64,000 nucleotides of DNA from Isotricha intestinalis. Lineage: Eukaryota; Ciliophora; Litostomatea; Vestibuliferida; Isotrichidae. The notes below the pieces were generated by a model. The model had not been told where the DNA came from, did no database searches, and saw nothing but the letters and a program-made list of their open reading frames with translations. Shown piece after piece: positions 1 through 64,000 of the stretch. Numbering within the stretch: the first letter of the stretch is position 1; the number at the start of each line of letters is the position of its first letter. The stretch covers positions 1-64,000 of the forward strand of contig JAJJLU010003478.1 of the NCBI GenBank assembly GCA_023807065.1. The letters run 5' to 3'. The position numbers were made by a program, and so were the translations under genes.

Positions 1-68
1 TATTTTGGTTTAATTCTGGGTATTTTGGTCATTCTGCTCAAAACAAAAAAAAAAGGAATTTAGAATAA
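1..68 (+). CDS. 3' end of a truncated gene, product unknown
   Basis: The frame starting at base 3 is open and ends with TAA at 66-68. It gives a short tail rich in W, F, G and Y (FWFNSGYFGHSAQ) followed by a basic end (NKKKRNLE). This stretch is noticeably less AT-rich than the spacer after it and uses codons typical of the window's genes (GGT, TCT, GCT, CAA). Frame 1 is also open to a TAG at 61-63 but gives a blander hydrophobic tail. Only about 21 residues are visible, so no family can be named. Confidence 0.35.
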   Translation, partial: FWFNSGYFGHSAQNKKKRNLE

Positions 69-119
69 ATCTGATAAAAAAAATTTTTTAATAATCCAAT
101 AATAACAAAAAGTAATGAA

Positions 120-388
120 ATGAAAATTAAAACTTTTGCTGATGATTTTTTTTGTCAAATGTGAAAGTTTCAAATAGTTATGATTTAGATTATAAGAAAA
201 ATATAGAAAAAAATAAAAAAATTTCAAAATCAAAAAACAAAAATAACTCAACCAATTTTCCTCCAATAAATTCTTCAAACAATCAACAAATATCTTTTTC
301 AAATTACATAAACAACATTAATCAAGTAAAACAAAAATTCATTCCCTATAGTTCAAAATCCCAAAAAAAAAATTTCATTTCAAAATAA
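120..388 (+). pseudogene. small Asn/Ser/Lys-rich ORF with a likely one-base indel at a poly-T run
   Basis: An ATG at 120 opens a frame (MKIKTFADDFF) that runs into a T8 tract near 146-153 and then stops at a TGA. One extra T would join it to the open frame at 152-388, which has coding-like composition (FPPINSSNNQQISFSNYINN) and ends with TAA. The joined product would be about 89 residues with no recognisable domain. The break could be a homopolymer sequencing error, an unrecognised splice or a decayed gene. There is no AG acceptor between the two pieces, which argues against an intron. Confidence 0.3.
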
Positions 389-424
389 CATAAAAATAAA
401 TTTTACAATTAAAAAATGTAAATA

Positions 425-565
425 TTAGACTGAGACACAAGAAAAAATTTTTAAAAAAATATAATTCATATTATCCTCATTTTTGATAAAATGAAACAAT
501 ACTTTATGTTCTTCTTCTTGTTTTTGTTCTTTTTGAGGATTTATATTTTCTTCTTCATTTGACAT
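425..565 (-). CDS. possible short acidic protein or first exon
   Basis: On the minus strand an ATG at 565 opens a 46-residue frame beginning MSNEEENINPQKEQKQEEEH, which looks like a genuine hydrophilic N-terminus. It then passes through a mixed stretch and ends hydrophobic (FLKIFSCVSV). The frame is open further upstream to an ATG at 628, but that part overlaps the inverted copy of the 18-bp repeat motif (582-599), so I prefer the inner start. No domain is visible. It could be the 5' exon of a decayed gene or chance. Confidence 0.2.
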   Translation of the reverse strand: MSNEEENINPQKEQKQEEEHKVLFHFIKNEDNMNYIFLKIFSCVSV

Positions 566-1397
566 TTTAATAACCGTATTCGTCTTTTTAAGAGCAAAAC
601 CACAAAATTTTAAAAAATATACAAACATAATGTATTACTATTATTAAGACTGATTTAAAAAAAATTAAATTTTTTTTATAGCCTGTTGCTGTTAATAAGA
701 CTATAAATATTATACATTAATAAATATAATAAATTGAATCCTAAATTTCTATATTTATGTAAGTGATGTTTGTTTAATAATAAAAAATTAAAATCTGAAA
801 GAATCTATCATTCAATTTCCCTTTAATTCAAGTAAATATTTGTTAATGTTTTTATATATTATTTTTATAAATTAGAAATATGTTATATTATATATTAAAT
901 GTCTATCAAAAATTATATATTTCAAAGAATTTTATTTTATTTATAAGATATGTTGCTCTTAATAAGGCAAATTTGGAATTTTTGAAAAATTTTGAGATAT
1001 AAGTGTTTCTCTTATTAAGACTATTTATTTTTTATTAAATTAGGAAAAAATAGGGTGTTATTCTTAAAAAGACCAATACGGTAAATATTTTTATTTAATT
1101 ATAATATTTTTCTTTTTTTCTAATTTGAAAAATAAATAACGAAAAATTATGTTTTATTGAGATTATGATTTTTTTTTAATGATAAAGTTTTTTTAAATGA
1201 TTAATTTATGTAAGAGTAAATAATAACAACTTTGGAACAAACATTTGAAATTGTTTTATAATTAGAATAACTAATATATAATAAATATAAAAAATAAGAA
1301 AAAGAAATAGTCGAAAATGATTTAAACTTATTTATAACGAATAATAGTAAATAATTTTTATATTTTTGAAATATTATATATTATTTTATTAAAAAAA
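566..1397. other. AT-rich non-coding region carrying the 18-bp motif array
   Basis: No credible coding frame on either strand. The notable content is the repeated motif listed separately (582-1073). From 1074 to 1397 I see only A/T tracts leading into the A-run before the start codon at 1398. Confidence 0.6.
582..1073 (+). repeat. degenerate array of an 18-bp motif, consensus near TGTTGCTCTTAATAAGAC
   Basis: Five direct copies start at 631, 684, 951, 1004 and 1056, and one inverted copy lies at 582-599. Start-to-start spacing is 53 bp (631 to 684), 53 bp (951 to 1004) and 52 bp (1004 to 1056), so the copies behave like the conserved part of about 53-bp units. The core CTTAATAAG/CTTATTAAG is nearly palindromic. 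The outermost inverted pair extends further: the minus-strand reading across 576-599 and the plus-strand reading across 1056-1082 share TCTTAAAAAGAC(G/C)AATACGG, like terminal inverted repeats about 500 bp apart. A related string, TGTTTTTAATAAGAC, occurs at about 10392-10406. Function unknown. Confidence 0.6.
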
Positions 1398-2375
1398 ATG
1401 AAATATAAAGCTTTAAGTACTGGAAATATATTTGAAAATAAATATATACAAAAAAAAATTATTTTACCGAAATTAAACCGAAATTTAAATATTAAACCTT
1501 TTCCATTATTAAGAAATTATATTTTCAATCAATCTTTAAATGAAAAAAAAAAAATAGATGATTCCTTAAAATCAATAATTCAACAATCTTTTATAATAAC
1601 AAAGAAAAAATACCCAATTACAGATTCTTCAAATTTATCAAATGAATTAAGTAGTAGTGAAAATAAAATTAAAATACAATTTGATCCTTTTGAAAATAAA
1701 AAAGTAAAAAAAAAGATTTTTTCACTTTCAAAAATATATAAACGAAAAAATAATTCAGAATCATTAAATAATAAACTAGATGAAACAATAAATTTATTTA
1801 AATTAAACACGGAGCATAAATCAAATAATATAAATTTAATGTTTATGAAAAATAAATTTCCAATTGCAGCTTTAATAAATAGAAAAGAAATAAATAAAAT
1901 ACCAATTTACCCTAATTTACCTTTAACATATAAAAATAAATTTGCTAATCATAGTGAATATAATAGATTTATGAAATTTAATGAAGAATTATTAAAATTA
2001 AGAGAACAAATAACTATTGATTATAAAAATACTTTTAAATATTTAAAAGAATTTATTAATTTTTATGGTATTAAAGATGAATGTTATTATAAAAATAATT
2101 GCTTATGTAATTTAAGTAATTTTATTAAAAGTGATTTTGTTAATAATATTAATCCTAATTTTTCCCTTCGACAAAATTTAATTAATGCTTTAAATGAAGG
2201 AGCTATTGTTAATACTGGGTTTAAAGAAAAGGAAAAATATTTTATTAGTCCTTTTATTAAAAAATTTGAAAACATTAAAAATATTAAAAAGATTAAAAAT
2301 ATTAAAAAAAAAATTGAAATTATGAGTGACATTGGGTTAGAAAAACAAAAACAATTGAACAAAAGATTAAATTAA
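1398..2375 (+). CDS. hypothetical protein, 325 aa
   Basis: Single uninterrupted frame from an ATG preceded by an A8 tract to TAA. The protein is basic and Lys/Asn/Ile-rich with no signal peptide or membrane segment. The first 170 residues are low-complexity. The region around residues 180-240 (FANHSEYNRFMKFNEELL, then YLKEFINFYGIKDECYYKNN) looks better ordered and helical, and the C-terminus is a short Lys/Ile heptad-like stretch (residues about 290-310). I do not recognise the family. It lies upstream of the dynein-like gene on the same strand, but an 827-bp spacer makes co-transcription unlikely. Confidence 0.75.
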   Translation: MKYKALSTGNIFENKYIQKKIILPKLNRNLNIKPFPLLRNYIFNQSLNEKKKIDDSLKSIIQQSFIITKKKYPITDSSNLSNELSSSENKIKIQFDPFENKKVKKKIFSLSKIYKRKNNSESLNNKLDETINLFKLNTEHKSNNINLMFMKNKFPIAALINRKEINKIPIYPNLPLTYKNKFANHSEYNRFMKFNEELLKLREQITIDYKNTFKYLKEFINFYGIKDECYYKNNCLCNLSNFIKSDFVNNINPNFSLRQNLINALNEGAIVNTGFKEKEKYFISPFIKKFENIKNIKKIKNIKKKIEIMSDIGLEKQKQLNKRLN

Positions 2376-3202
2376 TCTAAATATATATTAATTACCTGTT
2401 AATATATATAATTAAATTATTTGATTTATAATTATTGGTGTATTTTTTTATTAGTTTTTGTAAATGTTTTAAAAGAGTCAATAATATTTATATTAGTTAT
2501 AAAAAATAATATACTAAATTAGTAATTTAAATTGTTTAAAATTTGTATAATTGTTAATTATATTTTTTAGATTTATGAACAATTTTTTATTTTTTATATT
2601 ATATTTTAAGTGTTCCTTTTTAAAAAATTTAATATTTATGATTATATTTCTATTGAAAAAGGTTATGAATTTACTAATAAAAAAATTGTCTTATAATAAA
2701 ATCAAAAATTCAAAATCAAGTAAATTTTTCTGAAAAGAAAATTCTTTTGTTAATCTCGTAAGTGATAATTTATGATTAAAATTCAATTTATGCTTATGAT
2801 AATATAAAATAAAGTGAAAATTTACAATAAATAATAATTCAATATTTTATGTTTTTAAATGATTCTACTTTTATTTCATGAAAAAATTGACTTTAAAGAT
2901 ACTAATAATATTGTTGAAATTGTTTCTAGAAATTAATTAAAAAAAAAACATCTGTGAATATTATAGAAATTTTAAATTCAAGTTGAAAAAATTTATAAAA
3001 TTTCATCTTGGTTCATTTAATTTAATTTTTTAAATTTAATTTCTATAATTATTTGTTTTATTATTTATTTGATTTATATTTAAAACATTGAAAATAATTA
3101 ATATATATTAAAATCAAAAATTAAATTAAATTTTTTACTCATTTAACAATTATTTTTTCAAATATTTAATTATTCAATAATCAAAAAAAAATTAATAAAA
3201 AA
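2376..3202. other. AT-rich spacer with faint coding relics
   Basis: No intact gene. Short frames with coding-like codon use appear at 2859-2933 (ATG, MILLLFHEKIDFKDTNNIVE, stop TAA) and just after it (SVNIIEILNSS, then TGA). Another fragment lies near 2640-2690 (ISIEKGYEFTNKKIVL, then TAA). They could be remnants of a decayed gene, but each is too short to name. The 180 bases before 3203 are plain A/T. Confidence 0.3.
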
Positions 3203-6200
3203 ATGAATTTAAATAAAAAAATGAGAAAATTAAATGATAATTTAAGTAGTTCAAGTCGTTCAAATTCAAATAAGAAAATAATGATAAAGACTTTAAATTT
3301 TGATAAACTTCCAAAAAATTTTAATTCATCAAATTATAATGCGAATGCCTTTTTAAACATGACAAAAAGTAAAACTCATAGATCGAATAATACACATTTA
3401 CCATCATCATCATCAAAAATACATTCAAAGCCATGTTTAATAAAGCCAATAAGTTCAAGAAATAAAAATACAATTACATTAAATTTAATTCCAAAGACTT
3501 CAAATCATATTTCAAATAGTGTTAATCATCATACAATGAAACAAATAAGACCAATTAGTAGAAATAAAATTCATACAAATTTATTTTCTAATGGTTTATA
3601 TGCTTCTTATAATAATTCTTCTGCTACTTATAAATCTTATAAAAATTCTTATAAGAATTATTATAATCATAATGCTTCTTTAAATAATGTTAATTCTTTT
3701 ACTAAAATATCTATTTCAAAATCTTCTTCTAGAAATAAAAATTTTAGTAACACTTCTACTTATAGTATGATGGTTAATAGTAAAGATTCTATTAATATTA
3801 CTTTTAATAGTTTAGGAAAAAGTGGGAAAAAATTATATTTTGGAAATAATAATTCAATATTAAAAAACTCCGTTGGAGGAGGAAAAGTTTTTAATACTAC
3901 TGTTAAATATAATAGTATGAGTTTTAATAAATTAGGAGGAAAATTTAAAAGGAAACATTTACTTAAGAAAGAAGAAGAAAATATGATTTTAAAAGAAAAA
4001 TTAGAAAAACTTAGAAATATTAAATTTATTAATAATTTTATTATTGTTAAAATTATCAAGTTGTGGAAAAAATTTTGGTATAAAAAAAAGAAAGAAAATG
4101 TTATTAATTTAATTCAAAATTTTTTAAATCAAAAAATTGTGGCAGATTATCAAAAAAAATTTATTAGAAGGTATAATATTATTAATAGTTGTGAAATTTT
4201 TTATAATTTTAATAATAATGATAATGTAATTGAAATTAATGATTTGAATTTTGAAAATGTTTTAAAAAGTGAATATAATATTATTGAGAAAACTTTAAAT
4301 ACTATTGAAAATTATTCTTTGAAAAACAATAAAATTTTAACTTCTGTTTCTTTTAATAGTATATATTATTTATATAAGAATTTATTAGAAAAATCAAAAA
4401 AGTACATTTTCAAAAATGAATATATTTATAATCATAATAAAAATAAACTTGAAATTATTTCTAAATTAAATAATCAACAAGTTATAAATTTATTAAACCA
4501 AATAATTTCTTATATTAATAAAAATAATTTTAAATCTTCTTCTTCTAAAAATTATATTATTCAATTAAATACTTTTATTCAAAATTTTAAAGATAATGAT
4601 AAAAAAATAAATCCAATTTTAAATGACTATATTCAATTTTATAAAGAAAATGAAACTAAAAAAAATTTAGAAGAAACATATATTTATAAAAATATTCAAA
4701 ATGATTTTTCAATATTAAAATCATCAAAATATCAAAATATACTTTATTTAATTTCAGAATCAATAAAAGAAATAAGAGAAATTTTAGATAAAAATCATCA
4801 AGAAAAAGAAGAAAATTATATTTTAATATATAAAATTCAAGGATTAAAATATAATCTTTTACAAAATGAAACTCAATTAAATAAAATAAAAGATTCTCAG
4901 AAAAATATTGTTAATGATGATAATTATAAAAATATAATTGATTTAATGGAAAAAACAAAAAAAGATTTAGAAAATGAATCAAATTATATTCTAATTAAAC
5001 ATCCAATTGAAATTATAATAAAAAATATTAATGAATGTGAAGTTAATTTAAATAAGATAATTCCTTTAATTGAAATAATATTAATTAAATATAAGATTAT
5101 ATATAATACTTTTGAGGAATTATCATCAAGTTTATTAAATTATTTTGAAAATTTTGGAAATAAAAATTTATTAAAATTAATAGAATTATATAATGAAGCT
5201 TCAATGAATATTCCTTATGTTAATATTAATTTAATTCATTTTAGAGTTTTATTATCAAAATTTGATAATTTAATAAATATATTAAAGAATTATAAAGATA
5301 ATAAAGATAATATTTTTGATATTTTTAACTTACTTATTCTATATAAAGAAGAAATGAGAAAATTATATGAAAATTATAATAAAGATAATGATTTTAAAAA
5401 AGCATATAATGATTTATTGAAAAGTGAAAAAAATTTAGAAAACTTAAAAGATAAATTAATATCAATATCAAATAATAATAATATATTACCAAAACCAGAA
5501 ATTTTAAATGGCAAAAATTCAGAAGAATTATATTTAAAAATAATATCAAATAAATTAAAATATGAAATAAAAGAAGAATCTTCAGAATTAGAAAATATAT
5601 TATTTAAAGAATTACAATTAAAATCAAATACAAATTTTTCAAAAGAAGAAGAAAATAAATTTACAAAAGATATAATATCATATAAAAAAACAAAAGATAA
5701 AAATGAATTAGAAAAAATACAAAATGAAATATCAAAAAAATTTATTGATTATAATTTAAAAAATAAAGAAACAATATCAGTTTTTCCATATCCTAAAATA
5801 TATATTCTTCCTAAAGAAATTTTAGAAGAAATAAATTCATACTCAAAAATAACAATAAATGAAATAATAAAATATTATTCTCAAATTAATTCAAATCAAG
5901 AATTAATAATATCAAATTCCCATAATAAAAAACTAATATCAGGAATAAAAATAATTTCAAATTGTTCTGAAGAAGAAATATTTAAATTATCAAATCCTAT
6001 AGTAATTCAACCTTATTCAAATAATAAAGATATATTAAATAACATTAATTATTTATCAATTATATATTCAAATATAGAAAATTCAATAACAAATTCTTTA
6101 ACTTCTCAATTATTATCCTCTTTATCAAGTTTCAGTAAAAAGTCTTTTCATAATTGGATAAATTCAACATATAGTCAAATATCAATTTGTACATTGTGTT

Positions 6201-9200
6201 TAATTTTTACAAATGAAATATCAAATTTATTAAGTGAACAAAATAAGAAAAGTCCTTTAAGAGAATTTAATTTAATATCTCAAAAATATCATCAATGGTT
6301 AAAAGAAGAATCAAATAAAATAAATGGAAATATAATAAAAGTAAATATAATACTAACATTATTATCTCAATTAAATATAGTAGATTTTTTATCAAAAAAT
6401 GAAATATCAGATATTAATTCATTTAATTGGTTAAAATATATAAGACATTTATGGGATAAAAATAAAAAAGATGTTATTATAGAATGTGGAGGATGGGCAA
6501 ATTATCAATTAAAACAATTAAATCCTTTTCATTATAGAATTCTTTTAACTCCAGATACAGATAAAGTATTCTTATTTAATAGTAGTTGTTTTAGAGAAAA
6601 AAGCGCAAGTATAATTAAAGTTATTAATAATAGATATTCTAATAATTCTTATAAAGAAATATTTGAAGAATTTTGTAATTTATTTTGGACTAATATGATT
6701 GAGATTAATTCTATTACTTCTAATTTTAATGAAATTAAAAATATTTTTGATATTTGTACTGTTGTTAAAAGTTGGATTTATATGGATAATTTAGATTATC
6801 TTAATAAAAATTCAAATACTAATATTAATAATCTAGTTTATTTAAGTAAATTTATGCAAACTGTTCAACAAGAAGTTATTTTAAATGATATTAAATATAA
6901 TGATGGTGAAAAAATGTTTTGTTTAATGTCTTGTATTGAAATTGATAATGATGTTAAATTAAAAGAAGAATATTTAAAAGGTTCTTCAAGAATTTTAAAT
7001 TTTGTTAAACCTGATATTAATTATTATTTACTTCAATGTATTAAATTGATTAATAATTTCAATAATAATAATAAAAAAGATTATACTAAAAATTTAATTC
7101 CTATTATTAATCAAAACGAAAGTAAAATTAGGAATTCTTTAACTAAATTTTATTTTGATTATGATTTTTATAATGAATTAATTATCAAATTAATTATTAA
7201 ATATATTACAAATTCTTCAGAAGGAAATGGGAATATTCAAAATATTTTGAATGATTATATTACTAAATTTTCTAAAAAGTTTTCTTTATCAAAAGAAAAA
7301 GATAATAATATTGAAAAAGAAATTTGTGATTATTTAGATTTAGAAAAAGTTTTATATGGTTATGAACATATATTTTTATTTAAATTTTTATTAAAAGAAT
7401 CTTCAAATATTACAATTCCAATAATTATTTTAATAAATGGATTTGGAAAACATTTTATTATAGAACAATTTAAAAACTTTTATAAATTTAAATATAAAAG
7501 TGATTTTAAAAATGATAATATTATAATATTATATAAAAAACCTGAATTTGAATATTTTACTATTACAAAAGAATTTAATTTACCTTCCCCAAAAAATAAG
7601 AAATTACTTAAGTTTTATTTAAATAATTTTTTTTCCAAATTTTCAAAAATTAATTTAAGTGATGAATTTAGATTAACTATACTTGAATACATTCATAAAA
7701 CAATTAAATTTAACTCTGATAAAATTCAATATCATATATCAGTTTCAAATTTTAATAAATGGTCAAATATTTTCTTAGATTATATAAATGATAATAATAT
7801 TAATATTGGAAATGATACTATTTTTAATATTATCACTCAATCTCTTTTCATTTCTTTTGAATATAAAAAAGATATGAAAAATAAATTAATTGAAAATGCA
7901 AAAAATATTGTCAATTCTTCTTTTATTCAAAATTTTATTCATCAAAAAGAGAAATATTCTTATTTTGATATTAATAAATTATCTTTTCAAGAATTTAAAA
8001 ATTATATTGATTATACTAATAATTATGTTAAATATCTTAATGATATTTGTGGAAATGAAAAAGATAAAATTATTACTTTTATTTCTGAAGATTTTGCAAA
8101 TACTTTTAATTATGAAAATCATTACATTGAAAATCCAATAATTAATGATAATTTAAATGATGAAAGAATATATAAAATCAATCATATAAAACTTTTTATT
8201 GGATATAATATTTCAGATAGAAATTTAATTGAAATAAATATTCAAAATGAAACTTCTAAAAAATTCATTAAAAATATTAAAGAAAGTTTTAATAAAGATA
8301 ATTTTGTTTATTTTATTTCACAATTAAATAATTATAATATTAATATTGATGAATTAAATTATATTTACAAAATATTTAATCGAAATTCAAATAATATAAT
8401 AAATTATGAAAATATACCAGATTTTCAAATATTATTAAAAAAAATCTATGAATATTATCCAAAAGAAGAATATTGTATTATTTCTGATAATAAATTAATT
8501 AAATATTTATGTAAATATGATTTATTCCCAAATTCAAAAATAACTTTTTCAGATAATAATAAAAATTCCTTTTATATTAATATGGATTCTAAAGAATTTT
8601 GTAATCAATATATTTATCAGTTACTTTTAAAAATATTAAAATCAAAAATTATATTTAGACAATTAGATGATTCTCAAAATCAAATCAATATTTCAAAAGA
8701 AGAATTAATGAAAATAATAAATATGATATATGATTATTATAAAATAGAATCAGAATTTAAATTTTCTGAAAAATATCCAAGTAATTCACAAAATTTATCA
8801 ATTTATATTAAAATATTTGATTTATTACAAATTGAAAATAAAATACAAAATACTTCTTTTTGTACAATATTACTTATTAATTATATTAAAAATAATCAAA
8901 GTAATTTAAATAATAAAATAAGTTATCAATCTTATTCTTCATTATCAGAAATTTTTTCAAATAATCCAAATAAATTAAAAGAAATAACAATGGTAATTGA
9001 TAATACATTAACAAATTATAAAAATCTAATTTCTGATCAAGATGAATTTATAAATAGTAAATTTTTTTATATTAAATTTATAAATAATGTAAAAGAAAGT
9101 AAAGATATATTAAATGAAGTTTTAGAAGAAGTTCATTTATCTCTTTCAAATCATTTTTTATTTTCATTATTAATCACTTTTGAATTAATGATAAATAGTT

Positions 9201-10306
9201 TTGAAATTTCTCATATGGAAATGAATTATATATTAAATTTCATGAAAGAATATTATATTTTCCCTAACGAAAATATTATTAAATTTAAATATGAAAATAA
9301 TGATTTTGAAAAAATAAAATCTAATTTTTATGAAACAAATGGTAAAAAACTTCTTAATTTTTATACTATTACTACAAAATCAATAAATAATTCTTATCTT
9401 CAAATATTAAATAAATCTTTAAATAAATCAAATAATAAATATTTTTATACTCAAAATATAAAACAAATAAATAGAGATGTAGATAAATTATTATATTATA
9501 TGACATTTTTACCAGATCAAAGTTCTTCAATATTTAAATATTTAATAAACAAATATTTAATAAATATGTATAATTTTGGTAAATATAATGTTAATTCATT
9601 TTTAAAAAAAACTTTACCAAAAAATACAATAATACCAATAACAATAAAAGCTTCTCCAAGTATAAATGTAACTAATTTTTTATGTTCATTATCAGCATAT
9701 TATGAAATTAACTTTTTTATAGTTAGGAATTGTGAATTTTTTAAATATAAAGAATATCAAAATTTCAATTTTAAATATTTAGTAGATTCAGATTTAATAA
9801 ATTTAATAAAAAAAGGAATGAATCGTGGATATTGGATTTTCATATGTGATATAGTAAATATATTAGAATTTATGAAAATAGTATATGAAATATATGAGAA
9901 TTTAAATAAGAAAATACATAATAATTTCAAATTATTTTTTGATCAAAAATTAATATTAAGTGAATGTAAAAAATATATTGAAGATATGACATTATTATTA
10001 AATATAGATAATGAAAATGTTGATGATTTAGAAGCTGCACATGATATTTGGGTTAATGTTTTAGAAGAAAAAATATTAACTGACAGTATTATGAATGAAA
10101 CTCAAAAAGATATTTTAGAAATCATTGAAAATACTACTCCTAATGAAAAAACTGGAATGAATGACGTTACAATTAATAATAAATCTTTTAATACTAATAA
10201 TTCTATTGTTAGTATTAAATCTATTTATAATAGTATTACTACTACTTTAAATAATAATTTTAATAATAGTAATTTATCAGATTGGAATTTTCTGAAAAAT
10301 ATTTAA
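3203..10306 (+). CDS. degenerate dynein heavy chain-like protein (DNHD1-like), 2367 aa
   Basis: The fold is recognised from collinear dynein heavy chain landmarks. A linker-like region (about 850-1070) begins PKIYILPKEILEEINSYSK, matching the dynein FYFLSxDELLEIL signature. FNWLKYIRHLWDK (about 1074) and FHYRILLTPDTDKVFLF match the entry to AAA1 (WLxQLRYYW, RLVITPLTDR). SWIYMDNLDYL with FMQTVQQEV follow like the AAA1 Walker B/sensor region. IPIIILINGFGKHF (about 1412) sits where the AAA2 P-loop should be. NHFLFSLLITFELM (about 1981) matches KHKLLFSFLL. IPITIKASPSINVTNFL and RGYWIFICDIVNILEFM (about 2141-2200) match AAA6. The AAA1 Walker A is replaced by FREKSASI and no GxxxxGK[ST] survives. 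The motor is compressed: about 570 residues lie between the AAA2 and AAA5-6 landmarks, too short for a normal stalk and microtubule-binding domain. Residues 1-250 are low-complexity Ser/Asn. It is probably a non-motor scaffold; any axonemal role is inferred. Confidence 0.7.
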   Translation: MNLNKKMRKLNDNLSSSSRSNSNKKIMIKTLNFDKLPKNFNSSNYNANAFLNMTKSKTHRSNNTHLPSSSSKIHSKPCLIKPISSRNKNTITLNLIPKTSNHISNSVNHHTMKQIRPISRNKIHTNLFSNGLYASYNNSSATYKSYKNSYKNYYNHNASLNNVNSFTKISISKSSSRNKNFSNTSTYSMMVNSKDSINITFNSLGKSGKKLYFGNNNSILKNSVGGGKVFNTTVKYNSMSFNKLGGKFKRKHLLKKEEENMILKEKLEKLRNIKFINNFIIVKIIKLWKKFWYKKKKENVINLIQNFLNQKIVADYQKKFIRRYNIINSCEIFYNFNNNDNVIEINDLNFENVLKSEYNIIEKTLNTIENYSLKNNKILTSVSFNSIYYLYKNLLEKSKKYIFKNEYIYNHNKNKLEIISKLNNQQVINLLNQIISYINKNNFKSSSSKNYIIQLNTFIQNFKDNDKKINPILNDYIQFYKENETKKNLEETYIYKNIQNDFSILKSSKYQNILYLISESIKEIREILDKNHQEKEENYILIYKIQGLKYNLLQNETQLNKIKDSQKNIVNDDNYKNIIDLMEKTKKDLENESNYILIKHPIEIIIKNINECEVNLNKIIPLIEIILIKYKIIYNTFEELSSSLLNYFENFGNKNLLKLIELYNEASMNIPYVNINLIHFRVLLSKFDNLINILKNYKDNKDNIFDIFNLLILYKEEMRKLYENYNKDNDFKKAYNDLLKSEKNLENLKDKLISISNNNNILPKPEILNGKNSEELYLKIISNKLKYEIKEESSELENILFKELQLKSNTNFSKEEENKFTKDIISYKKTKDKNELEKIQNEISKKFIDYNLKNKETISVFPYPKIYILPKEILEEINSYSKITINEIIKYYSQINSNQELIISNSHNKKLISGIKIISNCSEEEIFKLSNPIVIQPYSNNKDILNNINYLSIIYSNIENSITNSLTSQLLSSLSSFSKKSFHNWINSTYSQISICTLCLIFTNEISNLLSEQNKKSPLREFNLISQKYHQWLKEESNKINGNIIKVNIILTLLSQLNIVDFLSKNEISDINSFNWLKYIRHLWDKNKKDVIIECGGWANYQLKQLNPFHYRILLTPDTDKVFLFNSSCFREKSASIIKVINNRYSNNSYKEIFEEFCNLFWTNMIEINSITSNFNEIKNIFDICTVVKSWIYMDNLDYLNKNSNTNINNLVYLSKFMQTVQQEVILNDIKYNDGEKMFCLMSCIEIDNDVKLKEEYLKGSSRILNFVKPDINYYLLQCIKLINNFNNNNKKDYTKNLIPIINQNESKIRNSLTKFYFDYDFYNELIIKLIIKYITNSSEGNGNIQNILNDYITKFSKKFSLSKEKDNNIEKEICDYLDLEKVLYGYEHIFLFKFLLKESSNITIPIIILINGFGKHFIIEQFKNFYKFKYKSDFKNDNIIILYKKPEFEYFTITKEFNLPSPKNKKLLKFYLNNFFSKFSKINLSDEFRLTILEYIHKTIKFNSDKIQYHISVSNFNKWSNIFLDYINDNNINIGNDTIFNIITQSLFISFEYKKDMKNKLIENAKNIVNSSFIQNFIHQKEKYSYFDINKLSFQEFKNYIDYTNNYVKYLNDICGNEKDKIITFISEDFANTFNYENHYIENPIINDNLNDERIYKINHIKLFIGYNISDRNLIEINIQNETSKKFIKNIKESFNKDNFVYFISQLNNYNINIDELNYIYKIFNRNSNNIINYENIPDFQILLKKIYEYYPKEEYCIISDNKLIKYLCKYDLFPNSKITFSDNNKNSFYINMDSKEFCNQYIYQLLLKILKSKIIFRQLDDSQNQINISKEELMKIINMIYDYYKIESEFKFSEKYPSNSQNLSIYIKIFDLLQIENKIQNTSFCTILLINYIKNNQSNLNNKISYQSYSSLSEIFSNNPNKLKEITMVIDNTLTNYKNLISDQDEFINSKFFYIKFINNVKESKDILNEVLEEVHLSLSNHFLFSLLITFELMINSFEISHMEMNYILNFMKEYYIFPNENIIKFKYENNDFEKIKSNFYETNGKKLLNFYTITTKSINNSYLQILNKSLNKSNNKYFYTQNIKQINRDVDKLLYYMTFLPDQSSSIFKYLINKYLINMYNFGKYNVNSFLKKTLPKNTIIPITIKASPSINVTNFLCSLSAYYEINFFIVRNCEFFKYKEYQNFNFKYLVDSDLINLIKKGMNRGYWIFICDIVNILEFMKIVYEIYENLNKKIHNNFKLFFDQKLILSECKKYIEDMTLLLNIDNENVDDLEAAHDIWVNVLEEKILTDSIMNETQKDILEIIENTTPNEKTGMNDVTINNKSFNTNNSIVSIKSIYNSITTTLNNNFNNSNLSDWNFLKNI

Positions 10307-10896
10307 ATTTGATTTTTTTTCTTTACCCTTCCAATAAGTGTTTTTAAAAATTATTATACAGTAGTTTTAGTATTATTTATTTATTTTTTTTTGTTTTTAA
10401 TAAGACTTTAATTAGATAAATAATTAAGAATCATAGAAATATTTAAATGTATTTTTTGTTAATTTAATTGATTTTTATTATTTATTTCTATTTCGATAAA
10501 CTTTTTTTAAAAATAAATCAAAACATTAATATATTTAATTCTAAATAGGACATATATTTTTTCATCTTCATCTAAATGTTGATCTTCTTGAATAGTAAAT
10601 AATAAATCTTTTTTAATTGTTTACGTAATTTTTAATTTTTTTCAAATTAAACTTTAATCTTTCTTAATTAAAGAAATATGATTATTATTCATATTTAACA
10701 TTAATATTGAATTATTAATGCAATTTATATTTATTTTTCCAATTTTTCTCTTATATTTGTTTTATTGAAATGACTTATTTTCTTAATTTTATGAAGAAAA
10801 AGAATATTTATATTTAAACAAAAGTAAAAAAACAAAATTTAAAAATAAAAATTTATTTTCAAAAAAAAAACATTTTTCTTTAAAAAATATTTTATT
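10307..10896. other. spacer with a minus-strand coding relic
   Basis: On the minus strand, about 10624 down to 10508 is an open stretch with clear coding flavour (DLLFTIQEDQHLDEDEKIYV, ending TAA at 10508). Upstream, a second in-frame-looking piece near 10670-10750 reads MNNNHISLIKKD and then stops. The two pieces do not join without indels and lack GTA...AG borders, so a decayed gene is more likely than exons. A copy related to the 18-bp motif of 582-1073 occurs at about 10392-10406. Confidence 0.35.
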
Positions 10897-11751
10897 TTAA
10901 ACATTAACTTCTAAATCATAATGTTTTAATTGAGTTAAGAAATTATCATTAGGTTCAGCAAATCTAAACTTTTCTTTAATTTTTTCATAAGCATCAGCAA
11001 ATTTAAATCCTTTTCTTCCTATTAAATAAGCTAAAATGAAAACAAAACACCTACTTTGTCCATTTTCAGAATGAATTAAAATTTTTCCATTATTAACAGC
11101 TTCATCTATAAATCTATTAGTAATTTTAAAAAATTTAATAGCATTTTCAGTATTATTATCATTAATATAAATATCATAATATTTAAAATATTTAATTCTT
11201 TTTCTATAAGTAATACAAGAAACATTTAAAATATATTTAATTTTTAAATGAAGTAGTTCTTTTGTTTTATAAGCACATTCAATAGGACCACAATAAATAT
11301 TATCTATAATTTCAATAGGATGTATTTTATCTAATATTATTGAACAAGGAAATTTACATCCACAATAGCTTAAATGTGGAAATCTTCCACAATAAATTTT
11401 ATCTTCTTCTCCATTATATGCTTTTTTTTTTTCTTCTAAAGTTAAATATTGATTTCCTTTCATTAAATCATAATCACCATATTCACAATATTTATATCTA
11501 TATTCATCTAAAGAATGAATATATATTTCATCTTTAATATATAAGTGATTTATTCTTATATTTTCTTCTTTATGTTCTATATTATCATTATTTTTTTTTC
11601 TTGAATTATTATAATTTGTTATTGAACCTGTCATTTGAGGAGGGCAAATTGGTTCATTATAATTTGTATTACTTTTTATTTTATCTGATATTGTTGAATT
11701 TCCACGTAATACTTCTCCTATATTTGATATTCCTAATGAATTCATATCCAT
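10897..11751 (-). CDS. dual-specificity phosphatase-like protein with Cys-to-Ser active site (pseudophosphatase)
   Basis: 284 residues. Residues about 148-284 form a DSP domain: the entry IEIIDNIYCGP, the core KYILNVSCITY, and a P-loop read as KILIHSENGQSRCFVFILAYL. The family signature is HCxxGxxR; here the nucleophile position (residue 228) is Ser (codon TCT) while His227, Gly231 and Arg234 are kept. A Ser at this position abolishes the normal phosphocysteine chemistry but can still allow phosphopeptide binding, as in the STYX group. A Cys cluster precedes the domain (YCGRFPHLSYCGCKFPC, about 121-137) and could bind metal; this is inference. The first 100 residues are hydrophilic. The gene is divergent from the cNBD gene at 11850 across 98 bp. 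Confidence 0.75.
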   Translation of the reverse strand: MDMNSLGISNIGEVLRGNSTISDKIKSNTNYNEPICPPQMTGSITNYNNSRKKNNDNIEHKEENIRINHLYIKDEIYIHSLDEYRYKYCEYGDYDLMKGNQYLTLEEKKKAYNGEEDKIYCGRFPHLSYCGCKFPCSIILDKIHPIEIIDNIYCGPIECAYKTKELLHLKIKYILNVSCITYRKRIKYFKYYDIYINDNNTENAIKFFKITNRFIDEAVNNGKILIHSENGQSRCFVFILAYLIGRKGFKFADAYEKIKEKFRFAEPNDNFLTQLKHYDLEVNV

Positions 11752-11849
11752 TTTTTTTTATTTTTTTTTTTTTAACTGATATTTTTTTATTTTTTATTCT
11801 TTTATTTATTATTATAATTATTTTATCGTTTTTTTAAACAATTTTATTT
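11752..11849. promoter_or_regulatory. 98-bp shared divergent promoter region
   Basis: The whole spacer between two opposite start codons, almost pure T on the plus strand near 11751-11840. Both genes must take their 5' signals from it. I see no recognisable motif beyond the A/T tracts. Confidence 0.45.
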
Positions 11850-14291
11850 ATGTTTTATAAAAGGCATAGTAAAACTTTTTCTTCTATTATTGGAAATAAT
11901 AATGGAAACAAAACCCCAGTTTCTCCTAAGAAAAAGTTTAAACTATCAATTAGTACAACTTTATTAGAAAATTATATAAATTACTTGGCAGATACGATAA
12001 AAAAAAGAACTACAGAATTAACATCGTTTAATCCATTAAAAAAGATTGATCCAAATTTATTAATAGATTTAAATGAACAAACATATGAAGCAATATATTA
12101 TATATTATCTAAATTAAATAGAACTTATGAAGAATTATTAATTATTAAAGTTTATTTATCTACTATTCAAAAATTTTTAAGTGTTTTAAATGTTAAACAA
12201 GGAGTTGAACAATTATTATTTTCATTAGCTGTTTTTTTAAAATGTGAAAAAAAACAACAAAATTCAATAGTTTTTAGATATGGTGATCAAGGAAGTAAAT
12301 GTTATATACTTTTAATTGGTAATTTATCTATTTTATTACCTAAAGAAAATAAAGTCAATTTAACATTTTTAGTTTATATTAAGCATTTAATTTTATTATC
12401 ATTAATTTCTGAAAATGAAATATTAACAAAAACAATTTCAACAAATAAATTAATTTTTCCAATCGATGAAGAAGAAATAGAAAACATTATAAATTATATA
12501 AAAAGATGTGTGAATAAGAAAATTCCATATTCTCAGATAAAAATATTAGATTTTGATTTAAGTGAAGTAACAGAAATAATAGAATATTATAATAAAATAA
12601 TAGAAAATATAGTAAATAAGAATAAAAAGCATTATTGTAGTGTAGAAGAATATATAAAATTAACATATTTATATGAAAATGAGAAAAAAGAAAGATTTGA
12701 AAAAGAAAATTTAGTAACAATATATTCATATTTTGAAATAGTAAAAAAAGGTAAAGGAGATATATTTGGTGAGGTAGCTTTACAAAATGAAGATAAAAAA
12801 AGAACAGCAACTATTATTTGTATTGATGATTGTGTTTTTGGTTCTTTATCTAAAAATGCTTATAATAATTGTTTAAAAGAAATTGAAGTTAGAAAAAGAA
12901 GAGCTAATGTTACTTTTATTCTTTCTTTTCCTATTTTCACTGAATTAAGATGGAATGTATTTGAATCAAAATATTTTAATTTTTTCAAATTAGAAAATTT
13001 TAATCATGGAGATATTATTATTCAACAAGGTAGTATTGTTGATAAAGTTTTTTTTGTTAAAGAAGGATTATTTCAATTAAATTCTTTTATATCATCAAAT
13101 GAATTATCTAATATTTTAAAAGAAAAAAGGAAAATTATATTTAAACCAAAAGATAAATATTTTAAAAATGAAAAAAAAAAATTTAAGATTACTATTATTA
13201 ATAATAAAGATATTTTAGGCTTGGAAGATATATGTTTTGAAAATAAATATTTTGTAGATGCAATTTGTATTTCTACTAAAGCTTCTGTTTTTTCTATTAC
13301 TAAAAATATATTATTAGATATTTGTAAAAAAATTCCTGAAATTCAAAAAAAATTAGAAAATATTATTAAGTTTAGAGAAACTATTATTACTGATAGATTA
13401 TTGGAAATTTATAAAAATAATGAAAAAAATTTTGAACAAGAAATTAAAAGAAAAAAAATTAATATTGAAAAAAATCTGACTGAAAAAAATAGTATTTTTG
13501 AAGATGCTTTAAAAGAACCTGAATTAGGAAAGAGAAATAAATTAAAAAGTGCTAAAACCAAATTAATTTTAAGAAAAGGAATTGAAAATATTTTATTATC
13601 TCCTAAAAAGAAAAATTATTTTACCAATAAAAAATTAAATATTCATAACAACAACATTTATAATTTGAATAATAATAATAATTATACTTTTAGAGAAAAA
13701 TTAAGTTTTAGTGATAAAATAAATAATAGAGTTATTTCTTCTTTTTCAAAAAATAAAAAAAGTAGAAATGTAAATATATTTAATTCTCCTACAATTTCAA
13801 GTTATAGAACTTATATAAAATCATCAAATGAAATGTCAAGTAATAAAAAAAGTGATGTCACATCTTTTCAAACTTTTTTATATCCTAAAAGAAATAATAA
13901 AAAATATTTAAAGAAAATAATTGGAAATGATTATGAAGAATATAAACAAAGTTTTAAACAAAAAAAATTTACTAATTTCTTAATAAAAAATAAAAAAATA
14001 ATTTTACAAAGACAAGAAAAAGAAAATGAAAAATCTTCATTTGATAATATTTATTCACCTGTAGATTTATTATTTTATGAAAATAATGTTATAGAAGACA
14101 AAAAAAAAGAAAAAGAAAAAATTCAAAACTCTTTTAATCAAAGAAAAAGAATTCATACTGCAAGTTCTTCTTTATTAAATTATTCAAATTTTAATAAAAA
14201 TAATATTATTAAAAATGGAAATAGTATAGATAATTATACTAGAAATTATAATTGTAGTATAGATAAAAAGTATCATAATACTATAAATTAA
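11850..14291 (+). CDS. cyclic nucleotide-binding domain protein, two cNBDs
   Basis: 813 residues. The first cNBD begins near residue 118 (LAVFLKCEKKQQNSIVFRYG, then GSKCYILLIGNLSIL). A helical insertion of roughly 125 residues follows, and the domain resumes with a well kept phosphate-binding cassette at about residue 302 (GDIFGEVALQNEDKKRTATI; the FGE...R-TA pattern is what binds the cyclic phosphate). The second cNBD (about 355-505: FPIFTELRWNVF, HGDIIIQQGSIVDKVFFVKEG, KDILGLEDICFENKYFVDA) lacks the cassette arginine and is probably structural. The C-terminal 300 residues are Lys/Asn/Ser-rich and disordered. There is no kinase or channel domain, so it is likely a cAMP/cGMP-responsive scaffold of a type common in ciliates. 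Confidence 0.8.
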   Translation: MFYKRHSKTFSSIIGNNNGNKTPVSPKKKFKLSISTTLLENYINYLADTIKKRTTELTSFNPLKKIDPNLLIDLNEQTYEAIYYILSKLNRTYEELLIIKVYLSTIQKFLSVLNVKQGVEQLLFSLAVFLKCEKKQQNSIVFRYGDQGSKCYILLIGNLSILLPKENKVNLTFLVYIKHLILLSLISENEILTKTISTNKLIFPIDEEEIENIINYIKRCVNKKIPYSQIKILDFDLSEVTEIIEYYNKIIENIVNKNKKHYCSVEEYIKLTYLYENEKKERFEKENLVTIYSYFEIVKKGKGDIFGEVALQNEDKKRTATIICIDDCVFGSLSKNAYNNCLKEIEVRKRRANVTFILSFPIFTELRWNVFESKYFNFFKLENFNHGDIIIQQGSIVDKVFFVKEGLFQLNSFISSNELSNILKEKRKIIFKPKDKYFKNEKKKFKITIINNKDILGLEDICFENKYFVDAICISTKASVFSITKNILLDICKKIPEIQKKLENIIKFRETIITDRLLEIYKNNEKNFEQEIKRKKINIEKNLTEKNSIFEDALKEPELGKRNKLKSAKTKLILRKGIENILLSPKKKNYFTNKKLNIHNNNIYNLNNNNNYTFREKLSFSDKINNRVISSFSKNKKSRNVNIFNSPTISSYRTYIKSSNEMSSNKKSDVTSFQTFLYPKRNNKKYLKKIIGNDYEEYKQSFKQKKFTNFLIKNKKIILQRQEKENEKSSFDNIYSPVDLLFYENNVIEDKKKEKEKIQNSFNQRKRIHTASSSLLNYSNFNKNNIIKNGNSIDNYTRNYNCSIDKKYHNTIN

Positions 14292-14452
14292 TTAATATTT
14301 TTTTTGTATTGTTAATTATATATACAGTAATAAATAAAATCTTTTTTTTTATTTATTTTTTTTTCCATTATTTATTAAAAAGTATTTATACATTCAAAAT
14401 ATTGAATACAATAATTATTATTGAAAAATAAATAGAAATAAATTTGTTTTAA

Positions 14453-14926
14453 TTAATAATTGACTGTTATATAATTAAGATAAGAATTAACAAATTCTTT
14501 TTCCTTTTCAATAATATAATTTTTTAAAAATAAAGGAGTATGAATTTCTAAAATAAATTCAACATTATCAGATTTATCAAATAAAAAAATAAATTTAATT
14601 TGAGCAATTTTAGATTCTTTTATCCAAATGATTTTATTTAAATTACTTTCAACTTTTATTTTATAATAAATTTTTAATATATATAAAAAAGATTTTGAAA
14701 AAAATATCATTTGATTTTTGTTATAACTTAAATTATAATTCGAAGAATCTTTATTTAAAATATATACTATATAATATGGATTAGAAATTATTTCTTCAAT
14801 ATTTTTAAAAGATAAATTACTTTTGTCAAAAACTCCTGTTATAATATATTGATTTGATTTAAAAAGAAGATTATAAAATGAAATAACATTTATAATAAGT
14901 ATTACTTGAAAAATTTGTTTGAACAT
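14453..14926 (-). CDS. hypothetical protein with N-terminal signal/anchor, 157 aa
   Basis: Starts MFKQIFQVILIINVISFYNL, a hydrophobic signal peptide or membrane anchor. The rest alternates Ile/Phe/Tyr beta-strand-like segments with no cysteine and no known motif. It is probably a small secreted or endomembrane protein. It converges with the cNBD gene (161-bp gap). I do not recognise it. Confidence 0.6.
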   Translation of the reverse strand: MFKQIFQVILIINVISFYNLLFKSNQYIITGVFDKSNLSFKNIEEIISNPYYIVYILNKDSSNYNLSYNKNQMIFFSKSFLYILKIYYKIKVESNLNKIIWIKESKIAQIKFIFLFDKSDNVEFILEIHTPLFLKNYIIEKEKEFVNSYLNYITVNY

Positions 14927-15257
14927 TTATTATTTAAATTATATTTTTACTTTTTAAAATAATTTTTATTTTTAAAATAAACTCATATTAAATTTGAATT
15001 TTATATCAAAAAGAAAATAATAGAAATAAGAAGAATAAAACATTAATTTAATCATAAAATTTCTTTAATATATTGAATAAAAGAAATCAAATAATTTAAC
15101 CTTAAATAGAAAGATAATTTAAATATAATAGAATATATTTTTCTTTTGAAGTAAAAAATATATAGTATAATTATTGTTATTTAATTATTGATACTAACAA
15201 ATATTTTTTAACTATTTAGAATTTATTGATTTATATTTAAATTTATAATATTTTTTA
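14927..15257. other. AT-rich spacer, nothing identified
   Basis: 331 bp upstream of the minus-strand gene ending at 14453 and downstream of the gene starting at 15755. No open frame, repeat or hairpin stands out. Confidence 0.5.
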
Positions 15258-15755
15258 TTATGAAAAAAAATAATTGTTTTCATTTTTATTTTTAACAACT
15301 AAACAATTAATTCCTTTATGTCTTCCTCCACATTTATAGCAAAAATTTGTTATAGATATTTTTTCATTTGGTAAATCTAAAAAAACTCTTTTTTTCTTTA
15401 ATAAAGTTAATATACTATTATTTTTTTGTTGATAATTTTCATAATAAATATCATAATCTTCTTTAATTTTTTCTTCTTCGTTTTTGGAACTTTCAGAAAT
15501 TGAAACATTATCTGAATCATAATCTTCTATATAATAATTTGATTTTTTATTACATATTAAATGATTTGAACTTCCACAATATAAACATTTTATATTATTT
15601 ATTATTAAATCTTCTTTCGTTATTATAATATTTTTTAAATTCTTAGATTTTTTTATCTTTGGACAATTTATTTTTTTGTGTCCTTCTTTTCCACATATGT
15701 AACATATTTTTTTATTTAGTTTTTTTTGGTATTTGAATTTATTCATTTTTTTCAA
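15258..15755 (-). CDS. CCHC zinc-knuckle protein, 165 aa
   Basis: Three Cys/His clusters: CYICGKEGHKKINC (perfect CX2CX4HX4C, about residues 18-31), CLYCGSSNHLIC (CX2CX4HX2C, shortened, about 58-69) and CYKCGGRHKGINC (CX2CX3HX4C, about 138-150). Such knuckles bind single-stranded RNA or act in Air1/2-, CNBP- and splicing-type proteins. A Ser/Glu-rich acidic linker separates the second and third. No RNase H, integrase or protease frame lies nearby, so it is not part of a retroelement in this window. The specific role is unknown. Confidence 0.75.
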   Translation of the reverse strand: MKKMNKFKYQKKLNKKICYICGKEGHKKINCPKIKKSKNLKNIIITKEDLIINNIKCLYCGSSNHLICNKKSNYYIEDYDSDNVSISESSKNEEEKIKEDYDIYYENYQQKNNSILTLLKKKRVFLDLPNEKISITNFCYKCGGRHKGINCLVVKNKNENNYFFS

Positions 15756-16096
15756 ATTTATTTATTTGAATGTTTACAATCAAATTAAATTAATAAATAT
15801 ATTAAATTTAAAAATATATTTAAACAATGAATTTTTGTTAATTAATAGAAAAAAAGTTTAACCAAATAATAATTATAATTTTTTATTTTTAAATTAATTG
15901 TGGTTAAGAAAAAAATTCTATTTGAGATTTTTAGAATTTATTCAATTAATTTTTATTGTAAATGATAATAAATTAATGATTTAAATTCTGGTCAATAAAA
16001 AATGAATAATATGTTTATTACTTAATTTATTAATATTTCTTACTTAAGTAATATATTTTTTATGATTTAAAAAAAAATAATCATTCCTAATAAAAC
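15756..16096. other. AT-rich divergent spacer, nothing identified
   Basis: 341 bp between divergent start codons at 15755 (minus) and 16097 (plus). It must contain both promoters. A small palindrome TTACTTAAGTAA occurs near 16040-16052; I cannot assign it a function. Confidence 0.45.
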
Positions 16097-18811
16097 ATGG
16101 CGAATCAAATTGGGGCTCTTTTATCAAAAGATATTCAATTAATGTCAAGACAAAAAGGGACAATAATATGTCAAATAATAACACCATTATTATGTCTTCT
16201 TTTCATATATATAGTAAAAGTCATAGTAGAAACTCAAATATCAAAAACTCCATTTGGTTTAAAATTATCTATTCCAATACTATTTAATATTCCAATATAT
16301 TCAAAATTAGAATATGCAAATCAAATTTTAACAATAACTTCATGTGATGAATGGTATATATATGATTTTAATAAAAGTATTAATGAAGAATCAAAAAATT
16401 TTTTCAAGGAAACAATGTCAAAAGATAATATTCTTAAATATTATTGTAGAAATAATTTTGCTGAAGACAAATTAAGTCCTTATTTCCAATATATAAATGA
16501 TTTAAAAAAAAATGAAAATGAAACAAATAATATAAACGCATTTTTGTTTAATAGATTAGAAGATTTAAATAAATTAGATTATAATACTTTAATAAATGAT
16601 TCAATAAAAAATATATTACCTGATGGAGCAATAACAATAAATGAAATGAATAATGAAAATTTTTCATATAAAATTCAAATAAATGATAATAGATTACCAT
16701 ATTATCATAGATCAAATGGAGTGACTCAATTTTATTTATATAATGAAAACACTAAAAATTATACTTTTTATCCAAATGTTTTAAATGGAATGTTATGGGG
16801 AACAGATTTATTTAATAAAGCTTATATTAAGAAATTATTTCCTAAAGTTAAATTAATTTCAGGTGTTCAATTAATGCCAATTAAATTAGATGATAATGAA
16901 GAAAATATTCAAAGAATAATAAATTTAGCAGGAAGCACTTTTTATCCTATGGCTATTTCACTTTTAATGCCTTTATTTATGTATTCTATTGTTATTGAAA
17001 AAGAAAGAAAATTAATAGAAATTATGAAAATAAATGGTTTAAAAATGATTAATTATTGGATAAGTAATTTTATTTTTAATTATTCATTATATACAATAAC
17101 AATGATAATATTTATATTAGTAGGAGCTCTAATATTAAAATTAACAATATTTATAAAAACACATTGGTTACTTCTTTTCTTAACATTTATAAGTTGGGGT
17201 TTTTGTCAAATAGGTTTAGCATTTTTTTTTCAAAGCTTCATTACAAATGCAAGAAGTGCAACAATAGTAGGATATATGGTTTCTCTTTGGACTACTTTAA
17301 TTGCAGTTTCTTTAAATTTTTCTATATATGATTTACCTGAACCTTATCCTTTTTGGCTTCTTTGTTATCCTACTTTTTCTCTTTGTAGAATCTTCTATTA
17401 TATGACTTATCATTGTGGTTATGAAAAATGTATTGATAGTTTATATGGGTTAAGTCAAGAATTTGTTGATTGCTTTTATTTATTATTTTTTACAGGATTT
17501 ATTTATATGATTCTTGGAATATATTTCTATGAAGTTATTCCTCAAGAATATGGAGTTAGGAAACATCCTTTATTTTTTTTAGAAGGAATTTTAAAAAGCT
17601 TTCAAAAAAGTAATGATAAATTAAATTATATTGATTTAAAAGATTCTAAAAAAATAGTAAATAATAAAATAGAAGAAGAAGAAAATAATGATAATAATAA
17701 TGAAAAGAATATGAATTCATTATCAATAGATGAAGAAATAAGAGTAGAATATGAGAAAGTATCATATTTAACAAATCCATTAAATATGGAAGAATTAAAA
17801 TTATATCCCTTAGTATCAGATCACTTGACAAAAATATATGAGAATAATAAAAACAAGAAAAAGGGTAAAAAATCATTAGATAACTTAACATTATGTTTAA
17901 ATAAAAATGAAATATTTGGATTACTTGGTCCAAATGGAGCAGGAAAAACAACATTTTTTTCTTTATTAACAGGAATTTATGAACCAACATCAGGAAATGC
18001 ATTTATAAATGGAAATTCAATAAGAACAAATATAAATAAAGTACAAGAATTAATTGGTTATTGTCCTCAATTTGATTTATTATGGGATGATTTAACAGTA
18101 AGAGAGCATTTAATATTTTATTCATTAATAAAAAATGTGCCTTTAAATGTTTTAAATGAAAATATAAATAAGACATTATCAAATATAAAATTGGACAAAT
18201 ATAAAAATTTTTTAGTAAAAGAATTAAGTGGAGGAATGAAAAGAAGACTAACATTAGGAATATCATTAGTTGGAAATCCATCTATTGTATTTTTAGATGA
18301 ACCAACAACTGGATTAGATCCTGAAAATAAAAGACAAATATGGGAAATTTTATCTAATTGTAAAGAAAATAAATGTATGATATTAACAACTCATTTAATG
18401 GATGAAGCTGAAATTTTAAGTGATAGAATTGGTATTATTGTTCATGGAAATTTAAAGTGCTTAGGTAGTCAATTTAAATTAAAAAAAATTCATGGTAAAG
18501 GATTTAAATTATGTATTAATTTAATTCCTTTCTCTTTAATTAATGATAATAATTTAAGAAATGAAAATGAATTTATTGAAGAAAGAAAAGATAATGTTGT
18601 TAAATTTGTTAAAGAAATTTTTAATGGATGCTTTTTAGTCGATAATTATAAAAATACTTTAATTTTTGAAATTTCTAATAAGGAATTCGACGCTGAAGTT
18701 TTGTTTAATAAAATTGAAGAAAAAAAAAATCAACTTTATATTACGAATTGGGCTGTTTCACAAGTTAGTTTGGAAGATATTTTTATTAGGTTAACTGAAA
18801 ATGAGCTTTAA
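16097..18811 (+). CDS. ABCA-type half transporter, 904 aa
   Basis: One membrane domain plus one nucleotide-binding domain in ABCA order. TM1 is near residues 22-45 (IITPLLCLLFIYIVKVIV). A large luminal/extracellular loop follows (about 50-280), then a cluster of TM helices (about 280-480). The NBD has Walker A GPNGAGKTT (about 612), signature LSGGMKRRLTLG (about 710), Walker B SIVFLDEPTTGLD (about 730) and H-loop ILTTHLMDEAE (about 765). All catalytic residues are intact, so it should hydrolyse ATP and move lipids or related substrates. Full ABCA proteins carry two such halves; this one must dimerise. The C-terminus ends with the ABCA-typical VSLEDIFIRLTENEL. Confidence 0.93.
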   Translation: MANQIGALLSKDIQLMSRQKGTIICQIITPLLCLLFIYIVKVIVETQISKTPFGLKLSIPILFNIPIYSKLEYANQILTITSCDEWYIYDFNKSINEESKNFFKETMSKDNILKYYCRNNFAEDKLSPYFQYINDLKKNENETNNINAFLFNRLEDLNKLDYNTLINDSIKNILPDGAITINEMNNENFSYKIQINDNRLPYYHRSNGVTQFYLYNENTKNYTFYPNVLNGMLWGTDLFNKAYIKKLFPKVKLISGVQLMPIKLDDNEENIQRIINLAGSTFYPMAISLLMPLFMYSIVIEKERKLIEIMKINGLKMINYWISNFIFNYSLYTITMIIFILVGALILKLTIFIKTHWLLLFLTFISWGFCQIGLAFFFQSFITNARSATIVGYMVSLWTTLIAVSLNFSIYDLPEPYPFWLLCYPTFSLCRIFYYMTYHCGYEKCIDSLYGLSQEFVDCFYLLFFTGFIYMILGIYFYEVIPQEYGVRKHPLFFLEGILKSFQKSNDKLNYIDLKDSKKIVNNKIEEEENNDNNNEKNMNSLSIDEEIRVEYEKVSYLTNPLNMEELKLYPLVSDHLTKIYENNKNKKKGKKSLDNLTLCLNKNEIFGLLGPNGAGKTTFFSLLTGIYEPTSGNAFINGNSIRTNINKVQELIGYCPQFDLLWDDLTVREHLIFYSLIKNVPLNVLNENINKTLSNIKLDKYKNFLVKELSGGMKRRLTLGISLVGNPSIVFLDEPTTGLDPENKRQIWEILSNCKENKCMILTTHLMDEAEILSDRIGIIVHGNLKCLGSQFKLKKIHGKGFKLCINLIPFSLINDNNLRNENEFIEERKDNVVKFVKEIFNGCFLVDNYKNTLIFEISNKEFDAEVLFNKIEEKKNQLYITNWAVSQVSLEDIFIRLTENEL

Positions 18812-18988
18812 AAAAATTTTTTTTTTTTTATTTTTTTGAAGTTTTTTACATTATAATCCGTTGATTTTTATCTTTTTATTCTTTTTTTTTTAAATTAGAA
18901 TAGAAAATTCAAAGTGTAAACTAATTATAATTCCTTATTGAGAATAGAATATAATATTTTTTTTTTTTTTTAAATTATAATCAAAGGA

Positions 18989-20038
18989 ATGAAAAATATT
19001 TTGTTTTTTATTTTCTTTTTTGTAATTTTTTTTATGAATAAAGTTAAAGGAAGAATAATAGAAATTCCAATAAATTATACTGAATTTAATCACCCAATAA
19101 TAAATTTATGTTTAGGAACTCCAAAACAATGTCTTCCATTTAAATTATCTTTAAATCTTGATATAACTTATGTAATTGATTATAATATTTTTGGTTTAGG
19201 ATTTGAAAAAGAAAAATCTCATACTTTGAGTAAAATAGGTTCAAATGTAAATTTCACTGATAGAAATTATAATCTTCAAGGTTTTGAAGTTTATGATATT
19301 TTACAAACTGAAAAAAATTTTTTGAAAAAAGGTTTTTTTAAATTTTACATTGTTAATAAAGGTTTTAAATATACTAATTACTGTGGAGTAGTTGGATTAA
19401 AAAATAGTAGTTTTTATTCTTTTATTAATTTTATTAATTTATATGGAACTGGAAATAAAAATAATATTATTGAAATCAAAACTAATAATGAAGGAAATAA
19501 AGGTTCAATTATTTTTGGGAATAATATTTCAAAAGATTATAATAAAATTAATTATGTTAATGAAACAAATCCTTTTGAAATTTTTTTAAATAAAGTTATT
19601 TTATTTAATGATAATTACCCTAAATTTACAATTTTAAATGATATAAATGAAAGTGTTTTATTAAGCCCTGAACATAATAAAATTTATTGTCCTGAAAAAT
19701 TTTTAAATTATTTAATGGATAATTTGTTTAATAAATTTGATAAGAAAGAAACTAAAAGTTGTTTAAAAAAAGAAGAAAAAGGAGTGTATAAATATTTATT
19801 ATGTAATTCTTTTTTATTAAAAGAATCAATATATATTTATTTCATTTTTGGAAAATGGAATGCTAAGTTTCTTCTTAATGATTTATTCACTCAAGTTAAT
19901 GATAAACTTTTAATATTTAATATAATGAATTTGGTTGATGAAGATAAATGGATTTTTGGAAATTATTTTTTTAAATTTTATGATTTCATTTATGAAAGTA
20001 AAACTCCTACATTAAGATTAAAAAAAATAAAAAAATAA
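18989..20038 (+). CDS. secreted pepsin-fold (A1) protein without catalytic aspartates
   Basis: 349 residues. A strong signal peptide (about 1-22) is followed by pepsin-like landmarks: INLCLGTPKQCLPFKLSLNLD (the strand entering the first active site), GVVGLKNSSFYSFI, GSIIFGN (the family's GELxxGG strand), and a tail DKWIFGNYFFKFYDFIYE like the WxLGDxFLRxYYxxFD end of pepsins. The first D-T-G is replaced (NLDITYVIDY has no DTG) and the second site reads ILNDINESVLLSP, where DTG has become DIN. A working A1 protease needs both aspartates in DTG/DSG, so this is probably a binding or structural pseudoprotease. A second member of the family lies at 30424. Confidence 0.7.
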   Translation: MKNILFFIFFFVIFFMNKVKGRIIEIPINYTEFNHPIINLCLGTPKQCLPFKLSLNLDITYVIDYNIFGLGFEKEKSHTLSKIGSNVNFTDRNYNLQGFEVYDILQTEKNFLKKGFFKFYIVNKGFKYTNYCGVVGLKNSSFYSFINFINLYGTGNKNNIIEIKTNNEGNKGSIIFGNNISKDYNKINYVNETNPFEIFLNKVILFNDNYPKFTILNDINESVLLSPEHNKIYCPEKFLNYLMDNLFNKFDKKETKSCLKKEEKGVYKYLLCNSFLLKESIYIYFIFGKWNAKFLLNDLFTQVNDKLLIFNIMNLVDEDKWIFGNYFFKFYDFIYESKTPTLRLKKIKK

Positions 20039-20342
20039 CTAAAAAACAAAATATTAGAAATAAAGGAATAAATTAAATCTAATTTATTTAAATTCAAATT
20101 TTCTTTTAAATAATTACCTGTTTGACTTTTTCATTCCTCAAAATTTTTAATTCCTAAAAATCAATTTTAATCTTATTAAACTTATTATTTCTAAAATAAA
20201 TAATACTATTTTTAAAAATAATAATATATATAAAAAATAATATTAACCTCTAAAATAAATTCTTAGTTTTTATAAAATAATTATTTTACAAATAATAAGA
20301 AACAATCAAATTAAACCTTTATTAATATAATAAAAAATTTTT
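20039..20342. other. AT-rich convergent spacer, nothing identified
   Basis: 304 bp between two 3' ends (20038 plus, 20343 minus). A/T tracts only; it presumably holds both polyadenylation signals. Confidence 0.5.
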
Positions 20343-22283
20343 TTATTCTAACCCAAAATAAGAAGTATCATTTCCAATAATAATATTAATAGCTTTTTCC
20401 ATATCATCCTTTGATGAATATTCAGGTAATAAAATTCTATTAAAGCAAGTTTTAGCTTCAATTAATTTAAAATTATTGTCGCTTTCATCTAGAATTAAAG
20501 ATAATTTAGGTTCAATAGTAAATTTTTGTATTTTATTATTTATTCCTTTTAAAGAATTAAATCCATCTAAAGGAACATGATTAGAAGAAGTACAAAAATT
20601 ATAAAAAATAAATAAATCATTTTGAGATAAATTAGATAATACTTCCCAAAAAATTTTAATTGTATTATTATTTTCATTATAATGTCCTTTATATATTGTA
20701 TTTTTTTTCCAATCTTCTATATCTATTGTTCTTTGACCTGATAATACAAAATCAAATTCTTCTGTTTTAAATATATTTATTTCATTTCCAAAAAAACTTA
20801 AAAAACCTTTTTTTATTCTTTGTATTTGTTCTTCATAATTCATTAATGTTTCTACATATATTATTTTTTCAATAAACAAATTTTTATTTTCATCATTTAA
20901 ATATATATTATTTCCTCCTGGAATTAATTCTATTTCTTTAATATTTTTATTTTCATCTTTTATATTCCATACAAATTTAAATTCTTTATAATTTTCATTT
21001 GAATTTATATTATTTGTATCATTTATTTTTTTTAAAGATTTATAAAGTTCCATATCATAATATTTTAAATCATCTAATTCTACTTTTTCATTTCTTATAT
21101 ATTTTAAAATAGTTCTATTTAAAATTTGAGAAATATTAACTTGATCAATTAAAGCTTTTGCTGCTAATTTACCAAAGAATTCATAATAATCAATTTTCAT
21201 ATTATTATATTTAGGATAAATTAAATAAGTTCCTTTATTTAAAGCTTGATTATTATTTTCAATAAATAATTTATATTTTTCTTTAAAAAACTCTTTAAAT
21301 AAAGAAGAATACCATTCTCTATAAACTCCTCCTGAATCATGTGCTTTTTCATCTATAAAATGTATTTGAATTGGTTTTTTTAAATTCAAATCTTTTGTAG
21401 AAATAAATTGATTATATGATTCTTCTAATATATTGTTTCTATTTATAACTAAAATTGGATTATTATTATTATTATCATTATTATTATTATTATTATTTAA
21501 TACATTATTTTGAATATAATTATAAAACCAAATTCTTTTCTTATAAAAATTTTCACATGAAGAAATTTGATTATAATCTAATTGAATTATAGAATTTATT
21601 AATTCTTGTGTTAAAGGAATTTGACCAAAATTTTTCCAAATAAATAAATCTGTATTTTCATTTTTAATATATCTCCAATCAATAATAAATTCAGGATTAT
21701 AATATTTTATATTTTTTGGTTGGTCTTCGTTAATAGTATTTCTCATTAAAGAATTTGCTAAATAATTTAATAAATATTTTCCTCCTGATTGAGTTTTTTT
21801 TTTAAAATCATTACAATATTTCATTGATTGTTTTCTTTGAAAAGATAAAGAATTATTTTTAATAGTATATGAAATAGGAGTTTTATTATATTTTTTTCTT
21901 TCAACATTATTTAAATTTATATCATTTGGAACTTTATCTTCTTCTTCATCTTCAAATTGATTGTTTGATAAAAATTTAAAATGATGATTTACACATTCAC
22001 TTTTTAATCTTTGAATTCGACGAAGACGAGGTAATTCAGGTAAATTATTTTGTTTTGTTTCGGAATTTTTTTTTTTTTCTAAATTTTCTTTGTCAATGTT
22101 ATTTTGATTTATATTATTTACATTGTTTGTATTGTTATTTAGTTTGTTTTCATTTAATTGATTTTGTTTCATTATTTCATTCCCAGACAATAATATATTA
22201 TCTTTTTCTGTTTCTGACTTTTTTATTTTTTGCGATTGAATTACTTTTTGATTTGGATTTTTACTTGATTCACATGATCCCAT
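20343..22283 (-). CDS. HECT-type E3 ubiquitin ligase with acylatable N-terminus, 646 aa
   Basis: The C-terminal about 360 residues form a HECT domain: IHFIDEKAHDSGGVYREWYS (start of the N-lobe), YYEFFGKLAAKALID, an E2-binding region, FVLSGQRTIDIEDWKKNTIY, and the catalytic C-lobe EAKTCFNRILLPEYSSKDDM with the thioester Cys at residue 613. The small tail GNDTSYFGLE matches the HECT C-terminus. It transfers ubiquitin to substrates. The N-terminus MGSCESSKN fits N-myristoylation (Gly2, Ser6) with Cys4 palmitoylation, suggesting membrane attachment. Between them is an Asn/Gln/Lys-rich linker with no WW, C2 or ankyrin repeats, so substrate choice is unclear. At 646 residues it is a short HECT ligase. 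Confidence 0.92.
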   Translation of the reverse strand: MGSCESSKNPNQKVIQSQKIKKSETEKDNILLSGNEIMKQNQLNENKLNNNTNNVNNINQNNIDKENLEKKKNSETKQNNLPELPRLRRIQRLKSECVNHHFKFLSNNQFEDEEEDKVPNDINLNNVERKKYNKTPISYTIKNNSLSFQRKQSMKYCNDFKKKTQSGGKYLLNYLANSLMRNTINEDQPKNIKYYNPEFIIDWRYIKNENTDLFIWKNFGQIPLTQELINSIIQLDYNQISSCENFYKKRIWFYNYIQNNVLNNNNNNNDNNNNNPILVINRNNILEESYNQFISTKDLNLKKPIQIHFIDEKAHDSGGVYREWYSSLFKEFFKEKYKLFIENNNQALNKGTYLIYPKYNNMKIDYYEFFGKLAAKALIDQVNISQILNRTILKYIRNEKVELDDLKYYDMELYKSLKKINDTNNINSNENYKEFKFVWNIKDENKNIKEIELIPGGNNIYLNDENKNLFIEKIIYVETLMNYEEQIQRIKKGFLSFFGNEINIFKTEEFDFVLSGQRTIDIEDWKKNTIYKGHYNENNNTIKIFWEVLSNLSQNDLFIFYNFCTSSNHVPLDGFNSLKGINNKIQKFTIEPKLSLILDESDNNFKLIEAKTCFNRILLPEYSSKDDMEKAINIIIGNDTSYFGLE

Positions 22284-22446
22284 TTTATTATTATTATTTA
22301 TTTATTCTATTTTACTTTGTTTTATTGAAATATTTTATTTAATATTATATCATTTTATATTTGTTTTTTTTTGTGTATTTTATTTATGTTTTATTTATAT
22401 TTTTAATTATTTTTTTGGAAGTTATAATTAAAAAATAAAATAAAAA
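22284..22446. promoter_or_regulatory. 163-bp divergent promoter region
   Basis: Lies between the start codons of the HECT gene (minus) and the calpain-MORN gene (plus). T-rich on the left half, A-rich on the right, so each start codon is preceded by an A-rich leader on its own strand. No specific site recognised. Confidence 0.4.
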
Positions 22447-25083
22447 ATGGATGATGATAAAGAAAATAATTCAGAAAATAATATAAATAATAAAGAAGAA
22501 GGAAATATAGATTTAGATAATAAAATAGAAGAAAAAAAAGAAACAGAATTAAAAGAAGAGAATGAAAAAAATCGAATATTTCATTATGAAAAGGTAAAAT
22601 CATATTATAATAATCAAAAACCTCCATCATCATCAGAAGTAGAATTTAAAGATAATTTATTTCCAACAACAATAGATTCTTTAATGGATAATAAAAAAAA
22701 AACAGAATATGTAGATAGAATAAGTATAAATGAAATAGAATGGAAAAAATTATCAGAAATATTAAAAAAAGAAGAAATAACAATTTTTTCAAAAAAAGAT
22801 GATAAAATAGATTTATCAATAAATTTTAAAGAAAATAAAGGGGAATTATTTAGTCATTATACAAATTTTTTCCAAGCAATGAATTTATTATCCACATATC
22901 CAAATATAATAGAAGAAATATTTAAAACAAAGGAAATAAAAAATGAAACAATATTTGAATTATATATTTATATAAATGGTGAATATAAAATAATAATATT
23001 AGATGATTTTTTTCCTTGTGTTAAAGGAACTAATACTTTAAGATTTGCAAAACCAAATAAAAATGAAATTTGGTTATTATTAATGGAAAAAGCATTTGCT
23101 AAAGTTCACGGAGGTTATGGAAGTTTATTAAGTTCAAATGTATGTGACTTTATTATTTTTTTCACTGGTTTTTCTTGTGAAAGAATAAATTTCTTTGATA
23201 TTGACAATGATGATTTAGAAAATATTATTCAAGTTAATAAAAATAATAATATGGTTTTTTTAACTCCAAATGAAGATAATAAAAATAAATGTGGAATTAT
23301 TAATAAAAAAGCTTATCAATTAATTGATGTATTTGAAATTAAAAAAGATGATTCTGATGAATTTTTTAAATTATTTAAAATTAGAAATTTATTTGAATAT
23401 CAAAATTATACTGGTGACTGGAATCCAAATTCTAAATTATGGAATGATAATATTAAAAATATTATTGATTATAATGAAAATGAAAAAAATATTATATATA
23501 TGTCTCTTGATAATTTATTAAATTATTTTAGTAAAATATCTATTATTCATACTATGTTTAATTGTAATATTAAATTAATTAAACTTGAAAATTTCCAAGA
23601 TGAAAATTCAATTATTTCAATTCCTCAAGTTTTTAATTTATATATTCCAGAAACTTCAAAGGTTTCTTTTTCTTTAATAATAAAAAAAATAATAGATAAA
23701 AATATAAATTATAATGATAGATGTATTCCTTCAAATATATGTATTTCAAAATATAATCCTGTAAATAAAAAAATAATTAATTTTGAAGGTTGTTTTAATT
23801 CAAATGAAAACAGTGAATTTTCAAGAAAATTAGAGACTGGATTTTATATAATTTGGACTTATTTAGTTTCAGAAAAATCAAATGAAAAAATAAATGAATA
23901 TTACTTTAAAGTTGCTTCAGAAAGTTTATTTAAATTAACTTTATATACACAAGACATAAAATTCACTTTAATTAAATATATGGTTTTAAATGCAATAATG
24001 CAATATCAAGGTAGTCATATGAAAGAAAATGAAATTTATACTATGAGTGATAATTATTATAATTATTCTGGATTAGGTTTAAAAGTTATTTACAATCCTT
24101 TTAGTGATTGTTATCAAAAATGGATTTTTCAACCTAATTTAGATAATATGTTTTTATTATATCCTTATACTAAAGAAAAACAAATTGAAATTGTTGTTCC
24201 TCCTAATAAAGGCTCTTATCTTATTTTAGCTATGAAAATTAATAATAATAAAAAATGCGAATTTAATTTAAAATCTTATTTTAAAACTTTAAGATTTAAA
24301 GGACAAATAATGCCTATTCAAGATGATTTTATTTTTGAAGATTTTTGCTCTACAAATTTTAAAGAGGAAGAAATTGATATTAATTATTATAACTATTATA
24401 ATGATGAAACTTATAAAATGTTAAATCCAAATGAAGGAATATTAAATTATTTAAATAAAAAATATCCTGAATATATGAAATATTTAAATGAATTAGAAAC
24501 TTTAAAAAATGAAAATTTAAAATATACAGAAATGAACGGTAAAGAAGAAACATATATAGGTCAAATAAATTTAAATAATGAAAAAGAAGGAAAAGGAATT
24601 TTAATATATAATGAAACAAAAGAATGTTTTATTGGTTATTGGAAAGGAAATAAAAAAGATTCAAAAGGGAAAAAATATGATAAAGATTTTAATATTATAT
24701 TAGAAGGAAATTTTGAAGAAGGATTATTAAATGGTAAAGGAATGAAAATATTAGATAATGGAACTAAATATGAAGGTAATTTTAAAAATGATAAAATGAA
24801 TGGTTCTGGAATTTATTATTTCACAAATGGAAGTAAATGGGAAGGAAATAGTGTTGATGATAAAAAAGAAGGAATTGGAAAATTAACTGATTCTGAAGGA
24901 AATATTAAAGATGTTGAATATAAAGATGATGTACTTGTTGTTGATAATAATATTAATGAAAATAATAATAATGAAAATAATAATAATGTTGAAGAGAATA
25001 ATAATATAGAAGATAATAATGTTGAAAATATTAATAATGATAATAATGAAGAATATAAAGAAGAGGAAGAAGGAGCAAATTAG
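22447..25083 (+). CDS. catalytically dead calpain-like protein with C-terminal MORN repeats, 878 aa
   Basis: Residues about 130-360 follow the calpain protease core: the helix after the active site (FFQAMNLLSTYPNIIEEIF), DDFFPCVKGTNTLRFAKPN, EIWLLLMEKAFAKVHGGYG, and FKIRNLFEYQNYTGDW with the NPW-type Asn kept. The Cys of GDCW is missing (the aligned stretch reads GELFSHYTNFF, His at about 137) and the GHAY His is replaced (NKKAYQLIDVF). Beta-sandwich calpain domains follow. At about 690-815 there are MORN repeats (YIGQINLNNEKEGKGILIY, YEGNFKNDKMNGSGIYYF, WEGNSVDDKKEGIGKL). The tail is Asn/Glu low-complexity. MORN repeats often bind phosphoinositides or act as membrane-cytoskeleton linkers, so a structural role is likely. 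Confidence 0.8.
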   Translation: MDDDKENNSENNINNKEEGNIDLDNKIEEKKETELKEENEKNRIFHYEKVKSYYNNQKPPSSSEVEFKDNLFPTTIDSLMDNKKKTEYVDRISINEIEWKKLSEILKKEEITIFSKKDDKIDLSINFKENKGELFSHYTNFFQAMNLLSTYPNIIEEIFKTKEIKNETIFELYIYINGEYKIIILDDFFPCVKGTNTLRFAKPNKNEIWLLLMEKAFAKVHGGYGSLLSSNVCDFIIFFTGFSCERINFFDIDNDDLENIIQVNKNNNMVFLTPNEDNKNKCGIINKKAYQLIDVFEIKKDDSDEFFKLFKIRNLFEYQNYTGDWNPNSKLWNDNIKNIIDYNENEKNIIYMSLDNLLNYFSKISIIHTMFNCNIKLIKLENFQDENSIISIPQVFNLYIPETSKVSFSLIIKKIIDKNINYNDRCIPSNICISKYNPVNKKIINFEGCFNSNENSEFSRKLETGFYIIWTYLVSEKSNEKINEYYFKVASESLFKLTLYTQDIKFTLIKYMVLNAIMQYQGSHMKENEIYTMSDNYYNYSGLGLKVIYNPFSDCYQKWIFQPNLDNMFLLYPYTKEKQIEIVVPPNKGSYLILAMKINNNKKCEFNLKSYFKTLRFKGQIMPIQDDFIFEDFCSTNFKEEEIDINYYNYYNDETYKMLNPNEGILNYLNKKYPEYMKYLNELETLKNENLKYTEMNGKEETYIGQINLNNEKEGKGILIYNETKECFIGYWKGNKKDSKGKKYDKDFNIILEGNFEEGLLNGKGMKILDNGTKYEGNFKNDKMNGSGIYYFTNGSKWEGNSVDDKKEGIGKLTDSEGNIKDVEYKDDVLVVDNNINENNNNENNNNVEENNNIEDNNVENINNDNNEEYKEEEEGAN

Positions 25084-25335
25084 TAAATTATATTAATTAT
25101 TATTTTTTTAAGTAGTATTAAAATAATTTATTTTAAAATTAATTAATAAACTAAAAAAGAAAGAGAAAATATAAAATATTTTTTTATTTATTTTCAATAA
25201 TTCATCCTATAAATATTTACTTAAAATTATTAGAAAAATTCGAAATAACTTAAAACTTTTAAAATAAAAATATTAATAATAAAAAAATAAAATAATTTCC
25301 CTCAAAACCCATAAAAAAAGAATAATAAAAAAAAA

Positions 25336-28300
25336 ATGGAAAATGAAAAAAAAATCCAAAAGTCTCCAAAAAAGAAATATCAAATAATAGGGAATTACCG
25401 TATAGAAAAGACAATAGGAGAAGGAACATTTGGTAAAGTGAAATTAGGGATTCATATTCCAACAGAAGAGCAAGTAGCAATAAAAATATTAGAAAAAGAT
25501 AAAATTCAAGATGAAGAAGATTTAGAAAGAATATCTCGAGAAATATCAATATTAAAGAAATTAAAGCATCCAAATATAATAAAAATATATGATATTATAG
25601 AAAATAAGAATAATTTTTACATAATAATGGAATTAGCAATAAATGGAGAATTATTTAAGCATATAGTAAAAAAAAAGCATTTAGAAGAAAATGAAGCATC
25701 ATTTTTTTTTTGTCAATTAATATCAGCATTAGAATTAATACATAAAGAAGGAATAGTACATAGAGACATTAAGCCAGAAAATTTATTATTAAAGGAAAAT
25801 AATATATTAACAATAATAGACTTTGGTTTAAGTAATAAATATAATAATAATGAATTATTAGAAACTCCTTGTGGAAGTCCTTGTTATGCAGCTCCAGAAA
25901 TGATTTTAGGTAAAAAATATAATTGCTTATTAGTTGATATATGGTCTTCTGGTATTGTTTTATATGCTATGGTCTGTGGATATTTACCTTTTGAAGATAA
26001 AAATAATGATAAATTATATAAAAAAATTTTAAGCGGAAAATTCGACCTTCCTAATCGATTAAGTCATGATTGTAAAGATTTAATCAAAAAAATTCTCACT
26101 GTTAATCCTAAAAATAGAATTAATATTCAAGATATTAAAAATCACCCTTTTTTAATACAAAATTTTAGAAATTATCATATTGAAGATTTTTATTTAGGTT
26201 TTGATAAAGGGAAAGTTTGTGATAATATTATTGATAAAATGATTAGAGATTTTGGATTTAAAAAAGAGGAAATTATTGAAAATTTAGAAAATAATAAACA
26301 TAATAATATTACTGCTACTTATGAATTATTAGTTAAAAAATATAAACAAGGATTTTCTAGTAATGTTAGTATTAGTTTAAATTCTATTACTTCTTCTACT
26401 TCTATTGGAACAAGTAATACTAAAGATGATAAAGGAAAAAAAGATAAAAATGAAAAGAATAATACTGTTTTTAATAATAATAATGTTAATAAGAGAAATA
26501 ATTCTATTAATAAAAATAAGAATAAAGGTAACTTTAGGATTAATAATAGCAAAAATAAAAATAGGAAAAGATTTAGAAATTCTTTTTATTCTCAATCTGA
26601 TAATAAAACTATTGATTATAATAATTCTAATCATAGTTATAAAAATGATTATAGTGATTCTATAGATATGTCTAAAATTATAAATAAAAATAAAATTGAT
26701 TCTAATATTATTGTTGGAACTCCTAAATTAGTTCAAATGAATAAAAATTTATTTCGAAATAAAAATAAAACAAAAAATGAAAACAAATCGAAAAAAAAGG
26801 AATATAGATTTAAAAAAAAGCAAAATTCAAAAAGTAAAAGTAAAAACAGTGAAATAAATACTTCAGTTTCTTTTGAAAAAAGCATAAAAAATTTATCAAA
26901 AAACACTAATAATAATAAAAAGAAAAATAAGAGTAAAAATATAATTTATATACCATCAAATACAATAAATTTAATGGATATTGTAAGTAGTAATAATAGT
27001 TTAAGTAAAGCAAGTAATATAAGTAGTCAAAATTCTTTTTTTAATAATTATGATAATAATACAATTAATCATTATTCTAGCTTTAATGATTCTTTAAATA
27101 ATAGTAAAAATGATTCTATTGAATTTTATCCTCGTTCACAATCAAATTATATTAATGAAAATAAAAATGATTTATTAAATAAAAGTTATAATTACAGCAA
27201 TTATAATTCTACAAAAAAATATTTATTAACTTTTAATGATGAATCTAGTTTATATTTAAATAAAACAGTTAGTAATAGAAGTAAAATTACTAATACTTCT
27301 TTTTCTTCTTTAAATTCTAAATATAGTTATAATAATTTTGATAATAAAAGTAAAATTAGTCGTTCAATTAGAATTGAATCTTCTTTTCCAAAAACTCAAA
27401 TTGTTCAAAAAAAAAGTCATCAAATTTATTTTCATAAAAAAAATTGCAAATCTAATATAAATAATAAAATAAACAATAATTTAAAAAATATAAAAAGTCC
27501 AAATCATAAAAATAATAATTCTTCAATTTATTGTCCTTCCTATACAGAAAATTCAATATCAAATATAAATAATTCTTCAAATAATAAAAGTAATAAAATT
27601 AAATCTTCAAATCCAAAGAAAATAAATAATGAAATAAGTATAACAATAAAAAAAGAAAATTCAAATAATCAAATAAATAAAAGAAAAAATAATACAGTAA
27701 ATAATAAAAAAAAAGTAAATAGTATAAGAACAGTTTCTCCAGTAAATTTATATGCTAAATTTAATGAAACAAAAATAAAAAATAACCAACAATTAAAATT
27801 AAATCAAAAAAAAAATACAGTAGATATTGATATAAGAATAAATACAAAACCAAAGAAAAAAACAATAGAAAACAATATAAATTTATCCCATATAAATAGG
27901 AGAAAAAATATAAAAAGTAAAAGTAAAAAACATAGAAATAATAATACAAATATATCTCATAGGAAAAATTCTTTAAAGAATTTAAAAAAAAAAAAATCAT
28001 TTTGTAAAAATTCGAATTCAAAAGAAAAAATAGATTTAGAGACAAAAATAAAAAAAAATAATAATTATTCAAAAATTCAACCAATAGAAATTCAATTTGA
28101 TTTAGAAGCAGAAATGGAAATGAAGAATAAAATAATTACAGATAAAAAAGATTTTGCTTTATGTACAACAAATTCAAGTTTAGAAGAAATAAATGATAAA
28201 TTAACTTTATTATGTATTGATCATGGATTAACTTTAACTAAAATTGATGATATGAAATATATTTGTAAAAAAGATAGTAATAATTCTATTAATATTGAAG

Positions 28301-28407
28301 TTTCTGTTATGGGAAAAAGTAATGCTTTAAAATTATATCATTTAAATGGAGATGAGATTATTACTAAGGAAATTATTAAGAATATTATTCTCACTTTGGC
28401 TTTTTAA
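25336..28407 (+). CDS. CAMK-family Ser/Thr kinase of SNF1/MARK type (kinase-UBA-KA1), 1023 aa
   Basis: Kinase domain about 20-275: glycine loop GEGTFGKVKLG, VAIKILEK lysine, catalytic loop VHRDIKPENLLL, DFG as IIDFGLS, activation loop LLETPCGSPCYAAPEM with the Thr phosphorylated by upstream LKB1-type kinases, then VDIWSSGIVLYAMVCGYLPF. A UBA-like segment follows (about 300-340: MIRDFGFKKEEIIENLE, then TATYELLVKK). A roughly 580-residue Asn/Lys/Ser-rich linker leads to a KA1-like domain at the end (LTLLCIDHGLTLTKIDDMKY, YICKK, IEVSVMG, LYHLNGDEIITKE). Order and motifs fit KIN1/MARK/BRSK/AMPK relatives, which control polarity and microtubules or energy stress. The long disordered linker is the unusual part. 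Confidence 0.93.
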   Translation: MENEKKIQKSPKKKYQIIGNYRIEKTIGEGTFGKVKLGIHIPTEEQVAIKILEKDKIQDEEDLERISREISILKKLKHPNIIKIYDIIENKNNFYIIMELAINGELFKHIVKKKHLEENEASFFFCQLISALELIHKEGIVHRDIKPENLLLKENNILTIIDFGLSNKYNNNELLETPCGSPCYAAPEMILGKKYNCLLVDIWSSGIVLYAMVCGYLPFEDKNNDKLYKKILSGKFDLPNRLSHDCKDLIKKILTVNPKNRINIQDIKNHPFLIQNFRNYHIEDFYLGFDKGKVCDNIIDKMIRDFGFKKEEIIENLENNKHNNITATYELLVKKYKQGFSSNVSISLNSITSSTSIGTSNTKDDKGKKDKNEKNNTVFNNNNVNKRNNSINKNKNKGNFRINNSKNKNRKRFRNSFYSQSDNKTIDYNNSNHSYKNDYSDSIDMSKIINKNKIDSNIIVGTPKLVQMNKNLFRNKNKTKNENKSKKKEYRFKKKQNSKSKSKNSEINTSVSFEKSIKNLSKNTNNNKKKNKSKNIIYIPSNTINLMDIVSSNNSLSKASNISSQNSFFNNYDNNTINHYSSFNDSLNNSKNDSIEFYPRSQSNYINENKNDLLNKSYNYSNYNSTKKYLLTFNDESSLYLNKTVSNRSKITNTSFSSLNSKYSYNNFDNKSKISRSIRIESSFPKTQIVQKKSHQIYFHKKNCKSNINNKINNNLKNIKSPNHKNNNSSIYCPSYTENSISNINNSSNNKSNKIKSSNPKKINNEISITIKKENSNNQINKRKNNTVNNKKKVNSIRTVSPVNLYAKFNETKIKNNQQLKLNQKKNTVDIDIRINTKPKKKTIENNINLSHINRRKNIKSKSKKHRNNNTNISHRKNSLKNLKKKKSFCKNSNSKEKIDLETKIKKNNNYSKIQPIEIQFDLEAEMEMKNKIITDKKDFALCTTNSSLEEINDKLTLLCIDHGLTLTKIDDMKYICKKDSNNSINIEVSVMGKSNALKLYHLNGDEIITKEIIKNIILTLAF

Positions 28408-28772
28408 GTTTTTTTTTTTGTTTTTTATGAAGTTTTATTTATCTTTTTTTAGACAATTGTTTATAAAAGAATTTCATTTGGAATATAATAATTAATTATT
28501 TATTTTATTACAGATTATAAATTATTAAAATATTTTTTTATTGTTTTGGTAATTTAAAAAAATATAAAAAATAAGAATTATGAAATATATTTAATATAAA
28601 AATTCTTATTCTTTCATATATTAATAGTATTTATTTATTACTATATTTATTATTAATTGAATTTTATTATTTGAAAAATGTTTATTAAAGATTATGAGAA
28701 TAAATACGAATTGGAAAAAGTTATAAATTATTTTGGGTGTTTAAAGAAATAAAAAATTCTAAAAAATAAATA
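28408..28772. other. AT-rich convergent spacer, nothing identified
   Basis: 365 bp between two 3' ends (28407 plus, 28773 minus). No ORF with coding codon use, no clear hairpin or repeat. Confidence 0.5.
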
Positions 28773-30200
28773 CTATGATTCTACGAGATTAATATTTTCA
28801 ACTTGTTTAGACATATTTTTTCCTTTTCTAATATAAAGAAAAAAAAGAACAACAACTGCAATTCCAAAAATACAAGTTAAAGCAATAAATAATCCATTAT
28901 TACTAGAAGGATTAACATTCTTTTCTTCAACATAATAACCACAAGTTTTAGCCATTATTTCAGGAGTCAAAATTTCTTTTTTAACTTTATCAATAAATGT
29001 ATTTAATGGGAAAGTATCTTTTTTCTTCTCATTATAATAATACTCAACTTCATAATCATCTAAATTATAATGTTCTTTTGTAGTTTCTTTCCTATAAACT
29101 TCAAAAACAGCATTTGAAGCATAAATTGGGTCTTCATAATAATGATATTTTTCCTTAAATACAATTCCTAAGAAAAGCATCATTGCAGTTAAAGTAGAAT
29201 CATGCCCTGAAATCATAACAAATTTAGGAGAAGAATAATCATTTGGATCTTGATTATAATTTGTTTGATTATCTATTTTGATTCTTTTATTTATATATTC
29301 TATTAATTCATTAAAGAATGGGCTAACATCTAATTTTACTAATATATTTTCTGGATCTCCATACTGATAATCACTCATTGTTCTTCCTGCAAAATCTATG
29401 AAATAATTATATAAATCTTTAAAATCTGATTCGTTTATATTTGATTTTTCTTTAAATGTTTCAAAATTAAATCCTTGGGAAGTATCAGTTATAAATTGAT
29501 CAGCTAATTTTTCAAGTAAATGATAATCATAGTTTTTAGTTTCATTAAAATATTTATTAAAATATTGTGAATATCGATCATTAAAAGTCTTAATTCTTGA
29601 AGTTATATTTTTATTTTCAATATTATTTGCCATTACTTTATCAGCAAAATTTTTACATTGGGGATTTTCAAATTCTTTAATTCTATGTTCACTATTATGG
29701 AAAACATGAACAGGAATTAAATTAAGAAAGGAAGGTAAAGGCATTTTTTTTTCATTTAAATCATCAATTTCTTGTTTAAAACGAGAACAATCAATAGGTG
29801 GATTAGCATATTGAAATTGATTTTCATCTATTTTTTCAGAATATTCACTATTATTTAAAGGATACATTCCTTGTAATTGTGCTAAAGCACTATTGATTGT
29901 TCTATTAAAATCAGTACTCATTATTAAAACTTCATGTGGATCAAATTTTTTTGATAAAAAATTCTTTTCTTCCATATATTTATATTGGTTTGATAATCCT
30001 AAAATATAATGCATACGAAAACCTACTGGGGTTAATTGAGATGGAGATTCCCATTTATAACCAAAGTAATCAGTATGTGAATCTGATTTAAATATTGGAG
30101 CTCTTGCTCCATGACGGAAGTGGGTTAATACAAATATCAATTCACGATCTTTTGATAATGTCAATTCGAAGAAAAGGAAAATTAAGCAAAGACGTTTCAT
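28773..30200 (-). CDS. histidine acid phosphatase, secreted or membrane-anchored, 475 aa
   Basis: Signal peptide about 1-16 (MKRLCLIFLFFELTLS), then the clade-2 histidine phosphatase signature FRHGARAP (RHG at 29-31, the phosphohistidine site) and, near residue 331, SGHDSTLTAMM supplying the HD proton donor. LTPVGFRMHYILGLSNQYKY and STDFNRTINSALAQLQGMYP are typical of lysosomal/prostatic acid phosphatases. A C-terminal TM helix (about 437-458, LFIALTCIFGIAVVVLFFLY) with a short basic tail gives a type I topology, as in lysosomal acid phosphatase. It hydrolyses phosphomonoesters in acidic compartments such as food vacuoles (inference). All key residues are present. Confidence 0.93.
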   Translation of the reverse strand: MKRLCLIFLFFELTLSKDRELIFVLTHFRHGARAPIFKSDSHTDYFGYKWESPSQLTPVGFRMHYILGLSNQYKYMEEKNFLSKKFDPHEVLIMSTDFNRTINSALAQLQGMYPLNNSEYSEKIDENQFQYANPPIDCSRFKQEIDDLNEKKMPLPSFLNLIPVHVFHNSEHRIKEFENPQCKNFADKVMANNIENKNITSRIKTFNDRYSQYFNKYFNETKNYDYHLLEKLADQFITDTSQGFNFETFKEKSNINESDFKDLYNYFIDFAGRTMSDYQYGDPENILVKLDVSPFFNELIEYINKRIKIDNQTNYNQDPNDYSSPKFVMISGHDSTLTAMMLFLGIVFKEKYHYYEDPIYASNAVFEVYRKETTKEHYNLDDYEVEYYYNEKKKDTFPLNTFIDKVKKEILTPEIMAKTCGYYVEEKNVNPSSNNGLFIALTCIFGIAVVVLFFLYIRKGKNMSKQVENINLVES

Positions 30201-30423
30201 TGTTTTTTCAAAGTTTAATTTTATATATATCTACTTTTAAATTTTTTTTTATTAAGTTTTTTTCTTTAAGATTTTATTCTTTTATTTTTTTTATGTTTTT
30301 AATTAATTTAATAATGAGTATGTTCTATTAATTTGAAATTTTATTAAATATAATATTTTTAAATTGGAGAATTTTTAAAATGAAATTTTATCTATTATAT
30401 ATCTATAATATTTTTTTTTATAA
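30201..30423. promoter_or_regulatory. 223-bp divergent promoter region
   Basis: Between the acid phosphatase start (minus) and the pepsin-fold protein start (plus). Both products enter the secretory pathway, so shared control is possible, but no motif supports that. Confidence 0.4.
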
Positions 30424-31728
30424 ATGATTCTTTTTATTTTGTTTTTAATAAAATTACTTGAAATATCATCATATATATCAATTCCATTTAACACAAATTT
30501 TTCAAAAAAAAATTTAACAAAAGAAAATATATTTAATTCATTGAATGAAAATAGAATATATATAGAATTAAATATAGGAACTCCTTTTCAAAAAATTCCT
30601 ATCTACATAAAATTAAGAGAATATGCAACTTTTATTTTAAGTGATTCAAATGATTATAATATAAAAAAATATTCTCCACAATTATCTTCAAGTATAAAAT
30701 ATTTAAGTGAAAAAGTAGAAAAAATATCTTGTTCAAAATGTAAAGATGGTTATTTAATAAGTGAAAAAATAAAATTAAATAAAAAATCAATTGAAAATTT
30801 TTCTTTATGTTTAGCAGATAAAATAAGTGATAATATATTTGATTTAAATGGAGAACTAGGATTAAAATTATCTTTTCCTTGTAACAATTTTTTAAAAAAT
30901 GCAACTTTTATTCAACAATTAAGAGAAAAGAATGTAATTGAAAATTATTCTTTTAATTTGAAATATAATAATGAATTTGAAGGAGAATTTATTGTTGGAA
31001 ATTATCCTCATGAAATAAATAAAAATTATAAAGAAAATTTTTTTAAAATTGGAAAAGTAGGTTATGCGAATGATCCTATGTTTATTAATTGGGATATTAA
31101 ATTTGATGATATTTATTCTGGAAATCAACAAATTGGTTTTTATAAATATTGTGATTTATTTTATGAAAAAGGTTTAATTATTGGAAATGATATTTATTAT
31201 AAAAGTATTAAAGAAAATTTTTTCCAAAAATTAATTGATAATAAAATTTGCTTTGAAAATGATTATATAGAAAATAATAAAGAGTATTTTGTTTTTTATT
31301 GTAAAAATAATTTAGATTTACAAAAATTTCCTGAATTAATTTTTAATGCAAAAGAATTAGATTATAATTTTACTTTCAATGGAAAAGATTTGTTTTATGA
31401 ATTTAAGGATGAATATTATTTTATGGTTATTTTTCCTAAACAATTATCTGGAAGATGGAGTTTTGGAAAACCTTTTTTTAGAAAATATCAAATCATTTTT
31501 GATAGAGATAGAAAAATATTTGGAATTTATACTTATATTTCTAAAGGATTTAATTTTAATTCATCTTTAATTATTATTTTTATTTTAGTTGTTTTAATTA
31601 TTTTAAGTCTTTTTTATATGAGAAGAATTATTCAAAGAAATAAAAAGACAAGAGCAAATATATTAGAAGATGATTATGAATATTTACCTTCTAATAAAGA
31701 AAGTAATAAAATATTTAAAAATATTTAA
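30424..31728 (+). CDS. membrane-anchored pepsin-fold (A1) protein without catalytic aspartates, 434 aa
   Basis: Signal peptide about 1-17. Pepsin-like landmarks: IYIELNIGTPFQKIPIYIKL (first lobe), GELGLKLSF, NYSFNLKYNNEFEGEFIVGNY (the GxLxxG strand), and a C-terminal SGRWSFGKPFFRKYQIIFDRD like the WxLGxxFxxxYYxxFD end. Neither DTG survives: the first position reads IKLREYATFILSD and the second CDLFYEKGLIIGND. A TM helix (about 380-402) and a basic cytosolic tail follow. Cys pairs (SCSKCK and others) suggest a disulphide-bonded lumenal domain. It is probably a non-proteolytic receptor-like or structural relative of the protein at 18989; their divergence implies an old family. Confidence 0.7.
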   Translation: MILFILFLIKLLEISSYISIPFNTNFSKKNLTKENIFNSLNENRIYIELNIGTPFQKIPIYIKLREYATFILSDSNDYNIKKYSPQLSSSIKYLSEKVEKISCSKCKDGYLISEKIKLNKKSIENFSLCLADKISDNIFDLNGELGLKLSFPCNNFLKNATFIQQLREKNVIENYSFNLKYNNEFEGEFIVGNYPHEINKNYKENFFKIGKVGYANDPMFINWDIKFDDIYSGNQQIGFYKYCDLFYEKGLIIGNDIYYKSIKENFFQKLIDNKICFENDYIENNKEYFVFYCKNNLDLQKFPELIFNAKELDYNFTFNGKDLFYEFKDEYYFMVIFPKQLSGRWSFGKPFFRKYQIIFDRDRKIFGIYTYISKGFNFNSSLIIIFILVVLIILSLFYMRRIIQRNKKTRANILEDDYEYLPSNKESNKIFKNI

Positions 31729-31800
31729 TATTTATTTAAAGTTTCTAATTATATTAAAAAAAATAAATTAAACAAAAAATAAATTTAAAAAATAACTTCA

Positions 31801-33153
31801 ATGTCATCTCAAGAAAAATCAGAAAATGAGAAATATAAATTAAGAATAAATAAAACATTAGATAACTTAAGTAAAGAACATCAAAGTGAATTTCGAAAAG
31901 CATTAATTCCTCATAAATTTGATTTAGAAATATTTATTCCAAAATCAATGAGAATAAATAAAGCATATGAAAGTAAAAGATTTCTTCGAAATAGATTAAT
32001 TTCTTTTGTAAATGAATATAAAATAAAAAAAACTCATTTAGATAAATTAAAAGATCAAACAAGTAAATTTTCTCATCAATATGAATTAGTAAAATTAAAT
32101 AATGAAAATAATAATCCTTATTTAGAAAGCATAAAAGAAATATATAAAGTAAATGGATATGATATTAAATCAGATTTTTTTACAAAAAAAGAAAATACAT
32201 TTGAACCTTCTTTTTTATTATCAAATCAATTTCAAATTATTTGTAACACAGAATCTATGAATGATCAAAGAAAAGATACAAAATATTTAGAAAGAATAGA
32301 AGGACTTTTAAAAGATAAAAAAATAGGAGTTAATGAAGGAGAAGAAATAAAAAAAGAAAAAGAATATAATAAAATTAATTTTCAATTTGAAAATGATGCT
32401 TATGAAAAAGCAATGGAAAATATGAAAAAGAAAATAATGGAAGAGTTAAAATTAAAAAATATGTCTATTCAAGAATTAAGGAAAATGAATAGTGATTTAA
32501 TGATAGAAAATAAAAGAACAGAAAATTCAATTAAAGAAGCAGAAAATTATTATAATAATTATAATAGGAAAAAACATTTAAGATTAATTGATGATATTTT
32601 TTTATCTTCTAAAGGAATGATTAGAAGTGCAAAAAGAAGAGATGAATATAATGATGATGATAATAATGTTATTAATATTAATGATAATAATCTTATTAAT
32701 AGAGAAAGTATTTTATTTCCTGACAATGTACAATTTTTTAATGAGAAAGAAAGAAAAAAATATTTTCAAAAAAAAAAAGAAACTAAATTACAAAAAGTTT
32801 ATAGTAATATTTTAAAAAGTAATTTTCAAGAACAAGAAAAAGATGTTAAAAATTATTTTAAAAGATATACTGATAGAAAAATTGAAAATGTTGATCCTAA
32901 AGTTGGTTCAAATTTGCATGGATTTTTAATTGAGTTTCAAAAAAAAATTTCTAATGTTGATATTCCAAAAATTGCAAAAGATGTTAATTACGAAAAAAGA
33001 GATATATTAAGAAGAAATTATAATAATAATAATATTCCTAATTTAAAAACTTATAGTTATGATTTAATTGATATTGATAAAATGTATGATGTTGAAAATG
33101 ATATTCATAATTTAGCTTATAATTATACTGATGATTTATTAGAGTTAAAATAA
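31801..33153 (+). CDS. hypothetical coiled-coil protein, 450 aa
   Basis: An uninterrupted frame only 72 bp after the previous gene. Hydrophilic, Lys/Glu/Asn-rich, no signal or TM. A coiled coil is likely at about residues 195-260 (EKAMENMKKKIMEELKLKN, LRKMNSDLMIENKRTENSIK). The N-terminal 120 residues (EFRKALIPHKFDLEIFIPKS, RFLRNRLISFVNEYK) look globular. I do not recognise the family; a cytoskeletal or ciliary role is only a guess from composition. Confidence 0.75.
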   Translation: MSSQEKSENEKYKLRINKTLDNLSKEHQSEFRKALIPHKFDLEIFIPKSMRINKAYESKRFLRNRLISFVNEYKIKKTHLDKLKDQTSKFSHQYELVKLNNENNNPYLESIKEIYKVNGYDIKSDFFTKKENTFEPSFLLSNQFQIICNTESMNDQRKDTKYLERIEGLLKDKKIGVNEGEEIKKEKEYNKINFQFENDAYEKAMENMKKKIMEELKLKNMSIQELRKMNSDLMIENKRTENSIKEAENYYNNYNRKKHLRLIDDIFLSSKGMIRSAKRRDEYNDDDNNVININDNNLINRESILFPDNVQFFNEKERKKYFQKKKETKLQKVYSNILKSNFQEQEKDVKNYFKRYTDRKIENVDPKVGSNLHGFLIEFQKKISNVDIPKIAKDVNYEKRDILRRNYNNNNIPNLKTYSYDLIDIDKMYDVENDIHNLAYNYTDDLLELK

Positions 33154-33298
33154 AATTATTTTTTGGAAAAAACTTTTTTTATTCCTTTTTATAATTTATT
33201 ATTAATTTATTAATTTATTTATTTATTTATTAATATTTTTAATTTTTAATTTAATTATAAAGTAATTTAATTAAAAGAAAAAATTAATTATAAAATAA

Positions 33299-33784
33299 AT
33301 GTTTAAAGAAATAATTTTATCAAATTCAAATAAAAAAAATAGTAAATCTTTATATTTTAAAGATTTATCAAAGAGAATGAAAGAAAATAAAATGAAAAAT
33401 ATAAAAAATAGATCTTATTTAGCATTAGAAAAAATATTAGGATATAAACAATTAAATAGAGATTATTCTTTATATGCTTTTAATAAACCATTTTTAATTT
33501 CTGAATTTAATAATATTAAATTTCATTTGACTCCTAATCTTAAAGCTAAAATTTTATCTCCTTCAGAAAGTCTTTTTTATGAAAGATATCACAATAATTC
33601 AATGGTTAATGATGATTTTTCTAGAATGTTTCTTCCAAAAAAAAGAAATGATAATAAAAATATTTTGAATCCTAAATTTATTAAATCCGAAAAAAATTTA
33701 TTTGCAAATAAAAGAAAATTTAGAAATAATTTTCTTTCTATTGTTGGAAAAGGAATTATTTCTAATAAACAAGTTATTTTTTAA
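33299..33784 (+). CDS. hypothetical basic protein, 161 aa
   Basis: Small Lys/Asn/Phe-rich protein in the same orientation as the gene at 31801 (145-bp gap). The middle (NRSYLALEKILGYKQLNRDY, SPSESLFYERYHN) looks ordered; both ends are basic. No motif recognised. Codon use matches confident genes, which is why I accept it. Confidence 0.65.
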   Translation: MFKEIILSNSNKKNSKSLYFKDLSKRMKENKMKNIKNRSYLALEKILGYKQLNRDYSLYAFNKPFLISEFNNIKFHLTPNLKAKILSPSESLFYERYHNNSMVNDDFSRMFLPKKRNDNKNILNPKFIKSEKNLFANKRKFRNNFLSIVGKGIISNKQVIF

Positions 33785-33883
33785 GTTATTTAAAATTAAA
33801 TAAAAATGAATAAAATAAATTTATTTGATAATTATAAGTTTCTTTTTTTGAAATGATAATTCATTATTTCTATCTTTATTTTA

Positions 33884-33952
33884 AATAGTTTTACGTTGAT
33901 GGTATATGTACTATTTCAAAAATAGTTGGTGGAGTAATAAAGTAAAACTATT
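33884..33952. repeat. 69-nt nested inverted repeat, possible structured RNA
   Basis: The outer arms AATAGTTTTAC (33884-33894) and GTAAAACTATT (33942-33952) are perfect 11-bp complements. Inside lies a perfect 7-bp hairpin ACTATTT-CAA-AAATAGT (33910-33926). The two stems are separated by a symmetric 15/15-nt internal loop that is G-rich for this genome (GTTGATGGTATATGT and TGGTGGAGTAATAAA). It sits alone in the convergent spacer 33785-34042. It could be a small non-coding RNA, a 3' element of a neighbouring transcript or a tiny palindromic repeat. Confidence 0.5.
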
Positions 33953-34042
33953 ATTTTTATTATTATATGAAATATTATTAAATTTTAAATTATACCTAAA
34001 AAAACTAAAACAAAAATTTATATAAAAATAAATTAAATTTTT

Positions 34043-37000
34043 TTACATATAATAATTATCAAAATCTTCATCTTGATTTTTTCCTTTCTTTCCATAAATT
34101 TTATATTCTGGCATATTTTCCATATTAACATCACTAGGAGGCTTTATAACATCATCATCTTCTTCTTCTTCTTCTTCTTCATAATAAGAAGATTCATCTT
34201 CATATTTATAATCTTTTTTCTTTTTCTTTTCATCACTTTTTTCACTTTTAGGTTGTGTTTTTTTTTTGATTTTTTCTTTCTTCTTTTTTTTCTTTTTTTT
34301 TACATCCTCCCATTCTTCTTCTAATAATTTTTCTTCTTCTTCTTTTTTCTCTCTTTCTTTTTTTCTCATTTCTTTTTCTTCTTCAATTAATTTTAATAAT
34401 TCTTCTTCTTCTTCTTTTTTTTTTTTTTCTTCTTCTTCTTTTATTCTATCTTCTTCTTCTTTTAATCTTCGCTCTTCAGAATTTTTAAAATGTTTATATT
34501 TTTCTATTTTTTCACTTTCTTTTATTTTTCTCTGAATTTCTTCATCATCAATTCCCATTGAACGTAAAATTTCTTTTTCTTTTTTTTTTCTTTCTAAAAT
34601 TGCTTCTTCATCTTTTTTCGAAATTTGAAAAACTATTTTTCCAGCTGATACAATTTCTTTTTTATAATTATTTAAAAATTCTTTTTTTAAATTTGAAACT
34701 CCTAAAAAACATAAATATAAATTATTATCATTATCTGAAAAAACCCAAACAACACTTCCATCAATTAAACTTTCAAAATCATCAGAAGGAGAAAATATAT
34801 TAATAGGATAAGATAAAATATCTTCTCCTTTAATTTCTCCTTCAGAATTTAATAAAAAGCAATTACAAATTTCATGTTCTTCATCAATTTCTTCATCAAT
34901 TAAATCAACTTTATCAATAATATATTTTTTATCATTTGTAAATTTTTTTGTTTCACTAATCATAACAAAAATATTTTTACCATATTTAGCTTGTTTAATA
35001 CAATTAATTAAATCACCATCTCTGATTAAATTTACTTTTTCAATTTTTAATTCAGAATTAAATATAATACAAGATAATTCATTAATTTTATTTATTTCTC
35101 CTCCATCAACACAAGGAATTCTACTATAAATTAAAGCAAATTTATCATTTCTTATTTTTGTGATATCTCCTATTCTTCCACTTGTTTGACCTTTTAAATT
35201 TGAAGGAATTGATCCTTTCACTATATTACATTTTATATATTCATTCCTTAAATTCATTGTCATATGTTCACTTTGCTTAAAATTTTCTAAATTTTTCAAA
35301 TAGTCATATTCATTAAATTCAAAATCATTATTTGTATTTATTAAATCTTGATTACTTTTTATTCTGTTTTGTAATGGGAAATAATGTTCAAATTTTATTT
35401 CTGGTTGGTAAATATTATTTTTATTAATATTTTTATTATTATTTAAAGAACCTTTACTATTATTACTATTAAAACTACCTTGAAATTTACTTGATTTGTA
35501 ACTATCACTGAATTTATTTTTTGTATCTAATTTCAATTTTACTTTAGGATCAATTCTCAAAAGATTAATATTAGCAGGAGCTGCATCTCCTAAAGAACAT
35601 TGGAAAAAATAATTTCCATTATAAACACATCTTTGACATAAAGAATGAGTAGTTGACCAACTTTGAACTAAATGAACTTGAGTACCATCTTCACTATAAG
35701 TAACAACAGTATCACCGTTGTTATCTTCTCTTTCTCCTTCTCTAGTTAAACCAAAATGATTCATATATGAAAATACACATAATATTCTTCCATAACCATA
35801 ACTTAATCTTCCACTTATTGGATTAAACATTGCATTCATTCCAAATTCAATATTATCTGTTTCTGGGTTAAAAAATAATAATTGATTTTTTTCTGGTTTT
35901 AATGGATTTTGACCATTTGACATTATATTATTTCTCCAAATCATTTCACCTTTTGAATTTATATATTGAATAAATAATAAATTACTATCACGAGTATCAC
36001 CCATTAATATTATTAATCCATTATTTGTTGATGCTATATCATATGGTATTCCATTATCATATTTATATAATGGATTTTTAAATTGATCTAAAAATGAATT
36101 TTCTGTGTTATCTAATATTATTTTAAATACTTTCATTTGATTATCACATAAATCATTAAATGATATATAAAAGCCTAATTCTTTTATTAATGGTGATATA
36201 GGAGCTATTGAATGAGAAAAATGAACTTCATTAATTCTTTTAACTTTAAATAGATTACCTAAATTTACTATTTTAATTTGATTTTCATCTATTAATTCAG
36301 TATCTTCTTTATCATCATCATTTCCATAAATTTCTAATTTTTTAGTGATAGTATAATTAACTTCATAAAAAACCGTAAAATTACAATTTAAATTATATTC
36401 TCCAGGTATATTATAAGAATGAGTAACTTCAAATTGATTACTAATAATATCACTATCATCGCCAAAATCCCAAAAACATTGTGTAATATTAGGATAATCT
36501 AATTTAAATTGAATATTAAAACCTACTGGAAAGGCTGTATCAATAATTCCTAAATCTAAATTTATTTCTTGGTCAATTATACATCTTGTACTAAACATTG
36601 AATAAGGAGAATTCATTGATGTTGTTCTTGTACTAATTGAAACTTTATCATTAGTTATATTTAAACAATATGCTTCTTTTCTATAAATATCATTAAAATT
36701 TAAAGTTCCAACTAATAATCTATTATAATTTTTTAATTTTTGATTTAATTCATAATTACTATTAATAACATGATTGATTTTATCCTTTTCTTTCCCATCG
36801 AATAAATTACTATCTTGTTTAAAATTCATACATATTAAATCATACAATCCACTTTCACTAACATCAGCTAAAAATGCACCATCCATTAAAGTTAAAAAAT
36901 ATAATCTTTGTTCATTATTATTTCCTACATAATTTAACATTTCTTCAATTTCTTCTTTATAAGGTAATCTCCATCCTTTAGGACAAGCTGAAACAGAATC

Positions 37001-38800
37001 TAAAAAAGAATTTTCACCATGTATTCCAGGTCCTTTTCCTCTTACTAAATTAATGGTTTCATTTTTGTAATTTTTATAATTTTTCAAATCACGATCTAAC
37101 CAAATTTGATTCCCTATTTTTATTGGTTGACCATATGAAATTCCATTTATTATTTCTTCTTCTCCATATAAAATTTCATCTATTACTAAAACTTTTTTTT
37201 CTAAATGAAAACTTCGACATGAAAATAATATTATATGTAATTCTATTAAATATTCTCCTTTTTCATTAAATATATGTGATGTTATTAATTTATCTGATGT
37301 TTTTTTTTTTTTTTTACAATTTGGATCATTAAAATTCCATTTAAATGTTGTTATATTATTTAATTGAGGAACTTCAAAATATGCTTTGTAACCTTGTTCT
37401 ATTACCAAAGGACATTTAAACATTATATCTAAAACTTTATTTGCTATTAATTTACATCTTAATGTTTTTTTATTTTGATATGTATCTAATTTATATATTA
37501 ATTTATCTACTTTTTCATTTTTGTTTTCTTCTTCTAAAACTTGGAAAATTGATTCTGGATTTGTTTCAAATATTAATTCTATATCTTTTTTTGTATATTT
37601 AATTTTCGAGTGTAAAGTTGGTGTTTTTACTCTCTTTTTATCATTAATTTTATTAGAATTAATTTTAGAGAATTTTTTATTTTTATTTCTTTTAATTTTA
37701 TTTTTAATATCTTTTTCAAAATCTGTTTTTTTTTTATTTTCATTTTCACTTTCATCACTTTCACTAATAATTCCTTTATCAATTTCCCAATTTTTTTGTT
37801 CATTCATCATAAAATCAAATCCATCAACTTTATTTTTTTTTTCTCCTTTATTTCCTTCTTCATCTCTATTAAAACAAACACAGAAAAATTCCCAAGCTTG
37901 ATTTTTATAACCATCAAATTCATTATTACATTTATCAGAAGTAATATAATCATAATCTTCATTCATATTTAATAATTTTTCATGAGTTAAAATAATTTTA
38001 GCTCTTTCATTACTTCCAGCAAACTTAATTAATTCTTCATAATCTTTTTTACTTGGAATTTTCCATCCAAGTGGGATTTGAACTTTAGGATTATTAACAT
38101 CAGGTTCTACAAAAAAATCATAAGTTAACCAAGTTTGATTATAAATTTGAATAGGAATTCCATAATTATTTCCATTATATATTTCATCTTCATATCCTAA
38201 TTTAAATGGTTTTGAAATGTCTGGTTTTTTAGGATTATATGGTTTTTCTTTTTCTCTATGACGAAATGGTTTTTCTTTTTGTAAAGGACGAATAAATTGC
38301 ATTCTTCCTTTTCTTTTCTTATTCTCTTTTTCTAATTGTTCTAATTCTTCATCTACATCTTGATAATAAAGACCTAATTTTCTCTTTGCTCTTTTTTGAC
38401 TTGATGTATCTGATTCTGATGATGATTCTTCTTCTCCTATTCTCTTCTTTTTAATTTCATTTTGATAATTTTTAAATTCTTCGTCTTGTTGTTCTTTTGA
38501 TATATTTTCCATATATTTTCGAGGAAAATTAAATGAACTTGATTTATTTGATTTTTCAGATGAAATTTTTGAATTTTTTGAGCCTAATTGTTTTGATGAT
38601 TTTTGAGATAATTCTTTCTCTTCTTCTTCTCCTTCTGGTGTCTTTTTTGACCTTTTTTTATTTCCTTTTCGTATTTGGATTGGATCTGTCTTCTCCGAAT
38701 TCGTTATTTCCTTTTCTTCTTCTTCATTTAAATTTGATGAGTCGTCAGGAGATATGTTTGGTTTTGAATTCGGTTTTTCGTGGGTGGTTCCACATCCCAT
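34043..38800 (-). CDS. tandem FISUMP-PKD protein with acylatable N-terminus and acidic coiled-coil tail, 1585 aa
   Basis: Start MGCGTTHEK fits N-myristoylation (Gly2, Thr6) plus Cys3 palmitoylation. After a charged linker comes a first FISUMP-like domain (about 210-335: YGIPIQIYNQTWLTYDF, then IPLGWKIPSKKDYEELIKFAG) and a PKD-like sandwich (about 440-545: TTFKWNFNDPN, SHIFNEKGEYLIELHI). The module repeats: FISUMP (about 550-690: YGQPIKIGNQIWLDRDL, SACPKGWRLPYKEEIEEMLN) and PKD (about 735-815: TQCFWDFGDDSDIISN, HSYNIPGEYNLNC). Residues about 850-1310 are strand-rich and propeller-like (SNLLFIQYINSKGEMIWRNN). The tail (about 1410-1560) is a Glu/Lys coiled coil. FISUMP matches are to the known GNQVWMAENL and CPAGWHVPT signatures. 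There is no signal peptide, so the bacterial-type surface modules appear cytosolic and membrane-tethered. Function unknown. Confidence 0.8.
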   Translation of the reverse strand: MGCGTTHEKPNSKPNISPDDSSNLNEEEEKEITNSEKTDPIQIRKGNKKRSKKTPEGEEEEKELSQKSSKQLGSKNSKISSEKSNKSSSFNFPRKYMENISKEQQDEEFKNYQNEIKKKRIGEEESSSESDTSSQKRAKRKLGLYYQDVDEELEQLEKENKKRKGRMQFIRPLQKEKPFRHREKEKPYNPKKPDISKPFKLGYEDEIYNGNNYGIPIQIYNQTWLTYDFFVEPDVNNPKVQIPLGWKIPSKKDYEELIKFAGSNERAKIILTHEKLLNMNEDYDYITSDKCNNEFDGYKNQAWEFFCVCFNRDEEGNKGEKKNKVDGFDFMMNEQKNWEIDKGIISESDESENENKKKTDFEKDIKNKIKRNKNKKFSKINSNKINDKKRVKTPTLHSKIKYTKKDIELIFETNPESIFQVLEEENKNEKVDKLIYKLDTYQNKKTLRCKLIANKVLDIMFKCPLVIEQGYKAYFEVPQLNNITTFKWNFNDPNCKKKKKTSDKLITSHIFNEKGEYLIELHIILFSCRSFHLEKKVLVIDEILYGEEEIINGISYGQPIKIGNQIWLDRDLKNYKNYKNETINLVRGKGPGIHGENSFLDSVSACPKGWRLPYKEEIEEMLNYVGNNNEQRLYFLTLMDGAFLADVSESGLYDLICMNFKQDSNLFDGKEKDKINHVINSNYELNQKLKNYNRLLVGTLNFNDIYRKEAYCLNITNDKVSISTRTTSMNSPYSMFSTRCIIDQEINLDLGIIDTAFPVGFNIQFKLDYPNITQCFWDFGDDSDIISNQFEVTHSYNIPGEYNLNCNFTVFYEVNYTITKKLEIYGNDDDKEDTELIDENQIKIVNLGNLFKVKRINEVHFSHSIAPISPLIKELGFYISFNDLCDNQMKVFKIILDNTENSFLDQFKNPLYKYDNGIPYDIASTNNGLIILMGDTRDSNLLFIQYINSKGEMIWRNNIMSNGQNPLKPEKNQLLFFNPETDNIEFGMNAMFNPISGRLSYGYGRILCVFSYMNHFGLTREGEREDNNGDTVVTYSEDGTQVHLVQSWSTTHSLCQRCVYNGNYFFQCSLGDAAPANINLLRIDPKVKLKLDTKNKFSDSYKSSKFQGSFNSNNSKGSLNNNKNINKNNIYQPEIKFEHYFPLQNRIKSNQDLINTNNDFEFNEYDYLKNLENFKQSEHMTMNLRNEYIKCNIVKGSIPSNLKGQTSGRIGDITKIRNDKFALIYSRIPCVDGGEINKINELSCIIFNSELKIEKVNLIRDGDLINCIKQAKYGKNIFVMISETKKFTNDKKYIIDKVDLIDEEIDEEHEICNCFLLNSEGEIKGEDILSYPINIFSPSDDFESLIDGSVVWVFSDNDNNLYLCFLGVSNLKKEFLNNYKKEIVSAGKIVFQISKKDEEAILERKKKEKEILRSMGIDDEEIQRKIKESEKIEKYKHFKNSEERRLKEEEDRIKEEEEKKKKEEEEELLKLIEEEKEMRKKEREKKEEEEKLLEEEWEDVKKKKKKKKEKIKKKTQPKSEKSDEKKKKKDYKYEDESSYYEEEEEEEDDDVIKPPSDVNMENMPEYKIYGKKGKNQDEDFDNYYM

Positions 38801-39247
38801 TTTTAATTTTTTTTAATTTTTTAATTTTGTGTTTTGTTTTCACCTTTTTTGGAATTATAATTTATTTTTATTTTTGTTATTAAATTTTTAATTCTTAATA
38901 TCCATTTCTGTTATTTGTGAATTTAATCAAATCAATAATACATCTAAGTTTTTTTCTAATATTATAAAGTTATATTTATCTTATGATAAATTAGATTTAA
39001 TCTCTAACTTTAATTTTATATTTTTGATTTATCTTCATTCAACTTTTATATTCTTCTTATAATTTATTTATTGAATTTTCTATATAATTATTTTTTGAAT
39101 TTTAAATGAATCTATTTTTTTGACTTTGTTTTTATTTAATTCTTAATTAAATAAAATATTTTTAAGTACATTTTCAGGAAATTTTGTAAAATGTGGTTTA
39201 TTCATTTAATAAAATAAGAAAATTAATTTAAATATAATTAATAAATA
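38801..39247. other. 447-bp divergent spacer, nothing identified
   Basis: Separates the FISUMP-PKD gene (minus) from the tail-anchored protein gene (plus). T-rich next to the first, A-rich next to the second. No ORF, hairpin or repeat recognised; it must contain both promoters. Confidence 0.45.
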
Positions 39248-39718
39248 ATGGATAATAATAAATATACTCCTCCAAATTTATCAAATGATAATACAAATAA
39301 AATAGAACCTTTTGATATGATTGAAACAAAACAAAGAAAACCAATTATTCCAAATATTCCAAGTGTACAAAAAGTTTTAGGAAAGAAAAATATAAATAAC
39401 AATAATAATAATAATGATAGTGATAATATAAAAGAAAATACATTAAATAATCAATATACTTTAAATCCAATTATTGAAGAAAAAAACAAAGAAGAAAATA
39501 ATAATTATAATAATATTAAAGAGAATAACGAACAAGAAGATTTTATAGTAAATGTAAAAAAGAATATAAATCAATTTTTACAAAATAAAACTGTTTCTGT
39601 TATAATTAATCCTTTTCAAGATAGTTCAGAAGGAGTTCAATTATGTTATAAAATATATAGTGCAATAACAATATTTATTGTAATTCTTGTAATAATTTTA
39701 TCAATTTGTTTTACTTAA
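39248..39718 (+). CDS. tail-anchored membrane protein, unknown, 156 aa
   Basis: The first 100 residues are Asn/Glu/Lys-rich and disordered. A more ordered stretch (NQFLQNKTVSVIINPFQDSS, about 105-128) leads into a single C-terminal hydrophobic helix (about 134-155, IYSAITIFIVILVIILSICF) ending almost at the terminus. That is the layout of a tail-anchored protein facing the cytosol from ER, Golgi or organelle membrane. No SNARE heptads are visible, so I do not call it a SNARE. Confidence 0.65.
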   Translation: MDNNKYTPPNLSNDNTNKIEPFDMIETKQRKPIIPNIPSVQKVLGKKNINNNNNNNDSDNIKENTLNNQYTLNPIIEEKNKEENNNYNNIKENNEQEDFIVNVKKNINQFLQNKTVSVIINPFQDSSEGVQLCYKIYSAITIFIVILVIILSICFT

Positions 39719-39821
39719 ATAATATCAAATAATAATTTTAAAGAATCCAATTTTTAAAAATATCATATATAAAAAAGTATATAATAAAAAAATTTAAACT
39801 AAATTTATTATTTAAAACAAA

Positions 39822-41152
39822 ATGAAAGAATTAGAATTTTTAAAAAAGAAGAGAAAATTAAAAATCCAAAAGAAAAAATTTCAACAATCAAACAGTTTTT
39901 CCTATATAAAATCATCTCCAAAATTTACATATAGTTACAATACATATGAAGGAAAAATAAGAAATTATAATGAAGATAAAATTCAAATAAAAATAGATAT
40001 AGAAATACCAAATAAAGAAAAAGATATAATTTGGCCTTCAATACATTATTTTGCAATATTTGATGGTCATGGAGGAAAAAATTGTAGTCAATTTTTAAAA
40101 GACAATTTCCATAAAATATTAATAGAAAATGAAAATTTTCCTCGTAAACCAATAAAATCATTAAAACAAACATTCATAAAAATAGAGAAATTATTTTTTA
40201 ATAAATTTAAACCAAGAAATTTAATAGATAATATTGAAAATTCTGGTTCATGTGCATTAATAATATTAATAATAGGAAATAAAATTTATTGCGCAAATTT
40301 AGGTGATTCAAGAGGAATTTATAGTGAAAATTCAAGTAAAATTATATATCAGATTAATAAAGAACATAAACCAAATTCAAAAAGTGAAAAAGAAAGAATA
40401 TATAAAGCAGGAGGAAAAATCTATCAAAATAATAATTATTTAGGTTTAAAAAATATTCCTTGGAGAATTTTACCAGGAAAATTATCAGTATATTTAATTT
40501 ATATTATTTTATTAATTTATTTTTATTTTTAGATTTCAAGAGCTTTTGGAGATTTATATGCTAAAATTCCTGAATTAGGAGGAAATTCAAAAGTATTAAT
40601 TGTTAATCCAGAAATAATTACTTTCGAATTAAATTCAAAAAGTGATTTTATTATGTTAGGATGTAATTTTTTTTTTTATTTTTTTTAGGTGATGGAATTT
40701 TTGACTCTTTAAGTAATAAAGATATTTGTAAAATAGCTTGGAAAGGCTATTATAATGGAAATGAGAATTTTTATTTAAGAAATGTTTGTGATAAAATTAT
40801 GGTGTCTTCTATGGATTGTGGAAGTGTTGATAATGTTAGTTGTATTTTTATTGGGTTTAATAATTTTTTCAATGTTTTAAAAGATATTTATTTAAATAAA
40901 ACTTTAAGTTATGAAAAAATTTCCAGTTATTTAGATTTTATTAATTGTGATAAATTAATTAAATCTAGTAATTTGTATTATGACGAAAAAATGAAAAATA
41001 ATGTTAAGAAAAATTATGAAAGTTTCAATTATGAAATTAATTATGATATTAATTCTGAAAATAAAATTTATTACTCAGCTCAAAAAATAAATCCAAAACA
41101 AAGCTCAATTGAAAATTATTATAATGAATTAAATAAACTGAAAAAAATTTAA
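39822..41152 (+). CDS. PP2C-type Ser/Thr phosphatase, three exons, 419 aa
   Basis: Exons 39822-40487, 40533-40662 and 40689-41152 join in frame (1260 nt). PPM motifs run in order: FAIFDGHGGKNCSQFL (metal-binding Asp), GSCALIILIIGNKIYCANLGDSRG, LSISRAFGD spanning intron 1, MLGCDGIFDSLSNKDI spanning intron 2 (metal-binding Asp) and VDNVSCIFIGF (final Asp). All metal ligands are present, so it should be an active Mg2+/Mn2+-dependent phosphatase. Without the introns the frame stops early after residue 236, removing half of the catalytic core. The C-terminal about 100 residues are a Lys/Asn-rich extension. It converges with the NEK-like kinase gene. Confidence 0.93.
40488..40532 (+). other. intron 1 of the PP2C gene, 45 nt
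   Basis: GTATAT...TTTTTAG. Removal joins ...TTATCA to ATTTCAAGA and restores the PP2C motif LSISRAFGD. Confidence 0.9.
40663..40688 (+). other. intron 2 of the PP2C gene, 26 nt
   Basis: GTAATT followed by a T tract and TTAG. Splits the Cys codon (T|GT) and restores GCDGIFD. Confidence 0.9.
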
Positions 41153-41302
41153 TAATTTAAAAAAAGAAAAACTCAAAAAAAATATTTTTTAAAGAATAAA
41201 ATTTAAATTTATATTTTTATTTACTCAAAAGAAGATATAATAAAATATACATATAAATAAAAAATTCTTTAATAAAAGACAATTAATCCAAAAAATTTTT
41301 TG

Positions 41303-43294
41303 TTAATTAACAGTAATTTTTTCAACAAGCATTAAGTAATAAATATCAGGAATTTTATTAATTGCTTTTTCAATAATAATGTTAGCTAAACCTTTTTTAT
41401 CATATGTGCCTTTAATAAAATTAACAATATTATCATAATCATATTGAGTCATATCATCATTTATTTGTGATTTAATTAAATTTGCCATATCAAAAACAAT
41501 TTCTTTTCCTAAGTCATTATTTAAATCTTCTAAAATTTCATCATTTATATTTATTTCTTTATGATTATTTTTACTATTAAAAAAATTATAATTTAAGTTA
41601 TTATTATTTTTTTTGTTTATCATTAAATTATTATATAAATTTTGAACTTCTTCTTCAGTGACATCTTCACAATGTAATTTATCTAATTCTAAAAGAGAAT
41701 TATCATTATTATTTGTTTTATTTTGATAATTAATATTATTATTATTATTAATCAAATCTTCTTTATTATGTTTTTTTATATCTTGAATAATTATATTTTC
41801 TTTTTCATTATCATCTAAGATATTTTCCATCCCTTTCATCCATATTACTCCTAATTCTTTTGATTGTTTTTTATTTTGTTTTCTCATTTTTTTCACAAAA
41901 TCTTGTAAATTATGATTATCTCTTGATTTTTTTTTTGAACTTCTTTCTGAATATTTTCCATTTTTATGATTTTTACTACCATTATTAATTGAACTATCAG
42001 TTTTTAAAACTTTAGAATTATTATCTTTTGAATCTTTATCAGAAATATCCTTTGATTTAAATCTTGAATTTCTTTCACTTATTTCTTTTTTATTTGTATT
42101 ATTTCTTATTATTTTCTTATCTGTTTTTTTATTATTATTATTATTATTTATGTTATTACTTGTTAATAAAACTTTATCATTTTTTTTATTATTATATGAT
42201 ATTTTTCTTATATTTTCAAAAGAATTTGGATTTTTATCAATAGCAATACCAGCTAAACCTTTTTTTAAATTATCAATTTCTTTATCTCTATAATAACTAA
42301 TATTATTTTTTAAATTATTTCTATTAGTGTTTTTAGAATTACAATTATTATTATTATCATCATTTAAAACATTAAAACCATGTAAAACAGTATGTGAAAA
42401 TTCATTATTTTTTTCGTTTTTATTTAAAAACTTCCCAATTCTTTCACTTAATAATTTATTTTTCAATACATCATTAATTTTAGGTCTTTTTTCAGTATCT
42501 TTATTAAGTAATTCACAAATGAGATTTTTAATTGCAAAACTGAATTCATTAGTATTAAAAGGAGCAAAATTACCATTGTTAATTTTCATATATAATTGAG
42601 GAATTCCAGGAGCATCAAAAGGCATTTTTAGCATGCACATTTCATATAATAAAACTCCAAGAGCCCAAATATCACTTTTAAAATCATATGGTTCTCCTCT
42701 TATTATTTCAGGACTTAAATAATATGGTGTTCCTACTATTGTATTTGCTTTATCGATTGTTTTTGAAAAACATTTTGCAATTCCAAAATCACCTAATTTA
42801 ACAATATTATTTTTTGTTAAAAATATATTTTGACTCTTTATATCTCTATGTAATATTTTTTTATCGTGAATATGTTTTATTGCTAAACATATTTGAGTAA
42901 ACCAATCTAAAATTTGTTCTTCTGGAAAAAATTTATCTTTTTTTCTTTGTTCTAATATTTTTTTTGATAAGTCTCCTCCGTCTGCATAATCCATTGCAAT
43001 ATAAATTATATTATCTATTGTATAATATTCTCTGAAATGTATTATATATGGAAAATTTAATTTTTCTAAAATTTGAACTTCTAAAAGTGCTTCATTACGT
43101 TTTTCTAATGATGAATATTCTAATGTTTTTATTACTACTAAATTCTATTTTATATTATTTTAATTGATATTTACTTTGTCAATTAAACTTTTATATAAAT
43201 ATGCTTTACCATAACTTCCTTCTCCAAGTAATGATATGAATTCATAATTTTTTTCAAAATTTGTTGTTGAAATAATTTTACCTTTTCCAAACAT
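41303..43294 (-). CDS. NEK-like Ser/Thr protein kinase, two exons, 653 aa
   Basis: Exon 1 is 43294-43175 (40 codons, MFGKGKIISTTNFEKN, then LLGEGSYGKAYLYKS). Exon 2 is 43144-41303. Splicing places the glycine loop directly before NLVVIKTLEYSS (VIK lysine). Further NEK features: YTIDNIIYIAMDYADGGDL, ILHRDIKSQNIFLTKNNIVK, LGDFGIAKCFSKT, ANTIVGTPYYLSPEIIRGEP. The kinase spans about 18-275. The remaining 370 residues are Asn/Lys-rich with an ordered end (MTQYDYDNIVNFIKGTYDKK). NEK kinases regulate cilia length and microtubule organisation. An apparent start at 42994 would lack the whole N-lobe and is wrong. Confidence 0.93.
43145..43174 (-). other. intron of the NEK-like kinase gene, 30 nt
   Basis: On the minus strand GTAAATATC...AAAATAG. 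Lies between codons for Lys40 and Asn41, just before the VAIK-equivalent lysine. Confidence 0.9.
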
Positions 43295-43405
43295 TTTTTT
43301 TTAATTTTTATTTTTTAATTGAAAATAATAATTTTAATTATATATAAAAATCACATTTAAAAAAGTAAAAAAATAAATATATTTAAAGTATAAATAATTA
43401 AAAAA
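43295..43405. promoter_or_regulatory. 111-bp divergent promoter region
   Basis: Between the start codons of the NEK-like kinase (minus) and the COPI-associated protein (plus). A/T only, no specific site recognised. Confidence 0.4.
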
Positions 43406-43869
43406 ATGGCAACAAATTATGAAAATATGAGAAAATATGGAAAAATTTTAACTTTTGTTTGTTGTGGATTAATGGTATCTTTAGGAATAGCAAAATTTTT
43501 TAATGTAATGAATACTATGAATCCAATTGATTATATTTTAAATATTTATATGATGTATATATTTTAATATAATATATTAGTTTTCTTGGTGCAATTTTTG
43601 GTTTAAGTGAATTTGAAATTGATTTTGTTAAAAATAATTTTCATTTTCTAAGATTTTATTTAGGAAAATCTTTTTTTGCTCTTTTTTGTGGTTGTATTTG
43701 CTTTAATAGTTCTAAATGGTTTACTTTTACTACTGGGCTTTTACTTTGGATCATTTGTATTATTTATTTTTGCTTGGGATTTGTTTTTTTGGATGATGAA
43801 AAAATTTATAATGAAGGTACACCTAGTAATGGAGTTCAACAAGAAGTTAAAGTTGCTCAAAAAATTTAA
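43406..43869 (+). CDS. COPI-associated / TVP15-like four-helix membrane protein, two exons, 145 aa
   Basis: Exon 1 43406-43554 (MATNYENMRKYGKIL, then TM1 FVCCGLMVSLGIAKFF) and exon 2 43581-43869 join across a 26-nt intron to read DYILNIYMIFLGAIFGLSEF. Two more helices follow around FLRFYLGKSFFALFCGCICF and WFTFTTGLLLWIICIIYFCL, then a short polar tail ending VKVAQKI. The pattern of four helices, NxYxIFLGxxxxLSE and an FxxxxxGKSFFxxFxG segment fits the COPI_assoc family (yeast Tvp15 and relatives), Golgi/vesicle membrane proteins of unclear biochemistry. Each exon alone is too short to stand out as an ORF. Confidence 0.8.
43555..43580 (+). other. intron of the COPI-associated protein gene, 26 nt
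   Basis: GTATATATTTTAATATAATA followed by TATTAG. Splits an Ile codon (AT|T). Confidence 0.88.
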
Positions 43870-44118
43870 TTTTTATGTTTTTTTTAATTGTTTTTAATTA
43901 AATTTTTTTTCTATTTATTTTTATTCCTTTTTTGGGATTTATTAGTTTAATTGTAATTTAGTGTAATTTTTATATAAAAATATTAATTAATTCATGAATG
44001 AAAAATGTAACTTTTAAAATTTTATAATTAATTCAAATTAATAATTTATATTAAACATATCATTTAGTGATTAATAGGATTTTATTTTTTGGTTTTAAAG
44101 GAAATTTCTTAAAAGCAA

Positions 44119-44690
44119 TCAATTTTTTTTTATTTTTTCATTTTTGTCTAACAACAAAGAACTTTTTAAATGATAATTCTGAATTAATTTTTTATTTTGG
44201 AAAAAATTTCTGTTTTTTCTTTGATTATTCAAAACTTCATTCATATTAACTTTAGGTTTAATGTATCTTATTTCTTCTTTATTGCTAATTTGTTTATTAT
44301 TAAATATAGTTTTATTTGAATAACTTTTATTCAATTTATTTCCAAAAGAAATATTTTTTAATTTTCAAAGGATAAACTAATTCAAATATATATATCTTTT
44401 TTAAGTATTTTATTATAGTTTTTATAATTATAATCTTTTTTGTTGATACTTGAACTAAGAATATGATTTTTTTTAACTTGATTAATTCTAATTCTGCTTT
44501 TGTTATTATAAAAGTATAATTTTTGTTCAGGAGTATTATTCAAATTTTTTTATTCTAACTTTATTAATGTTCTTATTATTAAAATCAATAAAAAATTCTT
44601 TTTTTTGAGATTCATTTTTATTTAATCCTTTATAATAATCAACCCTAATTACAAACGGAAAAGATTTAATTTTAAAGTTCATATTAATTA
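44119..44690 (-). pseudogene. broken gene, three coding-like segments in shifted frames
   Basis: The minus-strand ATG at 44690 opens MNFKIKSFPFVIRVDYYKGL and runs to RIKKFE, then TAA (about 44547). Skipping one base just before that stop continues the coding pattern (NNTPEQKLYFYNNKSRIRIN and on) to a TGA near 44385. A third segment in another frame (GNKLNKSYSNKTIFNNKQIS, then EEIRYIKPKVNMNEVL) ends at 44119. No GTA...AG introns fit the joints; every placed intron in this window starts GTA. Either a decaying gene or several single-base sequence errors. Product unknown, basic and Asn/Lys-rich. Confidence 0.5.
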
Positions 44691-44815
44691 ATATAAAAAA
44701 ACTGAAAAAATTAATGAAATAAATACAGCAAAAGAAAAAAACATTAAAGAAAAAAAATATAAATATATAAATTAGCATATATATACACAAAAATTAATTT
44801 AAAAAATTATATTTT

Positions 44816-47356
44816 TTAATAAGGATAATATTGTCTTAGTGAAAGAATATTAATCATTAAAGCATCTAAAGTAAAAGATTCTCCTAAATATCTACATTGT
44901 TCTTTGATGAATTCATTTTCTTCAATAGTGAAAAATTTATGATATGTATTAACAAATAATTCAATTGTGTTATAAGTCATATAAGTTTGAGGATAAGATT
45001 TATAATAAGTAGTCATAACAAATTTAATGATATCAAAAGGATTTAATATTCTAAAATGTAATATTGCTCCATAAATATTAAATAAATTTGTAATTGTTAA
45101 TTGACCTTTAAAAGAATGAAAATTTTGAATTAAATGTAACATAAATTCAATTTCTTTTTCTGTCAAATTATTTCCTAATGTTTTTAAAAAAGGAATTAAA
45201 TCTTTTTCTATATCTATTGTTATTTTATCATCTTCTGTTTTTGTATATCTATAAACACAAGTCCTTATCATTTCTTGTAATGGTTTATATGTTAATTCTA
45301 ATTCATTTTTTTTTTCTTCGTCTATAAATATTTGATCTTCTATATTTTCTTGTTTATTCATTTTCATATCAAAATATATTTTTTTAAAATTTTGGAAAAT
45401 ACTCTCTGCTATTTTTCCACTATGATATAAATGATGATTTATCATTTTTTTAACGCATTTTTCATTTTTTCTCATTTCAATAGAATCAATAATACAATAC
45501 CATTTTAAAGTAAGAGCAGTAATAAAACCTTGAATAAAAAAATATATTATACTAACAGAAATAAATAATATTAAACCTAATTTATTATATTTATTTCTAA
45601 TAACACTTAAATGTTTTCCAAAAGTTATTACTCCCCAAGCAATGAAAATAAGACAAATTGATTGAATTATATTAATTATTAAATGAAAACCTGTATTTCC
45701 AAAAATTATTAAATTTTCATATAATGAAGAAGGTCTTTGATGAAAATGAATATGTAAATTATTTGGTTTATTCATTTTTTCCATTTCTTTTTCATTTTGA
45801 ATCAAATTTAATAAATATTTTGGATGAGAAGAACTTTGTAAAGAAGAATTTGAATTATAATCAATATCTTGATAATTTGCAATGTTATCTTGATTTATTG
45901 ATTCTATTACTTTTCTATATATTGATTTTGTATATAAAAAAAGTAAGAAAGTTAATATTATTCCTATTATTGGAATTATTAATAAAGAAAATAATAATGT
46001 TTTTACTTTTGCTGATGCTAAAAAAACATTCCAAAACATTATTGTTATTAATAAAAATATCCAAGATGTCCAAGAAAATTTAAAGAATAATCTTAATTTT
46101 TCAATAAGTGTTTTTTTTAAATAAATACTAAAATTCATTTCTTTTCTAAATAAACTTGGTTTAAAAACAGGAAATAAAGGAATGAAGAAAAATCTTTTTA
46201 AAATTAAATATTCAAATGTTTCAATAATATCATTAGTGTTAGAATCTTTATAATTATTATTATTAGGATCATATTTTTGATTAGCAATATTATCGAATTT
46301 ATGTCTTAATTCAGTAAATGAATTTGCTTTTTTTTCTAATTTTTCCCAATTTTTTGTAATGAAATAACTTATTATAATTATATATATTGACAATAATATA
46401 AAAGTAATTATATATATTGCTATTCCTGAAATAAAATATTCCCAATTTAAAGGTATTGAATCAAAATTTCCATATGTGTAAATTAATAATACTATTATAA
46501 AACATATTATTAAAAACATTAATTGATTCGATAAACTTGCTATACATTTTGAAAAGAATTTATTTATGTTTTTTAATTTATTGTATATTACACGAAGAAT
46601 TAAATATGAGAAACCAAATATTATTATTGTACTTATTGACCATATTTTTGTCTTTGTAGATTTTTCTATATCTAATGCAGGGTTATGAACTTTGTATATT
46701 AAACTTTTTTGATTTTTTGTGTTTTCTTCAGGTGCTGATGTTTTCAAAGAGATAGTATTATTTATTGATGTTATTTTTTCTTTTTCTTCTTCTTCTTCTT
46801 CTTCTTTTTCTTTTTTGTTTTTTTCTTCTTCTTCTTTTTTTCTTTTTTCCTCCTCTTCTTTTTCCTTTTTTTCTTCTTCTTCTTTTTTTTTCTTTTCCTC
46901 TTCTTCTTCTTTTTTTCTCTTTTCCTCTTCTTCTTCTTTTTTTCTCTTTTCCTCTTCTTCTTCTTTTCTCTTTTCTTCCTCTTCTTTTTTTCTTTTTTCT
47001 TCTTCTTCTTTTTTTCTCTTTTCCTCTTCTTCCTTTAACTTAGCTAGCCTTTCAGCTTCTTTAATAGCTTGTTCCTTAGCTTCTTCTTCTCTTTCCTTAT
47101 TAAAAATATCGAAATTATTATCAGCAAGAACAGCATTATCACCACTTTCATTAGAATCATCATTTAACTCTTGACTTTGATCTTCATCTGGTATATCTAA
47201 ATCTTCAAAAACACTTCCTCCGACTTCACCATTTTTTTCTTGTGAAGGTTCCAATTGAGTGTTTGTTGCTTTTGATAATAATGATTTAGACTTGTTTAAT
47301 AAGAGTAATGATATTATGATAAAACAAATTTTTTGAAGAAAAAAAAATTTTTTCAT
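44816..47356 (-). CDS. MLO-like multi-pass membrane protein with Lys/Glu-repeat lumenal domain, 846 aa
   Basis: Signal peptide about 1-25, then an acidic region and a long KKEEEE-type charged repeat (about 95-195). About seven TM helices follow between residues 235 and 640. MLO-family landmarks: RKEMNFSIYLKKTLIEKLRL, FSWTSWIFLLITIMFWNVF (MLO: SWxLWxFVVxFLLLNV), TLLFSLLIIPIIGIILTFLL with a following KS.YRKVIES, and HQRPSSLYENLIIFGNTGFH (MLO: FWFxxPxxxLxLIHFxLFQNAF). The C-terminal 170 residues look like a degenerate EF-hand pair (TEDDKITIDIEKDLIPFLKT, LTEKEIEFMLHLIQNF). Plant MLOs are calmodulin-binding and reported to conduct Ca2+; a Ca2+-linked role here is inference. The extended lumenal repeat is not typical of MLO proteins. 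Confidence 0.55.
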   Translation of the reverse strand: MKKFFFLQKICFIIISLLLLNKSKSLLSKATNTQLEPSQEKNGEVGGSVFEDLDIPDEDQSQELNDDSNESGDNAVLADNNFDIFNKEREEEAKEQAIKEAERLAKLKEEEEKRKKEEEEKRKKEEEEKRKEEEEEKRKKEEEEEKRKKEEEEEKKKKEEEEKKEKEEEEKRKKEEEEKNKKEKEEEEEEEKEKITSINNTISLKTSAPEENTKNQKSLIYKVHNPALDIEKSTKTKIWSISTIIIFGFSYLILRVIYNKLKNINKFFSKCIASLSNQLMFLIICFIIVLLIYTYGNFDSIPLNWEYFISGIAIYIITFILLSIYIIIISYFITKNWEKLEKKANSFTELRHKFDNIANQKYDPNNNNYKDSNTNDIIETFEYLILKRFFFIPLFPVFKPSLFRKEMNFSIYLKKTLIEKLRLFFKFSWTSWIFLLITIMFWNVFLASAKVKTLLFSLLIIPIIGIILTFLLFLYTKSIYRKVIESINQDNIANYQDIDYNSNSSLQSSSHPKYLLNLIQNEKEMEKMNKPNNLHIHFHQRPSSLYENLIIFGNTGFHLIINIIQSICLIFIAWGVITFGKHLSVIRNKYNKLGLILFISVSIIYFFIQGFITALTLKWYCIIDSIEMRKNEKCVKKMINHHLYHSGKIAESIFQNFKKIYFDMKMNKQENIEDQIFIDEEKKNELELTYKPLQEMIRTCVYRYTKTEDDKITIDIEKDLIPFLKTLGNNLTEKEIEFMLHLIQNFHSFKGQLTITNLFNIYGAILHFRILNPFDIIKFVMTTYYKSYPQTYMTYNTIELFVNTYHKFFTIEENEFIKEQCRYLGESFTLDALMINILSLRQYYPY
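46784..47038. repeat. in-frame charged tandem repeat (Lys/Glu codons)
   Basis: A purine-only tract on the minus strand encoding seven- to nine-residue units such as EEEEKRKK, in the lumenal part of the MLO-like protein. Units vary in length and in Arg/Lys/Gly-free composition, as in expanding codon repeats. Plus-strand open frames here (Phe/Ser/Leu-rich) are artefacts of this tract. Confidence 0.75.
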
Positions 47357-47398
47357 GTTCGTTTTATTTTTTATTTAAAAAAATTAATATGTGGAATA
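47357..47398. promoter_or_regulatory. 42-bp divergent intergenic region
   Basis: The shortest divergent spacer in the window, between the MLO-like start codon (47356, minus) and the Zim17-like start codon (47399, plus). Promoter elements must overlap or lie inside the neighbouring coding sequence. Confidence 0.45.
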
Positions 47399-47773
47399 AT
47401 GAGTATTGTGAATTATATTAATAAAAACTTTTCTTTTGGAAATTTTTTTCATTATTCTACCTTTTTAAATAAATTTAAAGGAATTAAAGATGAAAAAAAT
47501 GGTAATTATTTTATTAGATTTGTTTGTAAAGTTTGTGATAATAGAATTGAAAGATTATTTAGCAAATTTGCATATGAAAAAGGAATTGTTTTAATTAAAT
47601 GTGATAAATGTAAAAATATTCATTTAATTGCTGATAATATTGGATGGATTAATGATGGAAATGATAAAAAAAATATTGAAGATATTTTAAAGGAAAAAAA
47701 AGAAAAATTCATTAAAAAAGATTTAAATGGAATTATTGAACTAATTAAAAAAGACTTAAATACAAAAATTTGA
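47399..47773 (+). CDS. Zim17/Tim15 (DNL-type zinc finger) mitochondrial Hsp70 escort protein, 124 aa
   Basis: Residues about 40-90 carry the DNL zinc finger: FIRFVCKVCDNRIERLFSKF with CX2C, then YEKGIVLIKCDKCKNIHLIA with the second CX2C, and ADNIGWINDG matching the family's ADNLGWF. In other eukaryotes this protein keeps mitochondrial Hsp70 soluble during protein import and Fe-S cluster work. The N-terminus MSIVNYINKNFSFGNFFHYS is basic/aromatic and could be an organelle-targeting peptide. The frame is open upstream to an ATG at 47333 inside the neighbouring gene; I chose 47399 because the upstream part overlaps the MLO-like start. It indicates a mitochondrion or mitochondrion-related organelle. 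Confidence 0.88.
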   Translation: MSIVNYINKNFSFGNFFHYSTFLNKFKGIKDEKNGNYFIRFVCKVCDNRIERLFSKFAYEKGIVLIKCDKCKNIHLIADNIGWINDGNDKKNIEDILKEKKEKFIKKDLNGIIELIKKDLNTKI

Positions 47774-48070
47774 TTAATTTTTATTTTTGATTTTTATAAT
47801 TACAAATAAAAAAAAAAAATAAAAAAAATAAAAAAAATTAAACTTTTTAATTGTTTATTTTCTTTTATTAGAAGTATAATTATAAAATTAATAAATTGAA
47901 AAATATTTTTGTAAAATTTATCTACATTAAAAAAATATAATTGAACATTTTATAAACCAATATTTTATTTTAAAAATAATATAAAAAAATATAAATAATT
48001 AATATATAATTTATTGAAAATCTAGTAAAAAATTTTAATTTTAGAAAAATAAAACAATATAATAAATAAA

Positions 48071-50893
48071 ATGGGAAGTTCATCAGTGAAAGGAACTAAA
48101 AGAAAATCCTTAATATTAAATATTCAAACATCAGTAAATAAGAAAGAATCAAAAAATTCAATTTCTGGAAAAAATAAATTAAATTTAACAAAAACAGCAT
48201 CTTCAAATTCATTAAGTAAAACAAGGAAAAGTTCTTCTTCATTAGTAACAAATATTTTATCATATGAAAAAAACATAATATCAAAATTAACAATAGAAAC
48301 AAATATTAATTTCAAAAATGAAAAAGAAGATTATAAAATAATAAATACATCTTTATCAAATCATTATTTATTTAAATATGTAGATAATGATTCATTAAAG
48401 AAATTAATAAATAAATTAATAAAATGTAAATGTTCAAAAGGAACAAAAGTATATGATAAAAATTTAGATGACGCAGAATATTTTTATATATTAACAAAAG
48501 GAAAAATGCATTATAATGCATTAATAAATAAAGAAGATAAAATAAAAGAATATCAAGATTTAAATATTAATAAAGGATCTTGTTTTGGTGATTATGAAAT
48601 TATAAATGATATTTGTAGATTATGTAGTGTTGTTTCTGATGAAGAATGTATTTTTTATTGTTTAAAAAAAAATGATTTGTTAGAGGTTTTAGAAAATGTT
48701 AGAAAAAAAAATTTATCTAACATTGAAAAATTTATTAATGAAAATTATCCTTTTTTAAATAATTATCCAGAAGCAAAAAAATTTTTAATTTATGATTGTA
48801 TTACAATATATAATTTTAATCAAGCTGAAATTTTAATTTCAAATTCTTTTGATGAAATGATTAATAATAATATATTTTTAATTTCAAAAGGTGAAATTGA
48901 TACTATTTATAAACATGAAATTGCAAAAGTTTTAAGAAAAGGAGATATTATTGGTCATCGAGAATTAATTTTAAATGATGGTTTTTTAAGAAATATTTAT
49001 TTAGCTACTAAAACTGATGATTGTGAATTATATTCTATTTCATATAATTCAATAATTAATTTTTTAAAAAGAAATTTTTTCATTAATGATCTTTTATTTT
49101 TTGTTTTTTGTTTATGTTGGAAAAAATCAGAATTTTTAAATGGAATTGATGTAAATTCATTATATAAAATTTTTCCTTTTTTCAAAATGGAAAGTTATGG
49201 ACCGAATGAAATTATATTTAAAAAAGGAGAATATTTAACAGAAGAAAATATTGTAGTTATTGAAGGAAATATATTTTGTGAAAATAAACAAACTTATGAA
49301 GCAGTTAGAAATGATATATTATATGAAAAAGAATTAGTTTTTGGATCTAATGCTATTTTAGTTATGAATGATTTAATTTCTTTTCCTGAATGCATTTTAT
49401 TAAGATGTCCAAGAGAGAAATATAAAAATATTTTAGGAGGAAAATCTTTAAGTGATATTGTTCATTCAAATACTAAAAAAAAAACAGCTCATACTGTTGT
49501 TATTGATTTTTTAAAACATGTGAATTGTTATAATTCATCAAAAATAAAAATAAATGAATTAGAAAAATATATTAATTTAGAAAAATTTCAAAGTAAAGTT
49601 CCAATAATAAATCAAGGTTCAAAAGATTTAAGTAAAATATATATGATAAAAACAGGATATGTAGATATATATATAAATAATAAATATATAAGAACTTTAT
49701 CAATGAATTCTCCTTTTGGATTTAAATCAATATTATCTGGAAGTAAAATTAGAACTGCTTCTGCAATTGCAAATTCATATGTTGAAGTGTATTCTATTGA
49801 TTATAATGCTTTTGATAAATATGTTTTAAAAGATAATCCTTCAATCGTTCAATTTTTAAAATATAAAATTAGTTTAGAAGATGAAACTGTTGAATTAGAA
49901 GATTTAGATAATATTAGATTATTAGGGAAAGGAAGTTTTGGTTTTGTATCTTTAGTAAGAAGTAAAAAGACAAAAAATTTATATGCAATAAAATCAATTC
50001 CCTTAAAGAAAATAATGCAATTAGATATGTATGAATGTATAAAAAATGAAAGAAATGCATTAAGAATGTTAGATCATAATTTTATATTAAAACAAGTGAA
50101 GACATTAAAAGATTCAGAAAACATATTTTTTTTAAACGAATACATAAAGGGAAAAACATTAAATAAAATTATAAAAGATTTAGGTAATTTGAATAAATCA
50201 CAATCAATATTTTTTTCAGCATCAATAATATTAGCAATAGAATATATGCATTCAAATAAATTAATTCACAGAGATATAAAGCCAGAAAATATAATGGTAA
50301 GTGAGACAGGATACATAAAATTAATAGATTTTGGTACAGTGAAAGAAACAAGTAATTTAAATGGTAGAACTCATACTTCAATTGGTACTCCTCATTATAT
50401 GGCTCCTGAAGTTATTAGAGGAGATTCTTATGATTGTAAAGTCGATTATTGGTCTATTGGAGTTTGCATTTATGAATTTATTTGTGGAAAAAAACCTTTC
50501 GGAGATTCTTTCAAAGATCCTGTTGAAATTTATAAATCTGTTGAAAATGATAAAATTGTCTTCCCTAATTTTATTAAAGATAAAGATTTTATCTTTTTAA
50601 TTAATTCTATGCTTGAAAAAGATGAAAAAAAAAGAAAATTTGGAAGTGAAATTAAATCCATGAAGTGGTTTAAAGATTTTGATTTTCAAAGTTTATGTGA
50701 TATGAATGCTCAAATTCCTATTAAAGTTGTTGTTAGTGAAAGTGATGATAAAGGAAATTCTAGTAATAGGAATGGAAGTGATTATTTAAGTGAACTTAAA
50801 AATTTGATAAGTAAATATAAGAAAGGGAAAGAAAATATTATTTTAACTGATGCTCAAATTTCCAAAGGAGAAGATTGGTTGAAAAATTTTTAA
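48071..50893 (+). CDS. cyclic-nucleotide-dependent protein kinase (PKG type), four cNBDs plus kinase, 940 aa
   Basis: Four cNBD-like units precede the kinase: about 98-215 (HYLFKYVDNDSLKKL, KGSCFGDYEIINDICR), 222-345 (KGDIIGHRELILNDGFLR), 360-465 (FKKGEYLTEENIVVIEGNIF, degenerate) and 480-605 (NSPFGFKSILSGSKIRTASA, with the R-TA element). The kinase domain is about 613-880: LLGKGSFGFVSLV, YAIKSIPLKK, LIHRDIKPENIMVS, KLIDFGTVKE, HTSIGTPHYMAPEVIRGDS, VDYWSIGVCIYEFICGKKPF. The layout of several N-terminal cNBDs with a C-terminal AGC kinase is that of apicomplexan and ciliate PKGs. The N-terminus MGSSSVKGTKRKS could be myristoylated, though Val at position 6 is not ideal. It probably mediates cGMP signalling for motility or secretion (inference). 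Confidence 0.9.
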   Translation: MGSSSVKGTKRKSLILNIQTSVNKKESKNSISGKNKLNLTKTASSNSLSKTRKSSSSLVTNILSYEKNIISKLTIETNINFKNEKEDYKIINTSLSNHYLFKYVDNDSLKKLINKLIKCKCSKGTKVYDKNLDDAEYFYILTKGKMHYNALINKEDKIKEYQDLNINKGSCFGDYEIINDICRLCSVVSDEECIFYCLKKNDLLEVLENVRKKNLSNIEKFINENYPFLNNYPEAKKFLIYDCITIYNFNQAEILISNSFDEMINNNIFLISKGEIDTIYKHEIAKVLRKGDIIGHRELILNDGFLRNIYLATKTDDCELYSISYNSIINFLKRNFFINDLLFFVFCLCWKKSEFLNGIDVNSLYKIFPFFKMESYGPNEIIFKKGEYLTEENIVVIEGNIFCENKQTYEAVRNDILYEKELVFGSNAILVMNDLISFPECILLRCPREKYKNILGGKSLSDIVHSNTKKKTAHTVVIDFLKHVNCYNSSKIKINELEKYINLEKFQSKVPIINQGSKDLSKIYMIKTGYVDIYINNKYIRTLSMNSPFGFKSILSGSKIRTASAIANSYVEVYSIDYNAFDKYVLKDNPSIVQFLKYKISLEDETVELEDLDNIRLLGKGSFGFVSLVRSKKTKNLYAIKSIPLKKIMQLDMYECIKNERNALRMLDHNFILKQVKTLKDSENIFFLNEYIKGKTLNKIIKDLGNLNKSQSIFFSASIILAIEYMHSNKLIHRDIKPENIMVSETGYIKLIDFGTVKETSNLNGRTHTSIGTPHYMAPEVIRGDSYDCKVDYWSIGVCIYEFICGKKPFGDSFKDPVEIYKSVENDKIVFPNFIKDKDFIFLINSMLEKDEKKRKFGSEIKSMKWFKDFDFQSLCDMNAQIPIKVVVSESDDKGNSSNRNGSDYLSELKNLISKYKKGKENIILTDAQISKGEDWLKNF

Positions 50894-51075
50894 TTTGAAA
50901 TTGTGGGTTTTTGGTATAATATTTATTTGATTAAATTTCTTTTTATATACTTTTAATTTGTCATTTATTGTATTAAATGAGTTAAAAAAAATAAAAAAAA
51001 TAAAAAATAAATTTTATATCAAACATAAAAAATATTTAAATTTTAAAACAAAATAATTAAACATTCAAAAAAAAA

Positions 51076-53610
51076 ATGAAATCTTACCGCAATCGTAGAA
51101 CCCAATATACAGAAGTTCCAATAGTAAAATCGTTAACATCTCAAAATTTTTTATCATTAAGTAAAGGTCCAAAGCACTTTACAGATCCATTATTTCCTCC
51201 AACAGAAAACAGTTTATACAGTACGAAATCTCATATAAAAAAATATCAAATTCCTGAAATTCCATCTTTTTTTTTAACTGGTAGAGAAAAGAAATTTTAT
51301 TCTCAATATAATTTACCAGTGAAAGAAGGTAGATATTCTTGGAAAAGATTATCAGATTTATATAATATATCTGAATTAAATGTATATATAGAAAATAAAA
51401 ATTTAGTAGAAGATGTAGTAATAGGAGAATTAGGTGATTGTTATTTTTTAAGTGTTTTAGCAATTTTAAGTCAAAATCCAGAAAATATAAAAAAATTACT
51501 TCCAATAAATAAAATTTCATCTACCGGAACATATTTATTAAATATATATATTCATGGAATAGAAACTTCTATTGTTATTGATGATTATTTCCCTATTATT
51601 GATGTTCCTGGATATGAAAACATGTTAGCTTTTGCAAATATAAATTCTTCTACTGGAAGTATTTGGCCAATTTTATTAGAAAAAGCTTGGGCAAAATGTA
51701 ATTTATCATATGAAGATATTATTATTGGTAATTCAAGTCAAGCTTTTGAATTTTTAACTCCTGCTCCAATTGATACTTTTTATCATAATAAAATTGATTC
51801 AAAAAGATTATTTAAAATTATTAGAAATTCTTTAGATAAAAATTCTATTGTTGTTTGTGATATTACTGAAACTGGAGATGGGAATTTAGATTTATTAGGA
51901 AAAATGGGATTAGTTCCTAATCATTCATACCAAATTATTGATAGTAAAATATTGAAACATCCAAATGAAAATGAGATTAAATTACTTAAAATTAAAAATT
52001 TATATGGAAGTAATAAATGGTTAGGTGATTGGAGTGATGGATCACATAAATGGAATGAAGAATTTATTAAGAAATGTGGTTTTGATAAAAAAGAAAAAGG
52101 AATTTTTTGGATTGCTTTTGATGATTATCTGAGATTTTATACTTCTACTCATATTTGTCATTTACATGATGAATATCAATATGTTTCTAATAAATTTATA
52201 GTCAGAAATGACTTAGTGTTTAACATTGCTAAAATTTTCGTTGAAAAACCTACTCATGGTTATTTTATTGTTAATATGAAAAATAAAAGAATTTATAGAA
52301 ATTTAAAAGGATTTGAAAATTATGATAATCCTTTTTGTTCAATGTTTGTTTTCAGACAAGATTCTGATGGATTTCATTTTTATGGAAGTGATAGTGGAAA
52401 TCAAGATAGATTATATGTTGATTGTGATTTAATTGAAGCTGGTTCTTATTATATTGCTTTGACTTTTCCAAAACAAAATAAAAACTTTGATATGGTTAGT
52501 GGTTTTCAAAGTGAAAAATTTGATAAATTATCTTATCGAGTTGGAATTTATTCTGGTTATTTTTCTATTAAAATTGAAGAAGCAAATAATAATGAAAGAA
52601 ATGAAATATATGATTTTATATATAATTCAATATCTCAAGTTGCACTAAAAAATCCAATTAAATATAAATTTACAAATGATAATGAAGATTCATCATATAG
52701 AGTAATAAATTTTGACAACACAAGACAAGGATATGGATATATATATTATTGTAATAATAGTGATGGTTATTTAAGAGAGAGAATTAAAATAAATGAATTT
52801 TTAAATTTTAATATAATTCCAATTTTAAAAAGAGGGAAATATATTCCATTAAGATTAGAAAGAGAAGAAGAAGAAATAGAATATGAAGATCCTTCAATGA
52901 AAATATCAATAGATAATTTAAGTGAAGATATATTAGATTCAACAGCCGAAATAATAGATGTAATAAAAGATAGACCAATATCAGAAAAAAATCCAGCAAT
53001 AATTCAAATAAATATTGCACCTCATTCAAATGGAATATTATTTTTTCAGAAAAATAATGATATTGCAAATATTGATATGATTAGTGATGTTTGTTTTGAT
53101 TATTTACCTAATGTTTATTTATATGAAAAAAAATTTACACCTAAAAAATTTAGACTAAGATATAATAATAAACCTGTTGATATCTTTGAATGTATTACCG
53201 AACATAATACTGGAGTTTTTTTCCATTATAAAAATAGAACAAGAGATTATAAAATTAAAGTTACTGCTCGTTTTAGTAAAGTAGAAAATTTATATTTACA
53301 AGTTTGCTCTGATGATTTAAAAAATAATAATCAATTGCAATTAAGAAGAAATATTGAAGATCAATTTAGAGATGATTCTAATGAAAAAATTGTTATTATT
53401 AATGTACTTCCTGGAGAAACTGGCTTTTTTGGTTTAGGAGCTAGTGATGTTTTTATGAAGTTTTTATATGAAGTCGAATTTGATTATCATTTTATGCTTT
53501 ATATTGACCCTGAAAAAGAAAATGAATTGAAAAGTAATAATTTTATCGATGATGATTTTGGTTTCGGAGCTGGACCTTTTAAAGATGAAATTAAAGATAT
53601 TAAAGCTTAG
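51076..53610 (+). CDS. calpain-type cysteine protease, catalytic triad present, 844 aa
   Basis: Protease core about 85-370: VVIGELGDCYFLSVLAILSQ with catalytic Cys122, GLVPNHSYQIIDS with the His, and LLKIKNLYGSNKWLGDWSDG with the Asn in the position of calpain's RNPWG. All three are present, unlike the calpain relative at 22447. The remainder contains calpain C2-like beta-sandwich segments (FVEKPTHGYFIVNM, DCDLIEAGSYYIALTFPKQ, then a second set ending PGETGFFGLGASDVF). No penta-EF-hand domain is present, so this is a non-classical calpain, a class expanded in ciliates. The N-terminal 75 residues (SYRNRRTQYTEVPIVKS) are basic and unrelated to animal calpains. Confidence 0.9.
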   Translation: MKSYRNRRTQYTEVPIVKSLTSQNFLSLSKGPKHFTDPLFPPTENSLYSTKSHIKKYQIPEIPSFFLTGREKKFYSQYNLPVKEGRYSWKRLSDLYNISELNVYIENKNLVEDVVIGELGDCYFLSVLAILSQNPENIKKLLPINKISSTGTYLLNIYIHGIETSIVIDDYFPIIDVPGYENMLAFANINSSTGSIWPILLEKAWAKCNLSYEDIIIGNSSQAFEFLTPAPIDTFYHNKIDSKRLFKIIRNSLDKNSIVVCDITETGDGNLDLLGKMGLVPNHSYQIIDSKILKHPNENEIKLLKIKNLYGSNKWLGDWSDGSHKWNEEFIKKCGFDKKEKGIFWIAFDDYLRFYTSTHICHLHDEYQYVSNKFIVRNDLVFNIAKIFVEKPTHGYFIVNMKNKRIYRNLKGFENYDNPFCSMFVFRQDSDGFHFYGSDSGNQDRLYVDCDLIEAGSYYIALTFPKQNKNFDMVSGFQSEKFDKLSYRVGIYSGYFSIKIEEANNNERNEIYDFIYNSISQVALKNPIKYKFTNDNEDSSYRVINFDNTRQGYGYIYYCNNSDGYLRERIKINEFLNFNIIPILKRGKYIPLRLEREEEEIEYEDPSMKISIDNLSEDILDSTAEIIDVIKDRPISEKNPAIIQINIAPHSNGILFFQKNNDIANIDMISDVCFDYLPNVYLYEKKFTPKKFRLRYNNKPVDIFECITEHNTGVFFHYKNRTRDYKIKVTARFSKVENLYLQVCSDDLKNNNQLQLRRNIEDQFRDDSNEKIVIINVLPGETGFFGLGASDVFMKFLYEVEFDYHFMLYIDPEKENELKSNNFIDDDFGFGAGPFKDEIKDIKA

Positions 53611-53882
53611 GAATTTAAGGAATTTTTTAAAATTTTTTTTTAATTTAAATTTTTCTTATTTAGAAATTATTTTTTATTCAATTATTATTTGAATCATAAA
53701 AAGTTGATTGTTATTTTATCAAAATTTTTAAAAAAGAAGAGAAATACTTTTTATATTATGGTATATCAATAAAAATGAATTATTTAATTTTGAAACAAAT
53801 ATTGATTGATTGTTAATAAATAAAATTTATTAAATAGTGAAAAAAATATATCTTATAATAACAATGAAAAAAATAATTTCTA

Positions 53883-55097
53883 TTATCCATAAACAGATTT
53901 GTGTTCTGGTTTATTAATTCCCTTATAAAAATTTTTTCCTTCATCACAAAATTTAAATTTTGTTTCAATAATATCTAAAATAGAATTAAACCACAAAATA
54001 TCTTTTCCAATTAAAAAAGAAGCATGTCCCATATTAGGGAAAATATTAAAATAAATAACATTATTTTTAATTTGTTCATAAAGCCATTTAACATCATTAG
54101 GAGTAGCTAACATATCATCTTCTCCACAAACTAACATTATTGGAAAATCATTGATTTTACTTAAATCATAAATAACAGGTTCTCTTTGACCATAAATAAA
54201 CATATTAGCTTCTTTTCCATAATCATAATGAACAAATTCTTTATGTTTATAAATACTAACAAAATGAATTAGTGTTTTTAAACTTGTTCCACTTGGAAAA
54301 TGTTTTAAAAAAACTCCTAATTGTTTTTGATCATTATCTTCAGAAGATTTTTCATCACAAACTAAACTTAGACCAAAATTTGTTAACCACGAGAAATTTT
54401 TATTAAAAAAAGAGCCAATATATCCACTTGATTTATCTTCAGGTAATATTTCATAAAATTTAGTCAATTTTAAAACTTCATGAGCATTAAAATTTTCTAA
54501 TCCAGTTAAAATATTACTACTCATATGAGTGATTCTTGCAATAGGAGCTAAAGCAACAAATAATTTAATATATTGTCTAAAATAATCACATTGAGTTGTT
54601 AATGCTGCAAATAGCATTGCTGTTCCTTGAGAATGACCGAAATAAATTATTCTTTCTCCACTTTTATTTCTTTCCATTATATATTCTATTATAGATGGTA
54701 AATCATATAATCCCATATCATGAAGTGAAAATTGCCAAAATTCAAAATCTTTATCTGAGTATTTTATATGTTTTTTACTATGTTTATTTCCACGAGAATT
54801 TGATATCCAAATATCATAATTTTTAGAAGAGAGAATAAAAGGAAGAGATCTTTCTTTTGTATTACATACCCATCCATCTGAAGAATCTAATAGACCATGT
54901 TGAAAAAGAATTGGAGGACTCTTTTGGGACTCTGTTAATGGAGGAATGTGATATATTGTTAATAAGTATCCATCTTGAGTCTGAATTGTATGAGACTCTA
55001 CTTTGAAGTTTTTAGATGTTATTATCTCTGTTATTGATAAATCTTCATCTGGTGATTTTTCTGTTTTTGACTTAAATAAGTTTTTGATAGCATCCAT
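53883..55097 (-). CDS. acid-lipase-type alpha/beta hydrolase, 404 aa
   Basis: It opens like lysosomal acid/gastric lipases: ITSKNFKVESHTIQTQDGYL, then PPILFQHGLLDSSDGWV (oxyanion region) and YDIWISNSRGNKHSKKH. The nucleophile elbow is YFGHSQGTAM (Ser near residue 154), the acid LVCGEDDMLATPNDV and the histidine NMGHASFLIG. All triad members are present. It hydrolyses triacylglycerol or cholesteryl esters in relatives. There is no cleavable signal peptide (start MDAIKNLFKSKTEK), unlike the secreted animal enzymes, so it may act in the cytosol or on lipid droplets; that is inference. Confidence 0.9.
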   Translation of the reverse strand: MDAIKNLFKSKTEKSPDEDLSITEIITSKNFKVESHTIQTQDGYLLTIYHIPPLTESQKSPPILFQHGLLDSSDGWVCNTKERSLPFILSSKNYDIWISNSRGNKHSKKHIKYSDKDFEFWQFSLHDMGLYDLPSIIEYIMERNKSGERIIYFGHSQGTAMLFAALTTQCDYFRQYIKLFVALAPIARITHMSSNILTGLENFNAHEVLKLTKFYEILPEDKSSGYIGSFFNKNFSWLTNFGLSLVCDEKSSEDNDQKQLGVFLKHFPSGTSLKTLIHFVSIYKHKEFVHYDYGKEANMFIYGQREPVIYDLSKINDFPIMLVCGEDDMLATPNDVKWLYEQIKNNVIYFNIFPNMGHASFLIGKDILWFNSILDIIETKFKFCDEGKNFYKGINKPEHKSVYG

Positions 55098-55261
55098 TTC
55101 TTTTTTGAGAATTTAATTTAAAGAGTTTTTTTTATTTAGGTGAATTTAATGTATATTAAATAATTATAAAAAATAAAATACACATCTGAAAAAAAACAAA
55201 AAAAAGTAAAAAATCAATTTTTCTCAAGAATTAAATAAAATAAAAATTCTCAAAAAATATT

Positions 55262-55733
55262 TTATTGTTCAACCCAGTAATCGACATAAGTAGTATAAGT
55301 GATTTTATCTCCATTCTTATATTCTCCATTATTAACAACTTCATCGATTTCTTCAGGTTTTAAATTACTTCCCATTTCTTCAAGAACATATCTTAATTCT
55401 TCATTCTCCAATAGTTCCTCTTTTTTCTCTATCTAAGGTATTAAAAGCATCAAGAACAAAATTAGGATCTTTCATAAATTTCATTAATTGAAGAAATCCT
55501 TCTGAATCTAAAGGTTCAAAGTCTTTTCCCATTGCTAAAGTTGCATCATAAATGTCTTCTTCTGTGAAATCTTCTTTTGATGCTTCTACTGCATCTATTA
55601 ATGATTCATAAGGTACTTTCCCTCCTTTTGCTACTGAGTTAAAACCACGAGTGTAACGTTCTAATTGTTCATCGTTTAAATCTCCTGATGGAGCAGATGA
55701 TGCTTTTTTTGGTGCTGATGCTGGTTTTGGCAT
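55262..55733 (-). CDS. EF-hand protein (essential light chain/calmodulin-like) with a +1 frame break, 156 aa if read through
   Basis: Frame 1 (55733 to 55410, 108 codons) starts MPKPASAPKKASS and reads through the first EF pair to LDREKRGTI. The next codons in frame are GGA GAA TGA, a stop at 55401-55403. Skipping one G at 55408/55409 gives ENEELRYVLEEMGSNLKPEE and continues to TAA at 55262 (VDYWVEQ). The joined sequence is a textbook EF-hand continuation (xGTIENEELRxVLxxxG), so the extra G is an interruption, not an intron. The layout and length match myosin essential light chains or calmodulin-like proteins. The break may be a sequence error, a recent mutation or +1 ribosomal frameshifting. 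Confidence 0.8.
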
Positions 55734-56074
55734 TTTTTTTATATATTTTTTTTTTTTTTTGGATTTTATATATATATTTTTTTAATTTTTTTATTATTTT
55801 TTAAAATGGTTTTCTTTAATTGGAAAGTATTTTTGATTTTATATTTTATTCTATTTATTATATATATAAATTTAAATGATTTTTAATAGTTTTTTATTTT
55901 ATTATAGAAAGAAGTTTTATTCTGTATTTATTAAATAGTAATCATTAAAAGAATTCTATGATAAAATAATCAACAGAAAACATTTAAACTTAAATAAAAG
56001 ATTGAAAACAATAAAAAAATATAAAATTATTATGTCGAATTAATTATATATAAGAATATTATTTTCCAGAATAA
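55734..56074. other. AT-rich spacer, nothing identified
   Basis: 341 bp upstream of the EF-hand gene and downstream of the secreted-protein gene (both minus). Long T tracts immediately upstream of 55733. No ORF or hairpin recognised. Confidence 0.5.
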
Positions 56075-57091
56075 TTAAGGATTATTATGAAGAAAATTAT
56101 TTAAGTCATCTATATCATTTATATTTTGTAAATCATTTAAATTTATTACTTTAACATTAGCAGTAGAAAGTCCTTGTTTAATAGCTTTTTCAATTATTTT
56201 AGAATATTTTCCTTGGCTAATTTTAGGAGCTTGACTGTCATAACTTGAAGAATAAACAATACTTAAATTATCTATATCAAAACCTTTTGGTAAAATAATA
56301 GAATCAGTTAAAGCATTTATTGTATTAACTTTAATCCATTTATCATATTCTGCATTATTTTCTGAACCAATTAAAAATGTTTTTCCTTTAAATTCACCAT
56401 AAACTTCAAATGGTTGTTTACTTCTATTATTTTTATTTTTTTTAATAAATAATGAATTAAAAAACATTGGTTTATCAAATTTAATTATTAATTTCTCAGA
56501 TTGAATTATTCCATAAGTTCCAGAAGGTATATTATATTTATCTTCTAACGATTCTATATTTTTTACACTTTGAATTTTATTATTATAAGTTAATAATAAT
56601 TTACCATATAAAGTTAATTTAATATATCCTAATTCAAAATTTGTTATTATTTCAGATGGAGCAATCATATCTTTATTTTTAGTTTTCACATCAAAAGATT
56701 CAAAATTTAATAATAATGCCATTTGAGTTACACTATTTAAATTATATGGTTTATTTAAAGTTGATTTTGCTTTTTTTTTTATTATATCTGTTGAATCTAA
56801 AAGTGAATCTTTTATTGTTCTTATTGATAAATAATCAGGAATTCTTATTTCTGGTCTTATATTATATAAAGGTTCTCTATAATCTTTATTATAATTTGAT
56901 AAGAAAAAACAATCTGGACCATCTTTAGCTGAACATTTTTTTATTGGTTGTTGCTTTTCAAAAGTTTCAAATATATCTTTGTAATAAAAATTATCAAAAA
57001 AATGATATGCTTCTTGACGATATGTACATTCAATAAATATTAGTGTTGATAAAAATAATAATATATTTTTGATTTTATTCGATTCTCCCAT
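56075..57091 (-). CDS. secreted protein, family not recognised, 338 aa
   Basis: N-terminus MGESNKIKNILLFLSTLIFI is a signal peptide or signal anchor. Two Cys near residue 53-61 (KCSAKDGPDC) may form a disulphide. Residues about 125-290 are strand-rich (ELGYIKLTLYGKLLLTYNN, SEKLIIKFDKPMFFNSLFIK, PFEVYGEFKGKTFLIGS, WIKVNTINALTDSIILP), suggesting a jelly-roll/galactose-binding-like sandwich. I cannot match a named family. The end is helical and hydrophilic. It is probably lumenal or extracellular. Confidence 0.65.
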   Translation of the reverse strand: MGESNKIKNILLFLSTLIFIECTYRQEAYHFFDNFYYKDIFETFEKQQPIKKCSAKDGPDCFFLSNYNKDYREPLYNIRPEIRIPDYLSIRTIKDSLLDSTDIIKKKAKSTLNKPYNLNSVTQMALLLNFESFDVKTKNKDMIAPSEIITNFELGYIKLTLYGKLLLTYNNKIQSVKNIESLEDKYNIPSGTYGIIQSEKLIIKFDKPMFFNSLFIKKNKNNRSKQPFEVYGEFKGKTFLIGSENNAEYDKWIKVNTINALTDSIILPKGFDIDNLSIVYSSSYDSQAPKISQGKYSKIIEKAIKQGLSTANVKVINLNDLQNINDIDDLNNFLHNNP

Positions 57092-57190
57092 TAAAATAAT
57101 TTATTTATAATTAATTTATATTTATTGAACAACTCAATTTATTTAATTGTAAATAATATATAATTTAATTAATCTTTTTTTAATTAAACA

Positions 57191-58072
57191 TTAATTAAAA
57201 TCAGGTCCTATATTAAATTTTAAATCTATATCTCCAGATTTCATTAAAGCCATTAATATTTTTTGATCTCTTATTTTATTTGTTATATTAGCTTTTCTGT
57301 CATTATTTCTTTTAAAGATAAAAGAAGGAGGACGAAAAGAATTTAATAATTCATTTAAAGGTCTTATTTCAGAAGATCTTTCTTTAAATTCAGGATTAAA
57401 TTCATTTTCTCTTAAATAAATTGGAATATTATCATTTTCCTTTTCTTTTTTTTCTTTTCTTCCAACTGAATTTTCATTTAATATGCTTTCTTTAATAAAT
57501 TTCTTTTTAAAACTTTTATAATTATATCTTTTATATTTTTTAATATATTTTTCATCATCATTATAAGAATAATTTATATAATTTGGTTTATATGGTTTTT
57601 TTCTATTTATTTTATTATATTTTTGTATTCTAAAAAACATTCCTTGACCTATAGATCTTTGAATCATTTCATCTTTATTCAAATCTGATATAATAGATTT
57701 TTCGTATTCATCATATCTTCTATTTTTTATTAAAACATTTTTAAGAGATAATTTTTCTTTAACAAATCTATCTAACCTTCTATCAAATTTATTACAACTT
57801 TCTGAATATTCCATATAATTTTCTGGCATAAAATATGAATGTGCATTTGAAATTTCATTTTTTTCTTCTTTTGAATTATCAAATATAGTAGTATTGTTTT
57901 TTTGCCTTTTTAATAATTTTGTTTTTATTGGAGGTAAGAATAAAGAATTTTTTTTATTTGAATAATATTCTTGAGAATCATTATCATTTAAAATTGAAGA
58001 ATTATTTGTTTTATTATGTATATGTGATGATGTTAAATATATTTCTTCTTTATTTTCTGATAAGTTATTCAT
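57191..58072 (-). CDS. hypothetical basic protein, 293 aa
   Basis: Hydrophilic, Lys/Asn/Tyr-rich, no signal peptide or TM. Conserved-looking stretches are CNKFDRRLDRFVKEKLSLKN, SIGQGMFFRIQKYN and the C-terminal RPLNELLNSFRPPSFIFKRN with ILMALMKSGDIDLKFNIGPD. The tyrosine-rich, evenly basic composition resembles axonemal inner-microtubule proteins, but I cannot assign a family. It lies divergent from the SHIPPO-repeat gene at 58300 (227-bp spacer), which is compatible with a ciliary role but does not prove one. Confidence 0.7.
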   Translation of the reverse strand: MNNLSENKEEIYLTSSHIHNKTNNSSILNDNDSQEYYSNKKNSLFLPPIKTKLLKRQKNNTTIFDNSKEEKNEISNAHSYFMPENYMEYSESCNKFDRRLDRFVKEKLSLKNVLIKNRRYDEYEKSIISDLNKDEMIQRSIGQGMFFRIQKYNKINRKKPYKPNYINYSYNDDEKYIKKYKRYNYKSFKKKFIKESILNENSVGRKEKKEKENDNIPIYLRENEFNPEFKERSSEIRPLNELLNSFRPPSFIFKRNNDRKANITNKIRDQKILMALMKSGDIDLKFNIGPDFN

Positions 58073-58299
58073 TTAATTTTTTAAAATATATTTTTATTTA
58101 TTTGAATTGTTGTTTAATATAAAAATAAATAATATTATAATTTTCTTATATTGTTTAATATTATCAGTATCTATATATTAGTAAATATAGTATTAATTAT
58201 TTCACAGGAATAACTTTTTTAAAACAAATTTATAAATATAATTTAAATAAAAACCACTTGAAAAAAATTAAAAAATATAAAAAAATTTAAAATAAAAAA

Positions 58300-59008
58300 A
58301 TGTCAAAAAAAATATCTCTCCACAAAGGCCTTCCACATAATTCCGACAAAAAACCACGTAAAAAAAAAATTAAAAAACTCCAAACAAAAAAAAAAATTTT
58401 ATTATTTTATTAAAATAGTTACATCAGTTCCTCTGCATTACGATCCATCGAAATATTCCACACGTCCAAAACTAAGTCCAATGGAGCACTTTCCTTATTA
58501 TGACAGACCATACGATCCTGATGATTCATTTTCAAACATTCCTAAACAATGGAAAAAAATAAAAGGAGGAAGTTTATCACGCTCAAAAAGAAAAACAAAT
58601 CCAATATATGATCATATTAAAAGAGAAAATGTTCCTGGACCTGGAAATTATAATCCTAATTTAAAATTAACTAGACCTATTTCTTCTTCTTTTAATTTTG
58701 GATTTAAAAGAAATAATAATAATATTAGTATTATGACTGGTACTTCTAAATTTATTGGTCCTGGAAAATATTTTTCTTTCTTTGGAGATAATGTAAGAAG
58801 TGATTGGAAAAAAAGTCCTTTGTATAGTGTTTCTAGAGGAAGTAGAAAACCACTTTATGGAAAAGTTTATACTAAAAATGAAATGTATTTTATTTTACCT
58901 GTTTTTAAAAGTTTAACTTTGGGAAATTTCCATTTTAATAAAGTTAATTCTAGATATTTAAATACTTTCCATAATGGATTCTCTCATAAAAATAAACTTT
59001 TTATATAA
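58300..59008 (+). CDS. SHIPPO/STPGR (sperm-tail PG-rich repeat) protein, two exons, 215 aa
   Basis: Exon 1 58300-58357 (MSKKISLHKGLPHNSDKKP) joins exon 2 58419-59008 in frame, reading on as LTSVPLHYDPSKYSTRPKLS. PG-rich repeat signatures follow: NVPGPGNYNPNLKLTRPISS and KFIGPGKYFSFFGDN (core GPGxY). Such proteins bind the lumen of ciliary doublet microtubules or associate with axonemal/cortical microtubules. An ATG at 58481 is internal. The protein is basic, as usual for this class. Exon 1 has unusually high C content for the window. Confidence 0.83.
58358..58418 (+). other. intron of the SHIPPO/STPGR gene, 61 nt
   Basis: GTAAAAAAAAAATTAAAAAA ... TATTAAAATAG, the longest placed intron in the window. 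Splits a Leu codon (C|TT). Confidence 0.85.
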
Positions 59009-59026
59009 GACATTAAAGGAAATTGT

Positions 59027-59111
59027 ACTTTGTAAATTTGTTGTTTAAACTATATTTGAACTTTGTAAATTGTTGTTTAAACTCATATTTGAATTTTGTT
59101 ATTGTTTATTT
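59027..59111 (+). repeat. 2.5 copies of a 33-bp tandem repeat
   Basis: Unit 1 is 59027-59059 and unit 2 is 59060-59092; both begin ACTTTGTAAA, contain TTGTTGTTTAAACT and end ATATTTGA. A partial third copy covers 59093-59111. Directly after the stop codon at 59008, so probably in the 3' UTR or terminator region. Confidence 0.8.
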
Positions 59112-59212
59112 AAAAAAATAAAAGTGAATTATAAATGAGATAGTTCAAAAAACAATTTAAATATAAATAAAACCAAAAAAAAAAATAAATCTTCTAAAAA
59201 AAAATAAAAAAA

Positions 59213-59998
59213 ATGGGTTCAATAATAAATAAAATAGTATTCATGCCACAATTAAAAGTACACGACCAAGATTCAGAAAACGATATATTCCTTCCTACAT
59301 CTCACGGTAGTCAAATTCAAGTGAAGACAATAATAAAAAATGAGAATTATCTATATCTAATAATTTCACATGGAAATGCTGAAGATGTATATGGAGTATA
59401 TGATTGGGCATTAAAATCATTAAGTCATTATGTGAATGTGAATATAATAATGTATGAATATACAGGATATGGAACAAATAATCAAGAAACATTTACATGT
59501 TCAGAACAATATTGTTATAATGATATTGATGCTGTTTATAAATATTTAACTGAACAATTAAATGTTCCTCCTAACAGAATTGTTGCTTATGGAAGAAGTG
59601 TTGGTTCTGGACCAAGTTGTTATTTAGCTGAAAAACAGAAAATTAGAGGTTTAATTATTAATTGTGGTTTTTTAAGTGTTTTTAGAGTCATTTTTAAATT
59701 TAGATTTACTCTTCCTGGAGATTTATTTCCTAATATTGATAGAATGAAAAATATCGAATGCCCTGTTTGTGTTTTTCATTCTATTAAAGATGAAATTATT
59801 CCTTTCTATCATGGAAAGGAATTATATAAAGCTAGTAAAAATAAATTCCAACCTTTGTTTATTGATGGCACCTCACATAATAATATTGATAGACTAAGTG
59901 ATGATGTTTATCAACATATGCAAAAGTTCTTTAAGTTTCTGGATAGTGAGTATCAGGAAGTTAAAAATGAAGATGAAGATATTAATGAAGATGTGTAA
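59213..59998 (+). CDS. ABHD17-type alpha/beta hydrolase (predicted protein depalmitoylase), 261 aa
   Basis: Core motifs: LIISHGNAEDVYGVYDWALK (the HGNAED signature of this family), MYEYTGYG, VAYGRSVGSGPSCYLA with the nucleophile Ser near residue 127, CVFHSIKDEIIPFYHG with the acid and IDGTSHNNID with the His. The triad is complete. ABHD17/FAM108 enzymes remove palmitate from peripheral membrane proteins. The animal enzymes have an N-terminal Cys cluster; here the start is MGSIINKIVFMPQ, with Gly2 and Ser3 but no Cys, so membrane attachment would need another route. Several potentially palmitoylated proteins are encoded nearby (20343, 34043). Confidence 0.9.
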   Translation: MGSIINKIVFMPQLKVHDQDSENDIFLPTSHGSQIQVKTIIKNENYLYLIISHGNAEDVYGVYDWALKSLSHYVNVNIIMYEYTGYGTNNQETFTCSEQYCYNDIDAVYKYLTEQLNVPPNRIVAYGRSVGSGPSCYLAEKQKIRGLIINCGFLSVFRVIFKFRFTLPGDLFPNIDRMKNIECPVCVFHSIKDEIIPFYHGKELYKASKNKFQPLFIDGTSHNNIDRLSDDVYQHMQKFFKFLDSEYQEVKNEDEDINEDV

Positions 59999-60150
59999 TT
60001 TTTGTTTATTTTTTTTTAATGAATTATTAAGTTGTTTAATTAAACATTAATTTATTTAAATTTATTTTTAATCCAATTTTTTTAATAAAAATATATTAAT
60101 TATCAATAAAAAATGATTAATATTACAATAAAATGACTATATAATATAAT

Positions 60151-62238
60151 ATGAAAGAAAATAATAATAATAACTTTAAATTTGTGATAACAGAAGATAT
60201 AAAAAATAATCAAAATAAACCAATAATTCAAAATTATTTTAGAGGAGATTACGTTCAAAACAAATTAGAAAAAGACAGAATAACATATTTTACTCCAAGA
60301 ATAAAAGATTCAGAAGTAAAAGATAAACCGAAATTATTAACAAATAGATTACCAGATGCATTTACAGTAAAACCAAAGTAAAAATATTATTTAAAATATT
60401 ATAGAGAAAGTACTATTGAAAATCAAAGAAGAATTTATCAAACAAATACAAGAGAAAATGTACATAAAAGAAGAAATGATTCTGCTCAAATTATATTATC
60501 TAAAAATAATGATGATTATTATGATAGTTATAATTCTAATAAAAGAGTAATTTGAATTATTTTATTTTTTTAGACTAGACATTCTTCTGTTCCAAGACAA
60601 AAAAATAAAAAAGAAATTTCTCCTCCAAAAGAATATTCATATAATGAAAACACTATTGAAAGAACTAAAACAGAAGGAAATGATTCGAAAAATGAATATT
60701 TTAATTCAAAACCTGTTTTTATTAATAGTAATAATATAAATTATATAAATGGAAGTAAAATAAAATTAAATTTTAATAATAATAAAGAAAGGAAAAATAT
60801 AAAATATCAACAAAGTGGAAATAAAAATGATAATATGAAAAATTCATATAGTACAAATATTTCTTTGAATAAAACTCATTCTAATTTTACTCCAAAAAAT
60901 TTATTTAATGAAAGTGATTCTAGTTTAATTTATCAAGAAAATAATTTAATGAAAGAAAATAATAATAATCAAAATAAAAATAATTTAAATTTAGAAGATG
61001 GAATAACATATAAAATAAAAAATGGATATAAATATTATATTCATATTCCAACAGTGAATTTATATTTTATAAAAGAAATAAATTTTTCTCATTCTCAAAC
61101 ATTAATAAAAAAAATAAAAGAATGGAATAAATTATATAATAAACATGAAAATTATTTAAAAATTTATCAATATTTTGTAAATAATCCAGAAGGATTTTTT
61201 TCTATATTAATTGAACAACCAATAGGAGATACAATTAATGATTATATTAATTCAATTGGATTTTGTGATAATTTTATTTTATCTCGGGTTTCACAAAAAA
61301 TTTATGAATTAATTAAAAATATGAAATATGATGTTAATGAAGAAATTTTTTGTGGATGTGATTTATTTTTTGATATATTTAATAAAATTAAAATTTATCC
61401 TCCTTTTTTAAGAAATATTACTTATAATAATTCTTTTTGTCATTGTAAAAAATTTTTGTTTAAAATTTCTAAAATTTTCAAAATTAATATTTCTCCTTAT
61501 TTTTGTTTAGGTTATTTAATGTTGACAATGATAAGTGGGAATTTAAAGTTAGTTTGTTTTAAATATTTACTTTCATATTATGAAGAAATTAAACAAAATA
61601 ATAATTGTTGTTTATTTCATACTTTAATAAATATTGAAGAAAAATATTTAGATAAGAATGATTTTTTATTGAAAGATTTATTAAAATATTATTCACCAGA
61701 ATTAAAAAATTTTTTATGTGAATGCTTATCTTTTAATAACAAACATCCAACTCCACAAAATGAATGGTTAAATTTATATGATATAACTCAAAGAATAAGA
61801 TTAAGTATAAAAGAATTACTTAAAATAGTTCAAAAGAATTTAAAAGAAAATAAATTTAAATCAATAGATGAATTTATGATAAATTATGAAATAATATATA
61901 ATAACTTAAAATTAAATGGAGGAGATAAAAGTTCAATAACTAATCAGAAATATTTTCAAAATTTATATAATCATAAATATATTATTTCTATGATAAGTAG
62001 ATGTTTTGAAATTGAAAAAGAAGAATTTATGTCAAAATTAATTAATATTATTTGTGGAAAAGGTCATTCTCCAGAAAATAAAAAAATAAATAATGCTTAT
62101 TCAAGTGTTGAAGTTGGAAATTTAAATTTTGATTTTTCAAATAAAAAAAATAATCAAAGTAATTATATTAAAGATAAAGAATCTTTATATAATGGAAATA
62201 ATCATATTGCTAAAGAAAATAAAAATTTTAAATATTAA
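60151..62238 (+). CDS. pseudokinase-like protein, three exons, 677 aa
   Basis: Exons 60151-60377, 60405-60546 and 60574-62238 join in frame (2034 nt). Residues 1-270 are Asn/Lys-rich and disordered. About 280-500 resembles a protein kinase fold without catalytic residues: YKYYIHIPTVNLYFIKEINF (a VAIK-like strand with KE), KLYNKHENYLKIYQYFVNNP, FFSILIEQPIGDTINDYINS (hinge), and ISPYFCLGYLMLTMISGNLK like the DxWSLGxxLxxMxxG helix. No HRD or DFG is present. The C-terminal part (about 560-640) is helical. A short upstream ORF (ATG at 60133, M-T-I-stop) precedes the start. The kinase relationship is inferred from pattern only. Confidence 0.7.
60378..60404 (+). other. intron 1 of the pseudokinase-like gene, 27 nt
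   Basis: GTAAAAATATTATT...AATATTATAG. Splits a Lys codon (AA|A) and removes the TAA at 60379-60381. Confidence 0.85.
60547..60573 (+). other. intron 2 of the pseudokinase-like gene, 27 nt
   Basis: GTAATTTGAATTATTT...TTTTTTAG, between Arg and Thr codons; contains an in-frame TGA, so it must be removed. Confidence 0.87.
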
Positions 62239-62397
62239 AAAGTTTATTAATTTTTTAATGGTATATATGGTATATAATCAAAATTTATTATATATTGGAA
62301 AAATTTTATTTTATATTAAAAGTTAATAAATTAAATTATTTAATTTAAGTTTGAAATAAAAATAAATATATTAAAAAAATTATTATTGATATTTAAA

Positions 62398-63447
62398 ATG
62401 GAAGCAGACATTCAAAGACAAATTCAATTATTTACATTATCAAATTCTTTACCAAAAATAGATATTCACGCTCATTTAAATGGTAGTATAAGAAAAAAGA
62501 CATTATTAGAAAATTTATCAATAAGTGATAAAAATGAATTAGAGAAATTATTATCAAAAATGGATTTTCCAAATGCAATGAAATTTTTTAAAATATCATC
62601 AAAAATAATAACAGATTTATCAATAGTGAGAAGAATAACAAAAGAAATGTTAGAAGATTGGAATAAGCATAATGTAATATATTTAGAAATAAGAACATCT
62701 TTAAAAGAAAAAGCAGAAATTTTTACAAAAGAAGAATATTTAAAAGCAGTTTTAGAAGAAATCAATAATTTTAATAATGAAAAAAAAATGATAACAAGAT
62801 TAATAATAAGTTTAGATAGAGAAAAAGAATTAAATGATTATGAAGAAACATATAATATATATAAAAATTTGAATGATGAAAATTTAAAAAAATTAATAGT
62901 TGGAATTGATTATTCAGGTAATGAAATAAATGAAAAACATAAATATGAAGAATTAATTCCTTATTTAGAAAAATTTAGAAATGAAGGTTTAAAAATAACA
63001 ATTCATATGGGTGAAAATCCTAATTATCAAATTTTTCCTTTTGATAAATTTATTCCTGATAGAGTTTCTCATTGTTATTTTTTAAAAGAAGAACATTATT
63101 TAGAAATTTTAAAAAGAAATATTCATATTGAAGTTTGTCCTACTTGTTCATATAAAATTACTCATCAAACTGATTTTTCTAAAATTCCTTTAAGAAATTT
63201 TTGGAATAAAAAAATTGTTGATATGAATGGAAATGAAATTATTTTTAAAAATATTTCTATTAATACTGATGATACTATGCTTATTTTAAGTGATGTGAGT
63301 CAAGAATATTATGAAGTTAGTGTTAATTTTAAATGGGATGTTAATGATGTTAAAAATATTCTTTTAAATACTATTGATCATATTTTTGAAAAAGATAATG
63401 ATATTAAAAATCAATTAAGAGAAAAAGTTAATAATTTTTTTGAATGA
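62398..63447 (+). CDS. adenosine deaminase-like (ADAL/MAPDA-type) hydrolase, 349 aa
   Basis: Metal and substrate motifs in order: KIDIHAHLNGSIRKKTLLEN (zinc HxH and the HLNGS typical of ADAL rather than ADA1), VIYLEIRTSLKE, ITIHMGENPNYQ (HxGE with catalytic Glu), DRVSHCYFLKEEH (His), EVCPTCSYKI and SINTDDTMLILS (zinc Asp-Asp). All catalytic residues are present. ADAL enzymes deaminate N6-methyl-AMP to IMP; classical ADA acts on adenosine. HLNGSI favours ADAL, but I cannot exclude adenosine as substrate. The ATG at 62398 is used; the frame is open slightly upstream without another ATG. Confidence 0.88.
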   Translation: MEADIQRQIQLFTLSNSLPKIDIHAHLNGSIRKKTLLENLSISDKNELEKLLSKMDFPNAMKFFKISSKIITDLSIVRRITKEMLEDWNKHNVIYLEIRTSLKEKAEIFTKEEYLKAVLEEINNFNNEKKMITRLIISLDREKELNDYEETYNIYKNLNDENLKKLIVGIDYSGNEINEKHKYEELIPYLEKFRNEGLKITIHMGENPNYQIFPFDKFIPDRVSHCYFLKEEHYLEILKRNIHIEVCPTCSYKITHQTDFSKIPLRNFWNKKIVDMNGNEIIFKNISINTDDTMLILSDVSQEYYEVSVNFKWDVNDVKNILLNTIDHIFEKDNDIKNQLREKVNNFFE

Positions 63448-63514
63448 TTAATATTTTTAAATAAATAAAAATTTTATTTTATTTTTTTAAAGTTGTTATT
63501 TAAAAATAATATAA

Positions 63515-64000
63515 ATGGAATTAGATAAATTTGAATCAAATGCTGAAATTCAAGATTTATTTTTTAATTTTAATGGAATTGGAAAAGATGATTTCAAAGA
63601 AGAGAAAAAAAGAAAGAAAAGAAAGAATAAAAATAACGAAGAAAAAGAAGAAGAAAAAAATGAACCATACATAATAAAAGGTCAAGTATATAAAAAGAAG
63701 AAAATAAAGAAAATTTATACAGATGAAGAACAATTAGAAGAATATAAGAAAAAACAAAATAAAAAAAATAAAAAAAGAGAAAAAAAAGAAGAAAAAGAAG
63801 AAAGTGAAATTGAAGATGAAATAGAAGAAATTTCAGATAAAGATATGGAAAAAATAGATGTAAATTATCATAAATTAGATTTTACAAAAGAAGAAAAAAA
63901 AGAAATGAAAGAAAAAAATAATTTTTTTAAAAAACCTTATAATGCTCATGGATGGAAATATACAAATGATAAAATTAAATTATATAAAATTAAAGAAAGT
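63515..64000 (+). CDS. 5' part of a Lys/Glu-rich protein, runs off the window
   Basis: An ATG at 63515 opens a frame that stays open to the last base (162 codons). It starts MELDKFESNAEIQDLFFNFN, a short hydrophobic/aromatic motif, then becomes very charged (EEKKRKKRKNKNNEEKEEE, EIEDEIEEISDKDMEK). It returns to ordered sequence near the edge (FFKKPYNAHGWKYTNDKIKL). The composition suggests a nuclear or RNA-associated protein, but the family is not recognised. The end lies outside the window. Confidence 0.7.
   Translation, partial: MELDKFESNAEIQDLFFNFNGIGKDDFKEEKKRKKRKNKNNEEKEEEKNEPYIIKGQVYKKKKIKKIYTDEEQLEEYKKKQNKKNKKREKKEEKEESEIEDEIEEISDKDMEKIDVNYHKLDFTKEEKKEMKEKNNFFKKPYNAHGWKYTNDKIKLYKIKES

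Follow-up and report, generated by a model that had tools for sequence, protein, structure and literature searches.

The window, by which we mean the whole stretch of 64,000 nucleotides analysed here, holds on its minus strand a single-exon reading frame of 1585 aa (34043-38800) that closes with a TAA stop. The GC content of the window is 14-24% (in 2-kb steps), and the neighbouring genes code for proteins of common eukaryotic types, including a HECT ligase, a calpain, a PP2C phosphatase, an aspartyl protease and a kinase with cyclic-nucleotide-binding domains. The codon use of the 1585-aa gene correlates with that of the rest at r = 0.994, the highest value of the 26 ORFs compared, for which the length of the gene is part of the reason. 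P0002, encoded on a separate metagenome contig, is identical to the window protein across the region searched. Given the eukaryotic neighbours, the codon match and P0002, it is therefore very likely that the gene is native and not an artefact, as the original prediction had held when it took the match in codon use with neighbouring genes to speak against contamination. Nothing was found when the window was scanned for Rfam families and tRNAs, or the remainder of the contig for Rfam families; a bacterial promoter scan at the locus gave 46 promoters where 57 were expected, and no telomere repeats were seen in the stretches of the contig ends that were read.

Several other features of the window may be recorded here. 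The stop codons of the 26 ORFs are TAA in 22 cases, TAG in four and TGA in none; an ORF outside this tally (62386-63447) closes with TGA, and a further stop comes soon after it; TGA may be rare, or may not act as a stop. Two plus-strand genes, at 11850-14291 and 48071-50893, encode cyclic-nucleotide-binding proteins, the product of the second being a PKG-like kinase in which three stretches match cNMP. A 48-base tandem array (46774-47036) lies within the ORF at 44816-47356, the protein of which matches CDC45 weakly (E 4e-5, below the cut-off). An ABC transporter ORF at 16097-18811 is followed by an ORF of 349 aa without a Pfam match at 18989-20038, both on the plus strand, and the two could belong to a single gene with an intron between them.

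The domains of the 1585-aa protein are arranged in the order FISUMP1, PKD1, FISUMP2, PKD2, beta-propeller, charged helix and short tail; all coordinates that follow refer to the minus strand. Behind a Met-Gly-Cys start (residues 1-3; 38792-38800), which is a candidate site of N-myristoylation/palmitoylation, lies a charged low-complexity leader (residues 4-158; 38327-38791), and then a short conserved segment, K-E-x-x-F-x-H-R, ahead of FISUMP1 (residues 159-200; 38201-38326; mean identity 0.37 in an 18-member alignment of the family). The main part of FISUMP1 (residues 201-312; 37865-38200), located with PF09603, TIGR02145 and hhalign, is separated by a low-complexity insert within the domain (residues 313-435; 37496-37864; mean identity 0.21), modelled with a pLDDT below 50 at residues 315-359 and 372-401, from its final strand (RCKLI), which together with PKD1 takes up residues 436-542 (37175-37495). 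FISUMP2 (residues 544-744; 36569-37171), located by the same means, has FSTRCI at its end and is followed by PKD2 (residues 745-830; 36311-36568), the propeller (residues 836-1380; 34661-36295) with a low-complexity loop at about residues 1090-1190, a charged Lys/Glu helical tail recognized from its sequence (residues 1381-1545; 34166-34660; mean identity 0.22) and, finally, a C-terminal N-Y-Y-M with the TAA stop (34043-34057).

The whole protein passes the cut-offs of the PKD profiles PF18911 (44.4 against 27 bits) and PF00801 (36.7 against 23.5 bits); with the domains taken alone, PKD2 passes PF18911 (27.6 against 27 bits) and PKD1, at 21.3 bits, fails. The predicted structure contains two copies of the PKD sandwich fold and a propeller in the form of a closed ring of four-stranded blades. 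Searched against PDB sequences, the family profile gave PKD matches, the rest having the appearance of low-complexity or chance matches, and the propeller profile gave no match. The PKD and propeller folds are both predicted and matched; FISUMP is recognized by sequence only. The tandem FISUMP-PKD architecture, originally proposed as two modules followed by a propeller, is real, with the PKD cut-off passed, the folds predicted and a FISUMP that is divergent but matched in 18 of 18 family members. Among known systems, the PKD domains of the bacterial ColG and ColH are close; these are parts of secreted collagenases, whereas the window protein lacks a secretion signal. The VPS10/SorCS receptors also combine a propeller with PKD, but they are transmembrane receptors with a reversed domain order and a larger propeller, and the window protein, which falls below the cut-off, is not classed with them. 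The propeller of one remote relative, P0052 (residues 323-513), matches Sortilin-Vps10 at E 2.3e-4, again below the cut-off, so that a distant tie of this propeller to those of the VPS10 type is possible.

The first protein search, which scored the 7990 candidates sharing most words with the query, yielded 43 proteins with identities between 35 and 100%, P0002 included, and later searches added P0045 to P0053. In 29 of the 38 near-full-length relatives (at least 1400 aa), the contig exceeds the coding sequence by no more than 600 bases, which suggests that their genes sit on gene-sized chromosomes and, in turn, suggests that they come from rumen ciliates; a rumen ciliate host, as initially envisaged, is thus plausible. 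A study of such organisms describes gene-sized chromosomes (~1500 bp) in Dasytricha and Ophryoscolecidae, chromosomes of ~13 kb in Isotricha and, for the trichostome Muniziella, the standard code and a preference for TAA (PMC11316547). The window lies on a contig of 79 kb in an assembly of 57 Mb and 2153 contigs, and its source may accordingly be a trichostome whose chromosomes are larger. No relatives were found in the viral collection scanned, nor in the plasmid collection searched with P0053. The PF09603 profile gave 0 matches on the genome at E 0.001, in a search that also misses the 1585-aa gene itself and is therefore no guide to the number of copies. The literature searched contained no paper joining FISUMP with ciliates, and none of the FISUMP-related papers among the matches listed concerns ciliates by its title.

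The protein has two conserved ends. In a tally over 53 sequences, in which the window protein and the near-identical P0002 are both counted, 43 begin with MG; 41 of these have MGC, the start that the original prediction had read as acylatable, and two (P0043 and P0046) have Gly2 but lack Cys3. Amongst the 17 other members of the 18-member alignment, M1, G2 and C3 are retained at 1.00, 1.00 and 0.94, whereas the mean identity of residues 4-158 in the same alignment is 11%. At the other end, an aromatic-x-Met C-terminus, (Y/F)-x-M, occurs in 24 of the 53 sequences, including the remote P0043-P0046; it is absent from 29, several of which look cut short or frame-shifted. This pattern, with both ends kept while the adjoining sequence diverges, is among the evidence for the best explanation. 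In agreement with the original prediction, no signal peptide was found in the window protein, and no membrane span either. Under the explanation that we favour, the protein would be a tether, anchored by lipid in a membrane and linking it to something inside the cell, for example the ciliate cortex or cilium, a reading that we consider evenly poised between right and wrong and prefer to both of the alternatives considered below.

According to the first of these, the M-G-C start goes unacylated in most species and is kept for some other reason, and the protein either is soluble or attaches to the cytoskeleton by its propeller and tail. PS00008, the PROSITE myristoylation pattern, fits 16 of the 43 MG-starting sequences, the window protein among them; the 27 that miss it, in 22 cases because of Val or Ile at residue 6, speak for this alternative, as does the absence of Cys3 from two of the 43. 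It is difficult, however, to reconcile with the retention of exactly M-G-C beside sequence that cannot be aligned, and we regard it as unlikely.

The relatives that bear on the second alternative emerged from a query with the propeller only, which gave seven matches (E at most 10; 6310 candidates). Five of them, P0047-P0051, look like fragments of the acylated-type family, a call for which the sequences of P0047 and P0050 were read and those of P0048 and P0049 judged by start and end only, while for P0051 the alignment gives identities of 39 to 54%. The other two, P0052 and P0053, both from short contigs, each carry a single FISUMP-like and a single PKD-like domain ahead of the same propeller. 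They share with the window protein the order of these parts but differ from it in having a single module and a pair of cysteines in the PKD-like domain (in both), and in lacking the MGC start and the charged tail. P0052 gives no FISUMP or PKD profile match, the matches of P0053 are weak (PF09603 E 0.013, TIGR02145 E 0.0027) and bacterial FISUMP against P0053 reached only 83.2%, so that the link of the two to the family rests mainly on alignment and the shared propeller. The N-terminus of P0053 is hydrophobic (19-residue mean 2.16), as is the C-terminal tail of P0052 (1.94); since a similar value at the C-terminus of the acylated-type P0037 (1.95) is probably a frame artefact, the tail of P0052 could be one too. 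Judged from their sequences, P0052 and P0053 look like proteins of a secreted or surface type. At the positions of the cysteine pair, no row of the 44-row alignment of the acylated-type family has Cys in PKD1, and in PKD2 it occurs once, at the second of the two positions, a near-absence that is as expected for a reducing compartment.

It could be supposed that the acylated protein leaves the cell by an unconventional route that depends on acylation, as Leishmania HASPB does, and that FISUMP-PKD would serve as an outward-facing adhesin or lectin. FISUMP and PKD are typical surface modules, and dual-acylation starts can support export. A FISUMP variable protein that belongs to a diversity-generating retroelement is predicted to be a lipoprotein, which would also fit (PMC4159848). 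Against export stand the absence from the family of the PKD cysteine pair of the single-module relatives and the long charged leader, inserts and tail, and we think it distinctly unlikely. The internal tether, with its lipid anchor, is the reading that we retain.

The assignment of FISUMP itself requires some care. The window protein scores 28.6 bits with TIGR02145, below the curated cut-off of 41.65, and 24.9 bits with PF09603, below the curated cut-off of 33.9; the ten bacterial proteins scanned score 108 to 298 bits with the latter. Neither module reaches either cut-off alone: FISUMP1 gives E 0.0028 (18.4 bits) with PF09603 and E 7.4e-4 (20.2 bits) with TIGR02145, and FISUMP2 gives E 1.5e-6 (29.0 bits) and E 3.8e-8 (34.2 bits), respectively. 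By hhalign, the bacterial FISUMP profile aligns with FISUMP1 at 96.6% over only 23 columns, containing the P-x-GW-x-(I/L)P motif, and with FISUMP2 at 98.7% over 37 columns; FISUMP1 and P0053 align at 99.1% over 105 columns. Structure searches aimed at the FISUMP fold returned PKD and Ig-like chains, also from a viral library, and the FISUMP2 profile gave two chance-level matches among PDB sequences. Low scores and short alignments of this kind could indicate convergent tryptophan-rich motifs with no true homology. That is very improbable, however, when the TIGR02145 match in FISUMP2 spans model positions 14-174 of 176, when both models match 18 of the 18 members scanned (E at most 1; best 1.4e-9 for PF09603 and 1.7e-10 for TIGR02145), when P0043 passes the PF09603 cut-off (38.9 against 33.9 bits), and when the FSTRCI end of FISUMP2 aligns with the SVRCIK end of bacterial FISUMP. 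Taken on their sequences, FISUMP1 and FISUMP2 are divergent FISUMP homologues and not members by the curated cut-off. FISUMP2 is also the most conserved of the parts compared (mean identity among relatives ~0.6), and an Lcl_C/DUF1566 profile matches 13 of the 18 members (best E 1.7e-4). In PMC4159848, FISUMP is likened to DUF1566 and said to be targeted by diversity-generating retroelements, and the Mtd variable protein is named as having a fold, that of the C-type lectins, which tolerates such variation; both would fit a putative ligand-binding role for FISUMP.

The bacterial domain (Fib_succ_major, PF09603/TIGR02145; Fibrobacterota and Bacteroidota) carries the motifs IGNQxW, CPxGWRLP and xxRCI, which follow each other as they do here, and multiple copies per protein also occur in bacteria, for example three stretches in locus L003. 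The window protein differs in its big low-complexity inserts, its PKD and propeller partners and its lack of a secretion signal. Of 80 pattern matches examined in a tblastn search from FISUMP2, 20 were confirmed as bacterial loci in this pattern-based sample, 4 from Fibrobacterota and 16 from Bacteroidota by record title. No PKD was detected at E 0.01 in the ten bacterial FISUMP proteins scanned; weak matches below the cut-off in the bacterial set were fibronectin III in L018 and L020 and a DUF5122 beta-propeller in L018. None of the seven propeller matches is labelled as bacterial, in a search that needs shared 5-residue words and carries no organism labels, so that this absence counts for little. 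A tree was built over 146 columns from 20 acylated-type, 2 single-type and 23 bacterial FISUMP domains, the last from 19 of the 20 loci (L014, which scored as L013, was left out, as were additional weaker copies in L004, L008 and L010). Every FISUMP1, FISUMP2 and single-type domain lies opposite the bacterial domains across a long branch (100/100). Five constrained trees were compared on how FISUMP1, FISUMP2, the single-type domains and the bacterial domains branched, and the AU test rejected none (p 0.30 to 0.77); p is highest where FISUMP2 is grouped with bacteria, so that there may have been two acquisitions. An N-Y-G-x-P-like leader, identified by eye, is present in most acylated-type rows and in P0053 but not in P0052 or the bacterial rows.

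As FISUMP appeared outside the family only in Fibrobacterota and Bacteroidota in the material searched, a bacterial source, or old bacterial pedigree, of the domain is likely. A recent transfer from rumen Fibrobacter, which the best tblastn match (a Fibrimonadales protein, 32% identity, E 8e-11) and the four Fibrobacterota loci might recommend, is extremely improbable in the face of the long branch to every bacterial domain sampled, the Bacteroidota majority, the lack of bacterial FISUMP-PKD in those ten proteins and the identity of FISUMP2 to remote relatives (~0.5), which marks the domain as old in the family. Whereas the architecture, the missing secretion signal, the start and the codon use of the original prediction have stood, and a rumen-type ciliate is plausible, its suggestion of contact with Fibrobacter in the rumen as the source is not supported as it was put. 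The existence of the single-module P0052 and P0053 indicates that the 'refitting' it envisaged probably began from an existing FISUMP-PKD-propeller protein.

As a lipid-anchored tether, the protein would be a peripheral scaffold at a membrane of a ciliate that is probably a trichostome from the gut. Its N-terminal Gly-Cys would be acylated and would hold the protein at the cytosolic face of a membrane; the two lectin-like FISUMP-PKD modules and the propeller would form an array of putative binding surfaces; and the charged helix and aromatic-x-Met C-terminus would bind a partner, most likely cytoskeletal. With the two single-module relatives as a guide, the ancestor may have been a secreted-type FISUMP-PKD-propeller protein, in which FISUMP-PKD would have been doubled, the secretion signal and PKD cysteine pair lost and the acylation start gained. 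We put forward only tentatively the wider proposal that an extracellular-type recognition protein of this kind was turned inside out in ciliate evolution, losing its signal peptide and PKD cysteine pair and doubling its binding module, and is now a lipid-anchored, two-ended intracellular tether.

FISUMP is a widespread bacterial domain that is functionally obscure. A conserved eukaryotic FISUMP family, apparently intracellular, that can be compared with secreted-type single-module relatives offers a way to ask what FISUMP binds and how an outward-facing module is reused in the cytosol. Should the ciliate reading hold, the family would represent a conserved, uncharacterized membrane protein of rumen protozoa; should the inside-out reading hold, surface modules of bacteria would here have been put to a new kind of use within the cell.
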